Below, one piece after another: positions 1 through 64,000 of a stretch of DNA of 64,000 nt. The notes beneath the pieces are model-generated. The model was not told the origin of the DNA, did no database searches, and was given only the letters and a program-made list of their open reading frames with translations. Position numbers and translations under genes: made by a program. Origin of the DNA: Lacticaseibacillus parakribbianus (lineage in GTDB: Bacteria; Bacillota; Bacilli; Lactobacillales; Lactobacillaceae). Each line of letters begins with the position of its first letter. Position 1 is the first letter of the stretch. The stretch spans positions 186,001 to 250,000 of the forward strand of contig NZ_JANQBA010000001.1 in assembly GCF_025490915.1 (NCBI RefSeq). The letters run 5' to 3'.

Positions 1-249
1 TGCCGTCAGCGGGTCGCTTGGTGCCGTCAGCTCCGCCTTCAGGGCCTGCTGAATCTTGAGTTTCATCTCCGCGGTCGCCGCGTTGGTGAAGGTCACAATC
101 AGCATCCGGGTCACATCGGCACCGGCCACCACCATTTCGACGATGCGCCGCACCAGCACGGCGGTTTTGCCCGAGCCGGCGCTGGCCGACACCAGCAGGT
201 CGCTGCCTTGCAGGCGAATGGCCGCCAGTTGATCAGTCGTGAATCCCAT
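1..249 (-). CDS. rexA: RexA (AddA-type) helicase-nuclease subunit, N-terminal part, runs off the left edge
   Basis: First 83 residues of subunit A of the RexAB complex, which unwinds and resects double-strand breaks before recombination; the rest lies outside the window. Visible are the Q-motif-like 'TDQLAAI', a UvrD-type Walker A (ASAGSGKTAV, about residues 22-31) and motif Ia (TFTNAATAEMK). The ATG at 249 is preceded by AAAGGAGG lying inside the end of rexB, and the two frames overlap by 17 bases, so translation is probably coupled. The rexB-rexA order and motifs make the call firm although the gene is cut. Confidence 0.93.
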   Translation of the reverse strand, partial: MGFTTDQLAAIRLQGSDLLVSASAGSGKTAVLVRRIVEMVVAGADVTRMLIVTFTNAATAEMKLKIQQALKAELTAPSDPLTA

Positions 250-3200
250 CGTTGTCCTCCTTTGCTAAAAGCGCTAAGACCTCACCCAGGCTCAGCCGCG
301 CGACGTGGTGGTACGAATCCACGCCGGTGGCCGGGTCGAACAGCATGATCGCCTGGTAATCGCTGTTGGTGATCACCGTGCTTTCTTGGTCGAATTGAAT
401 CGGTGCCAGGTCGATGGTCCCGGTCAGAATCTTGGCCGCCGCCGCCTGAATCATGCGGCGGTTGTGCGCCAAAAACGCGGCGAGTCCCGCCGGCGTCAGC
501 CACTTCTTGTAGCTGCCGTCGATCGCCTGCTTGCCGGTCACACCGATCGGCACCACGGCCGATTTGCCGCCATGCGCGAGGTCTTGATCCAGCGCCACCG
601 CGAGCTTGACGGCCGAAGCCTGATCCTCCGGCAGGACCAAAAGCCCTGCCATGCGATGCTTTTTGAACCGCGCGGCACTGGCGTCTTGGCCCGGCAGGTA
701 ATCGAGCTTGGGCCGCTTGAACATCATGTATACCCCACCGGCCGGCGCCGCCTGCGTCTTGCTACCGCTTTGGTAGGCGTCGATGTAGGTCAACAGCTGC
801 AGCGACACGCCGTAAAAGGCCTTTTGCGGGTCAAAGTCGTGATCGGAGGACTTGTAATCGACCACCAGGAAGTAATCCTGACCGTCAACTGCGACCTCGT
901 CCAGCCGGTCGATCTTGCCGCGAACGCTGATCGTGCCACCGGTGGTCACCGGCAGCACCAAGGGCGGCAGGCTGGCCGCTCGGGCGTCGAGGGCCCCAAA
1001 GCTCAGCTCCGTAGCCCGGGGGCGAAACGCCGAGCGGTTCAGTTGACCGGCGACGGCGCTGAGCATCCCGACCAGCATCCGCGCGATGCGGCCCTGAACC
1101 GCCTGCATCGCCGTTGAGCTCAGCAGAATTTGGTACTGCGGCATGGTGGTGACATCGTCACGCAGCCGCGCCGCCACCGCCTTTTCAATCTCGGCGAGGC
1201 TGGGGTTTTCCGGCACGGCCCCTTCCCAGTCGGCCACCAGGGTCGCCATCACATCGTGGTACAGCGTCCCCAAATCCGCCGGCGTCAGCTCGAACTCGGG
1301 CCGCTTGGCCAGCTTCAGCCCGTAAGCCAGGAAGTACTCGTACGGATTGCGGTAGAATGACTCGAGCCGCGACACCGACAGCTTCAGGTGATCGCCGTAG
1401 AGTTTTTGGGCCAGCTGCGGGTCAAGCGTCCCCACCGCGTTGCGGTAGTCGATGCTGGTCGCCAGCCGGGCGGTCAAGGCGCCGAGCTTGGGGTCTTGAC
1501 GCAGCGCGGCGTACACCGCCTGCCAGCCTGGGGCCACGGCGATTTTTTGGTCACGGGCCAGCCGGGCGACGGTGATGAAGTCGGTCAGCAAACTCCGCGG
1601 GGTGCCGGCCACTTCAGCCACTGCGGTCTGCGGCGTCACCGTGCTCCAAAATGCAAGCGAAAGGCCCAGCCTTGCACGCATCGCCGTGAGGTACGGCGAC
1701 GCCTGGTTTTGGTCCTCCGCGTAAGTGGGATAGCTGACCGTCAGCGTCTCGGCCCCGGCCATCATGCCCAGGTAGTTGACGAACGGATCGCCCAGCGTGG
1801 TGTCGGCCCCGGTTTGCGGCAAAAAGGCGCCGTCCGGCAGCCGCTCCTGAAGCACCGCGCGGTCGCCGGCCGTCAGCACCCCGGCGTCCGTCGGCGTGTC
1901 CGGCATCACGCCGCTGGTGGCGCCGATGACGAACACATGCGCAAAGGTCGCCTGCCGGGCCAAGGCGGTTTCGGACACCACGACCTGATCGAGCGTCGAG
2001 GGAATCTGAGTGAACGTCGCCCCGGTGATGCCGGCGGTCAAGAGCGCGATGAACTGGTCGCGGTCAAAGGCCGCATCGCCGAGCAGCGCGACGTAATCGT
2101 CCAGCAGCCCGACAAAGGTGGCCCAGGCCTGCTCGCCGGCCGTCGAGGCGCTGATGTCGCCGGCGTCAATGGCCGCCTGGCGCCAGTCCGCCAGCCGGTG
2201 CTGCACCCCGCTTTGGATCAGCCAGTCGTACAAGCTGGCGGCTGCCGCTCGCCCGTCGGTGCAGGCGGCAAGCGCCGTGAACAGCGGCGCGACCTGCTTG
2301 GCCACCAGATCCTTGATCAGGTTGATCTGCGCAGTTTTGACCGGGTCGTTGTCGGTGCGGTCCTGGTCGGCGTAGCGCTGAAAGTAAAGCCACGGGGTGT
2401 CTGAAAGCCACAGCTTGCCGGCGATGCCGGTTCGCAGCAGGTGGTTGTCGCAGACGTCAAGCGCCGCCCGAAAGTCGGCCACGGTCACGCCGGTTGGCAA
2501 CAGCAGCTCGGTTCTAAGCAGCCGCATGATGTCTTGGTACTGGAAGTGGTGCTGCCACACGGCAAACAAGCTGTCGAGCAGGGTCATCAGCGGGTGGTCT
2601 TGCATCGGGTGTTCGACGTCCACGAACACCGGCACGTCAAGGCTTTCAAACACCGGCGCGATCAGGTCCTTGTACGGGTCCAGGTGCCGGGCGATCACCA
2701 GCATGTCCTGGTAGCGGCTGCCTTGGTGAACCAGCTGGTTGATGCGCGTGGCGACGGCTCGTAGCTCGACGAACGGCGAGCTGGCCACGGCCAAAGTCAC
2801 CCCAGGCACCGGCTTGGGCTGCGCGGCGGGACTGGGCAGCGGCACCAGGTTGGTGTCGTCTTCCCAAAACTGGGCCACCGCCGCCATGGCCGGTGAAAGC
2901 TGACGCGGCGGCGCCTGGCGGTCCAGCCGCACCGGCTGGTTGGCGGCGAAAGCGGCGTCGACCAAGGCGCGGTAAAGCCGCGCCGCCGGCAAGAAAAGGT
3001 AAGGCGGCGCCGGCACCTCTGACACCCCGTGGTCGAGAACCAGGGCCACGGTCACCTCTTGGGCGCAACTCACCAGCGTTTTGACCAGATCACGCTCGGT
3101 GGCCGACAGGTCATTGAAGTGCTCGAGGAAAAAGTAAGTGTGGGACAAGTCGCGCTGCGAAAGCGCCTGCGTCAGGGCCGTCACCAGGCTCGGCGTGGTG

Positions 3201-3739
3201 ACGTAAGGACCGATAGCCGCCTCGTAAGCGGCCAGCAGCACCACCAGGTCGGCGAACTTGCGCCCCTGGCGGCTGGTCGGACTGAGGCCTTGGATCGCGT
3301 CGGCCAAGGCGGCCGCCGTGACGCGGCCCAGGGTCAGCTCGCTGAGCTGCTTGGCCAGCTGCGCGATGAAGCCAGGCTTTTTGGCCTCACCAGGATACAC
3401 GCGCAGCTCGCTTTGGTGCTCGCTCAACAGCCGGGCGACCAGCATGGTGTTGGCCGCCGCATCGAGGCGGGGCTGCTGATAGACCGGGTCGTTTTTGAGA
3501 AAGTACCACGCCAGGCGCGAAATTGAGAAGGTCTGCACGGCAAACTGCGCGTAGGTGGTCACGTCCCGGTCGCCGCGCAGTCCCTGCAAAAGCCCCACCT
3601 CCGCCTCGAACTTCACGTGGTTGGGCACCAAATAAAAAATGTGGGCCGCCGGGTCCTTGGCCCGGGTGGCCTTGATGGCCGCGATGATCGCGCGGTGGTG
3701 ATCCTGCGCCGCCGTACCGAGAATGAACTGAAGCCCCAT
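233..3739 (-). CDS. rexB: RexB (AddB-type) exonuclease subunit
   Basis: Large 1168-residue partner of RexA in the ATP-dependent double-strand-break exonuclease. The C-terminal PD-(D/E)XK nuclease domain is visible at about residues 940-962 (DRLDE, then VVDYKSS with the catalytic D and K). The N-terminus (LQFILGTAAQ) keeps the family start but has no Walker A lysine motif, as known for lactic acid bacterial RexB, and I see no clustered Fe-S cysteines around the nuclease domain, unlike Bacillus AddB. A GTG at 3745 is in frame, but AAGGAG lies only three bases from it and nine from the ATG at 3739, so ATG 3739 is preferred. It is divergent from mvk. Confidence 0.93.
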   Translation of the reverse strand: MGLQFILGTAAQDHHRAIIAAIKATRAKDPAAHIFYLVPNHVKFEAEVGLLQGLRGDRDVTTYAQFAVQTFSISRLAWYFLKNDPVYQQPRLDAAANTMLVARLLSEHQSELRVYPGEAKKPGFIAQLAKQLSELTLGRVTAAALADAIQGLSPTSRQGRKFADLVVLLAAYEAAIGPYVTTPSLVTALTQALSQRDLSHTYFFLEHFNDLSATERDLVKTLVSCAQEVTVALVLDHGVSEVPAPPYLFLPAARLYRALVDAAFAANQPVRLDRQAPPRQLSPAMAAVAQFWEDDTNLVPLPSPAAQPKPVPGVTLAVASSPFVELRAVATRINQLVHQGSRYQDMLVIARHLDPYKDLIAPVFESLDVPVFVDVEHPMQDHPLMTLLDSLFAVWQHHFQYQDIMRLLRTELLLPTGVTVADFRAALDVCDNHLLRTGIAGKLWLSDTPWLYFQRYADQDRTDNDPVKTAQINLIKDLVAKQVAPLFTALAACTDGRAAAASLYDWLIQSGVQHRLADWRQAAIDAGDISASTAGEQAWATFVGLLDDYVALLGDAAFDRDQFIALLTAGITGATFTQIPSTLDQVVVSETALARQATFAHVFVIGATSGVMPDTPTDAGVLTAGDRAVLQERLPDGAFLPQTGADTTLGDPFVNYLGMMAGAETLTVSYPTYAEDQNQASPYLTAMRARLGLSLAFWSTVTPQTAVAEVAGTPRSLLTDFITVARLARDQKIAVAPGWQAVYAALRQDPKLGALTARLATSIDYRNAVGTLDPQLAQKLYGDHLKLSVSRLESFYRNPYEYFLAYGLKLAKRPEFELTPADLGTLYHDVMATLVADWEGAVPENPSLAEIEKAVAARLRDDVTTMPQYQILLSSTAMQAVQGRIARMLVGMLSAVAGQLNRSAFRPRATELSFGALDARAASLPPLVLPVTTGGTISVRGKIDRLDEVAVDGQDYFLVVDYKSSDHDFDPQKAFYGVSLQLLTYIDAYQSGSKTQAAPAGGVYMMFKRPKLDYLPGQDASAARFKKHRMAGLLVLPEDQASAVKLAVALDQDLAHGGKSAVVPIGVTGKQAIDGSYKKWLTPAGLAAFLAHNRRMIQAAAAKILTGTIDLAPIQFDQESTVITNSDYQAIMLFDPATGVDSYHHVARLSLGEVLALLAKEDNDGIHD

Positions 3740-3764
3740 CGTCACTCACTCCTTGCTGGGTCGA

Positions 3765-3840
3765 ATTTGACAATGCCTTAAGTTTACCATACGTGCCTAG
3801 TTGAACCCGGGCCTTTGCGGTATCATTATAAGAAGTTAAT
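3765..3840 (+). promoter_or_regulatory. Divergent promoter region rexB/mvk
   Basis: The gap between rexB and mvk holds TTGACA followed 17 bases later by TACGTG, and nearer to mvk a TTGAAC followed by CATTAT/TTATAA at 17-19 bases. Either could drive mvk. The minus strand shows TATAAT at about 3826-3831, a possible -10 for rexB. The exact choice is uncertain. Confidence 0.4.
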
Positions 3841-3873
3841 CTGCCGGTCCCGCCGGCGCAAGGAGCGATTCGC

Positions 3874-4824
3874 TTGAATTCTGCAACAGGAACCAGTTTT
3901 GCCAAAATCATTCTGATCGGCGAACACGCCGTCGTGTACGGCCAGCCGGCCATCGCCTTGCCGGTGCCGACCATCCGCCTGACCGCCTCGCTGACGCCGC
4001 GCAATGACGCCGCTCAGCTGATTCACACCAGCTACTTCACCGGGGCTTTGAGCGATTCGACCGCCACCGACTTTGCCGGCATCGCGGCCCTGGTCACGGC
4101 GCTTTTGGCCCATTTTGAGGCGACCAACCAGGGGTTTGAGCTGACCATTCAAAGCCAGCTGCCGGCCGAGCGCGGCATGGGGTCCAGCGCCGCCACCGCC
4201 ACCGCCATCATCCGGGCGTTTTACGCGGCCTTTGCGACGCCTTTGGCCCGACCAACGCTTTTGCAGTGGGCCGCCGTGTCCGAAAAGGCGATCCACGGCA
4301 ACCCTAGCGGCCTGGATGCGGCGACCACCAGCGCCGTCGTGCCGCAGTGGTTCGTGCGGGGTCAGGCGCCGACGCCGATCGCCTTTCCGGCCGCTGGCAG
4401 CCTGGTGATTGCCGACACCGGGCTGCTCGGCCAGACCAAACGCGCCGTGGCCGCCGTCGCGGCGCTGCGCAAGGCCCAGCCGGCCCAGTGTTCGGCGCAT
4501 CTCTCCGCCATCGGCGCCGCGGTTCGCCGGGCCGCCTTGGGGCTGGCCCAGTCGGACCTGCCAAGCCTTGGGGCGGCGCTTGACACCGCCCAAGGTGAGC
4601 TGGCCGCGCTGGGCGTCAGCGCCCCCGCGTTGGACCGCCTGATTCAAGCGGCCAAGGGCGCCGGGGCCCTGGGGGCCAAGCTGACCGGCTCGGGCCAAGG
4701 CGGCTGCATGATTGCCCTGGCCGACACCCCGGCCGCCGCCGCGCGGATTGAGGCCGCCTTGCAGGCCACCGGGGCGACCCAGACTTGGCGCCACGATTTT
4801 GCCGAAAGCGAGGAACCCGCATGA
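3874..4824 (+). CDS. mvk: Mevalonate kinase
   Basis: GHMP-family kinase of 316 residues that phosphorylates mevalonate, the first ATP step of the cytosolic mevalonate route to isopentenyl diphosphate. Seen are the N-terminal LIGEHAVVYG motif, the GHMP ATP loop ERGMGSSAA (about residue 105), GNPSGLDAATT, and the C-terminal KLTGSGQGGC. The start is an unusual TTG at 3874, eight bases after AAGGAG; no in-frame ATG fits the family N-terminus. It overlaps mvaD by four bases (ATGA), so the genes are coupled. It leads the operon mvk-mvaD-fni. Confidence 0.95.
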   Translation: MNSATGTSFAKIILIGEHAVVYGQPAIALPVPTIRLTASLTPRNDAAQLIHTSYFTGALSDSTATDFAGIAALVTALLAHFEATNQGFELTIQSQLPAERGMGSSAATATAIIRAFYAAFATPLARPTLLQWAAVSEKAIHGNPSGLDAATTSAVVPQWFVRGQAPTPIAFPAAGSLVIADTGLLGQTKRAVAAVAALRKAQPAQCSAHLSAIGAAVRRAALGLAQSDLPSLGAALDTAQGELAALGVSAPALDRLIQAAKGAGALGAKLTGSGQGGCMIALADTPAAAARIEAALQATGATQTWRHDFAESEEPA

Positions 4825-5777
4825 CACTGGCTCGCGCCCACACCAACATCGCCTTGATCAAGTACTGGGGCAAAAAAGACGCCCGGCTAATCCTGCCTTA
4901 CACCAGCAGCATCTCGCTGACGCTGGCCGACTTTTACACCGACACCCGCGTGACCTTCGACCCAACGCTTGGTGAGGACCGCTTCACACTGGACGGGACA
5001 ATCCTGCCGACCACCAAGGTCACCCCTTTTCTCGACTTAGTGCGTGACCTGGCCGGTCGCCACCAGTTCGCCAGCGTCAGCTCGGTCAACCACGTGCCGA
5101 CGGCCGCCGGGCTGGCCAGCTCGGCCTCGGCCTACGCCGCCTTGGCCCTGGCCGCCAGCCGCGCGGCCGGGCTGCGCCTGGCGCCGCGGGAGCTGTCGCG
5201 GCTGGCGCGGCGCGGTTCGGGGTCGGCCAGCCGCTCCCTGTTCGGCGGCCTGGCGATTTGGCACCGCGGCTTCGATGACGCCACAAGCTTCGCCGAAGCG
5301 CTACCTGCCCCCAAACTGGACCTGGCGATGGTGGTGGTGCTGGTCTCCGCCAAGGCCAAGGCCAAGGCCTCGCGCAGCCTGATGGCCAATACCGTGGCGA
5401 CCAGCCCCTACTACCCCGCCTGGGTTGAACACAATCAGCAGGCTTGCGAGCGGATGCTTCAGGCACTCGCCGCCAGCGACTTTGAACGCATCGGCGAGCT
5501 GACCGAGCAAAGCGCGATGCAGATGCATGCCGCCATCATGGCCGGCGACCCGGCGTTCACCTACTTTCAGCCCGAAACCTTGGCGGCCTGGCAGACCGTG
5601 CAGCAGCTGCGAGCGGCCGGCGTTGCCGCCTACGCCACCATGGATGCCGGACCCAACGTCAAGGTGCTGACGCTCGCCGCTCACGTCCCGGCCGTGGTCG
5701 CCGCCTTAACCCCGCAGTTTGCCGGGCGGCTGTTGACCACCCGCCCGGGGCCGGCCGCCACCGTTTTGGAGGATTAA
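4821..5777 (+). CDS. mvaD: Diphosphomevalonate decarboxylase
   Basis: 318-residue GHMP-family enzyme that decarboxylates 5-diphosphomevalonate to isopentenyl diphosphate using ATP. Diagnostic motifs are the N-terminal ANTNIALIKYWGK-type segment (here AHTNIALIKYWGKKD), PTAAGLASSASAYAAL (ATP loop) and RRGSGSASRSLFGG with the active-site region. The start ATG overlaps the mvk stop (ATGA), and the fni RBS GGAGG lies just before its TAA. In many lactobacilli the next gene is phosphomevalonate kinase; here fni follows directly. Confidence 0.95.
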   Translation: MTLARAHTNIALIKYWGKKDARLILPYTSSISLTLADFYTDTRVTFDPTLGEDRFTLDGTILPTTKVTPFLDLVRDLAGRHQFASVSSVNHVPTAAGLASSASAYAALALAASRAAGLRLAPRELSRLARRGSGSASRSLFGGLAIWHRGFDDATSFAEALPAPKLDLAMVVVLVSAKAKAKASRSLMANTVATSPYYPAWVEHNQQACERMLQALAASDFERIGELTEQSAMQMHAAIMAGDPAFTYFQPETLAAWQTVQQLRAAGVAAYATMDAGPNVKVLTLAAHVPAVVAALTPQFAGRLLTTRPGPAATVLED

Positions 5778-5778
5778 C

Positions 5779-6810
5779 ATGACCCAGTCGGTTCAATCAC
5801 ACCGCAAGGACGAACACGTCTTCTTGGCGGAAAAATACTTCGCACCGGCGGCCGCCGCCGGCTTCGATCAGGTGCGGCTGTTGCACAACCCGCTGCCCGA
5901 AACGGCGGTCGAACACGTCTCGTGTCGGCCTGCCCTGTTCAACTGGCGCTGGCCGTTTTTTATCAACGCGATGACCGGCGGCTCCACTCAGACCAAGGCG
6001 CTGAACGCTCAGCTGGCCGCCGTGGCACAGGCCTGTGACCTGGCCATCGCCAGCGGCTCCCAGTCCGTGGCGCTGCGCGAACCTGACCTCGTCGACACCT
6101 TCGCCGTGCTGCGGGAGCAGGCCCCCACCGCCTTCATCATGGCGAACCTAGGGGCCACAGCGGATTTGGCCGCGGTTCAAGCGGCCGTCGCCGCCGTCGG
6201 TGCCGATGCGATTGAGATTCACCTGAACACCGTCCAGGAAGTGGTCATGCCGGAAGGCGACCGCGACTTTCACTGGTTGGCCAACCTAAAGCGCCTCGTC
6301 GAAGGCGCCGCGGTGCCAGTGGTGGTCAAGGAGGTCGGCTTTGGCATGACCCGCGAGGCCCTGGCGGCGCTGGCCGGAATCGGCGTTCAGGTCGTCGACC
6401 TCGGCGGCCGGGGCGGCACCAACTTCGTCACCATCGAAAACGCCAGGCGCCCCGACCGCGACCTCGCCTACCTCACGGACTTTGGGCAGACCACCGTGGA
6501 GTCGCTGCTGGAGGCCCAGGGCAGCAGCATGGCGGTGATTGCGACCGGTGGGATTCGCACCCCGCTGGACGTCGTCAAGGCCCTGCGCCTCGGCGCCAGC
6601 GTCGTGGGCATCAGCGGCCTAATCCTCCACTGGCTGATTCAAGACGGCCAGGCCGCGACCATCGCCCGGCTGCGCAGCTGGCAGGCCCAGCTGCCGGCGC
6701 TGCTGGCGATGCTTGGGGCAAGCGACCTGCAGGCCCTGAACCGGGTGCCGGTGGTCCTCAGCCCCACGCTTGAAAGCTACGCCAGACAGCGCCAGTTGCC
6801 GCTGCCGTGA
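5779..6810 (+). CDS. fni: Type 2 isopentenyl-diphosphate delta-isomerase (FMN dependent)
   Basis: 343-residue FMN/NADPH enzyme that interconverts isopentenyl and dimethylallyl diphosphate, closing the mevalonate module. Seen are RKDEHVFLAEKYF at the N-terminus, the MTGGS stretch, HLNTVQE (about residue 150), the substrate loop KEVGFGM, GGRGGTNF for FMN, and ATGGIRTPLDV with GASVVGI near the end. The ATG is seven bases after GGAGG and one base after the mvaD stop, so it is the last gene of the operon. A strong bidirectional terminator follows. Confidence 0.95.
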   Translation: MTQSVQSHRKDEHVFLAEKYFAPAAAAGFDQVRLLHNPLPETAVEHVSCRPALFNWRWPFFINAMTGGSTQTKALNAQLAAVAQACDLAIASGSQSVALREPDLVDTFAVLREQAPTAFIMANLGATADLAAVQAAVAAVGADAIEIHLNTVQEVVMPEGDRDFHWLANLKRLVEGAAVPVVVKEVGFGMTREALAALAGIGVQVVDLGGRGGTNFVTIENARRPDRDLAYLTDFGQTTVESLLEAQGSSMAVIATGGIRTPLDVVKALRLGASVVGISGLILHWLIQDGQAATIARLRSWQAQLPALLAMLGASDLQALNRVPVVLSPTLESYARQRQLPLP

Positions 6811-6811
6811 C

Positions 6812-6856
6812 GCCAAAATGGCCCTCCCACGATGATTGTGGGAGGGCCATTTTGGC
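6812..6856. terminator. Bidirectional terminator between fni and the RNA methyltransferase
   Basis: Perfect 18-bp inverted repeat (CCAAAATGGCCCTCCCAC and its complement) with a 7-base loop. It has A-rich and T-rich ends on both strands and sits between two convergent genes. Confidence 0.9.
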
Positions 6857-6859
6857 GGG

Positions 6860-8197
6860 TTAAAAGCGCAGCCCCTTGGGGAATGCGTTTTTGATGGTGC
6901 CGTTGACCAGCTTGCCGATGGCAAAGGCCTTGTCGTCCAGGGTCAAAAGCACCGTCAGCTTGCCGCTCAGGCCAGGCCGCGCCAGCGTCTCGCCGTGGCA
7001 GTAGCTGGCGTATTCGGCGGCGCTGACCGGCACCACGCACCGAAAGGCCTGCGGCGCAAGCGCCGTGGCCAGGCTGTGGCTGGCCTCAAAGCGGTTCTTC
7101 TTGAAGGTGCCAAGCTGAAGCCCGGGGCGAATCACGCGCAGCCGCGCCAGGTCCGGCGCGTCAAGCGGCAGCGCGTAAAGCTGGTCGCGCCAGGGCCAAA
7201 GCAGCCGATCGGCCAAAGGCGTCGTCAGGCTCGCCTGTTCGAACGCCTGCCAGCTCGCCTTGTCGACCGAACTCAGCCGACCCGGTTGGGCCGGACCGAC
7301 CGGGCGGCCCGCGTCGCCCTCGGGCTTGCGGAATTTCGCCACGAAATGCCCCTCGCCGGCCAACCGCTGCGGCCACAGCCGCGCGGTTTTTTTCAGGTTG
7401 GGATCGCCGTTAGCCCATTCCGGGCGACCATCGGCGATGCCGGCGGGTTTGGCAATCGGTTCAAGCGCCCAGCCCAGCGTGGCGACGGCCCAGGCCGCAA
7501 TCTGCTCGTCTTCTTCGGGGGCGAAGGTACAGGTCGAGTAAACCAGGGTACCACCCGGCCGCAGCATGGCGTCGGCCTGGGTCAGAATCTCCTTTTGCCG
7601 CGCCGCGCAGGTCGCCGGGTAAGCGGGCTGCCAGTACTGCATCGCGTCGGGATCCTTGCGAAACATCCCCTCCCCGGAGCACGGGGCGTCGACTAGAATG
7701 CGGTCGAAGTAACCCGGCAGCGCCTGGGCCAAGGTCGCGGGGTCATTGTTGGTGACCACGGCGTTTTGCAGGCCGAAGCGCTCGACGTTGGAGGCCAAAA
7801 CCCTGGCGCGGCCCGTGTTAATCTCGTTGGCAATCAGGACGCCTTGGTTTTGCATGAAGCTGGCCAGGTGCGTGGTTTTGCCGCCTGGGGCCGCACACAA
7901 GTCGAGCACCCGCTCACCCGGTTGCGGCGCTACCGTGGTGCCGACGAACTGGGCGCTTGGCTCCTGGCTGTAGACGTACCCGGCCACGTGGTCGATGCCG
8001 TGGCCCGCCACCTTGCCGTAATGCCCCCAGGTACTCCAGGGAATCGCGGGACCGGTGACCTCAAGCGCCGCCTTGGGCCGCAGCGGGTTTTCGCGGAAGC
8101 CGTGCTGCACCGGTTGCGCGAATGTTGCCAAAAAGGCCGGGGCGCTGGCCCCCAAAAGTGTCGTGTACTTGGCTGCAAAGCCTTCAGGCAATGTCAT
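6860..8197 (-). CDS. RsmF/Nol1-Nop2-Sun family RNA m5C methyltransferase
   Basis: 445-residue class I SAM enzyme that methylates cytosine C5 in rRNA. The SAM site is DLCAAPGGKTTHLA (about residue 103), and the two family cysteines are present in DAPCSGEGMF (about 172) and STCTF (about 222). The C-terminal third matches the extra PUA/RNA-binding-type region of the RsmF branch (long form with post-catalytic extension), so 16S or 23S rRNA is the likely substrate; the exact target cytosine cannot be read. Its first codons overlap the end of the upstream membrane-protein gene by 14 bases. Confidence 0.88.
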   Translation of the reverse strand: MTLPEGFAAKYTTLLGASAPAFLATFAQPVQHGFRENPLRPKAALEVTGPAIPWSTWGHYGKVAGHGIDHVAGYVYSQEPSAQFVGTTVAPQPGERVLDLCAAPGGKTTHLASFMQNQGVLIANEINTGRARVLASNVERFGLQNAVVTNNDPATLAQALPGYFDRILVDAPCSGEGMFRKDPDAMQYWQPAYPATCAARQKEILTQADAMLRPGGTLVYSTCTFAPEEDEQIAAWAVATLGWALEPIAKPAGIADGRPEWANGDPNLKKTARLWPQRLAGEGHFVAKFRKPEGDAGRPVGPAQPGRLSSVDKASWQAFEQASLTTPLADRLLWPWRDQLYALPLDAPDLARLRVIRPGLQLGTFKKNRFEASHSLATALAPQAFRCVVPVSAAEYASYCHGETLARPGLSGKLTVLLTLDDKAFAIGKLVNGTIKNAFPKGLRF

Positions 8198-9146
8198 CTA
8201 CGTCGTCCTTTCGTGCTTGGTGCCGGGTCCAAAACCACAGCGCAAGGGCCCCAACGGCCCAAAGCGCCACGGCAAAACCCAGCATCCGAGTCTTGTCTGT
8301 CAGGTAAAACCACCACCACGACCCCGCCACCCCGGCGGCGGCGGCAATCGCGCTGTGGCCAAGCGCCCGGGTGAAGAGGCTGCGAGCGTAGCGCTGGCGC
8401 ATGGTGGCGTCCAGTCCTTGCGGCAGCCCCACGTGCATCAGTCGAGCGGCCAAGGCGGCCAGCACCACCGCACCGGCCACCAGGCCAACGCTGCGCAGGA
8501 TCGTCAGGCCGACCTCGGCCCACCAGGAGCGGTTGCCGGTGGTGTCGTAGGTGTAGGCGTGCCAGCTCACCCCCAGCAGCTTGCCCAGCGCGGCGCGTTG
8601 GGCGGCCAGGTGCTTGCCGTCGACGTAAATGGTGGTTTGACTCAAGCGGACCGCCGGCGTCGCCTGGCCGCTGGCGTTTTGAAAAATCACGCGGTTGAGC
8701 GGACTGGCACCGCGGGTCGCGACCACCCCAAGCACCGGGACGAAGCCGGCTTGGCCCTTGAGGTACTGCTGGCTGCTGCCTGTGTACAGCGGCTTGACGG
8801 CCTGGCCAACCACCACCACTGGCAGTGCCGAGCGCAAATCGGCGTCCGAGAACCACTGGCCCGAGCTAAGCGGCAGGCTGCCGTAATCGCCGTTGGCGTA
8901 CAGCAGCCGGCGGTTGGCACTGACGCGAAACTGCACCTGCAGGTCGGCCAAGTTGGCGGCCGCAAGCTGCTTGGCGGCCGTGGTCACGGTCGTGGTTTTG
9001 GCCGAGTGCCCCACCAAGGCGTTCTCCGACAGGCCGTAGTGGTCCAGCCGGTCAGCGTATTCGGATTGGTCGTGCAAAGACCAGGTCCAGCCGGCCAGCA
9101 CAATCAGGCCGATCCACAACAGGTCAATGATCACGAATCGCTTCAT
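8184..9146 (-). CDS. Predicted membrane protein with extracytoplasmic domain, MacB/FtsX-like topology
   Basis: 320 residues, not firmly recognised. One N-terminal membrane segment (about 5-22) is followed by a ~185-residue Ala/Gly/Ser-rich extracytoplasmic domain and about three C-terminal membrane segments (about 210-310), ending in a charged tail. That order resembles ABC 'macrolide exporter' permeases (TM, ectodomain, TM bundle), but no ATPase gene is adjacent and the motifs are too weak for a firm assignment. The RBS GGAGAAAC precedes ATG 9146. It overlaps the downstream RNA methyltransferase gene by 14 bases, suggesting co-translation, while the gene upstream in the same direction ends 16 bases away. 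Confidence 0.6.
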   Translation of the reverse strand: MKRFVIIDLLWIGLIVLAGWTWSLHDQSEYADRLDHYGLSENALVGHSAKTTTVTTAAKQLAAANLADLQVQFRVSANRRLLYANGDYGSLPLSSGQWFSDADLRSALPVVVVGQAVKPLYTGSSQQYLKGQAGFVPVLGVVATRGASPLNRVIFQNASGQATPAVRLSQTTIYVDGKHLAAQRAALGKLLGVSWHAYTYDTTGNRSWWAEVGLTILRSVGLVAGAVVLAALAARLMHVGLPQGLDATMRQRYARSLFTRALGHSAIAAAAGVAGSWWWFYLTDKTRMLGFAVALWAVGALALWFWTRHQARKDDVDDIA

Positions 9147-9161
9147 AGTTTCTCCTTTGGG

Positions 9162-9893
9162 CTAGCGCATCAGGTACAACCGCTCGTTGATCGCGTCAAA
9201 CCGCGGCAGCGCGCGGTTGACGGTCAGCAGCCGACGGTCCGGCACGAACTGCGCGAGCTGCCAAAACAGCGTGCTGTTGGTCGCGCCGCGCCGCTCGCCA
9301 ATCACAAACAGGCGCAGCTGGGGAAACGACCGGCGCAGCGTCAGCAGGAAGCTGGCGTCGCTCCACTCGTTGTCCGGCGACCACGCCATCACCACCGCGT
9401 CGACTTGGTCGCCGTAGCGCCACAGGGCCGCGCTGGCCCCGGCTTGCTGCAGCGGCACCAGCGGCGTTTGACCCGTCACGTTGTGGCTCACCCAGGCCAG
9501 CGGGTCCGTGGTGATTACCTGGTTGCCAACCTCTTGCAGCCCACGCGAGACGTAGCCGTTGCCGGCCGCAACCTCCAGGTAGCGCATCGGTCCAAAGGCC
9601 GCCTGCCAGCTGGCAAAAAAGTCGCGCTGCACGAACGCCCACATGCCGAAGTGATAGGCGATGTACTGGCGAAAGTGCCGGGCCAGGTGATCGAATGCCT
9701 GCAGCCGTCGCGCGACGCCCTCGGGCTCCCCCAGCCAGGTCAGGGGATCAAGGCCCAGCGGCGGCAGCGCGGTCTGCGGCAGCCGCTGGGCCTGGACCGC
9801 CCGGCGCCAGTCGCGCATCGCGGTGACTTGCGCCTGCAGCGCCTTTTGGTCACAGGTCGCCGCCAGTTGTGTCACGTGTTGCCAGTAATCCAT
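9162..9893 (-). CDS. Predicted class I SAM-dependent methyltransferase-like protein
   Basis: 243 residues. The middle of the protein shows a Rossmann motif I, YLEVAAGNGYVSRGL (about residues 100-114), followed by an acidic strand end (VITTDP), the usual SAM-binding arrangement. The N-terminal ~90 residues are helical and unrecognised. No catalytic motif tells whether the target is RNA, protein or a small molecule. ATG 9893 is chosen because GGGAGG lies four bases before it; the upstream in-frame ATG at 9905 would place that RBS inside the gene. It is preceded by a terminator, so it probably starts its own unit with the two following genes. Confidence 0.6.
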   Translation of the reverse strand: MDYWQHVTQLAATCDQKALQAQVTAMRDWRRAVQAQRLPQTALPPLGLDPLTWLGEPEGVARRLQAFDHLARHFRQYIAYHFGMWAFVQRDFFASWQAAFGPMRYLEVAAGNGYVSRGLQEVGNQVITTDPLAWVSHNVTGQTPLVPLQQAGASAALWRYGDQVDAVVMAWSPDNEWSDASFLLTLRRSFPQLRLFVIGERRGATNSTLFWQLAQFVPDRRLLTVNRALPRFDAINERLYLMR

Positions 9894-9916
9894 AGGGCCT
9901 CCCATTCGGTCTCAGC

Positions 9917-9938
9917 AAAAAGGCCGCCAGCGGCGGTC
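9917..9938 (-). terminator. Terminator after the DUF59 gene
   Basis: Minus-strand stem CCGCC/GGCGG with a 3-base loop followed by CCTTTTT. It separates the DUF59-tautomerase pair from the downstream methyltransferase gene. Confidence 0.75.
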
Positions 9939-9942
9939 TTGA

Positions 9943-10287
9943 TCAGTGAATACCCAGCGCCATTTTGGCGTAGCGCGTCATCCGGTCCGGACTCCACGCC
10001 GGGTACCACACCAGGTGAATGTCAACCGACTCGATGCCATCGATGGCCAAAAGCGCGTGGTGAATGCTATCGTCCAGGATGTCCGTCAAGGGGCAGCCCA
10101 TCGTGGTCAGCGTCATCTCGATGTCGCAGTGACCATTCTCGTCCAGGTCGACGCCGTAAATCAGCCCGAGGTTGATGATGTCGATGCCAAGCTCGGGGTC
10201 GATGACCAACTCAAGCGCCGCCACGATTTTTTGTTTCATGTCGGCGAAGTAGGCCGCTTCCTCCGGGGTCTGTGTGTCTTCTGCCAT
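9943..10287 (-). CDS. DUF59/MIP18-family metal-sulfur cluster assembly factor (SufT/PaaD-like)
   Basis: 114 residues, the typical length of stand-alone DUF59 proteins that help mature Fe-S proteins. Seen are DPELGIDIINLGLIYG (conserved Asp and Asn-Leu-Gly turn), DIEMTLTTMGCPL with the family cysteine (about residue 66), and the C-terminal WSPDRMT. The ATG at 10287 follows AGGAGGGCCC. It lies eight bases after the tautomerase gene in the same direction, so the two are likely co-transcribed. No suf operon is in view, so the client proteins are unknown. Confidence 0.88.
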   Translation of the reverse strand: MAEDTQTPEEAAYFADMKQKIVAALELVIDPELGIDIINLGLIYGVDLDENGHCDIEMTLTTMGCPLTDILDDSIHHALLAIDGIESVDIHLVWYPAWSPDRMTRYAKMALGIH

Positions 10288-10295
10288 GGGCCCTC

Positions 10296-10481
10296 CTACT
10301 CGTCTGACTTCAACACGCCGCCGACTGCGTAGTGTTCCTTCGCCATTTCGTTGAGCACAATGTGGATGTGTTCCTTAGGGGCCCCGGTGTTCTTGGCAAT
10401 CGCCGTGGTCACGTCGGCCACCATCTGGCGCAGCTGCTCGGGGCTGCGGCCGGCAATCAGATCAATGTGTACTAAAGGCAT
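10296..10481 (-). CDS. 4-oxalocrotonate tautomerase family protein
   Basis: 61-residue member of the tautomerase superfamily whose catalytic base is the N-terminal proline exposed after Met removal; the sequence begins MPLVHIDLIAGRS, as expected. The size and the HIVLNEM stretch fit the small 4-OT/YwhB subgroup. An upstream in-frame start at 10532 would bury the essential proline, so ATG 10481 is correct, with GAAAGGAAG as RBS. The physiological substrate in lactobacilli is not known. It is followed closely by the DUF59 gene. Confidence 0.88.
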   Translation of the reverse strand: MPLVHIDLIAGRSPEQLRQMVADVTTAIAKNTGAPKEHIHIVLNEMAKEHYAVGGVLKSDE

Positions 10482-10604
10482 AGTCGTCTTCCTTTCGTTC
10501 GCCACGCAGGCTAATAACGGTTCTATTATCACACATTCAACCGGGGATGACTACCGCAAACTTGCCGAGGGTCGACCGCGATCGGCGCAACTGGCACCCG
10601 CCAG

Positions 10605-11004
10605 ACAAAACCGCCGCGACCCGATTGTTGCGGCGGCCGCGCCGAAGCCACCGGAGACGCAGGTTCCGGTGGCCTTGGCCTGATTCGGTTACGTTCCTGG
10701 CTTCTACTGACCGTGGTGGTGCAATTGCGCCCACCGGTTCCGGTCATCCGCGCGGCTAACTCGTCTGGGAGTGGCGGTGGCCGGCCTGCAGCCGGTGGGG
10801 TGGTGCGAATCCGGGTCCCTGGTTTCCCCTCGCTTGATTCCGGGGTTGCACTAAAACTCTCGAGCTCAAAGCCGTGTGGCAATACACTGCGGCTTGGCAT
10901 GGGTGGGGGCTGTTGCCTTGGTGCGAGCCGCTGGCGCAGTCCCGCGCAGTGGATACTACGGCAACCAAGGCCTTGGCCGCCTCCCCGCACAAGAACAATC
11001 ATTC
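10605..11004 (-). ncRNA. Large structured noncoding RNA, copy 1 (~400 nt, unassigned family)
   Basis: A ~600-base gap between the tautomerase gene and yitT holds an independent minus-strand transcription unit. A TTGACG -35 (11034-11039), 17-base spacer and extended -10 TGTTAAGCT (11011-11016) place the start near 11004. A GC-rich hairpin with TTTTG follows at 10607-10636. The RNA shares ordered blocks with copy 2 at 35074-35482: AUGAUUNUUCU, GGGAGGCGGCCAA, CCACUGC, CCAAGCCG...GGCUU, CGAAUCAG, and an identical 18-nt GGCUUCGGCGCGGCCGCC before the terminator. An open frame runs through part of it, but an indel between copies breaks the frame. I cannot match it to tmRNA, RNase P, 6S or SRP RNA. 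Confidence 0.8.
10607..10636 (-). terminator. Terminator of ncRNA copy 1
   Basis: Minus-strand stem CCGCCGC/GCGGCGG with a 12-base loop followed by TTTTG. The 5' arm continues the conserved GCGCGGCCGCC block. Confidence 0.8.
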
Positions 11005-11010
11005 GCATGT

Positions 11011-11039
11011 AGCTTAACACTGGACCAATTTGCCGTCAA
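11011..11039 (-). promoter_or_regulatory. Promoter of ncRNA copy 1
   Basis: Minus strand TTGACG, exactly 17 bases, then TAAGCT preceded by TGT (extended -10). Spacing and the -35 hexamer are identical to the promoter of copy 2. Confidence 0.8.
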
Positions 11040-11069
11040 GCAAGTTGCCTCGCCGGCCGTCAGGTAAGC

Positions 11070-11093
11070 AAAAGGCCGCGGTTTCCCGCGGCC
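11070..11093 (-). terminator. Terminator of the first yitT gene
   Basis: Stem GGCCGCGG/CCGCGGCC with loop GAAA and TTTT on the minus strand, directly after the stop codon. Confidence 0.85.
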
Positions 11094-11097
11094 CGGG

Positions 11098-12000
11098 CTA
11101 CTTCAGCGCGGCCTTGCGCTTGGCGTCTTGCTGCTCGGAGGTCAAAAACTCCCCGACCACGTCGACGGTGTTCAAGATATCGATGAAGGCGGCGTGGTCG
11201 GCCTCAAGCGTCGCCTGCGTGAGGTCGTACAGCTCGTAGCGCGTGATCACAATCATCAAGGTGGTGTTCGGCCGCCCCAAAAACCCGCCGCGGCTTGGCA
11301 TCACCGTGATGCCGCGAATCAGCCGGGCCCGAACGGCGGCGACCACCGCGTCCTGCTTTTCCGTCACAATCATCGCCGTGATTTTCTGGTTGGAGGTGTG
11401 AATCGCGTCGACCACCCGCGTCATGCAGTAAATCGAGATGATCGTGTACAAGGCGCTTTCCCACTGGACGCCAAAGCCGGCGACCAGCACAATCGCGAAG
11501 TTGATGGTGAACAGCAAGGCCCCGACCGTGCGGCGCGTGGTTTTGGCCAAGTACATCGACAAGATGTCCAGACCGCCGGTGGAAAAGCCGAACCGCAGCG
11601 CGATGCCGACGCCGGCGCCGGTCAGCACCCCGCCAAAAATCGCGTTCATCAAGGGGTTGGTTGACAACGCATGCACCGGCAGCAGAATCGCCAGTACCGA
11701 GATCATCACGGTGTTCAAGAAGCTGAAGGCGGTGAAGCCCCGCCCGAGCTTGCGCCAGCCGAGGTAGGCCAAGGGCAGATTCAAAAGCAGGTTGAACCAG
11801 CCGGTGACGTCGTGGTGGGTCACCCCGATGGCCTGCAGGAAAATTGAAATCAGCTGGGCAACCCCGGTGGCCCCGGCCTGAAAGACCCGTGCCGGGGTGA
11901 GAAAGAAGTTCAAGGCGATGGCCGTCAGCAGCGCGGAAACCACCGCGACCCCCAACCGGCGCAGCGTGTCGTGATCATCGTAACGGGTAAGTGTCGCCAT
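11098..12000 (-). CDS. YitT family membrane protein (DUF161 + DUF2179)
   Basis: 300 residues, about five membrane segments in the first 200 residues and a cytosolic C-terminal DUF2179-type domain, the standard architecture of the YitT/YpjC/YqfU family. Typical traits are LNFFLTPARVFQAGATGVAQL near the N-terminus, a glycine-rich STGGLDILSMYLA in the middle, and PSRGGFLGRPNTTLMIVITRYE in the C-domain. The transported substrate, if any, is unknown. The ATG follows AAAGGAG. The promoter region carries two palindrome-like boxes two helical turns apart, implying dedicated regulation. A second YitT gene lies at 59072-59980. Confidence 0.85.
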   Translation of the reverse strand: MATLTRYDDHDTLRRLGVAVVSALLTAIALNFFLTPARVFQAGATGVAQLISIFLQAIGVTHHDVTGWFNLLLNLPLAYLGWRKLGRGFTAFSFLNTVMISVLAILLPVHALSTNPLMNAIFGGVLTGAGVGIALRFGFSTGGLDILSMYLAKTTRRTVGALLFTINFAIVLVAGFGVQWESALYTIISIYCMTRVVDAIHTSNQKITAMIVTEKQDAVVAAVRARLIRGITVMPSRGGFLGRPNTTLMIVITRYELYDLTQATLEADHAAFIDILNTVDVVGEFLTSEQQDAKRKAALK

Positions 12001-12018
12001 TGCGAATTACTCCTTTTA

Positions 12019-12058
12019 TGTCTATGATTCATAGACAAATATTTATGATTTATAGTCT
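12019..12058 (-). promoter_or_regulatory. Tandem operator-like boxes in front of yitT
   Basis: Box 1 (12019-12037) is the near-perfect 19-base palindrome TGTCTATGATTCATAGACA. Box 2 (12041-12058) is a diverged copy, ATTTATGATTTATAGTCT, centred about 21-22 bases away. They lie in an AT-rich island just upstream of the RBS, where the promoter must be. The regulator is not identified in the window. Confidence 0.6.
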
Positions 12059-12134
12059 GGCCGCAAGCGGAAAATGCGCCAACTCCCCTAGGATACACGC
12101 TGGGTTGCGGAATTAACAGCCTTCTTTGGAACTT

Positions 12135-12205
12135 TTTGCTACAATAAGGGCAGACCCCGACCGAGTGTCTACAAAACGTGGACACCCGGTCGACACTGAA
12201 GGAGG
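12135..12205 (+). promoter_or_regulatory. Promoter and hairpin leader of the dipeptidase gene
   Basis: A TACAAT -10 at 12139-12144 is followed by a ~60-nt leader. AGTGTC (12164-12169) can pair with GACACC (12181-12186, extended by GACC/GGTC) or with GACACT (12192-12197) next to the AAGGAGG RBS, so two exclusive hairpins are possible. Confidence 0.4.
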
Positions 12206-12212
12206 AATCTGC

Positions 12213-13622
12213 ATGACACGCAGTTCATGTACCAGCATTCTGATCGGCAAAGGCGCAAGCGCCGATGGCAGCGTGATGATCGGTCGCAACGAGGACAGCA
12301 AGGCGGCCTGGCCCAAGCACGTGGTGGTCCACCCGGCGCGAACCGACGACGCCCCCCGCACGTTCACATCCAAGGACAACGGCTTCACGCTGCCGCTGCC
12401 GACTCGCGCCCTGAAGTACACCGCGACCCCGGAATGGACCGACCAGTACGGCCTGTTTGAAGAGGCCGGCATCAACGCGGCCGGCGTGGCGATGAGCGCC
12501 ACGGAAAGCGCCTATGCCAACCCGCGCGTCCTGGCCCACGACCCCTTTGTGGCCGCCGGTATCATCGAAGAAGCGATGGTGACCGTGGTGCTGCCTTATA
12601 TCCACGCCGCCAAGGAAGGCGTGTTGCGCCTGGGCAAAATCGTCAGCCAGCACGGCACCGGTGAGGCCAACGGCGTCTTGTTCGCCGACCACGATGAAGC
12701 CTGGTACATGGAAATCGGCAGCGGCCACCACTGGGTCGCCCAGCGCATTCCCGACGACTGCTACGCCGTGGTCGCCAACCAGCTGGCGATTCAGCGCGTC
12801 TTGCCGGATTCGCCGGACTTCCTGTACGACGCCGGCCTGTTCGACTTTGCCGCCGAACACCACCTGTGGGAACGCGGCACCAGTTTCAACTTCCGCCACA
12901 TTTTCGGCACCACCGGGCCGTTCGATCACACCTACAACACCGCCCGGGTCTGGGACGGCCAGCGCCGGCTCAGCCCGTCACGCGAGGCGACGCCGCTGGA
13001 CGACAACCTGCCGTTTTGCCTGCAGCCGGACAACCCGCTGTTCGTCGACGACGCCTTTGCCGTTTTGAGCGCCCACTTTGAGGAAACCGAGTTCGACCCG
13101 GCCGACAGAAGCGCCGCCCACAACCGTCGCTTCCGCCCCATCAGCCTCGCCCGGACGCAAGAGGCCCATGTGCTGCAGCTGCGGCCGGACCTGCCTTACG
13201 AAATCGCCGACCTTCACTGGACGGCGATGGGCGTCGCCGCGCAAAGTCAGTTCGTGCCGTTTTTCGCCGGCACCACGACCACCCCGGCCGACTACCAGCG
13301 CGGGGCCCTGCCGGCTAGCCTCGATTCGGCCTACTGGCAGTACAAGCTCGCCGGCGTGTTGATGGACGCCCACTTCAAGTACTTCGCCAATGACTTGAAC
13401 AACGTCCAACAGGCCACCCACGCCAAGTTGTTGGCCAACATCGCCGCCACCGACGCGGCCAGTGTTGGCTGCGACAAGGACGCCTTGGCGACGCTTGCGA
13501 CCCAGGCCACCGCGGCCAGCGCCGCCATCAGCAAAACGGCCTGGCAGGCCTTCACCATGCGGCTGCTGGAGCGGTCGACGGACCTCAGCCCGTTGAACTT
13601 CACCACCGACCCCAACCTCTAG
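12213..13622 (+). CDS. pepD: C69 family dipeptidase (PepD type)
   Basis: 469-residue N-terminal-nucleophile hydrolase that cleaves dipeptides, a core activity of peptide-using lactobacilli. The N-terminus MTRSSCTSILIGKGAS carries the nucleophile Cys6 after a five-residue propeptide; next come DGSVMIGRNED and GVAMSATESAYAN, all hallmarks of peptidase family C69. The length matches Lactobacillus helveticus PepD (about 470). The ATG at 12213 is eight bases after AAGGAGG; the longer upstream frame would place the nucleophile internally and is rejected. It is monocistronic, with its own promoter and terminator, divergent from yitT. Confidence 0.92.
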   Translation: MTRSSCTSILIGKGASADGSVMIGRNEDSKAAWPKHVVVHPARTDDAPRTFTSKDNGFTLPLPTRALKYTATPEWTDQYGLFEEAGINAAGVAMSATESAYANPRVLAHDPFVAAGIIEEAMVTVVLPYIHAAKEGVLRLGKIVSQHGTGEANGVLFADHDEAWYMEIGSGHHWVAQRIPDDCYAVVANQLAIQRVLPDSPDFLYDAGLFDFAAEHHLWERGTSFNFRHIFGTTGPFDHTYNTARVWDGQRRLSPSREATPLDDNLPFCLQPDNPLFVDDAFAVLSAHFEETEFDPADRSAAHNRRFRPISLARTQEAHVLQLRPDLPYEIADLHWTAMGVAAQSQFVPFFAGTTTTPADYQRGALPASLDSAYWQYKLAGVLMDAHFKYFANDLNNVQQATHAKLLANIAATDAASVGCDKDALATLATQATAASAAISKTAWQAFTMRLLERSTDLSPLNFTTDPNL

Positions 13623-13628
13623 CCACTC

Positions 13629-13660
13629 AAAAGGCCGGTGCGACTTCGCACCGGCCTTTT
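13629..13660. terminator. Bidirectional terminator between pepD and nif3
   Basis: AAAAGGCCGGTGCG, loop ACTT, and the exact complement ending in TTTT, between convergent genes. Confidence 0.9.
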
Positions 13661-13668
13661 GAATGGGC

Positions 13669-14463
13669 TCAGCAAAACGTGAAGGGATCGGTGTTGAGCT
13701 GCGACGCCAGCACCTGCACCGGCCAGTTGGCGGCCTGGGCCCATTGGATCAAAAGCCCTCGCACCTGCGCTTTCATGATCGATTCGACGTGGTGGCCGGG
13801 ATCGATCACCGGCAGTCCCGCCGCCAGCATGTCGTGGCCGGTGTGGTAGTACACGTCACCGGTCACGAACACATCGGCCCCGGCGGCCAAGGCATCCAAG
13901 TAGCACTTGCCCCCGTCACCGCCCAAAACCGCCACGCGGGCAACCGGCACGGTCAGGTCAAGGGCCACGACCCGCAGGCCGCGCAGGCCGAACACGTGCT
14001 TGAGCTCACGGGCAAAGTCGCCCAGGGGTTGCGGGTGCAACAGGTCGCCGATGCGGCCCATGTTCGCCAAATCGCCACTGGCCACGAAGGGCTGCACGTG
14101 TTGCAGCCCCATCGCCGCGGCCAGCCAGTCGTTCATCCCGCCGGTCGCCCGATCGAGGTTGGTGTGAGCCGCGTAAACCAGAATGTGGTGTTCGATCAGC
14201 CGCGCGTACATGCGCTTTTGCGGATCGGCGAAGTCGAGGTTTTGAAGCGGGCGAAACACCGCCGGGTGGTGGGCGACAATCATGTCCACGTTCTTGGCAA
14301 TCGCCTCGTCCACCACCTCCGGCCGCACGTCAAGCGTCACCATCACCGTGTGAACCGGGGCGGTCGCGTCCCCAATCTGAATGCCCACCGGGTCCCCTGG
14401 CACCGCCAGGGTCTTGGGGGCGAACTGCTCGAGGCGGTCAATAATCGTTTGGCCTGTCAGCAT
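13669..14463 (-). CDS. Nif3-like dinuclear metal centre protein (YqfO family, short form)
   Basis: 264 residues, the short Nif3 form without the central PII-like insert of Bacillus YqfO. The metal-binding signature is visible: VAHHPAVF (about residue 64) with the two histidines, AAHTNLDRATGG (about 97), and a C-terminal DVYYHTGHDMLAAGLPVIDPGHHVES with the last His/Glu ligands. Family members are toroidal hexamers, some reported as GTP cyclohydrolase-like, but the function is not settled. The start ATG follows AGGAGAGAG. It lies nine bases after trmK, the classic trmK-nif3 pairing downstream of rpoD. Confidence 0.9.
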   Translation of the reverse strand: MLTGQTIIDRLEQFAPKTLAVPGDPVGIQIGDATAPVHTVMVTLDVRPEVVDEAIAKNVDMIVAHHPAVFRPLQNLDFADPQKRMYARLIEHHILVYAAHTNLDRATGGMNDWLAAAMGLQHVQPFVASGDLANMGRIGDLLHPQPLGDFARELKHVFGLRGLRVVALDLTVPVARVAVLGGDGGKCYLDALAAGADVFVTGDVYYHTGHDMLAAGLPVIDPGHHVESIMKAQVRGLLIQWAQAANWPVQVLASQLNTDPFTFC

Positions 14464-14472
14464 GTCTCTCTC

Positions 14473-15165
14473 CTAACGCTCGGCCTCGAACAAGGCGAGC
14501 CGGTTGGTCTCTTCTTCCTTCTTCGCCGATAGCGCCTGGCTGGACTGGGCCAGGCTTTCCAGCACCGCTTGGGTCTTTGCGATGCGGTGATCCAGCTCCT
14601 TCAAAAACAGCGGGCTGCGCCGCTTGCGCAGGACCGGTCCCAAGATCAGGTCGGACTTGGTGTATGGCACCTCCGGCTTGGTCTGGCCGGCCACGATGAT
14701 CGGGTAGACGTGGCCGCCGTCTTCCAGCAGGTCCTCGTCCAGGATGCCGAACTCATGGGCCGCAAGCCAGGTCCGCACCGTTTCGTCGTCGCGGTTGGGC
14801 GCGAGCACCAGCGTCTCCGTGCCGTCGAGCTGGGCCAGCCCCGCGGTCAAAATGTCTTGAATCAGCAGGCCGCCCATGCCGGCGATAAAAATGGTGTCGA
14901 TGCCATCGGCGGCGGTGAGCCCCGCCAGGCCGTCCGCCTGCCGCACCTCAATCGTCTCTTCCAACCCGTTGGCCGCCACGTTGGCCTTGGCAATCGCCAC
15001 CGGCCCGGCGCCGATATCCGAGGCGACGGCAAAATCGATCAGCCCGGACTGGGCCAGCTGAATCGGCAGGTAGGCGTGATCGGTGCCGATGTCGGCGATG
15101 CGCCGGCCGTCGCCCAAGAAGTTGGCGATGTGCTGCAGCCGCGGGGACAGGTGAATTTTTTCCAT
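14473..15165 (-). CDS. trmK: tRNA (adenine-22-N1)-methyltransferase
   Basis: 230-residue class I methyltransferase of the TrmK (YqfN) family that makes m1A22 in tRNA. Diagnostic are LSPRLQHIANF, motif I ADIGTDHAYLPIQL (about residue 25), ASDIGAGPVAIAKANV, and the catalytic-site IAGMGGLLI. The C-terminal ~75 residues form the helical coiled region of this family. ATG 15165 is preferred because GAGGAG lies ten bases upstream; the alternative start at 15183 lacks an RBS. It precedes nif3 and follows the rpoD terminator. Confidence 0.92.
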   Translation of the reverse strand: MEKIHLSPRLQHIANFLGDGRRIADIGTDHAYLPIQLAQSGLIDFAVASDIGAGPVAIAKANVAANGLEETIEVRQADGLAGLTAADGIDTIFIAGMGGLLIQDILTAGLAQLDGTETLVLAPNRDDETVRTWLAAHEFGILDEDLLEDGGHVYPIIVAGQTKPEVPYTKSDLILGPVLRKRRSPLFLKELDHRIAKTQAVLESLAQSSQALSAKKEEETNRLALFEAER

Positions 15166-15228
15166 GACAGTTTTGCTCCTCATCTTTAACTGCTTCCAGT
15201 ATACATGACCCGTGCGGCCACGACACGC

Positions 15229-15253
15229 AAAAAGACGCCGACCGGCGCCTTTT
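15229..15253 (-). terminator. rpoD terminator
   Basis: Minus strand AAAAGGCGCCGGTCGGCGTCTTTTT, directly after the rpoD stop. Confidence 0.85.
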
Positions 15254-15257
15254 GTGG

Positions 15258-16364
15258 TTATTCCAAGAAATCCTTGAGCTGCTTGGAGCGGCTCGGGTGG
15301 CGCAGCTTACGCAGCGCCTTGGCCTCGATCTGGCGAATCCGCTCGCGCGTGACACCGAAGACCTTGCCGACCTCCTCAAGGGTGCGGGTGCGGCCGTCGT
15401 CCAGCCCAAAGCGCAGGCGCAAGACGTTCTCCTCGCGGTCCGTCAGGGTGTCCAAAACGGATTCCAGCTGCTCCTTGAGCAGCTCGTAGCTCGCGTGGTC
15501 CTCAGGGCTGGTGGCGTCTTGGTCCTCGATGAAGTCGCCCAAGTGGCTGTCGTCCTCTTCCCCGATTGGGGTCTCAAGCGACACCGGCTCTTGGGCAATC
15601 TTCAAAATCTCACGCACCTTGTCCGTCGGCATGTCCATCTCCGCGCCGATTTCCTCGGGGGTTGGTTCGCGGCCGAGGTCTTGGAGCAGCTGGCGCTGAA
15701 TGCGGATCAGCTTGTTGATGGTTTCGACCATGTGAACCGGAATGCGAATGGTCCGGGCCTGGTCGGCAATCGCGCGGGTGATCGCCTGGCGAATCCACCA
15801 GGTCGCGTAGGTGGAGAACTTGAAGCCCTTGCGGTAGTCGAACTTCTCGACGGCCTTCATCAGCCCCATGTTGCCTTCTTGGATCAGGTCCAAAAACTGC
15901 ATGCCCCGCCCGACGTAGCGCTTGGCGATGGACACCACCAAGCGCAGGTTGGCCTCGGCCAGCCGCTGCTTGGCCTCTTGATCGCCCTGCTCGATTTTAA
16001 GCGCCAGGGCGACCTCTTCGTCGGCGGTCAAAAGCGAAACGCGCCCGATTTCCTTGAGGTACATGCGAACCGGGTCGTTGATCTTGACGCCACTCGGGGC
16101 GGACATATCGGACAACTCTTTTTTGGAGACGTTCTTTTCCTTTTTCAAGGAGCGCTCGGACGGGTCACCGTTGGCGTCGACCACGGAGATGCCATTGTCC
16201 TCCATGTTCTGCATCAGTTCATCGACGGCTTCACTCTTGAGGGCGAATGGCTTGACGATCTGGGTCACCAACTCCTCGTTGGTAATCTGTTTTTTGGCTT
16301 TGTAATCCTTGATGATTTGTTTTACTGCGGTTTGGTACTTTTTGTTGGTCGTCTCTTCAGCCAT
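15258..16364 (-). CDS. rpoD: Primary sigma factor RpoD/SigA
   Basis: 368-residue housekeeping sigma factor. Region 1.1 occupies about residues 1-75, followed by an acidic linker; region 1.2 begins with [11 protein letters not shown]; region 2 carries the invariant [15 protein letters not shown] and [13 protein letters not shown] (-10 recognition and melting); region 3 has IRIPVHMVE; region 4.2 has the -35-binding helix [11 protein letters not shown] and ends KLRHPSRSK. It lies 51 bases downstream of dnaG in the conserved dnaG-rpoD macromolecular-synthesis arrangement. RBS AGGAGG is eight bases before the ATG. Confidence 0.98.
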
Positions 16365-16415
16365 TAAAGTTCCTCCTTAGCCGGCGCAGGTTCGGCGCCT
16401 TGGGTAACAACTGGA

Positions 16416-18224
16416 TCACACGGTTTTTTTGAGATTAATGTACTGCACGGTCAGCTCACGCACTAGGGCCGTGTCGCCTAGCGTTTGGGCCTGACTCAGG
16501 CGCTGCTTGACCTGCGCCAGCGTGGCCACCTTGCGGCCGGTACCGACCAGGTCGATCAGCTCATCGACCACCGAGTCCGGCCCGTCCGGCAGCGGCTCAA
16601 TGTCGATGCCGGACACCACCGCCGCAAGCGGTGGTGCCAGCGTGTCGATGAACCCCGCGACGCTGGGCGTCGCGGTGCCATGCGCGTAAGCCAGCCAGGC
16701 GTCAAACAGGTCCTGGTAAGGCGCCGTCGGGAACTGGAAGGCCTGATTGTGCAGCCGCCGCGCCAGGTCCGCATCGCGCCAGGCCATCTGCAAAAGCCGG
16801 CGCTGGGCCAACTCGTAGCGGTCGTAGTGAGCAGCGGCAGGCGCCGCGGTTGGACCAGCGAAGTCGGCTGCTTCCGGCGGCGGTGGCCCGAAGTCGACCG
16901 GGGCCGCCGCGGTGCTGACCGGCGGGGCCTGCGCCTGCAGCGACTGCTGCAAGGCACTGGTCGGCACCCCGGTCAGCTCGCTGAGCTGGGTCAGATACAC
17001 CGCCTGGGCCACCGGGTCGCCCTCCCCGGCCACCTCGCGCAGGGCCTGGTCGATGTAGGCTAACTTGTCTTGATCGGAGGTGAGGTCGCGCCCCGCGGCC
17101 AGGTAGGTCAGCTTGAAGCCGATTGGCGTGACGGTGTGTTCGACCTGCTTTTGAAAGGCCGCCGCGCCTTTTTGCTGGATGTAGTCGTCCGGGTCCAGCC
17201 CCTCGGGCAGCACCGCGACGCCGACTGCCAGCCGCGGGTGCTGGCGAACCAGGCTCAAGGCGCGATCCGCCGCCTTTTGTCCCGGCGCATCGCCGTCGTA
17301 GCAGATGGTCAGCCGCTTGGTGTGGCGGGCGATGATTTCAACCTGCTCGGCGGTCAGGCTGGTTCCCATCGAGGCGATGCCGGTGGTCACCCCAGCCTGG
17401 TAAGCGGAGATGACATCCATGAAGCCCTCAAACAAAATGGCCCCGCCTGCCTGCTTGAAGTCGTCCTTAGCCGCGTCGAGGTTGAACAAGACGTCACGCT
17501 TGTTGAACAGCTCGGTTTCCGGGCTGTTCAGGTACTTGGCGACGCCCTCGGCCTTGCTCAGCAGGCGACCGGAAAAGCCAATCACGTCGCCGTAAACGTC
17601 GCGCAGCGGAAACATCAGGCGGTCGACGAAGCGGTCGTACAACTTGCCTTCCTGATCCTCGACGAACAGACCCGAGGCCCGTTGCTCGGCGTAATCGACG
17701 TCGTGGCTGTCCAGGAAACTCTTGAGCAAGGTACGGTCCTTGGGCAAGTACCCCACCGCAAAGTGCTCAAGCGTCGCCGTGCTCAACCCGCGCTTGGTGG
17801 CGTAGGCCAAGGCGGGCTCGCCGCTTTTGGTCCCCATCAGCATGTGCTGGCACAGCTCGGTGACGAGCTTCAGGATTTCTTTTTGGCGTGTGACGGCTTG
17901 GCTTTCCTGGCGCTTGGGCCCGTCGATGGTGACACCAAGCGGCACATGGGCGAACTCGGCGACCTTGGCCACCGCCTCCGGGAAGGTCAGGTGGTCGTGT
18001 TCCATCGCGAACTTGAACACGTTGCCGCCGCGACCACACGAAAAGCACTGGAAAATCTGCTTGCTTTCGGACACCGAGAAGCTCGGCGTCTTCTCCTGCT
18101 GGAACGGGCACAGGCCAAACAGGTTTTGGCCCTGCTTGTGCAGGCTGACGTATTGGCCGATGTAATCGGCGATGTTGACCGTGTTGCGGACCTGATCGAT
18201 CGTTTCGTTCGGGATCATCACCAT
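16416..18224 (-). CDS. dnaG: DNA primase
   Basis: 602-residue primase making RNA primers at the fork. The order is an N-terminal zinc-binding domain (about 35-100), the RNA polymerase core with TOPRIM (LFEGFMDVISAY, about 265; TICYDGDAPGQ, about 307), and a C-terminal helicase-binding domain. One oddity: of the CHC2 zinc ligands, C39, C60 and C63 are present but the histidine of CPFH is Gln42 (CPFQQEKTPSF). The codon is CAG at 18099-18101. ATG 18224 follows GGGGGTGA; ATG 18218 is also possible. Transcribed into rpoD, and separated from glyS by a terminator. Confidence 0.96.
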   Translation of the reverse strand: MVMIPNETIDQVRNTVNIADYIGQYVSLHKQGQNLFGLCPFQQEKTPSFSVSESKQIFQCFSCGRGGNVFKFAMEHDHLTFPEAVAKVAEFAHVPLGVTIDGPKRQESQAVTRQKEILKLVTELCQHMLMGTKSGEPALAYATKRGLSTATLEHFAVGYLPKDRTLLKSFLDSHDVDYAEQRASGLFVEDQEGKLYDRFVDRLMFPLRDVYGDVIGFSGRLLSKAEGVAKYLNSPETELFNKRDVLFNLDAAKDDFKQAGGAILFEGFMDVISAYQAGVTTGIASMGTSLTAEQVEIIARHTKRLTICYDGDAPGQKAADRALSLVRQHPRLAVGVAVLPEGLDPDDYIQQKGAAAFQKQVEHTVTPIGFKLTYLAAGRDLTSDQDKLAYIDQALREVAGEGDPVAQAVYLTQLSELTGVPTSALQQSLQAQAPPVSTAAAPVDFGPPPPEAADFAGPTAAPAAAHYDRYELAQRRLLQMAWRDADLARRLHNQAFQFPTAPYQDLFDAWLAYAHGTATPSVAGFIDTLAPPLAAVVSGIDIEPLPDGPDSVVDELIDLVGTGRKVATLAQVKQRLSQAQTLGDTALVRELTVQYINLKKTV

Positions 18225-18265
18225 GCGCTCACCCCCAGTCTGTGGTCGATTGCCGGATTAGCGGT

Positions 18266-18299
18266 AAAAAGTCGCACCTCTGTGAAGAAATGCGACTTT
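18266..18299 (-). terminator. glyQS terminator
   Basis: Stem AAAGTCGCA/TGCGACTTTTT on the minus strand, in the gap between glyS and dnaG. Confidence 0.85.
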
Positions 18300-18372
18300 C
18301 GTTTTTTGATTTACCGCACACTAATACAAGCTATAGTATACGCGTTTTTCCCGGGGTGTCAAATCCGGCTGG

Positions 18373-20442
18373 TTACTTCACGATCACCGCGGTGACGTCG
18401 CCGAACTGGTGAATCATCGCGGCTAGGCCGGTCAGCTCGGACAGGCGGTTCGCCCGGACGGCCGGGTCATCGGCCATGATCATGGTTTCGGTGAAGTAAT
18501 CCGTGATCGCCGGGGTCAGGCCGCGCAGGGCCTGATAGTTGGCCTCGCTTGGCTGATCGCCGTAGCCGCTCTTGGCCGCGCTGATCGCATCGTGCAGGGC
18601 CTTTTCGGTGCTGTTTTCGAACAAGGCGGAGTCGACGGCGACGTTGACCGGCTGCTTGTCGGCGATCCGCACAACGCGGCCCAGCGCCTCCATCACGGCC
18701 TTGTTGTCCGAGTCATCCTGGTGCTTGGTCAAAACGGCGGCGGCGTCAATCATCCCCGCCACATCGACCGTGGTGCTGTTGACCACGGCATCCAAGATGT
18801 CGTGTCGGCTGGTGGTCGCAGACAGGTACTGGGCGACGCGGTCGCGCATGAAGTCGGTCAGGGCAGCCTGGTTGTGGGCGTAATCCAGGCCGCTGGTTTG
18901 GTCGGCGGCAGAAAGTGCCGTCACCACCGCCTGTTGCACCGCGGTGACCGGGAATGACCAGTGGTGTGCGGCAATCATCCGCACAATGCCAAAGGCCTGG
19001 CGCCGCAGGGCATACGGGTCGTTGGAGCCGCTTGGAATCAGGTCGACGGCAAAGAAGCTCATCAAGGAATCCAGCTTGTCGGCGATCGCAAGCAACGTCC
19101 CCACCGTGCTGGTCGGCAGCTCACCGTCGGCCGAAATCGGCTGGTAGTGCTCCTTGATGGCCAGGGCCACGGCTGGATCTTCGCCGGCCAGCGTTGCGTA
19201 AACCTGACCCATCACGCCTTGCAGCTCGGCGAACTCACCGACCATCGCCGTGACGAGGTCGAACTTGTAAATCTCGGCCGCACGCAGCAGGTGTCCCTTG
19301 TCGGCCTCGGCCAAACCGACGCGGTCGGCCAAAAGCCCCGCAATTGTCTTGACTCGGGCCATCTTGGCGGCCATCGAGCCGATCTTGTCGTGGAAGCTGA
19401 CCGTCTGAAGCCGTGCGACGTAATCGGCAATCGTCTTCTTTTGGTCCTCGGCGTAAAAGAACGCGGCGTCCTCCAGCCGGGCGGTCAGCACCTTGACGTT
19501 GCCGGCGATCACGTTGTCTAAATACTCGGTGTTGCCATTGCGAACGCCGATGAACGCGTTGACCATGCGCCCGGCAGCGTCACGGGCGTAAAAGTAGCGC
19601 TGGTTGTCCTTCATCGAGGTGATCAACACCGCCTCGGGAATTGCGAGGTACTTCTCATCGAAGCGACCGGCAAAGGCGGTCGGCCACTCCACCAGGTTGT
19701 TGACCTCTTCCAACAGATCCGCATCCAAGTCGATGGTCCAGTCGTTGGCCTCGGCGATGGCGGCGATTTGCGCCGCGATTTTGGCCTTGCGGTCGGCCGG
19801 GGTGACGATCACCTTTTGTGCCAAAAGCGCCGGCACGTAATCTTGGGCCGTGGCCAGCTCAACCGGCTCGCCCAAGAAGCGGTGGCCTTCGGTGCGGCGG
19901 CCGGCCTGAATGTCCAGCAGCTGCATCGGAATCACCTGGTCGTCCAGAAGCGACACCAGCCAGTGAATCGGGCGAATGTATTCGAAGTCGTTGGCCCCCC
20001 ACTTCATGCGCGTCGGGAAGGTCAAGGATTTGACCACGTCGATCAGCCCCGGCAGCAGTGCGGCGGCCGGCTTGCCGGCGATGGCCTTGTGCAGGTAGAC
20101 GTAATCCACGCCCTTGATCGCGCGGAACGTGATGTCATCCACGGTCATGCCCTGACCGCGGGTGAAGCCGATGGCCGCCTTGCTCCAATTGCCCTCGGCG
20201 TCCTGCGCAATTTTTCTGGCCGGGCCCTTCACGTCTTCTTCAACATCGGCCTGCTTGGCGGCCAGCCCCGACACCAGAATCGCCAGGCGCCGCGGCGTCG
20301 CGAACTGCTCGATGCGGTCGAAGGCGAGGTGGTTGTCGTTCAAAAAGGCCGCCGCCTTATCGGCCAGCTGCTTGAGGCTTGGGGTGACCACATGGGCCGG
20401 CATGTCCTCCAAGCCGATTTCTAACAGATAGTTGTGAGCCAT
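18373..20442 (-). CDS. glyS: Glycyl-tRNA synthetase beta subunit
   Basis: 689-residue beta chain of the alpha2beta2 bacterial glycyl-tRNA synthetase, responsible for tRNA binding and needed for catalysis. The N-terminus NYLLEIGLEDMPAHV and the DRIEQFATPRRLAIL motif are typical; the HD-like central stretch is at about 370-450, and the C-terminal anticodon-binding DALR-like domain at about 560-689. The start ATG overlaps the glyQ stop by one base (TAATG), so the subunits are made in stoichiometric coupling. Controlled by the upstream glycine T-box. Confidence 0.97.
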   Translation of the reverse strand: MAHNYLLEIGLEDMPAHVVTPSLKQLADKAAAFLNDNHLAFDRIEQFATPRRLAILVSGLAAKQADVEEDVKGPARKIAQDAEGNWSKAAIGFTRGQGMTVDDITFRAIKGVDYVYLHKAIAGKPAAALLPGLIDVVKSLTFPTRMKWGANDFEYIRPIHWLVSLLDDQVIPMQLLDIQAGRRTEGHRFLGEPVELATAQDYVPALLAQKVIVTPADRKAKIAAQIAAIAEANDWTIDLDADLLEEVNNLVEWPTAFAGRFDEKYLAIPEAVLITSMKDNQRYFYARDAAGRMVNAFIGVRNGNTEYLDNVIAGNVKVLTARLEDAAFFYAEDQKKTIADYVARLQTVSFHDKIGSMAAKMARVKTIAGLLADRVGLAEADKGHLLRAAEIYKFDLVTAMVGEFAELQGVMGQVYATLAGEDPAVALAIKEHYQPISADGELPTSTVGTLLAIADKLDSLMSFFAVDLIPSGSNDPYALRRQAFGIVRMIAAHHWSFPVTAVQQAVVTALSAADQTSGLDYAHNQAALTDFMRDRVAQYLSATTSRHDILDAVVNSTTVDVAGMIDAAAVLTKHQDDSDNKAVMEALGRVVRIADKQPVNVAVDSALFENSTEKALHDAISAAKSGYGDQPSEANYQALRGLTPAITDYFTETMIMADDPAVRANRLSELTGLAAMIHQFGDVTAVIVK

Positions 20443-21338
20443 TATTTTACCTCCTGTTGGTGCTTCAGCAGCGGGAAGCCGAGCTTCTCACGCTCGGCGA
20501 CGAATGCCCGAGCCACCTTGTGGGCCATTTTGCGAATGCGGTTCATGTAGCCGGCGCGTTCCGTCACCGACACGACGCCACGCGCGTCCAGCAGGTTGAA
20601 GGTGTGGCTGCACTTGAGAATGTAATCGTAGGCCGGGTGAACCAGCCCAAGGTCCATCAGGCGCCAGGCCTCCTTTTCGTAGGCGTCAAAGAAGCCCAAA
20701 AGCATCTCTTGGTCGCTTTCTTCAAAGCTGTACTTGCTGTGCTCGTACTCAGGCTCCTTGAAGATGTCGCCGTAAAGCACCCCGTCGCCCCATTCCAGAT
20801 CAAAGACGTTGTTGACGTCTTGGATGTAAGAGGCCAACCGCTCCACCCCGTAGGTGATTTCGGAGGTCACCGGCGACACGGTCAGGCCGCCCACCACCTG
20901 AAAGTAGGTGAACTGGGTGACTTCCATGCCGTCAAGCCAGACCTCCCAACCAACACCGGCGCAGCCCATCGATGGGTTCTCCCAGTTGTCCTCGACGAAG
21001 CGAATGTCGTGTTCCAAAGGCTCGATGCCCAAGGCACGAAGGGAGTCCAAGTAGTAGTTTTGAATTTCCTTTGGGCTTGGCTTCATCACCACCTGAAACT
21101 GGTGGTGTTGGTACAGGCGGTTGGGGTTTTCCCCGTAGCGCCCATCGGCCGGGCGGCGGGAAGGCTCGACGTAAGCCGCGGCCCAAGGCTCGGGGCCGAT
21201 GGCGCGAAGGAAGGTGTACGGGCTCATGGTCCCGGCCCCCTTCTCCGTATCGTAGGACTGCATCAGCATGCAGCCCTTGTCGGCCCAGAAGTTTTGCAGC
21301 GTCTGGATCATCTTTTGGACGCTCATTTTCTCTGTCAT
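20442..21338 (-). CDS. glyQ: Glycyl-tRNA synthetase alpha subunit
   Basis: 298-residue catalytic alpha chain of heterotetrameric glycyl-tRNA synthetase. Visible are [20 protein letters not shown] near the N-terminus, [33 protein letters not shown] motif 2 (about residues 50-78), and [17 protein letters not shown]. Length is typical (about 300). The ATG at 21338 is nine bases after AAAGGAG. Expression depends on the T-box leader immediately upstream. Confidence 0.97.
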
Positions 21339-21359
21339 GGTGTTCTCCTTTGATTACCG

Positions 21360-21569
21360 GTGCCGGCCGGTGGCACAAAAAAACGCCACTATGCCAAAGT
21401 TGACATAGGGACGCTTCCACGCGGTTCCACCCTACTTCAAGGCCGAGGCCTTGCGCTTGCTTGCTGGCTCGAAAACGCCGGTGACCTGCGCGGCGGCAAG
21501 GCTTACACTCCCCCTTGCTCGCTGAACGCCGCTTGTCAGGCACCCTTTTTCTCAGCACCGATTTATTTG
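21360..21569 (-). promoter_or_regulatory. Glycine T-box leader of glyQS
   Basis: Transcript leader starting near 21569 (promoter TTGCCA, 16 bases, TATAAT at 21576-21581 on the minus strand). It contains the T-box sequence AGGGTGGAACCGCG (21420-21433), followed by a terminator hairpin and seven T (21376-21419). Uncharged tRNA binding would favour the antiterminator. The cognate amino acid is taken from the downstream genes; I did not fix the specifier codon with certainty. Confidence 0.9.
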
Positions 21570-21610
21570 TCTCTCATTATACCACACGCCGCCTGGTTGG
21601 CAAGCACCGC

Positions 21611-22177
21611 TCAGCGGTAGCGGCGAACCGCCGGCGGCTCGTAGGCGGCCATGAAGGCGGCGATGGCGGTCAGGTCGGGCGAAAAAAGGAGTTTACTGCG
21701 GTCGGTGGCGGTCAAAAACCCGGCGGCGACCATGTCGTCGAGCATCGCGGCCAGGTGCCGCCAGTAGCCGCCAACGTCGTAAAAGGCGCAGGGCCCGGCA
21801 AAATCCCCAATCCGCGTCCACGAAAAGGCCTGGCTCATTTCCTCCAGGGTCCCCGGACCGCCAGGCAGCGCGATGCAGCCATCCGCGAGCGTCAGCATCC
21901 GCTGCTTGCGAACCGACATGTCGGCCACCACGTCGAGGTGCTTGAGCCCTGGCAGTGCCGCACCGCGGTCGTAAAGGTTCTGCGGCATGATGCCGATCAC
22001 GTCGCCCCCTGCCCCCAGTGCGGCCTCAGCCACGGCCCCCATCAGGCCATTGCCGCTGCCGCCGTATACCATGGTCCAGTGCTGCGCCGCCACGAAGCGG
22101 CCCAGCCGCCGCGCCGCCGCCACGTAGGCCGGCCGGTTGCCCGAGGCCGCCCCGCAAAAGATTGCCACTGTTGTCAT
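21611..22177 (-). CDS. LOG family protein (TIGR00730, Rossmann fold)
   Basis: 188 residues. It carries the two LOG motifs: GGSGNGLMG (about residues 39-47) and the PGGxGTxxE site, PGGPGTLEE (about 104-112). Family members related to LONELY GUY hydrolyse nucleotide 5'-monophosphates such as cytokinin ribotides, and were formerly annotated as lysine decarboxylases; the natural bacterial substrate is not settled. The start ATG follows GGGGGAAAGC. Convergent with nothing, it sits between the glyQS promoter and the MMPL gene terminator and appears monocistronic. Confidence 0.85.
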   Translation of the reverse strand: MTTVAIFCGAASGNRPAYVAAARRLGRFVAAQHWTMVYGGSGNGLMGAVAEAALGAGGDVIGIMPQNLYDRGAALPGLKHLDVVADMSVRKQRMLTLADGCIALPGGPGTLEEMSQAFSWTRIGDFAGPCAFYDVGGYWRHLAAMLDDMVAAGFLTATDRSKLLFSPDLTAIAAFMAAYEPPAVRRYR

Positions 22178-22208
22178 CAGCTTTCCCCCCTATCAGGCCC
22201 ATGATACC

Positions 22209-22235
22209 AAAAAAGTCGCCGGTCAAGGCGACTTT
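22209..22235 (-). terminator. Terminator of the MMPL gene
   Basis: Minus strand AAAAGTCGCC, loop TTGACC, then GGCGACTTTTTT, just past the stop codon. Confidence 0.85.
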
Positions 22236-22245
22236 TCGCGGCGAA

Positions 22246-25200
22246 TCAGTGGATGGCGTGTTCCCGCCGCTCGTGCCAATCGGTCAGGCTGATTAAGGCC
22301 GACATGGTCAGCGGCAAGACGATGACCAGAATGACTAGGCCGAAAATCACGCCCAGGGCCACCTGAATCAGGGTGGTGACGCCGCTTGGCATTAGGGCCG
22401 CGAACGTTCCGCCCAAAATGATGGCGGCGGATACAACGACGGCGCCAATGGCCGTCGCCGCCTTCAGCATGCGCGACTTCAGATCCGGTTCGGCCGCGTT
22501 ATCCTTGTAGCGAATCATCAAGAAGATGCTGTAGTCGACCCCCAGGGCCATCAGCATGATGAAGGTGAAAAACGGCGTGTTCCAAGTCAGCATGGCGCGA
22601 CCCAGCACGTGAGCGGAAACCAGCCGGGTCAGCCCCATCGCGCTGACATAGGCCGCAAGCAAGGTGCCGATGATGTTCAGCGGCTGCAAAAGCGACTGGG
22701 TGACCACAATCAGGGCCAGGCCGATCCCGATCACCATGATGGCCGCGGTGCGGGTGAAGTCACCGTTGGCCAGCTGACGCAGGTCGTGGTCCTGGGCGGT
22801 TTGACCACCGATGGCAACCGTGGCCCCTGCCAGCTTACCGTGCTTGAGCTCGGCACTCAAGTCACGCTTCAGCGTGGTGAACTGGCGGTCGGTGGCACTC
22901 GAGTTCGGGTCGCCCGTAAACACCACGGTCAGCGTGGTGATTTTGCGCCCCGCGGCCATGTAGGCGGCCAGGGCCGGCGCAAAGGCCTTGGCGTCGATGC
23001 TAGACTGCGGCAAGTAAAAAGCCGAACCGAGGTAGGAGCCTTGCAGGCCGCCGAGGTACTGGCGCATCGCCTTGTTCCCGCCTTGAAGGGTTCCCAGTCC
23101 CTTGGTCGCGGTTTTCAGGCCGGCTTGAAGCTGACCGACCTGGTCGACCAACCCGGACATCTGGGTCTTCATCTGCTGAACCCCGGCGTTGACCTTGGTG
23201 TTGCCGGCGGCTAGCGTCTGCGCCCCCGCGGTCAGGGCCTGACTGCTGCCGGCGAGCTTTTGGGTGCCGGCGTGTAGCTGACCGGCCCCTTGCGCCAGCT
23301 GGGTGTTAGCCGAGGCGACCTGGGACGCACCGGCATCGAGCGTTTGCGCCCCGGTCGCCACTTGGGCGGCCCCGGTGCTGACCTGGTTGAGGCCGCTGGC
23401 CAAAACGGTGTTGGCCGCAGCCAACCGCGTACCCGCAGACGCCAGCTGCGCGTTGGCAGACGCCAGCTGCGTGGCACCTGCGGCCAGCTGATTGGTGCCG
23501 CCAGCCAGGTTCTTCGTCCCCGTGGCCAGCGCCTGGGTCCCGGTGGTCAGCTGCGTGACCTTGCCGGACAAAGCTGGCAGTGTGGCCGTGAAGGCGGTCA
23601 CCTGGTCGTTCATCGTTTGGGCCCCAGCGGTCAACTGGGTCACCGCGGTTTGCAGCTCGGTGATGGCCGCCGCGGAAAGCTGACCCTTGGTCGCCGCGGT
23701 AATCAGCGGCATCATGGCAGACATCGAATCGGCCAGCTTGGCCAGCTGATCCACCTTGGACTGAAGGGTCTGCATCCCCGCGCTCATGGTGCCGGTACCG
23801 GCTTGCAGCTGCGTCAACTTGCTGGTGAGGGCCGGTAGCTGCTGGGTCAAGGTGGTCACCCCAGCGGCCAGTGTCGCACTGCCGGTCGCGGTTTGACCGG
23901 CACCGGCGGCCGCCGTCTTGGCGCCGCTGGCAACTTGGGTGGCGCCGCTCACCACGGCCTGGCCGCCGCTTGCGACCGCCTTGGCGCCGCCGGCGGTCTT
24001 GGTCGCCCCGCTGGCCAGCTGACCGGCCGCGACGTTGGCGCTTTGAACGCCGGTCGTGTAGGTTCCCAGGCCGCGGTTCAGCGTTTTAGCGCCGCTTGCC
24101 AGCTGCTGGGTGCCAGCGGCTAGCTGCTGAACCTGCTTGACGCTTGCGCCGAGGTTGGCGGCGTCAAGCTGCGTGGTTGCCCCGCTCAGGCCGGCCTTGA
24201 TCTGGGCCAGGCCCTTTTGCGAGGCGGCCAGCCCCTGGGTGATGGTGGCCAGCTGCGACTTCAGGTACATCGCCGTGATCTTGGTGCCACCCGGCTCGGT
24301 GACGCTCGCGACGGTTTTCACCCCTGGCTCCTTTTGCAGGTACTGCGTCAGCGCGTCGATGGCCGCAAGCTTGGCCGGCGTATCCAGGCGCGACTGGCTT
24401 TGAATGTAGATGGTTGCCGGGGCGGTCATTCCCTTGGAGAAGTGCTTTTGAATGACGACGTAGCCGGCCTTGCTCGGGTAGCTGCTCGGCAGCTCGTCGG
24501 CGCTATTGAAGTTCTCCTCGGCGCCAAAGGTGGCGGCAAAAGGCACCGCCAGGGCGAAGACCGCGGCCAAAATCACCGCCGGCCTGGCCAAGGCGGCCTT
24601 GGAAAGGCCGTGCCACAGCCGTGAGCTCGTGCTGCCGCCGGCCACCTTGCTCGGCCAAAACAGCCGCTCACCAAGCGTGGCCATGAAGAACATGTTCAGC
24701 GTGAGCAAGACGGGCAGCAGCACCAAGACGCCGATGGCCACGGCCGACGCACTTTGGTAGAAGGAAAACTTGGCCAGCCACAGCACGGAAAAGCCGATCA
24801 GGACCGAGACCCCGGAATACAGGACCGTGCGACCGCCGTGGTGCCTGGTCGCGCGCATCGCGTCTTGGGCCGATTGCCCCTTGGCCAGCTCACCCTTGAA
24901 GTAATCGTACAACAAGATGTTGTAGTCGGTGCCAATCCCAAACAAAACCACGACCAAAAAGACCTGCGTGAAGTTTGAAATCGGAAAACCAGCGTGTTGC
25001 GCGAGGTTCATCACGATGCTCAGGCTGGTGATGAAGGCCACGCCGACGTTCAAAAGCGAGATCACCGGCACAATCGGCGAGCGGAACACCAGAATCAAGA
25101 CCACGAAGATGAAGACAATCGCGATCACCTCGGTTTTTTGGATCCCCCGCTCGGTGACGGTGGAGAAGTCGTCATTCAAGGCGTCGACCCCGGTCACGTA

Positions 25201-25671
25201 GGTCTTGACCCCGGCCACCTTCAGCTGGTGGGTCAGTGCCGCGACCTGCGGCTTGACCGTGCCGGTCTTCTTGACGGTGATCTGCGCCAGTTGGGTGGTG
25301 CGATCCGCCGCAATCAGCTGCTTTTTGGTCTGGGCGTTGGCGTTGGGCGCGAGCACTGTCTGCACGTTCAGGTGCTTTTGGCTGTGCAGCGCGGTCAAGG
25401 CGGCATCGATTCGCTCGCTTTGCGCCGCGGTCAGCTTGTGGCTGCCGTTGCTGAAAACGGCGGTGTACGTGCGAACGTTCTTGTTGCCGTTGGCCTTTTT
25501 GGCAATCCGGTCGGCGACACTGCTTTGAACGCTGGCCGGCAGGGTGACCGCGCCTTTTTGGCGCACCAGCGCCGAGACGTTGGGCAGCGTGACCACGGCC
25601 ACGATCACGATGAGGAGCCAGGCAATCAGGGCCGGCCACTGTTTTTCACGAAACTTCTTCACTGAAATCAC
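22246..25671 (-). CDS. MMPL/RND-type membrane transporter with long repeat-rich ectodomain
   Basis: 1141 residues with two RND halves: TM1 (about 12-32), a first ectodomain, a TM bundle (about 175-370) with GIGTDYNILL; then a very long second ectodomain (about 385-950) and a second TM bundle with MALGVDYSIFL. The G-x-x-x-D-Y signatures in TM4 and TM10 positions are the proton-relay motif of MMPL proteins. About residues 480-880 of the ectodomain are a low-complexity array of 'Q-L-A-S-G-A/T' units predicted to form long helices, as in YhgE/Pip-like proteins. Start GTG 25671 after AAAGGA. The divergent TetR gene probably represses it. Substrate unknown. Confidence 0.85.
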   Translation of the reverse strand: MISVKKFREKQWPALIAWLLIVIVAVVTLPNVSALVRQKGAVTLPASVQSSVADRIAKKANGNKNVRTYTAVFSNGSHKLTAAQSERIDAALTALHSQKHLNVQTVLAPNANAQTKKQLIAADRTTQLAQITVKKTGTVKPQVAALTHQLKVAGVKTYVTGVDALNDDFSTVTERGIQKTEVIAIVFIFVVLILVFRSPIVPVISLLNVGVAFITSLSIVMNLAQHAGFPISNFTQVFLVVVLFGIGTDYNILLYDYFKGELAKGQSAQDAMRATRHHGGRTVLYSGVSVLIGFSVLWLAKFSFYQSASAVAIGVLVLLPVLLTLNMFFMATLGERLFWPSKVAGGSTSSRLWHGLSKAALARPAVILAAVFALAVPFAATFGAEENFNSADELPSSYPSKAGYVVIQKHFSKGMTAPATIYIQSQSRLDTPAKLAAIDALTQYLQKEPGVKTVASVTEPGGTKITAMYLKSQLATITQGLAASQKGLAQIKAGLSGATTQLDAANLGASVKQVQQLAAGTQQLASGAKTLNRGLGTYTTGVQSANVAAGQLASGATKTAGGAKAVASGGQAVVSGATQVASGAKTAAAGAGQTATGSATLAAGVTTLTQQLPALTSKLTQLQAGTGTMSAGMQTLQSKVDQLAKLADSMSAMMPLITAATKGQLSAAAITELQTAVTQLTAGAQTMNDQVTAFTATLPALSGKVTQLTTGTQALATGTKNLAGGTNQLAAGATQLASANAQLASAGTRLAAANTVLASGLNQVSTGAAQVATGAQTLDAGASQVASANTQLAQGAGQLHAGTQKLAGSSQALTAGAQTLAAGNTKVNAGVQQMKTQMSGLVDQVGQLQAGLKTATKGLGTLQGGNKAMRQYLGGLQGSYLGSAFYLPQSSIDAKAFAPALAAYMAAGRKITTLTVVFTGDPNSSATDRQFTTLKRDLSAELKHGKLAGATVAIGGQTAQDHDLRQLANGDFTRTAAIMVIGIGLALIVVTQSLLQPLNIIGTLLAAYVSAMGLTRLVSAHVLGRAMLTWNTPFFTFIMLMALGVDYSIFLMIRYKDNAAEPDLKSRMLKAATAIGAVVVSAAIILGGTFAALMPSGVTTLIQVALGVIFGLVILVIVLPLTMSALISLTDWHERREHAIH

Positions 25672-25687
25672 ATTCCTTTGGGTGCGT

Positions 25688-25815
25688 TAATTATCTAATC
25701 TTAGACAGTTGTCAAAACACAACTTCGATGATAAAGTGGACGCGGTGAGGAAGCAAGTGACAACACCCGGATGCCTGACCAAGTTTAGACAAACGACTAG
25801 GCATTGTCCAAAAGG
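25688..25815. promoter_or_regulatory. MMPL/TetR intergenic control region
   Basis: For the MMPL gene (minus strand), TTGACA (25710-25715) is followed after 16 bases by TAATTA (25688-25693). TTAGACAGTTGTC at 25701-25713 overlaps the -35, and the half-site TTAGACA recurs at 25790-25797 with a TTGTCC nearby, close to the tetR start. The arrangement is typical of TetR repression of a divergent exporter plus autoregulation. Confidence 0.55.
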
Positions 25816-25826
25816 AAGGCGATTTC

Positions 25827-26417
25827 ATGAAATACGATCCGACTCGCAAGCAGCCGCGCGGCATCATTCGCACCCAACGCGCGTTCAGTGACGCAATGTT
25901 CGGGCTGCTGGCGCAAAAGCCGTTCGAAAAAATCACGGTCAACGAGCTGTGCCAACTGGCCGACTACCCCCGGGCGACGTTTTACAACTACTTCGACGAC
26001 AAGTACGACCTGATCGGCTACTGCTGGTACTGCCTGAGCAAGGAGATTCACCTGACGGACGTTCAGAAAAACCCCCAAGACGGCGCCTTGCTCGAGCTTT
26101 TCAACCAGGCCTACCGCGTGTTTGGCGCCCATCAACCGTTGTTGTTGGCCATCGTGGCGCAAAACCCGCTGGACAGCCAGCTGGTGGCTAATTTTTTGCA
26201 CCACTTCGCCGGCGTGGTCGAGGACCTGATTGTCACGCGGTTGCGGCTGCAAGATACCGTCACGCCGGTGGCCCTGGTCGCCAAGCACTACAGCAACACC
26301 GTGCTGCTGATTCTCGAGTGGATTTTCCTGGACCAGCACCTAGTCCCCCTTGAGGAAGCCCAGGGCTACCTCAAGGACCTGCTGACGCCACCGACCACCC
26401 GTACCGCCAACGACTGA
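25827..26417 (+). CDS. TetR/AcrR family transcriptional regulator (probable MMPL repressor)
   Basis: 196 residues. The N-terminal HTH is clear: QRAFSDAMFGLLAQKPFEKITVNELC and ADYPRATFYNYFDDKYDL, the standard TetR recognition helix (about residues 12-58). The C-terminal ligand domain (about 75-190) is helical and shows no known ligand motif. It is divergent from the MMPL gene with shared half-sites between them, so it most likely controls that exporter and itself. RBS AAGGAAGG precedes ATG 25827. Confidence 0.88.
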   Translation: MKYDPTRKQPRGIIRTQRAFSDAMFGLLAQKPFEKITVNELCQLADYPRATFYNYFDDKYDLIGYCWYCLSKEIHLTDVQKNPQDGALLELFNQAYRVFGAHQPLLLAIVAQNPLDSQLVANFLHHFAGVVEDLIVTRLRLQDTVTPVALVAKHYSNTVLLILEWIFLDQHLVPLEEAQGYLKDLLTPPTTRTAND

Positions 26418-26421
26418 TACG

Positions 26422-26463
26422 AATAGGCGCCTGCTTCCCCAATCGGAAGCAGGCGCCTATTTT
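26422..26463. terminator. Bidirectional terminator between tetR and the HAD gene
   Basis: AATAGGCGCCTGCTTCC and its exact complement with a 6-base loop and T-rich ends, between convergent genes. Confidence 0.9.
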
Positions 26464-26473
26464 CATGTTTCAA

Positions 26474-27292
26474 TCACCCGCGTTGCGGCAGGCGGCCAGC
26501 CAGCACCAGGTCGATGCCTTGAAGCACCCCGGCCTCGTCGTTGCTGGCGGTGTGAAAACCGGTGTAAGCCGCCATGTTCGGGGTGGCGTTGGCCATCCGC
26601 ACCCCGTAACCCACGGTTTGCATCATTTCGATGTCGTTATCGGTATCGCCGAAGGCCATCATCACGGCCGTGGGGATGCCAAGCGCCGCCCCCAGCTGCT
26701 TCAGGGCTCGCCCCTTGTTGACCTTGGGTGCCATCAGGTCGATGAAGGTCGGACCGCCGACCGTCACGGCCAGGCGCGGCTGAAACTGCGGCCGGTAAAA
26801 GGCCGCTGCCTGCGCGTAGGCGTCGCCGGCGGCCAAGTACACCGTGGTTTTGGGCACAGGCATGTCAAGCGCCAGCAGGTCCGGCACGAACGCCATGTTG
26901 GCGATGAAATGCGCCATGTCGTTTTCGACGCCACGGTCCGCCTCCGCAAACAGTGTCGCGTCGAGGCTGCAGACGAAGGGGATGCCGATGCCCCTGGCAC
27001 GGGTTTTGGCCACCACCTCGCGGTAGGCTTCGGGCTGCATCAGGTTGGTTGCAAGCAGCTCACCGTGCCGCTTGATTACCGCCCCGTTCTCCGCCACCAA
27101 GCTCATGCAATCCAGCACCGGAGCGAACATCGCCTCCAGCGTGTAGACCGCACGGCCGCTGGCCGCGACGAACTCGATGCCGGCCTCCGCCAGCCGCCGA
27201 ATGCGGCTGAAGGTCCCGGCCGGCAGGGTTTTGTCGCTTAATAAAAGCGTTTGGTCCAAGTCACTGGCGATTAGGCGAATCGGGGTCATCAT
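26474..27292 (-). CDS. Cof-type HAD-IIB sugar-phosphate phosphatase-like protein
   Basis: 272 residues. HAD motif I is ASDLDQTLL (about residues 7-15; nucleophile Asp9, with the second Asp at +2), motif II lies around FVAASGRA, the cap domain spans about 85-190, and motif III/IV is NKGRALKQL then AFGDTDNDIEMM. Cof-type enzymes dephosphorylate sugar phosphates, FMN or PLP; the substrate cannot be told. ATG 27292 shares one base with the TGA of the tetR gene upstream (TGATG), so the phosphatase is co-translated with that regulator. Confidence 0.88.
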   Translation of the reverse strand: MMTPIRLIASDLDQTLLLSDKTLPAGTFSRIRRLAEAGIEFVAASGRAVYTLEAMFAPVLDCMSLVAENGAVIKRHGELLATNLMQPEAYREVVAKTRARGIGIPFVCSLDATLFAEADRGVENDMAHFIANMAFVPDLLALDMPVPKTTVYLAAGDAYAQAAAFYRPQFQPRLAVTVGGPTFIDLMAPKVNKGRALKQLGAALGIPTAVMMAFGDTDNDIEMMQTVGYGVRMANATPNMAAYTGFHTASNDEAGVLQGIDLVLAGRLPQRG

Positions 27293-27849
27293 CAAGCGCC
27301 TTTCACAGTCGTGGCAAGGGCCACCAGGTGCTGATCCAAGGCGGCGACCACGCTGGCTTGATCGGCACTCAAGCTGCCCTGCAGCCAATCCCCCACCAAC
27401 CCGATCATCCCGGAGACGGCGTAGCTCAGCGCAAGGGTCGTGTCGGCATCCAGCGGGTTGAGGTCCCAGGCCGAATTGAGGCTTGCAACCAGGGTCTGCT
27501 TGATGCGCCGGGTCACGGCGCTTTCGTTGGCGCTGTCTTTGACCAAATCGAGAATCGGCCGCTGGGATTGCAGGTAGCTGATGCAGGTGGTCAACCAGTT
27601 CTGGTAGCTGCCACCGATGGCCTGAATGCTGGCGGGTTCGAACTGCTTGACCAAGGCGTCGACCACCTGATCGACGATGCTGGCCTCAAGCGCCGACAAG
27701 TCCTTGTAATGCAGGTAAAACGTACCGCGGCCGATGTCGGCCAAGTCTGCGACCGCGGCAACCGTGATGGTCTCCGGGGCCGCGGCGCGGCGCAACGCCA
27801 CGTAGGCGTTTTCGATTGCACGGCGCGTCTTGATTACGCGTCTGTCCAT
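27292..27849 (-). CDS. TetR/AcrR family regulator, coupled to the HAD phosphatase
   Basis: 185 residues with an N-terminal TetR HTH: RAIENAYVALRRA, then ITVAAVADLADIGRGTFYLHYKDLSALE (about residues 8-58), and a C-terminal TetR_C-like helical domain. ATG 27849 is chosen because AAGGTGG lies upstream and the protein begins with the usual short basic leader (MDRRVIKTR); a longer frame to 27969 has no RBS and reads through the promoter. An 18-base palindrome about 100 bases upstream is a plausible operator. Overlaps the phosphatase start by one base. Confidence 0.85.
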   Translation of the reverse strand: MDRRVIKTRRAIENAYVALRRAAAPETITVAAVADLADIGRGTFYLHYKDLSALEASIVDQVVDALVKQFEPASIQAIGGSYQNWLTTCISYLQSQRPILDLVKDSANESAVTRRIKQTLVASLNSAWDLNPLDADTTLALSYAVSGMIGLVGDWLQGSLSADQASVVAALDQHLVALATTVKGA

Positions 27850-27946
27850 AAGCTCGCCACCTTGTCGTGTTAATTGATAAACATCCGTTTGGTAATGAAC
27901 GCATTTTACCACGTCGACGCGAGTTACGCCAGCCGTTGCAAGTGAC

Positions 27947-27964
27947 AATGAACTGGTGTTCATT
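27947..27964. promoter_or_regulatory. Palindromic operator upstream of the tetR-HAD unit
   Basis: AATGAAC-tggt-GTTCATT, perfect 7-base arms. A further AATGAAC half-site occurs at about 27893-27899, beside the extended -10 TGGTAAAAT of the minus-strand tetR promoter. Probable TetR binding site. Confidence 0.55.
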
Positions 27965-28047
27965 AACATTCATGAGTCGGTTAAAGTGCAAGCCTTGCCT
28001 GCCGTCAGCGGCGGTGATCGCGGCGTACCGAAATTTCCTGCTCGCAA

Positions 28048-28076
28048 TTGTCTATTTCCCGGCGGTGGTCTACGAT
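28048..28076 (+). promoter_or_regulatory. Promoter of the GH2 gene
   Basis: TTGTCT, exactly 17 bases, TACGAT; the predicted start is about 42 bases before the ATG at 28126, whose RBS is GGAGG. Confidence 0.7.
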
Positions 28077-28125
28077 AGAGGTAACTCATCCGCCGCTGTG
28101 TGGCGGCGTCTCGGAGGCGACCTGA

Positions 28126-29871
28126 ATGACCCAATCATTACCGCACGACGCAGCGGCGCAATCACCAACCGCGCCGCTACTCGACTACCCCAGACCACAG
28201 CTGCGCCGCGCCAACTGGCAGAGTCTGAACGGGGCTTGGGATTACGCGATCACCCCAACGGCCGCGGAGCCGGTGGCCTACGACGGCCAAATCTGCGTAC
28301 CCTTCTCGCCGGAAAGTCGGCTGTCCGGCGTCTCGCGCCAACTTCAGCCGGACGAGACCCTGTGGTACCGCCGCACGGTTGACTTGCCTTGGCACAGCGC
28401 GGGTCAGCACGTGCTGCTGCATTTCGGGGCCGTCGACCAATTCTGCCGCGTGTTCGTCAACCGCCAACCGGTCGGCGAACACCTTGGCGGTTACTGGCCC
28501 TTCACCATTGAGCTGCCGACGGACGCGCCCACCATCGAGCTCATTGTCGCGGTTCAGGACCGCTCCGACCGTGGCCTTGAGGCATACGGCAAGCAAAAGC
28601 TAGATCGCGGCCACATCTGGTACACTGCCCAAAGCGGCATCTGGCAAACGGTGTGGCTGGAGGTCACCCCGGCCGTCTACATCGCCGATTTGACCATCAC
28701 GCCGCAGGTTGCGAGCCAAAGCGTTAAGGTTAATGTGCGGCTGAACCAACCGGGCCACGCCGCGATCACGGCGACGGTGCGTCAGGCCGGCGCAATTGTC
28801 GCCCAGGCCACCACCGACCGGGCCACCTTGACGTTGACCCTGCCGCGGCCCAGGCTGTGGTCGCCGCGCGATCCGTTTTTGTACGACCTCGAGCTCTTGG
28901 CCGGCGAAGACTTGGTGCAAAGCTACTTTGGGATGCGCGATTTTGCCCGAGGCAAGGACCGGCACGGCCACGCCGCCTTTCTCCTCAACGGCCAGCCGCT
29001 TTTCCAATCCGGTCTGCTGGATCAAGGCTACTGGCAAGACGGGCTTTACACCGCCCCGAGCGACGCGGCGATGGTGGCGGAGCTGACTGCCATCAAGAAC
29101 ATGGGCTTCAACATGCTGCGCAAGCACATCAAAATCGAGCCGCTACGCTGGTACTACCACTGTGATCGACTGGGCATCCTCGTCTGGCAGGACCTAGTGT
29201 CCGGCGGCGGCCCCTACCAAGACCTCGTCATCCGCCAGCTGCCCTTCCTCGGCGTGACGCTGGACGACCACGACTACGCACGGCTCGGTCGCGGCGACGC
29301 GCGGGGCCGGGCGCGGTACCTGAGCGACCTCGACGCCACGGTTGCCCTGCTCAAAAACACCGTCAGCCTCTGCACCTGGGTCCCTTTCAACGAGGGTTGG
29401 GGCCAGTTCGACGCGCTTCGCACGGCCGGGCGGCTGCGCAAGCTCGACCACACCCGGCTTTTGGATCACGCCTCCGGCTGGTACGACCAAGGCGGTGGGG
29501 ATTTCAAGAGCGCCCACCGCTACTACAAACCTTACCGGGTGACGCCGGACGCCAAGGGACGCATTCAGGCGCTGACTGAGTTTGGCGGCTACACCCTGGC
29601 GGTGCCTGGACACACCGACACGGCGCGACCATACGGCTACAAGCAGTTCAAAACCGCCGACGCGCTGACGGCGGCCATTCAAAAACTTTACCGGACCAAG
29701 GTCTTCGGGAACCTCAAGGCGGGGCTGGCCGTGGCGATTTACACCCAGGTCTCAGACGTTGAAGACGAGTGCAATGGCCTGTGGACCTACGACCGCGCCG
29801 AACTCAAGGTCGACCCGGGCGTCTGGCAGGCCATCAACCGCCGCCTTCAAGACCAGTACAACGCGCAATAA
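28126..29871 (+). CDS. Glycoside hydrolase family 2 enzyme (beta-galactosidase/glucuronidase-like)
   Basis: 581 residues, a compact GH2 with an N-terminal jelly-roll sugar-binding domain (about 25-190; WYRRTVDLP, HFGAVDQFCRVFVN), an immunoglobulin-like domain (about 190-285), and a TIM barrel (about 290-575). The acid/base is Glu423 in WVPFNEGWGQF, and the likely nucleophile is Glu485 in LTEFGGY. The missing C-terminal domains distinguish it from LacZ; it resembles the uncharacterised 'sugar-binding GH2' group. The true sugar cannot be inferred, since no sugar transporter or PTS is adjacent. Monocistronic with its own promoter and terminator. Confidence 0.88.
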   Translation: MTQSLPHDAAAQSPTAPLLDYPRPQLRRANWQSLNGAWDYAITPTAAEPVAYDGQICVPFSPESRLSGVSRQLQPDETLWYRRTVDLPWHSAGQHVLLHFGAVDQFCRVFVNRQPVGEHLGGYWPFTIELPTDAPTIELIVAVQDRSDRGLEAYGKQKLDRGHIWYTAQSGIWQTVWLEVTPAVYIADLTITPQVASQSVKVNVRLNQPGHAAITATVRQAGAIVAQATTDRATLTLTLPRPRLWSPRDPFLYDLELLAGEDLVQSYFGMRDFARGKDRHGHAAFLLNGQPLFQSGLLDQGYWQDGLYTAPSDAAMVAELTAIKNMGFNMLRKHIKIEPLRWYYHCDRLGILVWQDLVSGGGPYQDLVIRQLPFLGVTLDDHDYARLGRGDARGRARYLSDLDATVALLKNTVSLCTWVPFNEGWGQFDALRTAGRLRKLDHTRLLDHASGWYDQGGGDFKSAHRYYKPYRVTPDAKGRIQALTEFGGYTLAVPGHTDTARPYGYKQFKTADALTAAIQKLYRTKVFGNLKAGLAVAIYTQVSDVEDECNGLWTYDRAELKVDPGVWQAINRRLQDQYNAQ

Positions 29872-29877
29872 CCGCGC

Positions 29878-29913
29878 AAAAAAAGACGATGCAGCGCTGT
29901 GCATCGTCTTTTT
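29878..29913. terminator. Bidirectional terminator between GH2 and HTH-DUF3800 genes
   Basis: AAAAAAAGACGATGCA, a 6-base loop and TGCATCGTCTTTTT, between convergent genes. Confidence 0.9.
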
Positions 29914-29918
29914 GCGGG

Positions 29919-30953
29919 TCAAAGCGGCGGCTCGGCCGCGGCAAACGCGGTCGCAAACAGCTGGTAAAGCGGCATCGCCAGCAGCTGCCGCGACATCAAA
30001 AGCGTCACCTCGGCGTGTTGCAGCTCCCGCAAGGACAGCCGCCCCGCCGCCCCGGCCACCTCGTCGGCGGCCTGCAGTTGAAGCCAATCCTGCGAGTTGT
30101 CGGCGTTCACCACCACCGCCACGGTCTGGCCGGTGTAGCGCAGCAAAAAGTTGTGAACCAGTGTCTGCAGCGCGTCCAGCCGGGCCGTGGTCATCAGGTC
30201 CGACCGGGCGTCGAAAACAACCGCCAGCCGCGAACCGCTTGGCAGCGTCCGGGCGTGCCACAGCATCACGACGGCATAGGGAAACAGGCTGGCCCAAGGG
30301 GTTGGCGGCGTCGCCCCCGCTTGCGCCAGCCACAGCGCCGTCGGGTGGCCCCCGGCCTTGGCCAGCTTCAGGCACTGCCGCGCCAGCGTGGCCGGCGTCA
30401 TGCGCCCACTTTTGACCTCCATGCCGCGCCGCCAAGTCCCCCCGGGCCACTGCGCCGCCATCGCCGCCACGACCTGGGGCCCGTCGGTGATGCTCGAGAC
30501 AATCATCTGGTCGTCACCGGTGAAGCTTTCATCGATGAACACGGTGCGGTGTGTTGCCGTCACCACCGGCGCGGTTTCGGCCTCGGTTCGCTTGAGCCTG
30601 GCCTTGAGCCGCTTTTGATCGTTGCGCCGGGCGAGCTTTCTGGCCTCTGCCCGGGCCGTCTGGGACTGCGGTCCGGATGCGATCTGGCGCTTGGGCTTGG
30701 TCCGCTTGACCGGTCGCTTGGACTTGGCCGCGTCCTTGGCCGCAGCGGCAGCCGCGTGTTTGGCCTCGCGCAGCTGCCTGCGCTGGACCTTAGGCGCCAG
30801 CGCCAAAAACGTCGCGATCAACGCGGCGGTGCGAGGCGCCACCGCCTGGCCCGTGACGGCCCGGCGCAAGGTCGTCGGGGCGATGCCGATGGCTGAGGCC
30901 ACCACCTGCTGAGTGGCCTTGGTCCGGCGAAGAAAGACGTTCAGGTTATCCAC
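29919..30953 (-). CDS. HTH - basic linker - DUF3800-like (RNase H-fold) fusion protein
   Basis: 344 residues in three parts. Residues 1-60 resemble a LacI/XRE-type helix-turn-helix (TQQVVASAIGIAPTTLRRAV). Residues 60-130 are an Ala/Lys/Arg-rich, strongly basic linker. Residues 135-344 resemble DUF3800: strand plus VFIDES (Asp141, Glu142), LAVVFDARSD (Asp248) and QLQAADEVAGA (Asp297), matching the DES, D and QxADxxAG motifs of that family, whose members are predicted nucleases of mobile or defence loci. The start is GTG 30953 after AAAGGAAGTGA. It is a lone gene, divergent from a short C-rich RNA. The function is inferred only from motifs, and the fusion itself is unusual. Confidence 0.6.
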   Translation of the reverse strand: MDNLNVFLRRTKATQQVVASAIGIAPTTLRRAVTGQAVAPRTAALIATFLALAPKVQRRQLREAKHAAAAAAKDAAKSKRPVKRTKPKRQIASGPQSQTARAEARKLARRNDQKRLKARLKRTEAETAPVVTATHRTVFIDESFTGDDQMIVSSITDGPQVVAAMAAQWPGGTWRRGMEVKSGRMTPATLARQCLKLAKAGGHPTALWLAQAGATPPTPWASLFPYAVVMLWHARTLPSGSRLAVVFDARSDLMTTARLDALQTLVHNFLLRYTGQTVAVVVNADNSQDWLQLQAADEVAGAAGRLSLRELQHAEVTLLMSRQLLAMPLYQLFATAFAAAEPPL

Positions 30954-31073
30954 GCGCTCACTTCCTTTGGCGTAAGCTTACCACGTTTGGCGGCGCCACG
31001 CGCGTTTGGCGCTCGCGTCGCGTTTTGCAAGCCAGATTTACAAAGATTGACGTGGATTCGCGGCCAAAGCTGT

Positions 31074-31079
31074 TATGCT
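31074..31079 (+). promoter_or_regulatory. Extended -10 of the short C-rich RNA A
   Basis: TGTTATGCT is an extended -10; a TTGACG lies 21 bases upstream, which is too far for a canonical -35. The transcription start is expected near 31086. Confidence 0.5.
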
Positions 31080-31085
31080 TAAAAC

Positions 31086-31183
31086 CGTAAACAAACTAAT
31101 TTGCTTACACCCCAAAAATTTCGTCGTCGCACGCGGTGCCCCCACACCGTGTGCCGAAAAAAGCCGCAGTCGCGGCTTTTTTT
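31086..31183 (+). ncRNA. Putative small RNA A with C-rich unpaired segments (~98 nt)
   Basis: A ~285-base gap between two leftward genes contains a plus-strand unit with an extended -10 and a perfect terminator, but no open frame with an RBS. It folds by eye into GUAA(a)CAAA-cuaa-UUUG(c)UUAC, a single-stranded ACCCCAAAAA segment, a hairpin GCAC/GUGC-CGGUG/CACCG with the loop CCCCCA, and the terminator GCCGC-agtc-GCGGC plus seven T. Nothing on the plus strand upstream needs this terminator. The exposed CCCC runs suit pairing with GGGG/GGAGG ribosome-binding sites. Compare RNA B at 42979. Confidence 0.6.
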
Positions 31184-31197
31184 GCGTCTGCGGGCGC

Positions 31198-31228
31198 AAA
31201 AAGCCCCCGCAGCCATCGCTGCAGGGGC
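31198..31228 (-). terminator. Terminator of the ABC ATPase gene
   Basis: Minus strand GCCCCTGCAG, loop, CTGCGGGGGC then TTTTTGC, 11 bases after the stop. Confidence 0.85.
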
Positions 31229-31238
31229 GCCTACTCGC

Positions 31239-31982
31239 TTACTGGGCCAGCACCTTGCTCAAGAAGTCTTGGGTCCGCGCCTCCTTGGGTGCGGTGAAAA
31301 TCTGCTCCGGGGTGCCTTTTTCGGCGATCACGCCTTGGTCCATGAACCAGACCTGATCGGCCACCTCACGGGCAAAGCCCATTTCGTGGGTGACCACCAC
31401 CATCGTCATGCCGGACTTGGCCAGGTCCTGCATGACCTTGAGCACCTCGCCGACCATTTCGGGGTCAAGCGCCGAGGTCGGCTCGTCGAACAGCATGACA
31501 TCGGGTGCCATCGCCAAGGCCCGGGCGATGGCCACCCGCTGCATTTGACCGCCGGACAGGCTGGCCGGGTAGGCATCCGCCTTGTCGGCCAGGCCGACTT
31601 GATCCAGCAGCGCGTTGGCCTTGGCGGTGGCCGCCGCCTCGGTTTCGGCCTTGACCTTCATCGGCGCCAACTTGATGTTCTCAAGCACCGTCATGTTCGG
31701 GAACAGGTTGAACTGCTGGAATACCATACCCATTTTCTCCCGCACCGAGTCCAGCTGCTTTTCGCCCAGCCCCACCAGGTTCGTGCCTTCGAAGGTGATG
31801 CTGCCGCTGGTCGGCTGGTTCAGCAGGTTCAGGCTTCGCAGGAAGGTCGACTTACCGCCGCCGGACGCGCCGATCACGACGATCACGTCCCCTTGGTTGA
31901 TGGTTTCGGAAATATCGTTCAACACCACGTTGTCACCGAACTTCTTGACGAGGTGGTCGATCTGAATTAATGGCTTGCTCAT
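31239..31982 (-). CDS. Polar amino acid ABC transporter ATP-binding protein, orphan (GlnQ-like)
   Basis: 247-residue ABC ATPase of the glutamine/polar amino acid uptake family. Walker A is GASGGGKST (about residues 33-41; the usual P is A), the Q-loop is [10 protein letters not shown], the signature is [15 protein letters not shown], Walker B is [13 protein letters not shown], and the H-loop is VTHEMGF. Length and the family-typical PMKVK insertion fit GlnQ. Neither a permease nor a binding-protein gene is adjacent, and a promoter and terminator bound it, so it must serve components encoded elsewhere. ATG 31982 follows AAAGGAAG. Confidence 0.9.
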
Positions 31983-32074
31983 GCTTAACTTCCTTTCGCG
32001 GGACCGCTGCCGGTCCGGGTCACGCGCCGCTGCCAAGGCTTTTGGGTGCAACGCCTGCGTGTTATCTTGATTAG

Positions 32075-32103
32075 ATCATACGCCGTAATTTATTTTTATG
32101 CAA
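32075..32103 (-). promoter_or_regulatory. Promoter of the orphan ABC ATPase gene
   Basis: Minus strand TTGCAT, exactly 17 bases, TATGAT, giving an ~85-nt leader before ATG 31982. Confidence 0.8.
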
Positions 32104-32156
32104 GTAATATGCAAATCTTTTTTGCGGTGGTCGCGCTAGCCAGGCGCCGGGCAGCA

Positions 32157-32165
32157 TGCTATAAT
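32157..32165 (+). promoter_or_regulatory. Extended -10 promoter of the 45-residue protein gene
   Basis: TGCTATAAT, a perfect extended -10, about 30 bases before ATG 32196; the -35 is weak. Confidence 0.75.
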
Positions 32166-32195
32166 GCGGTCAGAACCTGCAAAGGAGTGGCGCTC

Positions 32196-32333
32196 ATGGC
32201 ATTAAAGGTGAATACAAAGACCGACTGGGGCGAAATGTTCGACAAGTTCGCCACCGTCCCGGCCGAGGAGAAAAAGGCCGGCCCCGATCCCAAAAAGGCG
32301 GAGAAGACCGCCAAGGAAAAACCAAAGAAGTGA
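32196..32333 (+). CDS. Small highly charged protein of unknown function (45 aa)
   Basis: 45 residues starting MALKVNTKTDWGEMFDKF, followed by a Lys/Glu/Pro-rich tail (KKAEKTAKEKPKK). It has a near-consensus promoter, AAAGGAG eight bases before ATG 32196 and its own terminator, so it is very likely a real gene. The net charge is positive, there is no membrane segment or signal peptide, and the tail is probably disordered. I do not recognise a family. A longer frame upstream passes through the promoter and is rejected. Confidence 0.7.
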   Translation: MALKVNTKTDWGEMFDKFATVPAEEKKAGPDPKKAEKTAKEKPKK

Positions 32334-32337
32334 CCGC

Positions 32338-32379
32338 AAAAAATGGCTGCCGCCCCGCGTGGGGTGACAGCCATTTTTT
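32338..32379. terminator. Bidirectional terminator between the 45-aa gene and the MazG-like gene
   Basis: AAAAAATGGCTG and CAGCCATTTTTT arms with an inner CCCCGC/GTGGGG stem, between convergent genes. Confidence 0.9.
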
Positions 32380-32380
32380 G

Positions 32381-32671
32381 CTACAGTTTCGCGTTCGGGT
32401 ACTTGGCCTTGAGCGTCTCCAGGTTCGCGCTGGCCACCTCGTCGAAGGGAATGTCTGCCCACAGCGCAATCTGCGACAGGTACCACAAAACGTCGCCGAG
32501 GTTGGCCTTCAGCTCGTCTTTGTCCAAATCGTAACCCTGGAAGGTGTACTTCTTGACCAAATCGACGACCTTGCCGCCGTCCGAGGCCAACCCCAGAGTC
32601 AGGTTGGTCAACACGTGCTCGTTGCCGGCCAGCGTCTTGTTGGCCTTGGTTTGATAATCATTCAGCTCCAC
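32381..32671 (-). CDS. MazG-like protein with altered metal-binding residues
   Basis: 96 residues with the MazG-like nucleotide pyrophosphohydrolase layout: LGLASDGGKVVDLVKKY, then DLDKDELKANLGDVLWYLSQIA. In the canonical family the metal site is E-x-x-E then E-x-x-D (GEAGE...ELGD). Here the four positions read Asp31, Lys34, Asn57 and Asp60, so only one canonical ligand is kept. The fold call is good; catalytic activity is doubtful. GTG 32671 follows GGAGG by six bases. It lies 12 bases downstream of ysxC in the same direction, so it is likely co-transcribed with it. Confidence 0.8.
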   Translation of the reverse strand: MELNDYQTKANKTLAGNEHVLTNLTLGLASDGGKVVDLVKKYTFQGYDLDKDELKANLGDVLWYLSQIALWADIPFDEVASANLETLKAKYPNAKL

Positions 32672-32683
32672 AATCGTCCTCCA

Positions 32684-33283
32684 TCAATCCCCAGCGGGCA
32701 GTCCCGCGGTGTGTTCCAGCCACGCCCAAACAGCATCCTTACCTTCACCAGTTTCGGCGGAAAACAGCACCAGCTGGTCGGTTTGGTTCAGGTCAAGCGT
32801 TGCTTCAATCTGGTGAATCGTCTGGGCTCGCCGGGCCCGACTGGTTTTGTCCACCTTAGTGCCAACCACCAGCACCGGCTGGTTGAAGTACTTGAGGTAC
32901 TGGTACATGCTGACATCGTCTTCGCTTGGCACGTGCCGCGCATCGACCAGCAGCACCGCACCGCGCAACGGCTTGCGCGTGGTCAGGTACTCCTCGATCA
33001 TCGCCGCAAACTTCGCCCGGGCGGCCTTGGAGACCTTGGCGTAGCCGTAGCCCGGCACATCGACGAAGTACAGCTGCGACTCGATGTCGTAGAAGTTCAG
33101 GGTCTGGGTCTTACCCGGCACACTGGAAGTTCGCGCCATCGCCTTGCGGTCGATCAGGCGGTTGATCAGGCTGGACTTGCCGACGTTGCTGCGGCCGACG
33201 AAGGTGATCTCCGGGTAGCCGGTGGCCGGGTACTGGGTCTTGCTGGCGGCGCTGATGGTTAATTCCACATGGTTCACTTTCAC
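32684..33283 (-). CDS. ysxC: Ribosome biogenesis GTPase YsxC/EngB
   Basis: 199-residue essential GTPase that assists 50S subunit assembly. All G motifs are seen: G1 GRSNVGKSSL (about residues 31-40), the G2 region ending in T, G3 DVPGYGYAKV (about 75-84), G4 GTKVDK and G5-like FSAETGEG. The start is GTG 33283, ten bases after AAGGAGGG. It follows clpX as in many Firmicutes, but a clear terminator lies between them, so read-through or its own promoter must supply transcription. Confidence 0.95.
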   Translation of the reverse strand: MKVNHVELTISAASKTQYPATGYPEITFVGRSNVGKSSLINRLIDRKAMARTSSVPGKTQTLNFYDIESQLYFVDVPGYGYAKVSKAARAKFAAMIEEYLTTRKPLRGAVLLVDARHVPSEDDVSMYQYLKYFNQPVLVVGTKVDKTSRARRAQTIHQIEATLDLNQTDQLVLFSAETGEGKDAVWAWLEHTAGLPAGD

Positions 33284-33366
33284 GGGGGTTCCCTCCTTAA
33301 CTGCACCTTAGTGTAGCACACAAAAGCGACCGGCGGGACGATGAAAACCGCCGGCCGGCGCGGCAT

Positions 33367-33395
33367 TAAAAAAGCCGCGCCAAACGCGCGGCTTC
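33367..33395 (-). terminator. clpX terminator
   Basis: Stem AGCCGCGCG/CGCGGCT with TTTTTT on the minus strand, between clpX and ysxC. Confidence 0.85.
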
Positions 33396-33402
33396 GCTAC
33401 AA

Positions 33403-34659
33403 CTAAGACGCCTTGCGCCCGTTTTCGAGCTTCATCTCCGGGACCCCGGTGCCGTCGACGGCGGCCTTGGTGACCACCGCCTTCTTGACTTCCGGCCGGC
33501 TCGGCAGGTCGAACATCAGATCCTGCATCACGGCTTCGATGATTGAGCGCAGGCCACGCGCCCCGGTGTCGCGCTCGATCGCCTTGTGGGCAATCGCGTG
33601 CAACGCGGCCGGCGTGAACTCAAGCGCCGTGTCATCCAGGCTCAAGAGCTTTTGGTACTGCTTGACCAAGGCGTTCTTCGGCTCGGTCAAAATCCGCACC
33701 AGGTCATCTTCGGTCAGCTTCTCCAGCGCGGCGATGATCGGAATGCGGCCGATGAATTCCGGGATGATCCCGAACTTCATCAGGTCTTCCGGCACAATCT
33801 GCTGCATCACGGACTTGCTTTCGTCGTAGCCCTTGGCCTCGTCGGAGTTGGCGCCAAAGCCGATGGTTTTTTCGCCCATCCGGTTCTTGACGATCTGCTC
33901 GATGCCGTCGAACGCCCCACCGACGATGAACAAAATGTTCGTCGTGTCGATCTGGATGAACTCCTGTTGCGGGTGCTTGCGGCCGCCCTGCGGTGGCACG
34001 TTGGCGATGGTGCCTTCAAGAATCTTCAAAAGCGCCTGTTGCACGCCTTCGCCCGACACATCGCGGGTGATCGAGACGTTCTCGGACTTCTTGGCAATCT
34101 TATCGATTTCGTCGATGTAGATGATGCCCTTTTCGGCCCGCTCCACGTCGTAATCCGCGTTTTGCAGCAGCTTCAGCAGGATGTTTTCGACGTCTTCACC
34201 AACGTAACCGGCCTCGGTTAAGGTCGTCGCATCGGCGATGGCGAACGGCACGTTCAAAATCCGGGCCAAGCTTTGCGCCAGGAAGGTCTTCCCGGAACCG
34301 GTCGGGCCGATCAGCGCGATGTTGGACTTTTGCAGCTCCGTGTCGCCTTCCTCGGCCACTTCCATCTGGTTGACGCGCTTGTAGTGGTTGTACACCGCCA
34401 CGGCTAAGGCGCGCTTCGCGGCGTCTTGCCCGATGACGTAATCGTTCAAAATCTTCAGGATTTCGGCCGGCTTTGGCACTTCCAGCTGGCCCTGAACGGC
34501 ATCTTCTTTGAATTCCTCATCGATGATCTCTTTGCACAGGTCGATACATTCATTACAAATATATACACCAGGGCCAGCAACGATCTTTTTCACCTGGTCT
34601 TGTGACTTGCCGCAAAACGAGCAGGTCACCGGGCCGGTGGTCTCAACGTTGTCAAACAT
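33403..34659 (-). CDS. clpX: ATP-dependent protease ATPase subunit ClpX
   Basis: 418-residue AAA+ unfoldase that feeds ClpP. The N-terminal zinc-binding domain shows CSFCGKSQ and CNECIDLC (four cysteines, about residues 10-41). Walker A is [12 protein letters not shown] (about 117), the pore-loop neighbourhood is [14 protein letters not shown], Walker B is [11 protein letters not shown], and sensor 2 is [10 protein letters not shown]. The length is typical. ATG 34659 is eight bases after AAAGGGG. The usual partner tig lies upstream, separated here by a small ORF and a ~400-nt RNA gene. Confidence 0.98.
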
Positions 34660-34887
34660 GTTTCAGCACCCCTTTGTTTAGGCACGCGCCGGTTGCGACG
34701 CGTTAATTGACTTCATCCAGACTAGCATACAGCAACGGCATCTGCAAGCCCCGGGCTCGCGTCGCGCCGTGATCGCCGGCGCTCGGCCAACCGGCCGCGG
34801 CCGACTTAACCAAAGCTTACCGAAATCCCCGCAAAAACGCTAACTTTCCCCGGCATACTGAGCTTGTACCGGAAAGGATGAGTCCAC

Positions 34888-35019
34888 ATGACAATGCTCT
34901 TGATCGGCGCCGTGAGCGTCCTTGGCCTGCTGGCCGCCATGACCGTTATCGCAGGTGGTGCCACCAGGCGCCGCCAACCCGTTTTGATTCCAATCGAGCG
35001 CCGTTCCCCGCGCCGCTGA
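34888..35019 (+). CDS. Small single-pass membrane protein (43 aa)
   Basis: 43 residues: MTMLLIGAVSVLGLLAAM leads a single hydrophobic segment (about residues 3-23), followed by a basic, Arg-rich cytoplasmic tail (TRRRQPVLIPIERRSPRR). GGAAAGGATGAG lies seven bases before the ATG and a perfect terminator begins 12 bases after the stop, supporting a real gene. The family is not recognised. The small size and amphiphilic pattern are compatible with a membrane-associated regulator or a toxin-like peptide, but nothing in the sequence decides this. Confidence 0.6.
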   Translation: MTMLLIGAVSVLGLLAAMTVIAGGATRRRQPVLIPIERRSPRR

Positions 35020-35030
35020 CGCACCGCCTT

Positions 35031-35063
35031 GGCCGACCCGGCTCACCACCGGGTCGGTTTTTT
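35031..35063 (+). terminator. Terminator of the 43-aa gene
   Basis: CGACCCGG, loop CTCACCA, CCGGGTCGG, then six T. Confidence 0.9.
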
Positions 35064-35073
35064 GTGCTGAACG

Positions 35074-35482
35074 TCAAAAACCGCCACAACAACGCGTGTT
35101 GTGGCGGCCGCGCCGAAGCCAGCGGCGCGGATTTCGCCGCCGGCCTAGGCCCTTCGTGCTGATTCGTTGCGCCGGTCGAAGACTGCCGGCGGTTTGCGGC
35201 CCGTCTTCGGCCGTCTGGAACAAGCCACGCGCCGAGCCCCTCCGCAGCTACCTCGCATGCGAGTAGGAGAGCCAGTGACACTGCGCGTGGGTGGTGGTCC
35301 AACCCTGGTATTCGGGCCCGCAGGTGGGCGCCGTTACGCGAAAACACGTGTGTTGAAAGCCAGATTCGGCTTGGTATGAGCGGGGTACTGGGAATGCTTA
35401 TCTCCCGGACCGTTCCCCATGGGCAGTGGACGTATCAGCGACCAAGGCCTTTGGCCGCCTCCCTGTCCTAGAATAATCATCC
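35074..35482 (-). ncRNA. Large structured noncoding RNA, copy 2 (~407 nt, unassigned family)
   Basis: Minus-strand unit between the 43-aa gene terminator and tig. The promoter is TTGACG (35512-35517), 17 bases, TACACT (35489-35494), with a start near 35482. The terminator stem of 10 bp plus TTTTT is at 35076-35107. It shares with copy 1 (10605-11004) the same length, promoter form, ordered conserved blocks and an identical 18-nt block before the terminator; the regions between blocks differ in sequence but can form hairpins in the same places. No open frame with an RBS is conserved between copies. It separates clpX from tig, which are adjacent in many relatives. No known RNA class recognised. 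Confidence 0.82.
35076..35107 (-). terminator. Terminator of ncRNA copy 2
   Basis: Minus strand CCGCCACAAC, a 7-base loop, GTTGTGGCGG and TTTTT. Confidence 0.9.
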
Positions 35483-35488
35483 AAGGCC

Positions 35489-35517
35489 AGTGTAAGCCCT
35501 GCCATCGTGGTCGTCAA
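35489..35517 (-). promoter_or_regulatory. Promoter of ncRNA copy 2
   Basis: Minus strand TTGACG, exactly 17 bases, TACACT, the same design as copy 1. Confidence 0.85.
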
Positions 35518-35568
35518 TTTTTACGCTCACCCTGGCAGGGCTTTCACCGCCTCGGTCGCAACGCCACG

Positions 35569-35595
35569 AAAAAACCCCTGCCGCAACAGGGGTTT
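35569..35595 (-). terminator. tig terminator
   Basis: Minus strand AACCCCTG, loop TTGCGG, CAGGGG and TTTTTT. Confidence 0.9.
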
Positions 35596-35603
35596 ACGCA
35601 CAA

Positions 35604-36923
35604 TTAGTCTTCTTTGGCAGCCTTGTCTTCCTTGGCGGCTTCGACTTCCTTGGCGCTGTCGGTGATAATCTTGATGGCCTTCTTGACCCCGATGTCGTGC
35701 TTCAGCATGTCATCGGACAAGGCGCGGCGAACGGCCTTTTCGTCCATGTTGTACTCTTCGGCCAGGTCCTTGATCTCGGCGTTGACTTCGTCTTCGCTGG
35801 CGTCAAGCTTCTCCGCTGCGACGATGGCCTCAAGCACCAGGTTGGTCTTGACGCGCGTCTCGGCGTTGGCGGCGAACTGCTTCTTCAGGTCGTCTTCGGA
35901 GGTGCCGGTCAGCTGGAAGTACATCTTCGGGTCGATACCCTGCTGCTGCATGTTGCCCATGTACTGATCGTACTGGTTCTGGGTTTCGGTGTCGAGCATC
36001 GCTTGTGGCACTTCTTCGATGGTCGCGTTGTCAACCGCCTTGGCGATGGCCTGCTCCTGAATCGCGTCCTCGGCGGCCTCGACCTTCTTTTGCTGCAGGT
36101 CGGACTTGATCTTCAGCTTGAGTTCGGCCAGCGTGTCGACGTCTTCGTCAAGGTCCTTGGCAAAATCATCGTCAAGCGCAGGCAGTTCCTTGCTCTTGAC
36201 TTCGTGAATCGTGGTCTTGAATTCGGCTTCCTTGCCGGCAAGGTCTTTGGCTTGGTAGTCTTCAGGGAAGGTGACCTTGACGATCACATCTTCGCCGGCC
36301 TTGTGACCGATCAGTTGGTCTTCAAAGCCCGGAATGAAGGAGTTGGAGCCCAGCTCAAGCGCGTAGTTCTTGGCGGAGCCGCCGTCGAACTCGGTGCCGT
36401 CGACGGTGCCGACGTAATCGATGGTCACGGTGTCGCCCTTTTCAGCGGCCGCGTCTTCCTTGAGCACAAGCTCTGCTTGGCCCTCACGCTTGGCCTCGAG
36501 GTCCTTGTCAACGTCGGCATCGGCCACGTCGCGGTCCTGCTTGTCGACGGTCACGCCCTTGTAGTCGCCCAGCTTAACATCAGGCTTGACGGTGACTTCG
36601 GCGGTGATCACCCAAGGCTTGCCTTCGTCCATGGATTCGATGTCGATCTTTGGCTGGTCGACTGGGTCGATCCCGGCTTCCTCAATGGCAGCTTCGTAGC
36701 TGTCCGGCAGCAAGATGTTCAGCGCGTCTTCGTAAAGCGCGGATTCGCCGTACATGCGGTCGAACACGGTGCGAGACACGTGACCCTTGCGGAAGCCCGG
36801 TACGTTCAGGTTCTTCTTGACGCGGGTGAACGCCTTGTCCAATCCTTCTTTAATTTGGTCTTGTTCGATTTCAAAGGTCAAAACACCGGTAACGGTGCCT
36901 TTCTTTTCCCATTTTGCAGCCAT
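35604..36923 (-). CDS. tig: Trigger factor
   Basis: 439-residue ribosome-associated chaperone and peptidyl-prolyl isomerase. The N-terminal ribosome-binding domain has the exit-tunnel signature near residues 40-50 ([11 protein letters not shown], the GFRxGxxP-type loop with His-Val instead of the usual Lys-x-Pro). The PPIase FKBP-like domain follows (about 150-245; [20 protein letters not shown]), then the C-terminal helical arms, and a Lys/Glu/Ala-rich tail. ATG 36923 is eight bases after GGAGG. It has its own promoter and terminator. The unusual spacer containing ncRNA copy 2 sits directly downstream. Confidence 0.97.
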
Positions 36924-36972
36924 GCTGTACCTCCGACATAAGTTTTCGCAATTCGTATTGCATACTTTTCAC

Positions 36973-37001
36973 AGTGTACACGAAAACCGCGGGATTGTAA
37001 A
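36973..37001 (-). promoter_or_regulatory. tig promoter
   Basis: Minus strand TTTACA, 17 bases, TACACT; the start is about 45 bases before ATG 36923. Confidence 0.75.
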
Positions 37002-37052
37002 TGTAACCGCGGTTTTTTTGACAAGTAAAAAGCCTTGGCAATGCGCCGGTTC

Positions 37053-37841
37053 CTATGCGTCGACCTCGGCCTGACGCACCGCCGCGACCATGTCGCGGGT
37101 GTAGGCCGCGATGGCGGCCGGCGCGTCGTCACCGGCCGCTGCAGCCTGGGCGACGATGGCCGAGCCGACAATCACCCCGTCGGCCAGGCCGGCCAATTCA
37201 CGCGCCTGTTCCGGCGTGTGGACCCCGAAGCCGACGCAAAGCGGTGCGTCGGTCACCTGCCGCAGTGCGGCGATTAAGTCAGGCAGGTTCTGCGCGAAGC
37301 CGGCGCGTTGGCCAGTCACCCCCAGCGCCGAGACGATGTAGATGAAGCCGGTCGCATCCGTCACAAGCTTCGCCAGGCGCGAACCCGAGGTCGGGCTGAC
37401 CAGCGGGATCAGGTCCAGCCCGTGCTTTTTGGTGAATGGTAGAATCTCTCCCGCCTCCTCGGCCGGCAGGTCCGGAATCACCAGCCCCGCCACGCCGAGT
37501 GCCGCGCAGCGCCTGCAAAAGGCGTCGTAGCCGTACTTGAACGGCAGGTTGGCGTAGGTCAAAAAGACCAGTGGGACCTGCGTCTGCTTGCGAATCTCGG
37601 CGACGATGTCAAATACCCCGTTGACCGTGATGCCACCGGCGAAGGCTCGCAGCCCCGCCGCCTGAATCACCGGCCCGTCGGCGATAGGGTCAGAGAACGG
37701 CACCCCCAGCTCGACGATGTCGGCGCCGGCCTCGGCCAAGGCGACGACCGAAGCCACCGTCCGTGCGGCGCTTGGGTCGCCGGCCGTGACGAACGGAATG
37801 AACGCCTTGTGGTTCTTGAATACCTCGCGTAACTTACTCAT
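37053..37841 (-). CDS. trpA: Tryptophan synthase alpha chain
   Basis: 262-residue TIM barrel that cleaves indole-3-glycerol phosphate and channels indole to TrpB. Active-site motifs are [18 protein letters not shown] (catalytic Glu and Asp, about residues 43-60), [11 protein letters not shown], the GVTGQR phosphate-loop region and GFGVHTPEQ. The ATG overlaps the end of trpB by eight bases. It is the last gene of trpDCFBA; only a weak hairpin with TTTTT follows, close to the tig promoter. Confidence 0.97.
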
Positions 37842-39027
37842 GGATTTCTTCCCCCCGGTACTTGGCAATCGATGCGACATCCTTGTCGCCGCGACCCGAC
37901 AACGTGCAGATGATGCTCTGATCCGGTCGCATGGTCGGCGCCAGCTTTTGGACGTAGGCGACGGCGTGGCAGCTTTCGATGGCCGCGATGATGCCTTCCT
38001 GCTTGGCGATGAACTCAAAGGCGGCGACCGCCTCCTCATCGGTGATGCCGACGTACTCGGCGCGACCGGTGGCCTGAAGCGCCGCGTGTTCCGGACCGAT
38101 GCCCGGGTAGTCCAGCCCGGCGGAGATGGAGTAGACCTTGGCAATCTGCCCCTCCTGGTTTTGGAGGAAAATGGACTTCATGCCGTGGAAAATCCCCGGG
38201 GTGCCAAGCTCCAGCGTCGCGGCGGTTTTGCCGCTTGCAACCCCTTGCCCCGCTGCCTCGACGCCGTACAGGCGAACGCTTGGGTCGTCCAGGTAGGCCG
38301 CAAAACTCCCAATCGCGTTGGAACCGCCGCCGACGCAGGCGACAATGGCGTCCGGCAGCTTGCCGGCCACGGTCTGGTACTGCGCCTTGGATTCCTTGGA
38401 AATCACCGACTGGAACTCGTGAACCATCGCCGGGTACGGGGCCGGGCCCATCGCCGAACCGATGACGTAAAACGTATCGTCTGGATGTGCGGCCCAGTCC
38501 TGCAACGCCGCGTTGACCGCGTCCTTGAGCAGGCCTTGGCCGGAGGTGACGGCGTTGACCTTGGCCCCGAGCAGCCGCATGCGGTACACATTGAGCTGCT
38601 GGCGCTCGGTGTCCTCCTTACCCATGAAGACCTCGCATTCCATGCCGAACAGCGCGGCGATGGTCGCCGTCGCCACCCCGTGCTGACCGGCCCCGGTTTC
38701 GGCAATCAGGCGCGTTTTGCCCAGCCGCCGGGCCAAAAGCACCTGGCCGATCACGTTGTTGATCTTGTGGGCGCCGGTGTGGTTGAGGTCCTCGCGCTTC
38801 AAGTAGATTTTAGCGCCGCCAAGCGTCTCGGTCATCCGCTTGGCGTAGTACAAAAGCGACGGCCGGTTGGCGTATTCGTTCAAAAGCCGGTGGAACTCGG
38901 CCTGAAACTCGGGATCCTGCTTGGCCGCCTCGAAGGCCGTCGTCAGCTGATCAAGCGCCGTCATCAGGGTTTCCGGGACGTACTGGCCCCCGAATTCGCC
39001 GAAGCGATTATCAATAGTCTGTGTCAT
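37834..39027 (-). CDS. trpB: Tryptophan synthase beta chain
   Basis: 397-residue PLP enzyme that condenses indole with serine. The N-terminus [14 protein letters not shown] is diagnostic. PLP lysine is in [13 protein letters not shown] (about residue 87), catalytic Glu follows in [11 protein letters not shown], and the phosphate loop is GGGSNAIG. The C-terminal SGRGDKD is also present. ATG 39027 is six bases after GAAAGGAAG; a longer frame from 39054 starts inside trpF. Overlaps trpA. Confidence 0.98.
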
Positions 39028-39040
39028 CTTAGTCTTCCTT

Positions 39041-39613
39041 TCATTTAACCTCACGCGCCGCCGCCACGAACGCGGCGACTAGCGCCGGGTCCTTGCCCCC
39101 TGCCCGCTCCAGCCGGCTGGAGGCATCCACCACGGCCGGATTGGCCAGGCGAATCGCCGCGGCGACATTGTCGGCCGCCAGTCCTCCAGCTAGCATCAGC
39201 GGCCGGTTCGTCGCTGGCAGGGCCTGCCAATCCAACGCCTGCCCTGACCCGTCGCCGGCATCGCACAAGGCGTAATCCGCCGGCGTCTCAGGCGCCGCGG
39301 CGGTCACTCGGGCCATCACCAAAAACCCTTGGCGCTGCAGCGTCACCACCGCGGCGGCGCCGCAAGGGCGATGGAGCTGCACCGCGGCCACGACGCCACG
39401 CAGGCCGGCAATCAACTGGGAATCCGGGGACAACAGCACCGCCACCGGCACAATGCCTGGCGCCAGCTGGGCTGCCAGTACCCGGCACTGGGCCACCGTG
39501 ACGCGATGGCGGCCCGGCGCCAGCACGAAGCCGGCGTAATCCGGCCGAGCGGCGTTGACCGCGGCCACATCGGCGGCGGTCATCAGGCCGCACACCTTCA
39601 CCTGCACCGACAT
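39041..39613 (-). CDS. trpF: Phosphoribosylanthranilate isomerase
   Basis: 190-residue TIM-barrel enzyme, third step after anthranilate. The N-terminal VQVKVCGLM contains the catalytic Cys (about residue 8), and [14 protein letters not shown] matches the family's GFvF..SpR stretch. The aspartate general acid is expected in [16 protein letters not shown], and [16 protein letters not shown] with VVDASSRLE binds phosphate. ATG 39613 shares one base with the trpC TGA; a GTG at 39616 is less likely. It is more diverged from textbook TrpF than its neighbours. Confidence 0.93.
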
Positions 39614-40395
39614 CACCGCACCGCCTCCCTGAAGGCGGCGATGGTGGCACCACGGTCTGAAGCCCTCATCAAGGTCTCGCCGATCAAGGCGCCGTTGAGG
39701 CCGGCCCGGCGCAGCCGCGCCAGCTGGGCCGGCGTTTGAATCCCGCTTTCGGCCAGCACCGCCACGCCGCTGGGCACCAGCGGCCGCAGCCGGATGCAGG
39801 TGGCCAGGTCGACCGTGAAGGTGGTCAAGTCGCGGTTGTTAATGCCGATCAGCCGTGGGTGAAGCGCCAGGGCCCGCGCGATTTCAGATTCGTTGTGGCA
39901 TTCGATCAGCACTTCCAGCCCCAGACGCTCGGCGTAGGCCGCGTACTCGGCCAACTGGACGTCGCTGAGAATCGCCACGATCAAGAGCACCAGCCGGGCC
40001 CCCGCAACCTTGGCCTCGTCAATCATGTAGCGGTCGATGACGAAATCCTTGCGCAGCACCGGGGTGGTGACCGCCTGCGTCACGGCCTTGAGAATCGCAA
40101 GCGAGCCGTGGAAGTAATCCGGTTCGGTCAGGCAGCTGATCGCGTCGACTCCGGCCGCCGCGTAGTCTTGGGCAATGCGCAGGTAGGGAAAATCGCCGGC
40201 AATCACCCCTTTGGACGGCGAGGCCTGCTTGATTTCGGCTATCAGGCCGAAGTGATCGGCCAAGGCGGCGGTGAAGCCGGGCGTCGCCTTGGCCGGCAGC
40301 GCCTGGGCGGCTTGGGCGAGCTCCACCGGAGGCACCAGCGCCTGGTGGTTGACCAGGCGCCGCCTTGTTGCGGCCACTAAATCATCGAGAATCAT
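39613..40395 (-). CDS. trpC: Indole-3-glycerol phosphate synthase
   Basis: 260-residue TIM barrel forming indole-3-glycerol phosphate. Seen are IAEIKQASPSKGVI (substrate-binding Lys, about residue 53), AAGVDAISCLTEPDYFHGS, LRKDFVIDRYMIDEA (catalytic Lys), LIECHNESE, IGINNRDLTTF and LAESGIQTP. The start ATG overlaps the trpD stop by four bases (ATGA), and its end is fused to trpF by TGATG, so the operon is tightly coupled. Confidence 0.97.
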   Translation of the reverse strand: MILDDLVAATRRRLVNHQALVPPVELAQAAQALPAKATPGFTAALADHFGLIAEIKQASPSKGVIAGDFPYLRIAQDYAAAGVDAISCLTEPDYFHGSLAILKAVTQAVTTPVLRKDFVIDRYMIDEAKVAGARLVLLIVAILSDVQLAEYAAYAERLGLEVLIECHNESEIARALALHPRLIGINNRDLTTFTVDLATCIRLRPLVPSGVAVLAESGIQTPAQLARLRRAGLNGALIGETLMRASDRGATIAAFREAVR

Positions 40396-41414
40396 GCGAT
40401 CACCTGCTTTGAATTGGCGGCCAAGACGTCATTCAACCGCTGCTGAGCGGCGCCACTGGCCAGTGTGGCCTGGGCCAGGGCGATGCCGGCGGCCAGGCTG
40501 GCACTGCGGTGGGCCAAAAACAGGGCGACGCCGGCGTTCATCACCACGGCGTCACGCTGCGCCGCGGTCGCGCGGTTGGCCAAAACGGCCCGTGTGATCG
40601 TCGCGTTTTGCGCCGGGGTGCCACCGGTCAAAGCAGCCGGGGTGGCCAAAGCGAGGCCGTAATCCCGCGGATCGATCACCGCCGGCGTCAGCTTGCCGTG
40701 GTCGATCATCACGGCTTGCGTCGGTCCGGTCACGGTCACCTCGTCCAGCCCGTCTTGGCCGTGGACCACGGCGCCTGAGGTCACGCCCAGCTGAACCAAG
40801 GCTTGGGCCATGGGCCCAAGCAGCGCCTCTTTGTAGACCCCGAGCAACACGGTACTTGGCTTGGCGGGATTGCTCAGCGGCCCAATCAGGTTGAAGATTG
40901 TGGGGAAGCCAAGCGCCTTGCGCGTCGGCCCGACGAAGCGCATCGCGCGGTGGTACTGCTGGGCAAAAAGAAAGCACAGGTCGTATCGCGCCAGCAGGCT
41001 CGCGCTTTGAGCCGGGGTGGCCTGGATATCGTACCCCAAGGCCTCCAAGACATCGGCGGCCCCGCTCTTGGAGCTGGCGGCGCGATTGCCGTGTTTAGCC
41101 ACCTTGACGCCGGACGCGGCAATCACGAACAGGCTGGTGGTCGAGATGTTGAAGGTGTTGTGGTGGTCGCCACCGGTGCCGACGATTTCAAGGACCGGAC
41201 CTGCCGGGGTGAAGGCCAGCGCGTTGTCTCGCATCGAGGCCGCCGCCCCGGCAATCTCCATCGGCGTCGGGCCCTTGGCCGCCATCGCCGTGAGGTAGCT
41301 GGCAATCAACTGCGGGTCGACTTGCCCCTGCATCAGCTCGTCATGGGTGGCCTTCGTCTGTTCAAAGCTCAGGTTGTGGTGAGCCAGTAATGCCGTAATT
41401 GTGTCGTTAATCAT
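40392..41414 (-). CDS. trpD: Anthranilate phosphoribosyltransferase
   Basis: 340-residue enzyme transferring phosphoribosyl to anthranilate; it is the first structural gene of this operon. The diagnostic VGTGGDHHNTFNISTT (PRPP loop; the usual GTGGD is intact) is at about residues 77-92, followed by KHGNRAASSKSGAADVLEALG and the metal-site VVHGQDGLDE. ATG 41414 is six bases after AAGGAG and lies below the T-box terminator; the frame continues upstream through the leader but is not coding there. No trpE or trpG precedes it. Confidence 0.97.
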   Translation of the reverse strand: MINDTITALLAHHNLSFEQTKATHDELMQGQVDPQLIASYLTAMAAKGPTPMEIAGAAASMRDNALAFTPAGPVLEIVGTGGDHHNTFNISTTSLFVIAASGVKVAKHGNRAASSKSGAADVLEALGYDIQATPAQSASLLARYDLCFLFAQQYHRAMRFVGPTRKALGFPTIFNLIGPLSNPAKPSTVLLGVYKEALLGPMAQALVQLGVTSGAVVHGQDGLDEVTVTGPTQAVMIDHGKLTPAVIDPRDYGLALATPAALTGGTPAQNATITRAVLANRATAAQRDAVVMNAGVALFLAHRSASLAAGIALAQATLASGAAQQRLNDVLAANSKQVIA

Positions 41415-41854
41415 CGTTTGCTCCTTGGTGCCGCTGCACCTTGCCAAGTTCCCGCCGCCGACTGCCGGGCGTCGCCATCGCTTGCCTACCATTGTTCTCA
41501 CCGCCTTCTCAGATTGATTGCAAAAAAATTCCGCCCCCGACCAGTCTTCACGACTGATCAAGGACGGAATTTCTCCGCGGTGCCACCTCAATTGGCAAGT
41601 ACCTAGGTACTCGCCCGCTTTGCGAAGGGCCAACACCCTCCCGGCAACTGACGTGTGTCGAAACGTCCACCCTGACTGGCCCGAAGACGCCCGCGGGAGC
41701 CAATGGCTGGTCGCGGTAATCCAGGTTTTTGGGGTGACCCTCAGTGGTCCATTTAACTGCCTGCGTTCGGCGACACTCTCAGCATCGGTCGCTCTCTTTA
41801 CGGGCACAACAGTTGTTATCTCCACTTCAACGGTTTGAGACGAAATGTTCGATT
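41415..41854 (-). promoter_or_regulatory. Tryptophan T-box leader of trpDCFBA
   Basis: A ~440-nt leader that contains the T-box GGTGGCACCGCGG (41575-41587), a terminator with AATTCCG/CGGAATTTTTTT arms (41522-41571), and further upstream a UGG in AAAUGGACC (about 41749-41757) as a candidate Trp specifier. Transcription of the operon should rise when tRNA-Trp is uncharged. Confidence 0.92.
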
Positions 41855-41860
41855 GCCTAG

Positions 41861-41889
41861 AATATAGTCCGATTCTCATCGGCCGTCAA
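41861..41889 (-). promoter_or_regulatory. trp operon promoter
   Basis: Minus strand TTGACG, exactly 17 bases, TATATT; the start is near 41854. Confidence 0.85.
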
Positions 41890-41905
41890 TACTTTTCTCA
41901 TAATT

Positions 41906-42793
41906 TTAACGGTCGAGGGCGATTGTGTACCCGCTCAGCTGGCTCAGCGGCCGCGAATCGCTCGCCGTACTGAACCTGGCCTCGATGCGAACCCGACCCG
42001 AAGCCAGGGGCGTCAGGCGGTACAGCAGGCGATCGTGAAGGCCATCCAGGCAGGCCACCGTCAGCGAGCCGTCTGGTTGCGTCACGTTCAGGTGGTAGGG
42101 TCCCCCGCTCGTGTTCACAATGCGCTCCGTGTTCCACTGAATCGGGGTCTTGGTTGGGGCGAACTCGACGCTGGCCCGTTGCAAAATTGCCGTGGCGGCG
42201 TGAATGTCTTTGATCGGCGCCACCGGGGCGTCCGGCACCGCGGTCGTCCCCGACCGCCAGATGTCCTTGAACGCCTTGGTCAATGCGGCGTCGGCCGGCG
42301 GGGTGAAAACCGTCGTGCCGGCCGCGTTGCTTCGCTCCTGCTTGGTCGCCAAAACCTGTGGCTGACCGGCACGAATGGTGAAGAGCAGCAGCTGGCTTTG
42401 GCCCAGCACCGCGTTGCTGTCGTTGCAATAAGCCGCCAGCAGCGTGTAGTCGGCGGTCGCCTGGTTGCCCTTGACCCAGGCCACCTTGATGGACGCACCG
42501 GGCTTGCGCCAGGCAATCAGGTTGCCGTCAATCAGCGCGTTGGGCATATCCGCGGCGTCACTGTAATAGGTCCCGTTTTGGGCCTGGGTGTAGCGGTGGT
42601 AGACGAATCCTTGCTGATTGCCCCAAGCCGTGACGAACCGGGTCAGTTCCTTGGCCTTGGTCGCGTTCCAGGCCAGCCGCTTGACGCTCGCCTGGCCCGA
42701 GGCCGCCTCGGTGCCTTGCTGAGGCCTTGGGCTGCAGGCGGCCAGGCTCAACAGCGCCGCGCCTGTGACCAGCACTCGCCAGATTTTCAACAT
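41906..42793 (-). CDS. DUF4767-type surface lipoprotein
   Basis: 295 residues. The signal peptide MLKIWRVLVTGAALLSLAAC ends in an LAAC lipobox (Cys20), so the mature protein is lipid-anchored outside the membrane. Right after a short Gln/Ser-rich linker comes a DUF4767-like domain (about residues 40-165: LAWNATKAKELTRFVTAWG, YTQAQNGTYYSD), common in lactobacillal lipoproteins of unknown role. The C-terminal 120 residues are another, unrecognised domain. ATG 42793 follows CGGAGGG; a longer frame upstream would hide the signal peptide and is rejected. Confidence 0.8.
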   Translation of the reverse strand: MLKIWRVLVTGAALLSLAACSPRPQQGTEAASGQASVKRLAWNATKAKELTRFVTAWGNQQGFVYHRYTQAQNGTYYSDAADMPNALIDGNLIAWRKPGASIKVAWVKGNQATADYTLLAAYCNDSNAVLGQSQLLLFTIRAGQPQVLATKQERSNAAGTTVFTPPADAALTKAFKDIWRSGTTAVPDAPVAPIKDIHAATAILQRASVEFAPTKTPIQWNTERIVNTSGGPYHLNVTQPDGSLTVACLDGLHDRLLYRLTPLASGRVRIEARFSTASDSRPLSQLSGYTIALDR

Positions 42794-42966
42794 GTGTGAC
42801 CCTCCGTTTCTGAGCTCGATTGTAGCAAAGCCGGCGGCAACACTCAATCGCGTCGCGCATTCAGTCCCGATAAGATAACGCCGATGGCTAGCGTCTTGAA
42901 GGGTCACAAGCAGATTTGCCAAAGCATATTTACAAAACCTGACGCAAAAATAACAGGGCCAACGTG

Positions 42967-42972
42967 TAGTAT
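42967..42972 (+). promoter_or_regulatory. -10 element of short C-rich RNA B
   Basis: TAGTAT preceded by GTG; the -35 is poorly defined. The start is expected near 42979. Confidence 0.45.
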
Positions 42973-42978
42973 GACATT

Positions 42979-43072
42979 AGGGACATCCCCCAAATGTTCC
43001 CAAACTGACTGTAACACCGCACGTTTCCCCAAAACGTGTTTCCCTGGTCGCCCCCCCAAGGCGACCTTTTTT
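42979..43072 (+). ncRNA. Putative small RNA B with three C-rich hairpin loops (~94 nt)
   Basis: In the ~280-base gap between the divergent lipoprotein gene and the end of mgsA, a plus-strand unit ends in a terminator that serves no visible gene. By eye it forms GGGACAU-cccccaa-AUGUuCCC, then CACGUUU-cccc-AAAACGUG, then the terminator GGUCGCC-cccccaa-GGCGACC plus six T. Every loop is a run of four to seven C, usually followed by AA. There is no open frame with an RBS. The design resembles the C-rich-loop regulatory RNAs of other Firmicutes that pair with Shine-Dalgarno sequences. Related in style, not in sequence, to RNA A at 31086. Confidence 0.65.
43046..43072 (+). terminator. Terminator of small RNA B
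   Basis: GGTCGCC/GGCGACC with a C-rich loop and TTTTTT on the plus strand only; the minus strand has no T run after the stem, so it does not serve mgsA. Confidence 0.85.
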
Positions 43073-43076
43073 GCGT

Positions 43077-43499
43077 TCAGTAGGCCTCGTGCTTCGTGGT
43101 GTCGCCGGTCACCAGGGTGCGAAAGTTGACGAACCCCGCGTCCAACCCCCGCAACAGGACCTCGGCCGCCCCCAGGTTGGTGGCCAACGGCACCGCGTAA
43201 ACATCGGCGAGGCGAATCAGCGCGTTGACGTCCGGCTCGTGCGGCTGGGCCGTCAGCGGATCGCGCAAAAAGATAACCAAGTCCAGCGCGTTTTGAGCAA
43301 TCAAGGCGCCGATTTCCTGGTCGCCACCCAGCGGTCCGGAGTGAAAGCAGGTCACCTCAAGACCGGTGGCCTCCGCCACGATGCGGCCGGTGTGGCCCGT
43401 CCCATAGAGCCGATGGCCGGCCAGAATCTCGCGGTAAGCCGTCACTAGCCGCTTCATCTCGGGTTTCTTCTCGTCGTGGGCAATCAGTGCAATGCGCAT
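43077..43499 (-). CDS. mgsA: Methylglyoxal synthase
   Basis: 140-residue enzyme converting dihydroxyacetone phosphate to methylglyoxal, a glycolytic overflow bypass. Typical motifs are [12 protein letters not shown] (His and Asp), [20 protein letters not shown] with the catalytic Asp, and [11 protein letters not shown] 43499 follows AAAGGAGATGA; an upstream in-frame start lacks an RBS and family match. In the Firmicutes it is often beside dapB; here it stands between a small RNA gene and srtA and seems to be transcribed alone. Confidence 0.95.
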
Positions 43500-43555
43500 C
43501 GAATCATCTCCTTTGGGACCAGCATACCGTAAGCGCAACCAGCCGCGCAAGCATC

Positions 43556-43581
43556 AAAAAACCGGCGCCCAAGCGCCGGTT
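43556..43581 (-). terminator. srtA terminator
   Basis: Minus strand ACCGGCGC, loop TTGG, GCGCCGGT and TTTTTT. Confidence 0.9.
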
Positions 43582-43585
43582 GCGG

Positions 43586-44278
43586 TCAGTCCTCAAACAT
43601 CTTGAGGTTGGTCTTTGTGACCTTGGTTTTCTTGACGAACTCGCCGCGAACAATCACGCGGTCGTGCCGGCTCTTGGTCGCAATCTCGCAGGTAACCAAA
43701 GTGATCAGCCTCTTGCCCGGCACATCATCGACCCACTGCACCTGAGACATGTCCACCAACACCTTCTTGGTCACCCGGTACTCGAACACGTGCTTGAGGT
43801 CGGTCAGGTAAATTTTGTCGCCCTTCTTGGCGTAATCCAGCGCCGAGAACAGCAGGCCATTCCAGGTGATGTCGTGGCCGGCCAGCGCGTAATTACCCTT
43901 GCCCATCACGTCGTTGGCCTTCATCGTGGCCGCGCCGACGGACATGTTGTCGTTGTCGAGCCCCTTGAGAATCGGCAGCTTCAGCTTCACCGCCGGGTAG
44001 GCCATCAGCCCGATGGAGTCCTTGCTGGCCATGGTGGCGCTGGCCACCGTTTTAAGGTCGAGCGCCGAAACACTGTCGAAGTCGAAATTGGCCTTCTTTT
44101 TTTGATTCTGCTCTATGGACTTGCGTGACACCGACTTGAGTGTCGAGGTCGACATCTCCTTGACCACGAACATCTTGATCTGTTCGTTGAACACCATTGC
44201 AAGGCCTAACAATAGGCCCAGCGTCAGCAAAACGCGCAAGGTCCAGACTTTGGCGCGGCTGTGCTTTTTCTTTGCCAC
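43586..44278 (-). CDS. srtA: Class A sortase
   Basis: 230-residue membrane transpeptidase that anchors LPxTG proteins to peptidoglycan. It has a basic N-terminus, a TM helix (about residues 12-32), and the sortase barrel with catalytic His in NYALAGHDITW, Cys in LITLVTCEIAT and Arg in SRHDRVIVRG. The start is GTG 44278: AGGAGGG lies eight bases before it, and the promoter's predicted start (about 44303) is downstream of the ATG at 44311, which therefore cannot be used. No substrate gene with an LPxTG signal is in the window. Confidence 0.93.
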   Translation of the reverse strand: MAKKKHSRAKVWTLRVLLTLGLLLGLAMVFNEQIKMFVVKEMSTSTLKSVSRKSIEQNQKKKANFDFDSVSALDLKTVASATMASKDSIGLMAYPAVKLKLPILKGLDNDNMSVGAATMKANDVMGKGNYALAGHDITWNGLLFSALDYAKKGDKIYLTDLKHVFEYRVTKKVLVDMSQVQWVDDVPGKRLITLVTCEIATKSRHDRVIVRGEFVKKTKVTKTNLKMFED

Positions 44279-44309
44279 AACTTTCCCTCCTGTCCGATTC
44301 GTTTGTGTC

Positions 44310-44338
44310 ATTGTACAACGTCTGCGACTCAAGGACAA
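44310..44338 (-). promoter_or_regulatory. srtA promoter
   Basis: Minus strand TTGTCC, exactly 17 bases, TACAAT. It fixes the GTG start of srtA. Confidence 0.8.
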
Positions 44339-44356
44339 GCCGGCACCACCTGACCG

Positions 44357-45202
44357 CTACCCGCGACTCATGTAAACGGTCAGCGTCGCCTTCCCATAGG
44401 CAAAGCTGACGGTCACACCGTTGCTCACAATCGGCTTGGGCGACTGGTTGGCGGCGTGTGCCTTGGCCGCCGCCGCAAGCCCCGCGCTGACCGCGCTGCT
44501 CTTGGCCCCCACCGCCGTGGTCAAAAGACCCAGCTGGGTGCCAAAAGCGCCGGTACCCATGCTGGTTTCAAGCGTGTTGAGCTTGACGACAGTGGTCAGA
44601 CTCAGTAGCTGACCATCATCGACGCTCGCCGTCACCTTACCGCCGGCCGTTGCGGTTACCACCTTCTGGCCCGTGACCGCAGTCGGCAACTGGTGGGATT
44701 TTGCGGCCTTCTTAGCCGCCGCGGCAATGGCGCTGGCTGCGGCCTGATCGCGGTCGAATGCGGCCTGTTGCGCCGCCGACCGGGTGGTTTTGAGCTTAGC
44801 CGCCTTGGCCGCGGCCGTGAGCTTGGCGCGTTCATCCTGGCTGAGGTACGTCCCCCACAGCGCCTGGTTGTAGCTGGTCGCCACCGCGCGGTAAGGCCCA
44901 AGCGCCGTCGCGGCCGGCACCTTCACCTGCTTGATCTGGCTGCCGGCCACCAGCCGCAGTGTTCGCGCGACCACCGCCTGGGGCAGGCGGATGGTGAAAC
45001 GCCCGGCAGCGACCTTGACCGTTCCCTTGACCTCAGGACTCGAATAGCGCACGTATGCGTACCCTTTGGCGGTACCGCCAATCATCACGCTGGTGCCGCC
45101 GGCCACGGTGCTTGCGGGTTGCACGGTCAGCGTCTTCGCCTGCCGGCAGCCGGCCAGCCCGAGCGTCAAGGCCAGTAAGGCGACCCACTTGCCCCCCTTC
45201 AT
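44357..45202 (-). CDS. Ala-rich lipoprotein of unknown function
   Basis: 281 residues. The signal peptide MKGGKWVALLALTLGLAGC has an LAGC lipobox (Cys19). Residues 25-95 look like a small beta domain (bacterial Ig/'hydrolase-like' strands VMIGGTAKGYAYVRYSS). Residues 110-185 are Ala/Lys-rich and predicted helical, and the rest is beta-rich. The family is not recognised. It overlaps the upstream amidotransferase gene by four bases, so they form one operon, which is an odd pairing of a surface lipoprotein with a cytosolic hydrolase. Confidence 0.65.
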   Translation of the reverse strand: MKGGKWVALLALTLGLAGCRQAKTLTVQPASTVAGGTSVMIGGTAKGYAYVRYSSPEVKGTVKVAAGRFTIRLPQAVVARTLRLVAGSQIKQVKVPAATALGPYRAVATSYNQALWGTYLSQDERAKLTAAAKAAKLKTTRSAAQQAAFDRDQAAASAIAAAAKKAAKSHQLPTAVTGQKVVTATAGGKVTASVDDGQLLSLTTVVKLNTLETSMGTGAFGTQLGLLTTAVGAKSSAVSAGLAAAAKAHAANQSPKPIVSNGVTVSFAYGKATLTVYMSRG

Positions 45203-45942
45203 CGGCTTGTCTCCGCTCGCGCAATCAAGTCCTTAAACAGCGTCAGCTGCTCGGGATGGGCTCGCCACATGTTCTCGGGGTGCCACTGCACCGCCAAGAA
45301 GCGGTCGTTGGCCACCGATTCCACCGCCTCGATCACACCGTCTTGGGCGTGGGCTACCACTCGCAGCCCCGTCGGCAGCGTTCGCACCGCTTGGTGGTGG
45401 CGCGAATTGACGAAACCGGCGGTCCCGACCAGCGCCGCCAAGCGACTGGCGGGCGCGATCGTCACGTGGTGGGTCGGATTGGCCCCCGGGGCGGCCTGCG
45501 CGTGGCGTAGGCGGTAGTCTGGGTCTTGCGTTGCAAGGTCTTGGTAAAGCGTTCCGCCAAGGGCGACACAGGCCACCTGCAGGCCGCGACAAACACCCAA
45601 AAGCGGCTTACCGGCAGCCAGTGTGGCCCGAATCAGCGGGATTTCAAAGGCGTCGCGCAAGCGGTCGGTGGCGCCAATGGCCGCCACCGGCTCCTCACCG
45701 TAATAGGTGGGATCCACATCCGGGCCGCCGGGCAGAATCAGCCCGTCAATATGCGGGAGGTAGGCCTCGGCCAGCGCCGCGGCGGCAACTTCGCTGGCCG
45801 GCCGGGGCAAAATGATTGGCAGGCCGCCGGCGGCCACCACGGCCTCGACCAGCGGTGCCGGTGCGTACGGGGCAAGGCGTTGATTGAGCGTCGGCGCGGC
45901 GTCATCCAAGGCGTCGGCGACCACAGCGATAAGAGGTAACAT
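45199..45942 (-). CDS. Class I glutamine amidotransferase-like hydrolase (peptidase C26, gamma-glutamyl hydrolase type)
   Basis: 247 residues. The class I GATase triad is present: nucleophile Cys in GVCRGLQ (about residue 109), and the C-terminal VQWHPE with His and Glu. The N-terminal ADALDD and LILPGGPDVDPTYYGEE match the PuuD/gamma-glutamyl-GABA hydrolase-like group. Such enzymes cleave gamma-glutamyl amides; the substrate here is not known. ATG 45942 follows AGGTGAG. It is expressed from a consensus promoter overlapped by a palindrome, together with the downstream lipoprotein gene. Confidence 0.88.
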   Translation of the reverse strand: MLPLIAVVADALDDAAPTLNQRLAPYAPAPLVEAVVAAGGLPIILPRPASEVAAAALAEAYLPHIDGLILPGGPDVDPTYYGEEPVAAIGATDRLRDAFEIPLIRATLAAGKPLLGVCRGLQVACVALGGTLYQDLATQDPDYRLRHAQAAPGANPTHHVTIAPASRLAALVGTAGFVNSRHHQAVRTLPTGLRVVAHAQDGVIEAVESVANDRFLAVQWHPENMWRAHPEQLTLFKDLIARAETSR

Positions 45943-45961
45943 CGACTCACCTGATTTCACA

Positions 45962-46004
45962 ATTGAAGTGGCTTCAATATAGCACGTGCCACGCTAAGAG
46001 ACAA
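45962..46004 (-). promoter_or_regulatory. Promoter with overlapping palindrome of the amidotransferase operon
   Basis: Minus strand TTGTCT (45999-46004), 17 bases, TATATT (45976-45981). The palindrome ATTGAAG-tgg-CTTCAAT (45962-45978) overlaps the -10 and start, an ideal place for a repressor. Confidence 0.7.
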
Positions 46005-46028
46005 CTTTGGGGGTGTATCCCCTAACGC

Positions 46029-46053
46029 AAAAAAGCGCGGCGGCCGCCGCGCT
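46029..46053 (-). terminator. Terminator of the phospho-beta-glucosidase gene
   Basis: GCGCGGCGG/CCGCCGCGC with TTTTTT on the minus strand. Confidence 0.85.
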
Positions 46054-46102
46054 TCTTCGGGTGCGTATTCGAGGTGCTGACGCTGGCGCGAACCTGCGTC
46101 AA

Positions 46103-47575
<1,473 letters not shown>

Positions 47576-47598
47576 TCACTTTAGCATGTTCGGTCAAC

Positions 47599-47629
47599 GT
47601 GGCCAATCGTCTGGCCACCGATTGGCCAC
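47599..47629. promoter_or_regulatory. Large inverted repeat upstream of the GH1 gene
   Basis: GTGGCCAATCG and its exact complement, separated by nine bases that hold a third TGGCCA. It lies about 55-85 bases upstream of the GH1 start codon and is a probable operator. Confidence 0.6.
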
Positions 47630-47664
47630 AATGTTCAGTAAGTTGCCAGAACACGCCTTAACGC

Positions 47665-47698
47665 TTGAACATTTTGTTCAACCCGCGGTATGCTTAGC
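47665..47698 (+). promoter_or_regulatory. rpiR promoter with palindrome
   Basis: The palindrome TTGAACATTTTGTTCAA (47665-47681) contains the -35 TTGAAC; TATGCT follows after 18 bases. The layout suggests autoregulation. Confidence 0.6.
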
Positions 47699-47717
47699 TC
47701 AAAAAAAGGAGTCCAAC

Positions 47718-48563
47718 ATGAACCTACTGAGTCGTCTATTGACCACCGCGAACCTGACCCCCACCGAGCAGCGCATCGCCGCTTTCATTCACCAATCTCC
47801 GGACCGCGCCGCAGCGCTGACCATCCAGCAGCTGGCGCAGGCCACCTTTGCGTCCCACTCCGCGGTGGTGCGGCTGGCCCAAAAGCTGGGCTACACCGGC
47901 TTCGTCCCGCTGCGCAAGGCGCTTGAGACCGAGAATCTTCAGCGCCTCTTGGCCCAGCGACCGGTCGACGCGAACTTTCCCTTCCGCACCGGCGACACCG
48001 CCATGACCATCGCCCAGAACTTGGCCGACCTCACCACCGCCACGGTTCGCCGCACCCTCACCCAGCTAGATGCAGCCGCGTTGAACCAGGCCGTTGACCG
48101 CATCCAGGCCGCCCAGCGGTTGTTTCTCTTTGCGGTCGGCGACTCCCAGATTCGGGCCCGCAGCTTTCAAAACGAGCTGACCAAACTCAACAAGTTCGCC
48201 GTTTTGGCCGGCGCGTATCAGGATGAGTCCTGGGCCGTGGCCGGCCTGACCGCACACGACCTGGCAATTTTTATCAGCTACGGCGGCGCCATCCACTCCC
48301 AGCTGGCCACCCTGCGCGTCCTGGCCGATTGCGGCGTCCCGACGCTTCTGATCACCGGCAACGCCGACAGCGCAGGGCGAGCAGTGGCGACGCAGACCAT
48401 CGTTGCCGCCCAACCGGAGTACGACCTGATGAAAGTCGGCACCTTCGCCTCTCAAGCCGCCTTTGAGTACCTGCTGGATGTGCTGTTTGCCGTGCTTTAC
48501 GCCCGAGATTACCAGCACAACCTCGCCCGAATCAAGACCCGCGTCAACCGCCAACAGCCCTGA
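47718..48563 (+). CDS. MurR/RpiR family transcriptional regulator
   Basis: 281 residues. N-terminal RpiR HTH (about residues 1-75): TPTEQRIAAFIHQSP, LTIQQLAQATFASHSAVVRLAQKLGYTGF. The C-terminal SIS sugar-phosphate-binding domain (about 115-265) has LFLFAVGDSQIRA and FISYGGAIHS. It is divergent from the GH1 phospho-beta-glucosidase, so it probably senses the sugar phosphate and controls that gene. ATG 47718 follows AAAAGGAG; the frame extends upstream through the operator and is not coding there. Confidence 0.9.
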   Translation: MNLLSRLLTTANLTPTEQRIAAFIHQSPDRAAALTIQQLAQATFASHSAVVRLAQKLGYTGFVPLRKALETENLQRLLAQRPVDANFPFRTGDTAMTIAQNLADLTTATVRRTLTQLDAAALNQAVDRIQAAQRLFLFAVGDSQIRARSFQNELTKLNKFAVLAGAYQDESWAVAGLTAHDLAIFISYGGAIHSQLATLRVLADCGVPTLLITGNADSAGRAVATQTIVAAQPEYDLMKVGTFASQAAFEYLLDVLFAVLYARDYQHNLARIKTRVNRQQP

Positions 48564-48586
48564 GCCCTTGGCGGTTGACGCGCAAA

Positions 48587-48632
48587 CGGCCGGCGGCAGC
48601 GAGCTTGAGCTCACTGCCGCCGGCCGCTTTTA
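48587..48632. terminator. Terminator between rpiR and recO
   Basis: CGGCCGGCGGCAG and its complement with a 14-base loop, CTTTT on the plus side; it also stands after recO on the minus strand. Confidence 0.8.
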
Positions 48633-48641
48633 ATCCTGGTC

Positions 48642-49421
48642 TCACTCACCCCGTGGTGGCAGTTGGTCTTGCCACTTGGGCATCTGATCCAAGAAGCGCT
48701 TGGCCTTAGGGACCACGCCGACCATGTCGGCGTAAATGCGGTCCAACACACGGCGCAACTCGACCTTGGTCGCCGCGCTGACGGAGATATTGTGCAGCTG
48801 GTGAAGATCCAATACCGAAAAGCGCCGCAGCAGGTACAGCGCCTTGGGCTGCACCCGAAAGCGGTAGGCGTCCAAGTGCCAGTGATCCTGGCACAGCAGC
48901 CCGCCGTACCGCTCGGAAAAGTCCAGCGGTAGGTCGTCGCGCCCATCCAGGACGCAACCGCGCCACTCCGGTTGAACGCCGAAGGCCCCGAGCAGCTGCA
49001 CCTCGGCAATGTTCGTGATCACGGCCGGATCCAGCCCTTCATCAATCAAGGCCAGGGCCGTGGCCGCAAAATCGTACCACCGCCCGAGCGGCTCGCCGTC
49101 CTCAAAGGCCTGATCGATCAGCGCCAGCACGTAGGTTGCGTAGGCGTTGAGCACGATGTCACCAGCGATGGTCATGAACTGCCGAGCGTCTTTGACCGTG
49201 CTCATGAACGACAGGCCGTCTTGGTTGATGGTGCCGACGTAAGTCCCTTGGGTGAACGGGAGAATCCCGGCTGTCATTTTGAACCCCGGCTTACGTGCCC
49301 GGTTGAACATGAACATCTTCTTGCCGAACCGGTCGGTCATCAGCTTGACCAGCATGTCGGATTCGCGGTAATTGTGCCGCGCAATCACCAGCCCGGCGAA
49401 CTCGGCGAGCTCGCGGGACAT
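48642..49421 (-). CDS. recO: DNA repair protein RecO
   Basis: 259-residue recombination mediator that loads RecA with RecR. The N-terminal OB-fold is seen (FAGLVIARHNYRESDMLVKLMT, then ILPFTQG), followed by a helical C-domain. The zinc-finger region reads CVLDGRDDLP...GGLLCQDHW: the second Cys of the usual CxxC is Asp and the last ligand may be His, so zinc binding may be altered. The start overlaps the era stop (TAATG), the classic era-recO coupling. Downstream, glyQ would follow in many Firmicutes; here it lies 27 kb away. Confidence 0.93.
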   Translation of the reverse strand: MSRELAEFAGLVIARHNYRESDMLVKLMTDRFGKKMFMFNRARKPGFKMTAGILPFTQGTYVGTINQDGLSFMSTVKDARQFMTIAGDIVLNAYATYVLALIDQAFEDGEPLGRWYDFAATALALIDEGLDPAVITNIAEVQLLGAFGVQPEWRGCVLDGRDDLPLDFSERYGGLLCQDHWHLDAYRFRVQPKALYLLRRFSVLDLHQLHNISVSAATKVELRRVLDRIYADMVGVVPKAKRFLDQMPKWQDQLPPRGE

Positions 49422-50323
49422 TACCGCAGGTCCTTTTTGTTGTAGCCCAGGCTCTTCAGGTAGGCGTTATTATCACGCCAGTTCTTTTGAACCCGGACCC
49501 ACAGCTTCAAGTTGACACGCTCACCCAACAGGCCCTCGATTTCGCGCCGCGAGCGGGTACCAATCTGCTTGAGCATCGCCCCACCCTTGCCGATCACGAT
49601 GGCCTTTTGCCCGTCTCGCTCGACGATGATGTAGGCCTCAATTTGCAGCTTGCCGGTTTCGCTGCGATCCTTCATCCGCTCGACCTGAACGGCTACGGAA
49701 TGCGGAATCTCGTCGTGGGTCAGGTGCAAGATCTGCTCGCGAATCAGCTCGCCGACCACGAAGTACTCAGGGTGGTCGGTCAGCTGGTCGTCCGGGTAGT
49801 ACTGCGGCCCCTCCGGCAAGGCGGCGGTCAAGTCGTGCAGCAGGTCGTCAACGTTGTTGCCCTCGGTGGCGGAAATCGGGTAAACCGCCTTGAAGTCGTG
49901 GTCCTCCTTGAAGCCGGCGATGTAAGGCAACAGATCGTCTGGGTGAACCAGGTCGATTTTGTTGACAATCAAATACACCGGCACGTGAACATGGGCCAGC
50001 TGATCCAGAATGTATTGGTCGCCCGGCCCCTTCTTCTCGTCTGCGGCAACCATGAACAGCACGGCGTCGACCTGATTCAGCGTCGACAAGGCCGCGGTGT
50101 CCATGTAGTCGTCCAGGGCGTTTTTGGGCTTGTGAATACCCGGGGTGTCGACGAACACGACCTGGGCCTCGGGTTCGGTGTAGATGCCGTTAATCTTATT
50201 GCGAGTGGTCTGCGCCTTGGGGGACATGATGGCGATCTTTTCCCCCAAAATACGGTTCATGAAGGTGGACTTCCCCACGTTCGGGCGTCCGATGATGGCA
50301 ACAAAGCCGGAGTGATGTGTCAA
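49421..50323 (-). CDS. era: GTPase Era
   Basis: 300-residue GTPase needed for 16S rRNA/30S maturation. G1 is [12 protein letters not shown] (about residues 13-24), G2 QTTRNKI, G3 DTPGIHKP, G4 NKID, and the C-terminal KH domain contains [13 protein letters not shown]. The start is TTG 50323, overlapping the cdd stop (TTGA) and preceded by AAGGAG; no in-frame ATG exists before the conserved N-terminus, and the longer frame runs inside cdd. Operon cdd-era-recO. Confidence 0.97.
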
Positions 50324-50709
50324 GCGTTCAAATCTCCTTTCAGGAATGCGCCGGGCAACAGCTCGGCGACGGTGGTTTCTTGGGTGGCGCCGGCCAGGTT
50401 GGCCAAGGTCACCGCGGCGTCTGGCGCCATGAACTCGGCCATCACCTGGCGGCAGGCGCCGCACGGTGAAACCGGGCCAGCGGTATCGGCGACGACCGCA
50501 ATGGCGGTAACCTCGGTGCAGCCGGCGGCGACGGCCGCAAACAGTGCGTTGCGTTCGGCACACATCGCCAAGCCGTAGCTGGCGTTTTCGATGTTGCAGC
50601 CGGTGAACACCCGCCCGTTGGCCAGCACCGCCGCCCCCACCTTGAAGTGGGAGTAAGGCACGTAGGCCAAGTCGCGCTGGGCGATTGCGGCCGCGATTAA
50701 ATCAGGCAT
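50320..50709 (-). CDS. cdd: Cytidine deaminase
   Basis: 129-residue homotetrameric type zinc enzyme deaminating cytidine and deoxycytidine for pyrimidine salvage. Zinc and catalytic residues are in MCAERNALF (Cys, catalytic Glu) and [12 protein letters not shown] (two Cys). [10 protein letters not shown] and [11 protein letters not shown] bind substrate. ATG 50709 follows GGAGGTAG. It overlaps era by four bases and follows dgkA by 22 bases in the same direction. Confidence 0.96.
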
Positions 50710-50731
50710 AGTCTACCTCCAATGACTAGAC

Positions 50732-51127
50732 TTAATGACCCAAAAGACGCCAGGCCACAGGTAAAAACACATAGGCGCCGCAGATCACCGCGATCATGGC
50801 CGCGACCAGCACGGCCCCGGCCGACATGTCCTTGATGCGCTTGGCTCGCAGGTCGAAGCGGTGGTCGACCACCAGATCCACCACCGCTTCGATCACAGTG
50901 TTCCACAGTTCAGCCAAAAACACGAGTAGAATCGCCAGGATCAAGACAAACCAGTCGAACCGGCTGACCCGGAAAATGGCGGCGCAGGCCAAGACCACCA
51001 GTGCAAAGACGGACTCACGCCTGAAGTTACCCTCGTGGCGGAAGGTTTCCGAAAGCCCCGTCCAAGCATGCTTGGCGGAGCTCACCCAGTGGTGGTTTTT
51101 GGCCGTGCGTTTATCGGGTGAGGCCAT
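50732..51127 (-). CDS. dgkA: Diacylglycerol kinase/undecaprenol kinase family protein
   Basis: 131-residue integral membrane lipid kinase with three membrane helices (about residues 45-62, 65-85 and 105-128). The DgkA signature ELWNTVIEAVVDLV and AKRIKDMSAGAVL holds the catalytic Glu and ATP-site residues. In Gram-positive bacteria this family mostly phosphorylates undecaprenol for cell-wall lipid carrier recycling. It overlaps ybeY by 17 bases, the standard ybeY-dgkA-cdd-era order. Confidence 0.95.
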   Translation of the reverse strand: MASPDKRTAKNHHWVSSAKHAWTGLSETFRHEGNFRRESVFALVVLACAAIFRVSRFDWFVLILAILLVFLAELWNTVIEAVVDLVVDHRFDLRAKRIKDMSAGAVLVAAMIAVICGAYVFLPVAWRLLGH

Positions 51128-51569
51128 AGGCAGACAGGATCTTTTCCTGAAGCGGGATCATGACGGCCTCGTCCTCCGGCTTGATGTGATCGTAGCCGTT
51201 GAGGTGCAAGAAGCCATGCACGACGGTGTAGCCCAGCTCGCGCTCAAAGGAGTGGGCGTAATCCACCGCCTGACGCGCTACTTGGTCTGGGTCGATGAAC
51301 AGGTCACCGATGTTGCGCGGAATGTCGTCGAAGCCAATCAGGTCCTCGTCGCCTTCCTCGATGGCAAAGCTGATGACGTCGGTCACCCGGTCGGTTTTGC
51401 GGTACTCGCGATTGATGCGGTTGATCTCTTCGTCGGACACAATGGTGATGGCAATCTCCGTGTCGTCCTTAAGCTCGAGCGCCTTGCCGGCAAAGGCCAC
51501 CAGGTCTTCCACCAACTTGGTGTGAGCGGCGTTGAGCCGCTTGTCGTCATCGATCAGTTCTAGGTCCAT
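51111..51569 (-). CDS. ybeY: Endoribonuclease YbeY (rRNA maturation factor)
   Basis: 152-residue zinc-dependent single-strand RNase for 16S rRNA 3' end processing and quality control. The zinc motif H-G-x-L-H-x-x-G-Y-D-H reads HGFLHLNGYDH (about residues 118-128). Upstream, SDEEINRINREYRKTDRVTDVISF is the family's N-terminal signature. ATG 51569 follows AAGGAGAACTA; only three bases separate it from the pgpH stop. Confidence 0.97.
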   Translation of the reverse strand: MDLELIDDDKRLNAAHTKLVEDLVAFAGKALELKDDTEIAITIVSDEEINRINREYRKTDRVTDVISFAIEEGDEDLIGFDDIPRNIGDLFIDPDQVARQAVDYAHSFERELGYTVVHGFLHLNGYDHIKPEDEAVMIPLQEKILSAYGLTR

Positions 51570-51572
51570 GAG

Positions 51573-53699
51573 TTAGTTCTCCTTGTCTTCGTTGTTCAGT
51601 TTGGGGTATTCAATCCGGTTGTAAAAGGTGCTGGCCAGTCCGTTCACCAGTGAGCGTTCCACCACGGCGAACTGCGCCATGCTGATCGGCGCCTCCGAGA
51701 ACTGGCCGTCAACCACCCGCTCGTTGATGATGTTATGCACGAAGGTCGCGATGCCATCCGGGGTCGGGTGCTTCATCGACCGCACCGCCGCTTCACAGGT
51801 GTCGGCGATGTTCACCACGGCGGCCTCAAGCGTCTGCGGCTTGGGCCCCGGGTAGCGGAAAGCCGCCTCTTGCGTCGTCGGGTCGGCGTTTTTGGCGGTG
51901 ATGTAGAAATACTTCATCAGGGTGGTGCCGTGGTGCTGGGCACAGACATCGATGATGAACTGCGGCATGTGCCGCTTTTGCAGCATTGCCACACCGTCTT
52001 GGACATGGGCGAAAATAATCGCAGCCGACTCCTGCGGTGACAGCTGGTGGTGCGGGCTCTCAAACCCCGCCGGCATGTTCTCGGTGAAATACAACGGCCG
52101 CGTCAGCTTGCCGACGTCGTGGTAGTAACAGGCCACGCGCGTCAGCATCTGCCGGCCGCCGACCGCCGCCACCGCGTTGGCGGCAAGGTTGGCCACCATC
52201 ATGCTGTGGTGATAGGTGCCAGGCGCCTCTTCCAGCAGCTGCTTGAGCAGCGGGTCGTTCGGGTTGGACAGCTTGTTGAGCCGGAAAATCGCGTCGTCGC
52301 GCCACAGCATCTCAAGGTACGGAGTGACGCCGATGGCCAGCCCGTAACCCAGCACCAGACCGATCAGCGTGTAGCCGATGGTCTGCCAAGTGCTTGAGCG
52401 CATGAAATCCGCGCCTTGCATCAACAGCAGGCTGAGGTTCAGGGCGAAGTTGACCCCTAGGACCCAAAAGGCGACGCGGCCCAACACATCGTTCAGCCGC
52501 ACCCGCGAGATCATCACGGCCAACAGCCCGGTGGTCAGGTACACCACCGCGGTGCCACCGGTGAAGATGTAGCCGGTGGTCGAGTAAAAGGCGAAGTAGG
52601 CGAAAAACGTCTGCATCAAGGCCGCGAGCAACGCGAAGCGCCGCCCGATGAAGGTGCGAAGAATCAGCGGTGCAAAGGCCGCCGGCAACAGCAGCGTCAA
52701 GTTGAGCTGCCCGGTGGTGGCGACAAAGCGCAGCGCCGCCATCACGGCGAGCATGAACAACATCACGCCGGTGTAAAGCGCGGCGTTTTTGACCCGTTCG
52801 TGAAGCGGGTAAAGCCGCAGCAGCGCCAAAAGCGCCACCACCTGAACCACCTCAAGCACGATCAGGCCGATCAACGCCAGCGGCTTAGGTTCCTTGGTCA
52901 GGCCCAGCACCGCCAGCTGGTGCATCGCCGTGGCATCCACCAGGTGGCCTTCCTGGACGATCACCTGGCCTTGCATAATCAGCACTGGGCTGACCGCGGC
53001 AGCCGCCGCGGCCTTCTTAGCCTTGGTCTGGGTGGCGTCGATCAGCTCATTGGGCACGATGGTCGCCGTCACCAACTGCCCGGCCAGCCCCCGCGCCGTT
53101 TTACTCAGGTTGGTCAACCTGAGCGTGGTCTTGGCGCTTTGCACCGCTGCCGTCACCGTGTCCGGTGTGAGTTTACCGGCCATCTGGGTGGTGACGACGC
53201 CTTGCGCCGCCGTGAACACCGCCGTGCGGGTGCTAGCCGTCAGGTCGAATAGCTGCTCGTAGAAGCGATCGCTCAGCTGATAAAAGTACGGGTAATCCGC
53301 CTTAGCGTAGCTTTCGCGAAAGGCCTTGCGCAAGGTCGTCGGGCTCGGGGCCTTGTAGCTGCCGGACTTGGCCTGAGCCTTGCTGGTCTCACTGGTCACG
53401 GTGGCGGCTACCGCCTTTTTGAGTCGGCTCAGCGCGTCCTGCTGCTTGCCGGCGATGGTGTTGTCGAAGGCGTAGACCGGCGTGACCGCGTTTTTGGCCG
53501 CGGTTTTGGCCTCCTTCGAACGCTTCACATCCTGCACCGTCTGCGTCGCGATGATGGTCTGCGTCGCCACCGAGTTTTCCTTGATGCTCAAGGGTTGCGG
53601 CAGCACCTGCCACACCAGCATCAAGAAGCTTGCCACCGCAAACAGGGCCACAATCAGGCCTGTTCCGAATTGCCGCATGTAGCGCTTTTGCTTGTGCAT
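51573..53699 (-). CDS. pgpH: PgpH-type cyclic-di-AMP phosphodiesterase (7TMR-HDED, HD domain)
   Basis: 708 residues: N-terminal TM (about 10-32), an extracytoplasmic 7TMR-HDED domain (about 40-265), seven membrane helices (about 270-480), and a cytoplasmic HD domain (about 490-690). The HD motif is CYYHDVGKLTRP, with HHQLSP and QHHGTTLMKYF further on, as in Listeria PgpH and Bacillus YqfF. It degrades c-di-AMP and so affects turgor and wall homeostasis. It follows phoH by 20 bases and precedes ybeY. Confidence 0.95.
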   Translation of the reverse strand: MHKQKRYMRQFGTGLIVALFAVASFLMLVWQVLPQPLSIKENSVATQTIIATQTVQDVKRSKEAKTAAKNAVTPVYAFDNTIAGKQQDALSRLKKAVAATVTSETSKAQAKSGSYKAPSPTTLRKAFRESYAKADYPYFYQLSDRFYEQLFDLTASTRTAVFTAAQGVVTTQMAGKLTPDTVTAAVQSAKTTLRLTNLSKTARGLAGQLVTATIVPNELIDATQTKAKKAAAAAAVSPVLIMQGQVIVQEGHLVDATAMHQLAVLGLTKEPKPLALIGLIVLEVVQVVALLALLRLYPLHERVKNAALYTGVMLFMLAVMAALRFVATTGQLNLTLLLPAAFAPLILRTFIGRRFALLAALMQTFFAYFAFYSTTGYIFTGGTAVVYLTTGLLAVMISRVRLNDVLGRVAFWVLGVNFALNLSLLLMQGADFMRSSTWQTIGYTLIGLVLGYGLAIGVTPYLEMLWRDDAIFRLNKLSNPNDPLLKQLLEEAPGTYHHSMMVANLAANAVAAVGGRQMLTRVACYYHDVGKLTRPLYFTENMPAGFESPHHQLSPQESAAIIFAHVQDGVAMLQKRHMPQFIIDVCAQHHGTTLMKYFYITAKNADPTTQEAAFRYPGPKPQTLEAAVVNIADTCEAAVRSMKHPTPDGIATFVHNIINERVVDGQFSEAPISMAQFAVVERSLVNGLASTFYNRIEYPKLNNEDKEN

Positions 53700-53719
53700 G
53701 TGCCTGCCTCCTGGGTCGT

Positions 53720-54691
53720 CTAAGCCTGAGGTGCGTGTGTCCCGTACGCCTGGATAATCTCGGCCACAACCGGGTGCCGCACCACGTCGCTTGCGGCGAA
53801 GGTGGCAAAGCCGACGTGATCGAGCCCCTGCAGAATCTGCTGGGCCTCAATCAGCCCGGACACCTGGTGGTTGGGCAGGTCGATCTGAGTGATGTCGCCG
53901 TTGACAATCATCTTGGAGCCGAACCCCAGGCGGGTCAAAAACATCTTCATCTGCATGCGCGTGGTGTTTTGCGCCTCGTCCAGAATCGCAAAGGCGTTGT
54001 CCAGCGTCCGGCCGCGCATGTAGGCCAGCGGGGCGATTTCAATCACGCCGCGGTCCAGTAGCCGGTTGGTGTGTTCGGTGCCCAGCACGGCATGCAAGGC
54101 ATCGTAAATCGGTCGCAGGTACGGGTCGACTTTCTCCTTCAGATCACCCGGCAAAAAGCCCAGGCTTTCGCCGGCCTCGACCGCCGGGCGCGTCAGGATC
54201 AGCCGCTCCACCTCACCGGCCTTCAGCGCCGCCACCGCCATCACCACCGCCAGGTAAGTTTTCCCGGTGCCGGCCGGGCCGATGCCGAAGGTGATGTCGT
54301 TGTGGCGAACCGATTGAATGTACTGGCGCTGGCCGAAGTTCTTGACCCGGATTGGGGCCCCCTTGGCGTCTCGAATCAGCGTCTCCGCGTACATGTCCGC
54401 GAAGTATTCCAGCGTTCCGCGCTTGGCCATGTTGATGGCCGACGCCACATCCTGCGGTGCAACGCTGATGCCACGGTTCAACAGCGCGATCAGCTGCCCA
54501 AGCAGCTGAAAGGCGAGGCTTGCCGCCCGGTTGTCGCCGCTGATTCGCAGCTCCTGGCCGAACGGCGCGATCAGCACGCCCAAGCCTTCTTCGATGAGCT
54601 TGAAGTTCTGATCGTTGATGCCGGCCAGTTGAATCGCCTGATCCGCATCCGCAAGGGTGATGAGTTTTTCTGTCGTGTCTGTTGCCAACAC
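53720..54691 (-). CDS. phoH: PhoH-like ATPase
   Basis: 323-residue P-loop protein. Walker A is GPAGTGKTYLAV (about residues 138-149), Walker B FAILDEAQNTT (about 232), followed by the NGDITQIDLP sensor; the N-terminal ~75 residues are the KH-like domain of the YbeZ/PhoH group. Functional partnership with YbeY in RNA metabolism is known in other bacteria and fits the phoH-pgpH-ybeY order. The start is GTG 54691 four bases after GGAGG, or TTG 54688 seven bases after it; both are non-ATG. Confidence 0.95.
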   Translation of the reverse strand: MLATDTTEKLITLADADQAIQLAGINDQNFKLIEEGLGVLIAPFGQELRISGDNRAASLAFQLLGQLIALLNRGISVAPQDVASAINMAKRGTLEYFADMYAETLIRDAKGAPIRVKNFGQRQYIQSVRHNDITFGIGPAGTGKTYLAVVMAVAALKAGEVERLILTRPAVEAGESLGFLPGDLKEKVDPYLRPIYDALHAVLGTEHTNRLLDRGVIEIAPLAYMRGRTLDNAFAILDEAQNTTRMQMKMFLTRLGFGSKMIVNGDITQIDLPNHQVSGLIEAQQILQGLDHVGFATFAASDVVRHPVVAEIIQAYGTHAPQA

Positions 54692-54762
54692 ATGGCCTCC
54701 AATACCGCTAGTCTGCTTTCATTCTATCATAAACCTAGGCGTTCCCGACGGCCAGCGAGACG

Positions 54763-54786
54763 AAAAAAGCAGGCATCCGCCTGCCT
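54763..54786 (-). terminator. yqeY terminator
   Basis: Minus strand GCAGGC, loop GGAT, GCCTGC and TTTTTT. Confidence 0.85.
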
Positions 54787-54794
54787 CAATCCGC

Positions 54795-55238
54795 TTAACC
54801 CAGCTTGGCCTTGACCAGCTTGTTGACCAATGCCCCGTCGGCCTGGCCCTTCACGCGTGGCATCAGCGCCTTCATCACCTTGCCGAAGTCGCCCTTGCCG
54901 GTGGCGCCGACTTCTGCAATCACCTGGTCGACAATGTCGGCCACCGCCGACTCATCGAGCTGCTTGGGCAGGTAGGCCTCAACCACCTTGATTTCGGCCT
55001 CAAGTGGGGTCACCAGGTCGTCGCGGCCGGCCGCGGCGAACTCCGCCAGACTTTCCTTGCGCTGCTTGAGCTCGGTGGTCATCACGGCGATTTCCTCGGC
55101 TGGCGTCAGGGCCTCACCCTTGGCGATCTGCTTGTTTTGAAGCGCGGCCTTAAGCATCCGCACGGTGCTGAGCGTCTGCTTGTCCCTGGCCTTCATTGCG
55201 TCTTTCATCTGTGCGTTCAACTGGTCCATCATTGCCAT
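54795..55238 (-). CDS. yqeY: GatB/YqeY domain protein
   Basis: 147 residues, the stand-alone YqeY module related to the tail of GatB. The N-terminal helices MKDAMKARDKQTLSTVRMLKAA and the C-terminal segment GDFGKVMKALMPRVKGQADG, with its closing LVNKLVKAKLG, are the family hallmarks. It presumably recognises tRNA, but the function is unproven. ATG 55238 has better spacing to GAAAGGG than ATG 55244. It follows rpsU, separated by the rpsU terminator, and has its own terminator. Confidence 0.92.
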   Translation of the reverse strand: MAMMDQLNAQMKDAMKARDKQTLSTVRMLKAALQNKQIAKGEALTPAEEIAVMTTELKQRKESLAEFAAAGRDDLVTPLEAEIKVVEAYLPKQLDESAVADIVDQVIAEVGATGKGDFGKVMKALMPRVKGQADGALVNKLVKAKLG

Positions 55239-55317
55239 TGTCATTACCCTTTCCTGATTGTGATCATTGCCATTATAGCAGTTTTGCGCCGCGGCCGGTG
55301 AGCCGGGCCGGCAAAAC

Positions 55318-55342
55318 AAAAAAGCCGGGGACAGGCCCCGGC
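55318..55342 (-). terminator. rpsU terminator
   Basis: GCCGGGG, loop CCTGT, CCCCGGC with TTTTTT on the minus strand. Confidence 0.9.
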
Positions 55343-55354
55343 CGGTGATGCTGA

Positions 55355-55531
55355 TTAGAACTTCTTGCGCTTGCGAGCTGCTTCTGACTTCAGCTTCCGC
55401 TTAACGCTTGGCTTTTCGTAGAACTCACGCTTGCGGTATTCGGCCAATGTACCTGACTTGGATACGGTGCGCTTGAAGCGCCGAAGAGCATCATCGAGAG
55501 ATTCGTTTTTCTTAACGACCGTCTTTGCCAT
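55355..55531 (-). CDS. rpsU: 30S ribosomal protein S21
   Basis: 58-residue basic protein of the 30S platform near the anti-Shine-Dalgarno helix. The N-terminus [20 protein letters not shown] and the [16 protein letters not shown] tail are unmistakable. ATG 55531 is the true start (GGAGGGAGGG upstream); the slightly longer in-frame start lacks an RBS. It heads the leftward rpsU-yqeY-phoH block. Confidence 0.98.
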
Positions 55532-55724
55532 ATGATATCCCTCCCTCCGACACTGTGTAACCACCGACAGATATCATTGCCAACAGTTCTTGACCATTAT
55601 ATCGGACTTGAAAAAACGCGTCAATACGGCATTCCCAGTTTCTTGCGATTCACGCGAAAAAATTTGCCATTTTAAGTAAAAATTGCCGGCCAGCGGCGCC
55701 GCCGGGCAAACCGCCGCACATTTG

Positions 55725-55733
55725 TGTTAAAAT
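55725..55733 (+). promoter_or_regulatory. Extended -10 promoter of the ppsR gene
   Basis: TGTTAAAAT is an extended -10; the start is about 43 bases before ATG 55784. The ~220-base gap back to rpsU otherwise shows only AT-rich promoter-like sequence for both directions. Confidence 0.65.
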
Positions 55734-55783
55734 AACGCTATCATTAACATTTCGGGCGTCCTGTGCCCAACCGGAGGAATGAC

Positions 55784-56614
55784 ATGCCGCAAGAAACGAA
55801 TTACTACATTATCTCAGACTCCATCGGCGAAACCGGGCTGAAGCTGGCCCAAGCCGTGGCCGCCCAGTTCGGGGACCAAACCGCCCACTACCTGCGCTTC
55901 CCGTTCACCCACGACGAGCCCAAGCTGATGGCGACCTTGGACGCCGCCAAGCAAGACAACGGCGTGGTCATCGCCACGCTGGTCACACCGGGGCTGGCGA
56001 AGCTTGGCAAGACCTACGCCAAGCAGATCGACCTGCCCTTCATCGACGTGATGACGCCGATGGTCGGTGCCGTCAGTGATCTGACCGGCGCCACCCCCAG
56101 CGGTGTGGCCGGGGCGGTTCACGATCTGAACGAAAAATACTTTGACCGCATCTCGGCCATGGAGTTCGCCGTCCTTTACGACGACGGCAAGGATCCAAAG
56201 GGGTTCTTAGAGGCCGACATCGTGCTGCTAGGGGTTTCACGCACCAGCAAGACGCCGCTGTCGCTGTTTTTGGCCAACCGCAACCTCAAAGTCGCCAACC
56301 TGCCGCTGGTGCCCAACGCCCACATTCCGGCCGAGATCTACAAGGTTGACCCGAAGAAAATCGTCGGGCTGACCACCGACGCGTCGGTGTTGATGGAATT
56401 TCGCCGCGAGCGCATGATTGCCTACGGGTTGAACCCGGACACCGCCTACTCCGCAAGAGGCCAGGTCGACGCGGAGCTCAAGTTTGCCGCCGACCTGTAC
56501 GAGAAGCTCGGCTGCATGGTGATTAACACCGCGAAGCGCTCAATCGAAGAAACCGCCATGCTAATCCTCGAACGTATGGGCCTGGACGCCTTTGACGATG
56601 CGGCCAAGCACTAG
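55784..56614 (+). CDS. PpsR/YqfL-type regulatory kinase-pyrophosphorylase (DUF299)
   Basis: 276 residues of the DUF299 family, which in other organisms phosphorylates and dephosphorylates pyruvate phosphate dikinase or PEP synthetase using ADP. The P-loop-like GVSRTSKTPLSLFLA (about residues 149-163) is diagnostic; the N-terminal YYIISDSIGETG and the C-terminal SARGQVDAELKFA with NTAKRSIEETA also fit. ATG 55784 follows GGAGG by six bases. The target dikinase is not in the window. It stands next to rpsU, a frequent Firmicutes arrangement. Confidence 0.93.
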   Translation: MPQETNYYIISDSIGETGLKLAQAVAAQFGDQTAHYLRFPFTHDEPKLMATLDAAKQDNGVVIATLVTPGLAKLGKTYAKQIDLPFIDVMTPMVGAVSDLTGATPSGVAGAVHDLNEKYFDRISAMEFAVLYDDGKDPKGFLEADIVLLGVSRTSKTPLSLFLANRNLKVANLPLVPNAHIPAEIYKVDPKKIVGLTTDASVLMEFRRERMIAYGLNPDTAYSARGQVDAELKFAADLYEKLGCMVINTAKRSIEETAMLILERMGLDAFDDAAKH

Positions 56615-56620
56615 ACAACC

Positions 56621-56665
56621 AAAACTGGCCTGCAAGACGCCGAAGCGCCTTGCAGGCCAGTTTTT
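56621..56665. terminator. Bidirectional terminator between ppsR and nfo
   Basis: AAAACTGGCCTGCAAG and its complement ending in TTTTT, with a 12-base loop, between convergent genes. Confidence 0.9.
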
Positions 56666-56677
56666 GAGTACACGGGG

Positions 56678-57607
56678 CTAGGCGCGGTCGACTTGTGCAT
56701 CGGCCGCGGCGGCCAGCGTCGCCAAGGCGCTTGGCTGGTAGGCCCCGCTGCGCAGCCAGCCTAGCTCAACGCCGTAGGGTGGCAGCTGGTGCTTCTTATC
56801 GGTACCGACGTAAGGCGTCTCCAAAATTTTGGGAATGCCCGCGAGCTGGGGATGATGCGCGATGGCGTTCAGGCAGTCAAAGCCCAGGGTGCCGGCCCCG
56901 ATGTTGGCGTGGCGATCCTTATGCGCCCCTTGTGGATTCTTGGAGTCGTTGAGATGCACCACCGCCAGCTTGTCTAGGCCGATGATGTGGTCGAAGTCGT
57001 TGAGCACCCCGTCGAAGTCATCCTTAACCGGGTAGCCGGCATCGCTCATGTGACAGGTGTCCATGGTGACGGCCAGCTTGTCGTTGCGCGAGACGCGATC
57101 GAGAATGGCCGCCAGCTCCTCGAAGCTGCGCCCGACCTCGGTGCCCTTGCCGGCCATGGTTTCAAGCGCCACCAGCACCGTCTGGTCGGCATTAAGAATG
57201 CGATTCAAACCGGCGGCAATCTGGGCGATGCCAGCCTTTGCTCCGGCGCCGACGTGAGCCCCGGGGTGGAAAGGCATCGCGTAAGCATGCAGCGCGTCGG
57301 CCCGGGCGATTTCTTCTTGCATGAACTGAATCGCAAACTCGAAGCTGTCAGGCTTGGCGGTGTTACCGAGATTGACGATGTAAGGCGCGTGAATCACCAG
57401 GTGCGACAGCCCGGCCGCCTGCATCGCGGCCAGCCCTTCGGGAATCTTCATCTCACTGGTGGGCTTGCGCCTCGTGTTTTGCGGGGCCCCGGTGTAAAAC
57501 TGCAGCGTCGTCGCACCGTATGACACGGCCTCGGCCACCGCTCCGGGGAACATTTTGGGCGCCTTCATCGAGACATTGGCCCCAATCAACAGCTCAGTCG
57601 TCGTCAT
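56678..57607 (-). CDS. nfo: Deoxyribonuclease IV (endonuclease IV)
   Basis: 309-residue AP endonuclease TIM barrel with a three-metal centre. Ligand motifs are HAPYIVNLG (His about residue 66), [23 protein letters not shown] (Glu), [12 protein letters not shown] (Asp, His), [22 protein letters not shown] and the C-terminal LETP. ATG 57607 follows AGGAGGAAG, which lies inside the end of the upstream gene (14-base overlap). The length is near the family norm. It starts abasic-site repair. Confidence 0.95.
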
Positions 57608-58994
57608 CGTCTTCCTCCTCATCGTGAATGAACCAGTCACGTGGCGTCGCCAGTCCCAGCACTTCCTTGGTCTTGCTCAGCGGATACGGGACGCGATCTT
57701 TAGCATAGTAATCCATCGCCACAATCGTGCCCACCGATTGGTTGGTTCCGACCGGCACAAGCACCCTGTCGCCAACTGCTATACTAGGATCGCTAGTGCG
57801 GTAGCTATAAGCCTGCCCATCGTGGTGAAACAAGACCTTGCAGTACAGCAGATCGTCCGGGGCCGGGCGGTGGCGCGTGAAGATGCGTGGGTCCAGCATC
57901 AGCGGGGCATTGGCCGCCAGGACCTGACCGATTTTGTAGGCAATCGTTGGCCAGTTAGTGAGCTGATCGGCCAGCGCCAGGTTCCCACGTAGCGTCTTCA
58001 TCCCCGAGTAGCGAAAGGTCGCGTTGACCACCAGATCCGCCTGGGACTGGCGCGGTTGGGGGCGGTCGAAGGCGAAGGTCAGCTCATCCAGCAACGCTGG
58101 CACCGCCGACCCGGTCACCGTCAGGGCCACCGAGGTCGCAGGCGTCTCGGACACATACGAAATGGCGGCCTGATTGCGCTTCAGCGTCAAAAGCGCCGCC
58201 TCACCGTACTGAACGTTCAGCTTAACCAGCACGTCGGGATCGCGGTCGAAAAGCCACAGGTGAGGCAAACTCACCACCAGGCGAATGGCATCGGACAGCA
58301 GTCGTTGCGCCGGCGTCCAGCTCAGCGGCCCATAAAAGCGCCGCGTCTGGCCACCGGTGGTGTGTACCTCTGCCGTCCAACCGTCGCCGGGCACCAGCTG
58401 ATCTTGATAGTCGTCAAAGTATTGCGACAGGCGCAGGAGCAACGCGTCCATTGCCTCGGCAACAAGTGTGGTGGCGGTCTCCGACCGGGAATCGCCGCCG
58501 CTCAGCTGGCTCGTGAGCGTCGCGGTATTCGGTGTCAGCTTCAGCGTCTGTGTCCCTGCCGCGGCCGGCAGCGGCTGACTCGGCGAATCGGTCGCGACGC
58601 TGGTCAAAGTGAAGGCCGCAAGCGGCCCCAGCGGCCGACTCAAGACCTCAAGCCTTGCGAGGGCCAAGACGAACCACTGATAGTTGTCTTCGGTTTCTAA
58701 CCCACCCCACGCCCACTGGCTGACCCACTCGTACTGGGAGTAAATTAGGTTGCCCAAACTCAACGCGTCGTCGATGTGATCGGCATAGGCCGTCAATCCA
58801 GCCAGGGTGTTCAACGCCGGCGCTACCGGGTACATGTACTTGACTCGCGCGTAGGCGTCCATTTTGAACGGGCTAGTCACCAGCGCCTCTTTCAGCTGCG
58901 GCGCCAGTGTAGTCAGGGTGTTGGTCGCGTGATGCGCCTCAAACCGCGTCAGCCAAGTGCTGGCAAACCGGTGTGTGGCCGCTCGATGTTTCAT
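57594..58994 (-). CDS. Uncharacterised 466-residue protein coupled to nfo
   Basis: No family recognised. Residues 1-130 look helical; the middle has beta-rich stretches ([31 protein letters not shown]). Residues about 385-450 form a small domain, [17 protein letters not shown]...[10 protein letters not shown]...[18 protein letters not shown], which resembles short LAB proteins and the beta-barrel 3'-end-binding type fold seen at the start of PriA (inference only). The C-terminus is extremely acidic (EEEDDDDD). ATG 58994 follows GGAGGTGAG. It overlaps nfo by 14 bases, suggesting a DNA-repair or stress role by association. Confidence 0.6.
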
Positions 58995-59019
58995 TGTCTC
59001 ACCTCCGCCCCATTGTACC

Positions 59020-59047
59020 AAAAAACAGCTGCCGGCTGGCAACTGTT
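59020..59047 (-). terminator. Terminator of the second yitT gene, fused to the next promoter
   Basis: Minus strand AACAGTTGCC, loop AGCC, GGCAGCTGTT, TTTTTT, immediately followed by TGGTACAAT, an extended -10 likely to drive the 466-residue protein gene. Confidence 0.75.
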
Positions 59048-59071
59048 TCGGAATCGGACACTCACGCGGCG

Positions 59072-59980
59072 TCAATCTGTCTTGGGCTCGTAGAAGTGGC
59101 CCATGATTTTCACCGACTCGGTGATGGAGACGAAGGCGTAAGGATCGGCCTTGCGCATCGCCTTTTCGAGATCGTACATCTCCGCACGGGAAATGATGGT
59201 GAACAGAATCGTCTTTTCCTCGTGGCGAAAAGCCCCTTCGGCGTCGTGGACGATGGTGATGCCGCGGCGCAGCGTGTTTTGAATCTCGTTGACCACCGCT
59301 TTTTGCTGCTCCGTGACGATCATCACTTGCAGCCGCTGCTGGCGCGTGTACAGCGCGTCCATCACCTTGCCGTTGATGAAGATGGCCAGGGCGGAGTAAA
59401 GCGCGTGTGGCCAGCCATTGACGAAACCGGCGAGGAAAATGATCACGATGTTTACGGCGATGTTGACGGAGCCAACCGTCGTGCCGGTTTTTTTGCGCCA
59501 AACGATGCCGATGATGTCAAGGCCACCGGTCGAGATGTTGTTGCGCAGCGCAAAGCCGGTCCCCAGCCCGTTGACCACGGCCCCGAAAATCCCGCAGACA
59601 ATCGGGTCGGTGGTCAAAGGCTTCACGACGCCGAGCAGGCGAATCGACACGGTCGAGAAGATGACCGCAAGGAACGTGAACAGCGTGAAACGATGCCCAA
59701 TCTGGCGCCAGGCCAAAACGAACAGCGGCACGTTCAGCAGGAACAGCAGCGTCCCGGTGCTGAATAGATCGGTGGTCCGCATCCCGAAGACGGGCAGGTC
59801 GAACCACTTCCGCACGACCGTCGCCAGCAGCTGCGCAGCCCCGGTGATGCCGCTGGCGAAGACGCCGCCCGGCTCCCAGAACATGTTCAGCGCAATGGCC
59901 ACGCAGATACTGTAGAAAATCGCCGCGGAAAACCGGCTCCAGTTCTGGTGTCTGCGAATCAGTCGCTCAATGTCTTGCAT
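59072..59980 (-). CDS. YitT family membrane protein (DUF161 + DUF2179), second copy
   Basis: 302 residues with the same architecture as the gene at 11098: several membrane segments (about 20-195) and a C-terminal DUF2179-type domain. Typical stretches are LNMFWEPGGVFASGITGAAQL, FALRNNISTGGLDIIGIVWR and ITIVHDAEGAF. The two YitT proteins are clearly related but diverged, so not a recent duplication. ATG 59980 follows ATAGGAGGATG, with TGTTATACT as extended -10 upstream. Unlike the first copy, no palindromic boxes are seen upstream. Confidence 0.85.
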   Translation of the reverse strand: MQDIERLIRRHQNWSRFSAAIFYSICVAIALNMFWEPGGVFASGITGAAQLLATVVRKWFDLPVFGMRTTDLFSTGTLLFLLNVPLFVLAWRQIGHRFTLFTFLAVIFSTVSIRLLGVVKPLTTDPIVCGIFGAVVNGLGTGFALRNNISTGGLDIIGIVWRKKTGTTVGSVNIAVNIVIIFLAGFVNGWPHALYSALAIFINGKVMDALYTRQQRLQVMIVTEQQKAVVNEIQNTLRRGITIVHDAEGAFRHEEKTILFTIISRAEMYDLEKAMRKADPYAFVSITESVKIMGHFYEPKTD

Positions 59981-60051
59981 CTAAGTCATCCTCCTATTCG
60001 GTAGACTCAGTATAACACGCCGGCGATTTGCGGCGCTGCCAAAATCACGCG

Positions 60052-60078
60052 GCGAACCGCAGAAGGGGTGCGGTTCGC
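60052..60078 (-). other. Stable hairpin downstream of the membrane-protein gene
   Basis: GCGAACCGCA and its exact complement with the minus-strand loop CCCCTTC. There is no T run directly after it, so it is a weak terminator at best. It may stabilise the 3' end of the XRE-membrane transcript. Confidence 0.4.
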
Positions 60079-60108
60079 TGGCTTCAGCCGGTGACGATCA
60101 CCTAGCAA

Positions 60109-60522
60109 TCAGGACCGGTCGCGGAAGTGGTTGGCGTAGCAATTAATGCCGCCGACCACCGCGGCGACCGCCAGCCCGGCGAAAGCGCAGATCACCGGGT
60201 GTGTGAAACCGGCGATGACGAAGAACAGGCCGCCGGCCAGCAACCAGGTCCCGGCGGTAATCGCCGCCAAGAAACGCCAGGACTGCCGCGGCGCGTCTTG
60301 CATCGGGGTGCTGATGTTCACCGACAAAATCAGCACCGTGTAGCAGCCAACCATCAGCGCCGCAAACAGCGGCTGGCGGTACGAAATCACGTCGTCGTAC
60401 GCCTGACCACGCCACAGCATCACCCCGAGCACCGCCGCGATGAAGAGATTCTCCACCGCAAAGGCCGCCTTGATGTTCTTCAGGTTGCGCTGAATCAGCC
60501 GCTCGTCTTTAATCCGTTTCAT
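60109..60522 (-). CDS. Four-helix membrane protein paired with an XRE regulator
   Basis: 137 residues: a basic N-terminus (MKRIKDERLIQRNLKNIKAAF), then about four hydrophobic helices (about 30-45, 57-75, 90-110, 112-130). It matches the DUF6773/DUF3796-like small membrane proteins that accompany short XRE regulators in Firmicutes, but I cannot fix the family. The ATG lies within the last codons of the regulator gene (14-base overlap), and GATAAGGATG acts as RBS, so the two are co-translated. Confidence 0.7.
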   Translation of the reverse strand: MKRIKDERLIQRNLKNIKAAFAVENLFIAAVLGVMLWRGQAYDDVISYRQPLFAALMVGCYTVLILSVNISTPMQDAPRQSWRFLAAITAGTWLLAGGLFFVIAGFTHPVICAFAGLAVAAVVGGINCYANHFRDRS

Positions 60523-60715
60523 CCTTATCCTCCCAAAAGACGCCATCCAGCGTCTGCCCTAGCTGCCGACAGATCCCGATGCACAACCGCAACGAGGGGT
60601 TGTACGCCCCTTTCTCAATCAGGCTCAGGGTCTGGCGGGTAATGCCCACCGCTTCCGCCAATTCCTTTTGGGTCAGCCCACGCGTCACGCGCAGCTCCCG
60701 CACACGATTGTCCAT
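60509..60715 (-). CDS. Short XRE-family regulator
   Basis: 68 residues, essentially one Cro/C1-type HTH: RELRVTRGLTQKELAEAVGITRQTLSLIEKG (residues 4-34), followed by NPSLRLCIGICRQLGQTLDGVFW, typical of the YozG/YgzD group. Such regulators normally control themselves and the membrane protein downstream. ATG 60715 follows GGGAGGGACAG. An AT-rich promoter region lies at about 60725-60780. Confidence 0.88.
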   Translation of the reverse strand: MDNRVRELRVTRGLTQKELAEAVGITRQTLSLIEKGAYNPSLRLCIGICRQLGQTLDGVFWEDKDETD

Positions 60716-60786
60716 CTGTCCCTCCCGTCACATATATCTTCCATTACAGGGAAAATATAAGTTACATCCGAAAGAAAGTCAAGCAC

Positions 60787-60812
60787 AAAAAAACGGGCTA
60801 ATCAGCCCGTTT
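60787..60812 (-). terminator. msrB terminator
   Basis: Minus strand AAACGGGCT, loop GATT, AGCCCGTTTTTTT. Confidence 0.9.
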
Positions 60813-60818
60813 CGCGTG

Positions 60819-61244
<426 letters not shown>

Positions 61245-61259
61245 GTTCATCACCTCAGC

Positions 61260-61294
61260 CTCAGTATACACAATCGGTTTCACGTACACAATCT
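61260..61294 (-). promoter_or_regulatory. msrB promoter
   Basis: Minus strand TTGTGT, 17 bases, TATACT, with the start about 10-20 bases before the RBS. Confidence 0.7.
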
Positions 61295-61306
61295 AGTTGT
61301 GCAGCT

Positions 61307-62056
61307 TCACTTAAGCCGATTGGCCAGTGCCAAGGCCAGTGCAAAAAAGTCCGCACCAGGCACGGCACGTTCAGCCCGCCTCTCGTGCCACTGTCCGGCA
61401 GCCGCATCAAGGTGATCGGCGGCAGTGAAGAATTGATAGGTGGCAACCCGGCGGTAGGCGCCCCAGGCCGCAATGGCCGCCGCCTCCATGTCGACAACCC
61501 GGCAACCCGCCGCCTTGCGTCTGGCGGTTTTGGCCGCCGTCTCGCGGAAGAAGGCATCGGTACTCCAGGTTTTGGCCGTGACCGCGTCAATGCCCTCCAC
61601 CTCAAGCGCCGTGAGCAGTTCGGCAACCCGCGTCGGTGCCATGGCAATCTCCGAACTCGCCGGCGCGTAATGGTAGCTGGTGCCCTCATCGCGAACGGCC
61701 GCGGTTGGCACAATGACCTGATGTGTCTTGAGCGACTGATCCAGCACACCACAGGTTCCAAACAGGATTACCCGTTTGACGCCCAATGCCATCATCTTCT
61801 CCAGGCGGCTGATGACCACCGGCGCCCCCAGGCCAGCCGGCACCACCGTCACCCCGGCGTGCCAATATATCGAGACATCGCCGGACAGACTGTGCAGGGT
61901 CCCGATTCGCCTGGTCGTCGCGGCCCGACTCACGGCCGATACCACCGCTTGGCTGAACGGCATTATCAAGGTTTCCGCAACCGGTTCACTGGTTTCTGAG
62001 TCGGTCGCCCAAGGCGTGATAAGCCCCTCCGCAGGATCGAATTCGTCAAGTATCAT
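61307..62056 (-). CDS. Nucleoside phosphorylase (PNP/UDP family)-like protein
   Basis: 249 residues of the nucleoside phosphorylase superfamily. The phosphate-site region reads LHSLSGDVSIYW; the core has VVPAGLGAPVVISRLEKM, ILFGTCGVLD (the GTCG motif), TWSTDAFFRE (base-binding Thr/Ser-x-Asp), and VVDMEAAAIAAWG (ribose-binding Met-Glu). This fits the uridine phosphorylase-like branch, though the substrate is not certain. ATG 62056 follows AAGGAG. It lies between the aspS terminator and msrB and appears monocistronic. Confidence 0.85.
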   Translation of the reverse strand: MILDEFDPAEGLITPWATDSETSEPVAETLIMPFSQAVVSAVSRAATTRRIGTLHSLSGDVSIYWHAGVTVVPAGLGAPVVISRLEKMMALGVKRVILFGTCGVLDQSLKTHQVIVPTAAVRDEGTSYHYAPASSEIAMAPTRVAELLTALEVEGIDAVTAKTWSTDAFFRETAAKTARRKAAGCRVVDMEAAAIAAWGAYRRVATYQFFTAADHLDAAAGQWHERRAERAVPGADFFALALALANRLK

Positions 62057-62081
62057 GCGCAGATCTCCTTTCGGCATATGC

Positions 62082-62108
62082 AAAAGGCCGTCAACGAGAC
62101 GGCCTTTT
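62082..62108 (-). terminator. hisS-aspS terminator
   Basis: AAAAGGCCGT, loop, ACGGCCTTTT, after the aspS stop. Confidence 0.85.
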
Positions 62109-62112
62109 CAGG

Positions 62113-63912
62113 TTACTCTGTCAGCTCGTCATCCCCGGCGTGGGCAGCCTCGGCGTCGACCCCGGCGCGAACCTGGATGCCAAGCTCGGCCAACTGCGCG
62201 TCCTCAACCGGCGTCGGTGCCTTGGTCATCGGCTCGGAGGCCTTGCTGTTCTTCGGGAAGGCGATCACATCGCGGATGTTGTCGCGACCGGCCAAAAGCA
62301 TCGCCAACCGGTCCAACCCAATCGCCATGCCACCGTGCGGCGGGAAGCCGTAGGTCAAGGCCTCAAGCAGGAAGCCGAACGCCTTTTCGGCCCGTTCCGG
62401 CGTGAAGCCCAGGGCACGAAGCATTTTCTCCTGAATCTCGCGGTCGTGGATACGAATCGAGCCGGAACCCAGCTCGTAGCCGTTCAGCACCAGGTCGTAG
62501 CTTTGGGCGTGGGCCTTGTGCGGATCGGTGTCAAGCAGCGCCACGTCCTCCGGGTTCGGCATGGTGAACGGGTGGTGCGCCGAAACCCAGCGCTGAATCC
62601 CTTCGTCGTACTCGAACAGTGGCCAGTTGGTGATCCAGCAGAAGTGGAAGGCGGACTCGTCAATCAGGCCGAGCTCGTGGCCGAAGTGGCTCCGCAGGTA
62701 GCCGAGGCTTGCGGCCACGACCTTGGCGGAGTCGGCGACGAACAAGATCAGGTCGCCGGCCTTGGCGTTCAGTTTGGTCGTGAGGGCCGCGCCGTCCGGG
62801 AAGAACTTAGCAATCGGACCGCTGATGCCGTCATCGGTCACCTTCAGCCAAGCCAGACCCTTGGCGCCGAAGCGCTTGATGTACTCCTGTTGGGCCTCGA
62901 TCTTTTTGCGGGAGTAATCGGCCGCAGCCCCTGGTGCGACGATGGCGCGAACCTGGCCACCGTTGTCCAGCGCGGACCGAAAGACCTTGAAGTCCGAGTC
63001 GGCGACGAAGGCCGACAGGTCCTGAATCTCCATGCCAAAGCGCAGGTCTGGCTTGTCCGAGCCGTACTTGTCCATCGCCGTCTGCCACTCGATGCGCTCG
63101 AACGGCAGGGTGACGGTGATGCCCATCACGTCCTTCATGATGCGGGCCGTCAAGCCCTCCATGATGTCTTGAATCTCCTTGGCCGACAGGAAGCTGGTCT
63201 CCATGTCGATCTGGGTGAATTCCGGCTGGCGGTCACCGCGCAGATCCTCATCGCGGTAGCAGCGGGTGATCTGGTAGTAGCGGTCGAAGCCGGCACCCAT
63301 CAACAGCTGCTTGAACAGCTGTGGCGATTGCGGCAGCGCGTAAAAGCTGCCGGGGTAAACACGGGACGGCACCAAGTAATCACGGGCGCCTTCGGGGGTG
63401 CTGGCGGTCAAGGTCGGGGTCTCGATGTCCAAAAAGCCGTTGTCGTCGAAGTAGTGATGCGCCGCCTGCATGATTTTGGCTCGCGTGATCAAGCCCGCCT
63501 GCATCTCCGGTCGGCGCAGGTCCAGGTAACGGTAGCGCAGCTTGGTTTCCTCCGCGGCGTTGACCCCATCCTCGATTTCAAACGGCGGGGTTTGTGCCTT
63601 GTTCAGAATCGTGGCGGTCGCGATCTCAACTTCGATTTCGCCGGTTTTGATCTTCGGGTTGGCGGCGGCGCGTTTTTGCACCGTGCCGGTGACCTCAATC
63701 ACGTACTCGGAACGCAGCTGGTTGGCCACCGCCAGGGCGTCCGCCCCGAATTCCTGGGAGAACACCAGCTGGACAATGCCGGCGCGGTCGCGCAGGTCGA
63801 CGAAAATCAGGTTGCCCAGGCTGCGGCGCTTTTGCACCCAACCCTTCAAAGTCACGGTTTGGCCGATGTTTTCGGCGGTGACGTCGCCGGCGTATAAACT
63901 TCGCTTACTCAT
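62113..63912 (-). CDS. aspS: Aspartyl-tRNA synthetase
   Basis: 599-residue class IIb synthetase. The N-terminal OB anticodon-binding domain (about 1-110; [24 protein letters not shown]) is followed by motif 1, motif 2 ([19 protein letters not shown], about 217-235), the bacterial GAD insertion (about 290-420) and motif 3 ([13 protein letters not shown], about 555). Length and insertion are typical of bacterial AspRS. The ATG overlaps the hisS stop (ATGA), the standard hisS-aspS operon. Confidence 0.98.
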
Positions 63913-64000
63913 TTTGCTTCCTCCATCATGGCCTCGTAGACCGTCTTGAAGTCCTTGAGGATGTCGGCTTGCGGCACCGTCTGCTGGGTGCCGGTTGCCA
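63909..64000 (-). CDS. hisS: Histidyl-tRNA synthetase, C-terminal end, runs off the right edge
   Basis: Only the last 29 residues are inside the window, ending [22 protein letters not shown]. This fits the end of the HisRS anticodon-binding domain. The call rests mostly on position: it overlaps aspS by four bases in the same direction, the arrangement of hisS and aspS in nearly all lactobacilli. The AGGAGG RBS of aspS lies in its last codons. Confidence 0.8.

Follow-up and report, generated by a model that had tools for sequence, protein, structure and literature searches.

What is the sequence that separates the trigger factor gene (tig) from clpX at this locus, and how might it have come to lie there? 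The initial annotation described it as the second copy of a structured RNA, inserted between two genes that often neighbour each other. On the evidence of its sequence, copy 2 belongs to a new family of structured RNA genes that occurs in many copies, each with its own predicted promoter. The observation behind the initial annotation is confirmed in part, and its interpretation is likewise supported only in part.

Features of the locus

We analysed a window of 64,000 nucleotides (G000:C1:186001-250000; G+C content of 62%) from the 2.82-Mb genome of Lacticaseibacillus parakribbianus (G000), which is assembled in 32 contigs. The promoter and terminator hairpin previously annotated for copy 2 are both present on the minus strand, with coordinates that were read directly. 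A 17-nt spacer separates the two promoter boxes upstream of the predicted RNA start, and the terminal hairpin runs into TTTTT (Table 1). The covariance model matched copy 2 at G000:C1:221295-221482 with 187.5 bits, a score given to a sequence that was also among those used to build the model. A 133-aa open reading frame overlapping copy 2 (34946-35347) passes through the terminator and was set aside by eye. We also noted a 43-aa reading frame on the plus strand between copy 2 and clpX (34888-35019, MTMLLIGAVSVLGLLAAMTVIAGG...), which resembles a gene for a small membrane peptide; the sister species (G006) has, by eye, an apparent relative in the corresponding position.

Table 1. Coordinates of the two RNA copies, their predicted elements and neighbouring genes in the window
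Feature	Position	Strand	Evidence or remark
Predicted structured RNA gene, copy 2 (subfamily A)	35482-35076	minus	~407 nt, from predicted start (~35482) to end of T-run
GTGAGC, within conserved GAGC + A-rich box, ~45 nt 5' of start	35525-35530	minus	69-copy consensus
-35 box TTGACG	35512-35517	minus	TTGAC in 65/69 copies, TTGACG in 59/69
-10 box TACACT	35489-35494	minus	TANNNT in 69/69 copies, TACACT in 25/69
Predicted helices P1 + P1a	35421-35468	minus	Two-sided changes in 5/8 and 5/6 pairs
Predicted helices P2 + P2a	35382-35418	minus	Two-sided changes on A1: P2a 4/6, P2 none; P2 3/4 on model-fitted A3
Predicted domain P3-P5, with conserved ACCAGGG	35302-35381	minus	Alignments and covariation
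Predicted helices P6-P8, including conserved CCUACUCGC...GCGAGGUAGCUGCGG	35225-35290	minus	Two-sided changes: P6 4/9, P7 7/9 pairs
Hypervariable hairpin region, copy-specific	35150-35224	minus	Mean folding z -1.49; copy 2 z -0.75
Conserved 3' hairpin, end = GGCUUCGGC	35113-35149	minus	Two-sided changes in 6/16 pairs
Predicted intrinsic terminator, hairpin + T5	35076-35109	minus	TTTTT at 35080-35076; 8/10 stem pairs changed on both sides, 81.7% of cells paired
tig (trigger factor), upstream of copy 2	35604-36923	minus	TIGR00115, 441.8 bits
clpX, downstream of copy 2	33403-34659	minus	NF003745, 666.7 bits
ysxC	32684-33283	minus	Neighbour gene
Copy 1 (subfamily beta), 398 nt	~11004-10607	minus	Covariance model match G000:C1:196808-197004
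Copy 1 promoter	TTGACG 11039-11034; TAAGCT 11016-11011	minus	Spacer of 17 nt

The window also holds copy 1, which had been reported to share an identical 18-nt sequence with copy 2. The window contains two exact instances of this sequence, GGCTTCGGCGCGGCCGCC, both on the minus strand (35120-35103 and 10649-10632); 0.06 matches within two mismatches would be expected, and two such matches were found in none of 100 shuffles. The promoters, described as the same, proved to be alike and not identical: the -10 hexamers differ, and TTGACG-N16-18-TACACT has a single occurrence in the window. Furthermore, the tree places copies 1 and 2 in different clades (subfamilies). What had been read as free drift of the middle of the RNA has two sources, divergence from one subfamily to another and a single hypervariable hairpin region. 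Conservation within subfamilies is highest over the first 180 nt, and the variable part covers ~75 nt near the 3' end.

Copy number and distribution

To call copy 2 a second copy understates the family, which has ~59 copies in the genome. A BLASTN search of the genome with copy 2 returned 43 places. R1, a covariance model trained on 37 copies and limited to the 5' half, gave 52 matches in G000, and two models that included sister-species copies (R2 and R3) gave 58 each, which indicates that the count had converged. One further copy (L046) is cut by a contig end and brings the number to ~59, although this may be an undercount because the assembly breaks at some copies.

Among 30 genomes of the genus, the family is found only in G000 and in the sister species G006, where R2 and R3 identified 14 copies. 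The other 28 genomes gave no match (R2 at E 0.1 and R3 at 0.01, with 83 and 87 candidates scored per genome). The trigger factor nearest to the one in the window is that of G006 (95% identical), and the genomes with the next-nearest trigger factors (89% and 88%) had no RNA match. Wider scans were positive in 2 of 100 relatives (R1), 2 of 397 Lactobacillaceae (R2), 1 of 395 Lactobacillales (R3) and 1 of 398 Bacillota (R2), every positive being G000 or G006. The last three scans took the six best first-look candidates per genome through strict filters, so weak relatives could escape them.

BLASTN searches of phages gave no match to copy 2, copy 1 or a type F copy, and searches of plasmids gave none to copy 1 or the type F copy. 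The one plasmid match to copy 2, a short Nocardia stretch (E 8e-4) covering 12% of the query at 82%, was taken as chance. When viral contigs were scanned with an exact pattern of the P8 motif, six stretches came up; the rest of the RNA was absent from them by eye, and they were taken as look-alikes.

Promoters, terminators and genomic placement

Promoters were readable in 69 of 72 copies, the exceptions being L018 and L214, whose 5' ends are broken, and L045, which lacks sequence upstream. The -10 box is TANNNT in all 69 and the -35 box is TTGAC in 65, the remaining four, all of type F, having TTGCC. Mean agreement with the consensus was 97% for the -35 hexamer, 79% for the -10 hexamer and 63% for the spacer. 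Upstream lies a box with the consensus gagC..aaaa, in which conservation is 60-90% for g, a and g and at least 90% for C. A terminator-like site was present in 56 of the 72 copies, whereas 16 did not pass our strict criterion, which required the stem to end no more than 4 nt from at least four Ts. RNA length ranges from ~400 to ~630 nt across subfamilies; type E (two copies) reaches ~530 nt and type F (four copies) ~630 nt, both measured to the 3' motif and T-run. In the type F promoters (L231-L234), the spacer contains the palindrome CAGGTAAYCGCTTACCTG, possibly an operator, and partial palindromes were seen by eye in other subfamilies.

No copy out of 72 overlapped a called gene, with a tolerance of 60-80 nt and our own simple codon-usage caller, which places gene starts only approximately. 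In 54 of 70 copies, the RNA and the gene upstream of it share one direction. Convergent gaps hold 23 copies and divergent gaps 7; in co-directional gaps, 31 copies run along with the genes and 9 are opposed to them. Only two of the 72 copies are plainly broken: L018, apparently by an insertion sequence, and L214, by a deletion read by eye. L018, at the start of C2, and L041, at the end of C4, appear to be a single RNA copy, counted among the 58 matches, split by that insertion sequence, with the ends GTAAGCACCC.../...GGGTGCTTAC and the 8 bases GATTATTC on either side. Another stretch beside RNA copies, of 1008 nt (L217:15-1021 and L024:3117-4123), is 97.7% identical between the two species. 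This exceeds the 71-94% of long window matches, and the stretch is perhaps an insertion sequence as well.

Dispersed intergenic copies, mostly behind genes, are also what one would see if the family were a passive repeat of the REP, BIME or MITE-like kind, with promoter-like and terminator-like sequences and no functional RNA. We consider such an origin very improbable. The -35 and -10 boxes are kept while the spacer between them varies, and the copies carry no signal of target duplication. The compensatory changes over the full length and the strand-specific use of G-U pairs, both described below, also argue against it.

Secondary structure

The family is almost certainly one of genuine structured RNA genes. 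In a structure-blind MAFFT alignment of 37 copies (A1), 94.1% of the cells of a 44-pair core were paired and 20 of the 44 pairs had two-sided changes. The corresponding means in 500 shuffles were 85.8% and 13.0 pairs, and neither observed value was reached in any of the 500. Sliding the partners by 1-3 columns lowered pairing to 38-51%. In an alignment fitted to the model (A3; 63 distinct rows from both species), two-sided changes were found at 36 of the 44 pairs, against a shuffled mean of 24.8. At full length, 34 copies had 92.1% of cells paired and 47 of 99 pairs changed on both sides (shuffled means of 83.0% and 28.9; reached in 0 of 500), the 3' half of this structure having been derived from the same 34-copy alignment on which it was scored. 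G-U cells outnumbered A-C cells (371 versus 89 in A5; 231 versus 86 in A4), which assigns the fold to the strand analysed here, the one that the promoter would transcribe.

Support from single subfamilies is weaker. Of the model pairs, RNAalifold run separately on each of three subfamily groups without the model found 66%, 66% and 47%, with a precision of 53%, 56% and 45%. In the MAFFT alignments of these groups, 89.7%, 89.4% and 78.8% of the model cells were paired, with two-sided changes at 5 of 36, 11 of 44 and 8 of 42 model pairs. Thus, comparison across subfamilies supports the fold best, and the long types support it least. The conserved blocks are nonetheless better than chance would give. 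Although three points of the reasoning first offered for a structured RNA were inaccurate, the proposal itself, with more than one copy, is supported by the covariation and by a promoter layout kept in all 69 readable copies.

The predicted RNA begins at its 5' end with a small terminal hairpin, followed by P1 with P1a and P2 with P2a. In the middle, a 4-bp helix closes a domain with P3a, P4, P5 and ACCAGGG, and P6-P8 come next. P8 is almost invariant in the full-length alignment and thus speaks neither for nor against pairing. The 3' part is composed of the hypervariable region, a strong hairpin and the terminator. Open reading frames of at least 30 codons in 34 copies gave no shared frame: the commonest start was present in only 12 of the 34, and the commonest stop (23 of 34) sits in the conserved GGUAGCUGCGG. 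We also rejected a leaderless small peptide starting from an AUG near +3, which had no common frame; AUGAU also fits the 5' terminal hairpin.

The hypervariable region folds more stably than its dinucleotide shuffles, with z below -1 in 20 of 31 copies (mean in Table 1), and strong, unrelated hairpins are readable in it in several copies. This combination of strong divergence among copies and retained folding is consistent with a set of diversified trans-acting regulatory RNAs, in which a common scaffold would present a copy-specific hairpin that pairs with different targets. An own promoter in each readable copy and a terminator-like site in most copies would suit such independently expressed regulators. 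In many copies, however, most of the variable part is already paired and fits poorly as a base-pairing seed, and we judge this role unlikely.

The tig-clpX gap in related genomes

In G000, 944 nt separate tig from clpX. The gap was compared across 30 genomes of the genus, with clpX lying outside the compared stretch in 8 of them. Among the 22 genomes with both genes in the stretch, 17 have a gap of 123-255 nt, and four other species have long gaps (868-1088 nt) without the RNA. Of four named species also inspected, two have gaps of 1088 and 3581 nt and two have no clpX in view.

In G006, clpX lies ~1.4 kb past the end of the tig match, with a small reading frame and an extra gene in between. 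The small frame resembles, by eye, the one at 34888-35019 of the window. The covariance model gave no RNA match in this interval, and this absence from the sister species supports the proposed insertion of copy 2. The site of copy 1 has a similar appearance: between well-aligned flanks, it spans ~528 nt in G000 and ~111 nt in G006, where it contains no RNA. The absence of the family from the 28 other genus genomes speaks for a probable gain here after the family had entered the lineage, with loss in G006 as the alternative.

Sequence identity among copies and probable gene conversion

Sequence identity is distributed unevenly along the copies. We picked 13 subfamily groups by eye, comprising 54 of the 72 copies (window copies 1 and 2 are not among them). 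Mean identity within these groups was 0.93-1.00 over the first 180 nt, 0.61-0.93 in the promoter region and 0.47-0.54 in the upstream flank, the last being the level of unrelated sequence. In a midpoint-rooted FastTree phylogeny of 72 core sequences, computed without support values, the 14 copies of G006 formed three clades with no G000 copy inside.

Five of the 14 G006 copies occupy sites common to both species (L206/L082, L207/L046, L208/L042, L212/L092 and L213/L081). A sixth G006 copy, which is truncated, shares its gap with L036 and points the other way. Identity over the first 180 nt was only 0.64-0.75 at the four shared sites that were compared. For four copies compared over 280 nt, the nearest chosen paralogue of the same species was 0.86-0.95 identical, versus 0.70-0.72 for the shared-site copy. 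The 3' ends of two pairs look common to the site while their bodies are of different types. In L212/L092, the last 60 nt are 0.77 identical versus 0.59-0.62 for paralogues; in L213/L081, nt 280-410 are 0.81 identical versus 0.64 for the core. The terminator of L206/L082 is not clearly site-common (0.64 to the shared-site copy versus 0.70 and 0.55 to paralogues), and locus-specific 3' ends are clear at just two of the five shared sites.

These patterns strongly suggest gene conversion between dispersed copies, which would best account for uniform bodies alongside local promoters, 3' ends and flanks. Separate insertions at the same places are possible for the other three shared sites. The presence of different subfamilies at some shared sites makes the two sister species a natural experiment on how an RNA gene family spreads and is homogenised.

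Tests of mobility

If the copies had been inserted by a transposase-like activity, short target duplications might flank them. In 70 copies, the longest string shared between the two borders averaged 4.41, compared to 4.44 after shuffling, and 179 of 300 shuffles equalled or exceeded the observed value. With the border placed behind the terminator, the values were 5.17 and 5.08, with 72 of 300 shuffles at or above the observed one. These two 3' borders were the ones tried, and both were placed by pattern. Searches of G000 and G006 revealed neither reverse transcriptase (RVT_1) nor Y1 transposase, which the same searches found in 3 and 5 of 14 control genomes, respectively. We rejected a retron, a group II intron or an IS200/605 element on the lack of RVT_1 or Y1 matches in both genomes.

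Similarity beyond the RNA differs between the long types. The four type F copies have a mean identity of 97-99% over the first 400 nt and unrelated flanks with sharp borders: similarity begins at GAGC and ends after GCGTC, an aligned length close to ~630 nt. The two type E copies (L229 and L230) remain alike for ~100 nt beyond the terminator. This common stretch contains ACTTTGCTTTACAAAGTA, perhaps a PadR-type operator, which by eye precedes a PadR-like gene at one copy and an ABC transporter gene at the other.

The sharply bounded type F copies raise the possibility of a selfish element, in which the segment from the GAGC box to the 3' hairpin would be a non-autonomous mobile unit served by an enzyme in trans. 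The structured RNA would then promote its own spread, and the copy between tig and clpX would be a recent insertion. The distribution of the family (58 versus 14 matches in the sisters and none in the 28 other genus genomes) fits this explanation as well or better, and the sister species lacks the RNA at the sites of window copies 1 and 2. However, sharp ends are equally expected from gene conversion between existing copies, and the similarity of the type E copies past their terminator is at odds with a unit bounded in this way. The lack of a target-duplication signal, the absence of RVT_1 and Y1 from both genomes and the scarcity of broken copies weigh against it further. We regard a selfish element as the main rival to the structural role proposed below, possible but somewhat less likely. 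A bolder version appears rather unlikely. It would make the family a new class of RNA-encoded selfish element in bacteria, in which a structured RNA (~400-630 nt), without a protein of the element's own, steers duplication of its gene to fresh intergenic positions and lets it overwrite its sister copies; one genome would have been filled with ~60 copies in this way, in a family found in a single species pair.

A possible structural role

Our best guess, which we hold tentatively, is that the family encodes an abundant trans-acting structural RNA kept at high gene dosage. The RNA, presumably transcribed, would work in trans, comparable to ROOL or OLE, as a stable and plentiful scaffold, sponge or RNA assembly. 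Its output may be raised by gene number, as in rRNA operons, a suggestion prompted by the copy number. New copies could arise through rare DNA duplications into gaps behind genes, where they would do little harm, and the tig-clpX copy may be one of them. Copies probably overwrite each other via gene conversion, which would keep the bodies uniform within the subfamilies of a species. If transcribed as its promoters suggest, the RNA could be a major and hitherto unrecognised component of the cell in both species.

Comparison with known systems

A search of the window against Rfam 15 (4227 families) gave no match at the gathering score. With relaxed thresholds, the scores over copy 2 were 17.2 bits on the plus strand (cut-off 42.5) and 12.1 bits on the minus strand (cut-off 45). 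Seven loci of other subfamilies returned only a sub-threshold T-box match and a match to sR44, both outside the RNA. A T-box leader in G006 (L210:3472-3709, minus strand) scored 84.7 bits, just under the gathering score of 93. The covariance models of ROOL, GOLLD, OLE and HEARO are presumably held in Rfam, and none matched here. A literature search, conducted mostly without subscription papers, found no such RNA family. We know of no bacterial genome with ~60 dispersed, separately promoted genes for a large structured RNA besides rRNA and tRNA. Nor, to our knowledge, does any known kind of element that we could name combine RNAs of this size, ~60 separately promoted copies that apparently evolve in concert, and a range of two species.

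Several known systems share some of these features. HEARO, the omega RNA of IscB, and TnpB-associated RNAs are structured RNAs tied to mobile units and sometimes present in many copies. In contrast to HEARO and omega RNA, the present RNA has no Rfam match and carries its own promoter and usually a terminator. REP/BIME, MITE and other intergenic repeats form many dispersed intergenic copies behind genes. Unlike REP/BIME and MITE, however, the RNA described here spans hundreds of nucleotides, with a promoter in each copy, compensatory covariation and no target-duplication signal. As described in two reports, rRNA operons are dispersed multi-copy RNA genes homogenised by gene conversion (PMC6002687, PMC8022953) and number up to 15 (PMC6002687). 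The present RNA is unrelated to them, was found in just two species and reaches ~59 copies.

Closest in kind are ROOL, GOLLD and OLE, which are likewise large, elaborate bacterial RNAs whose function is poorly known. In a strain of Ligilactobacillus salivarius, ROOL is reported to match 16S rRNA in abundance and to be non-essential, and its gene there lies on a megaplasmid. ROOL and GOLLD are otherwise placed in phages and prophages, often close to tRNA islands, in descriptions that name no genome with tens of copies (PMC12286853, PMC5643018). By comparison with ROOL and GOLLD, the RNA described here has no phage match and no Rfam match, and its copies number ~59 in G000 and 14 in G006. The family thus adds a new target to the ornate-RNA problem, the question of what ROOL, GOLLD and OLE do.
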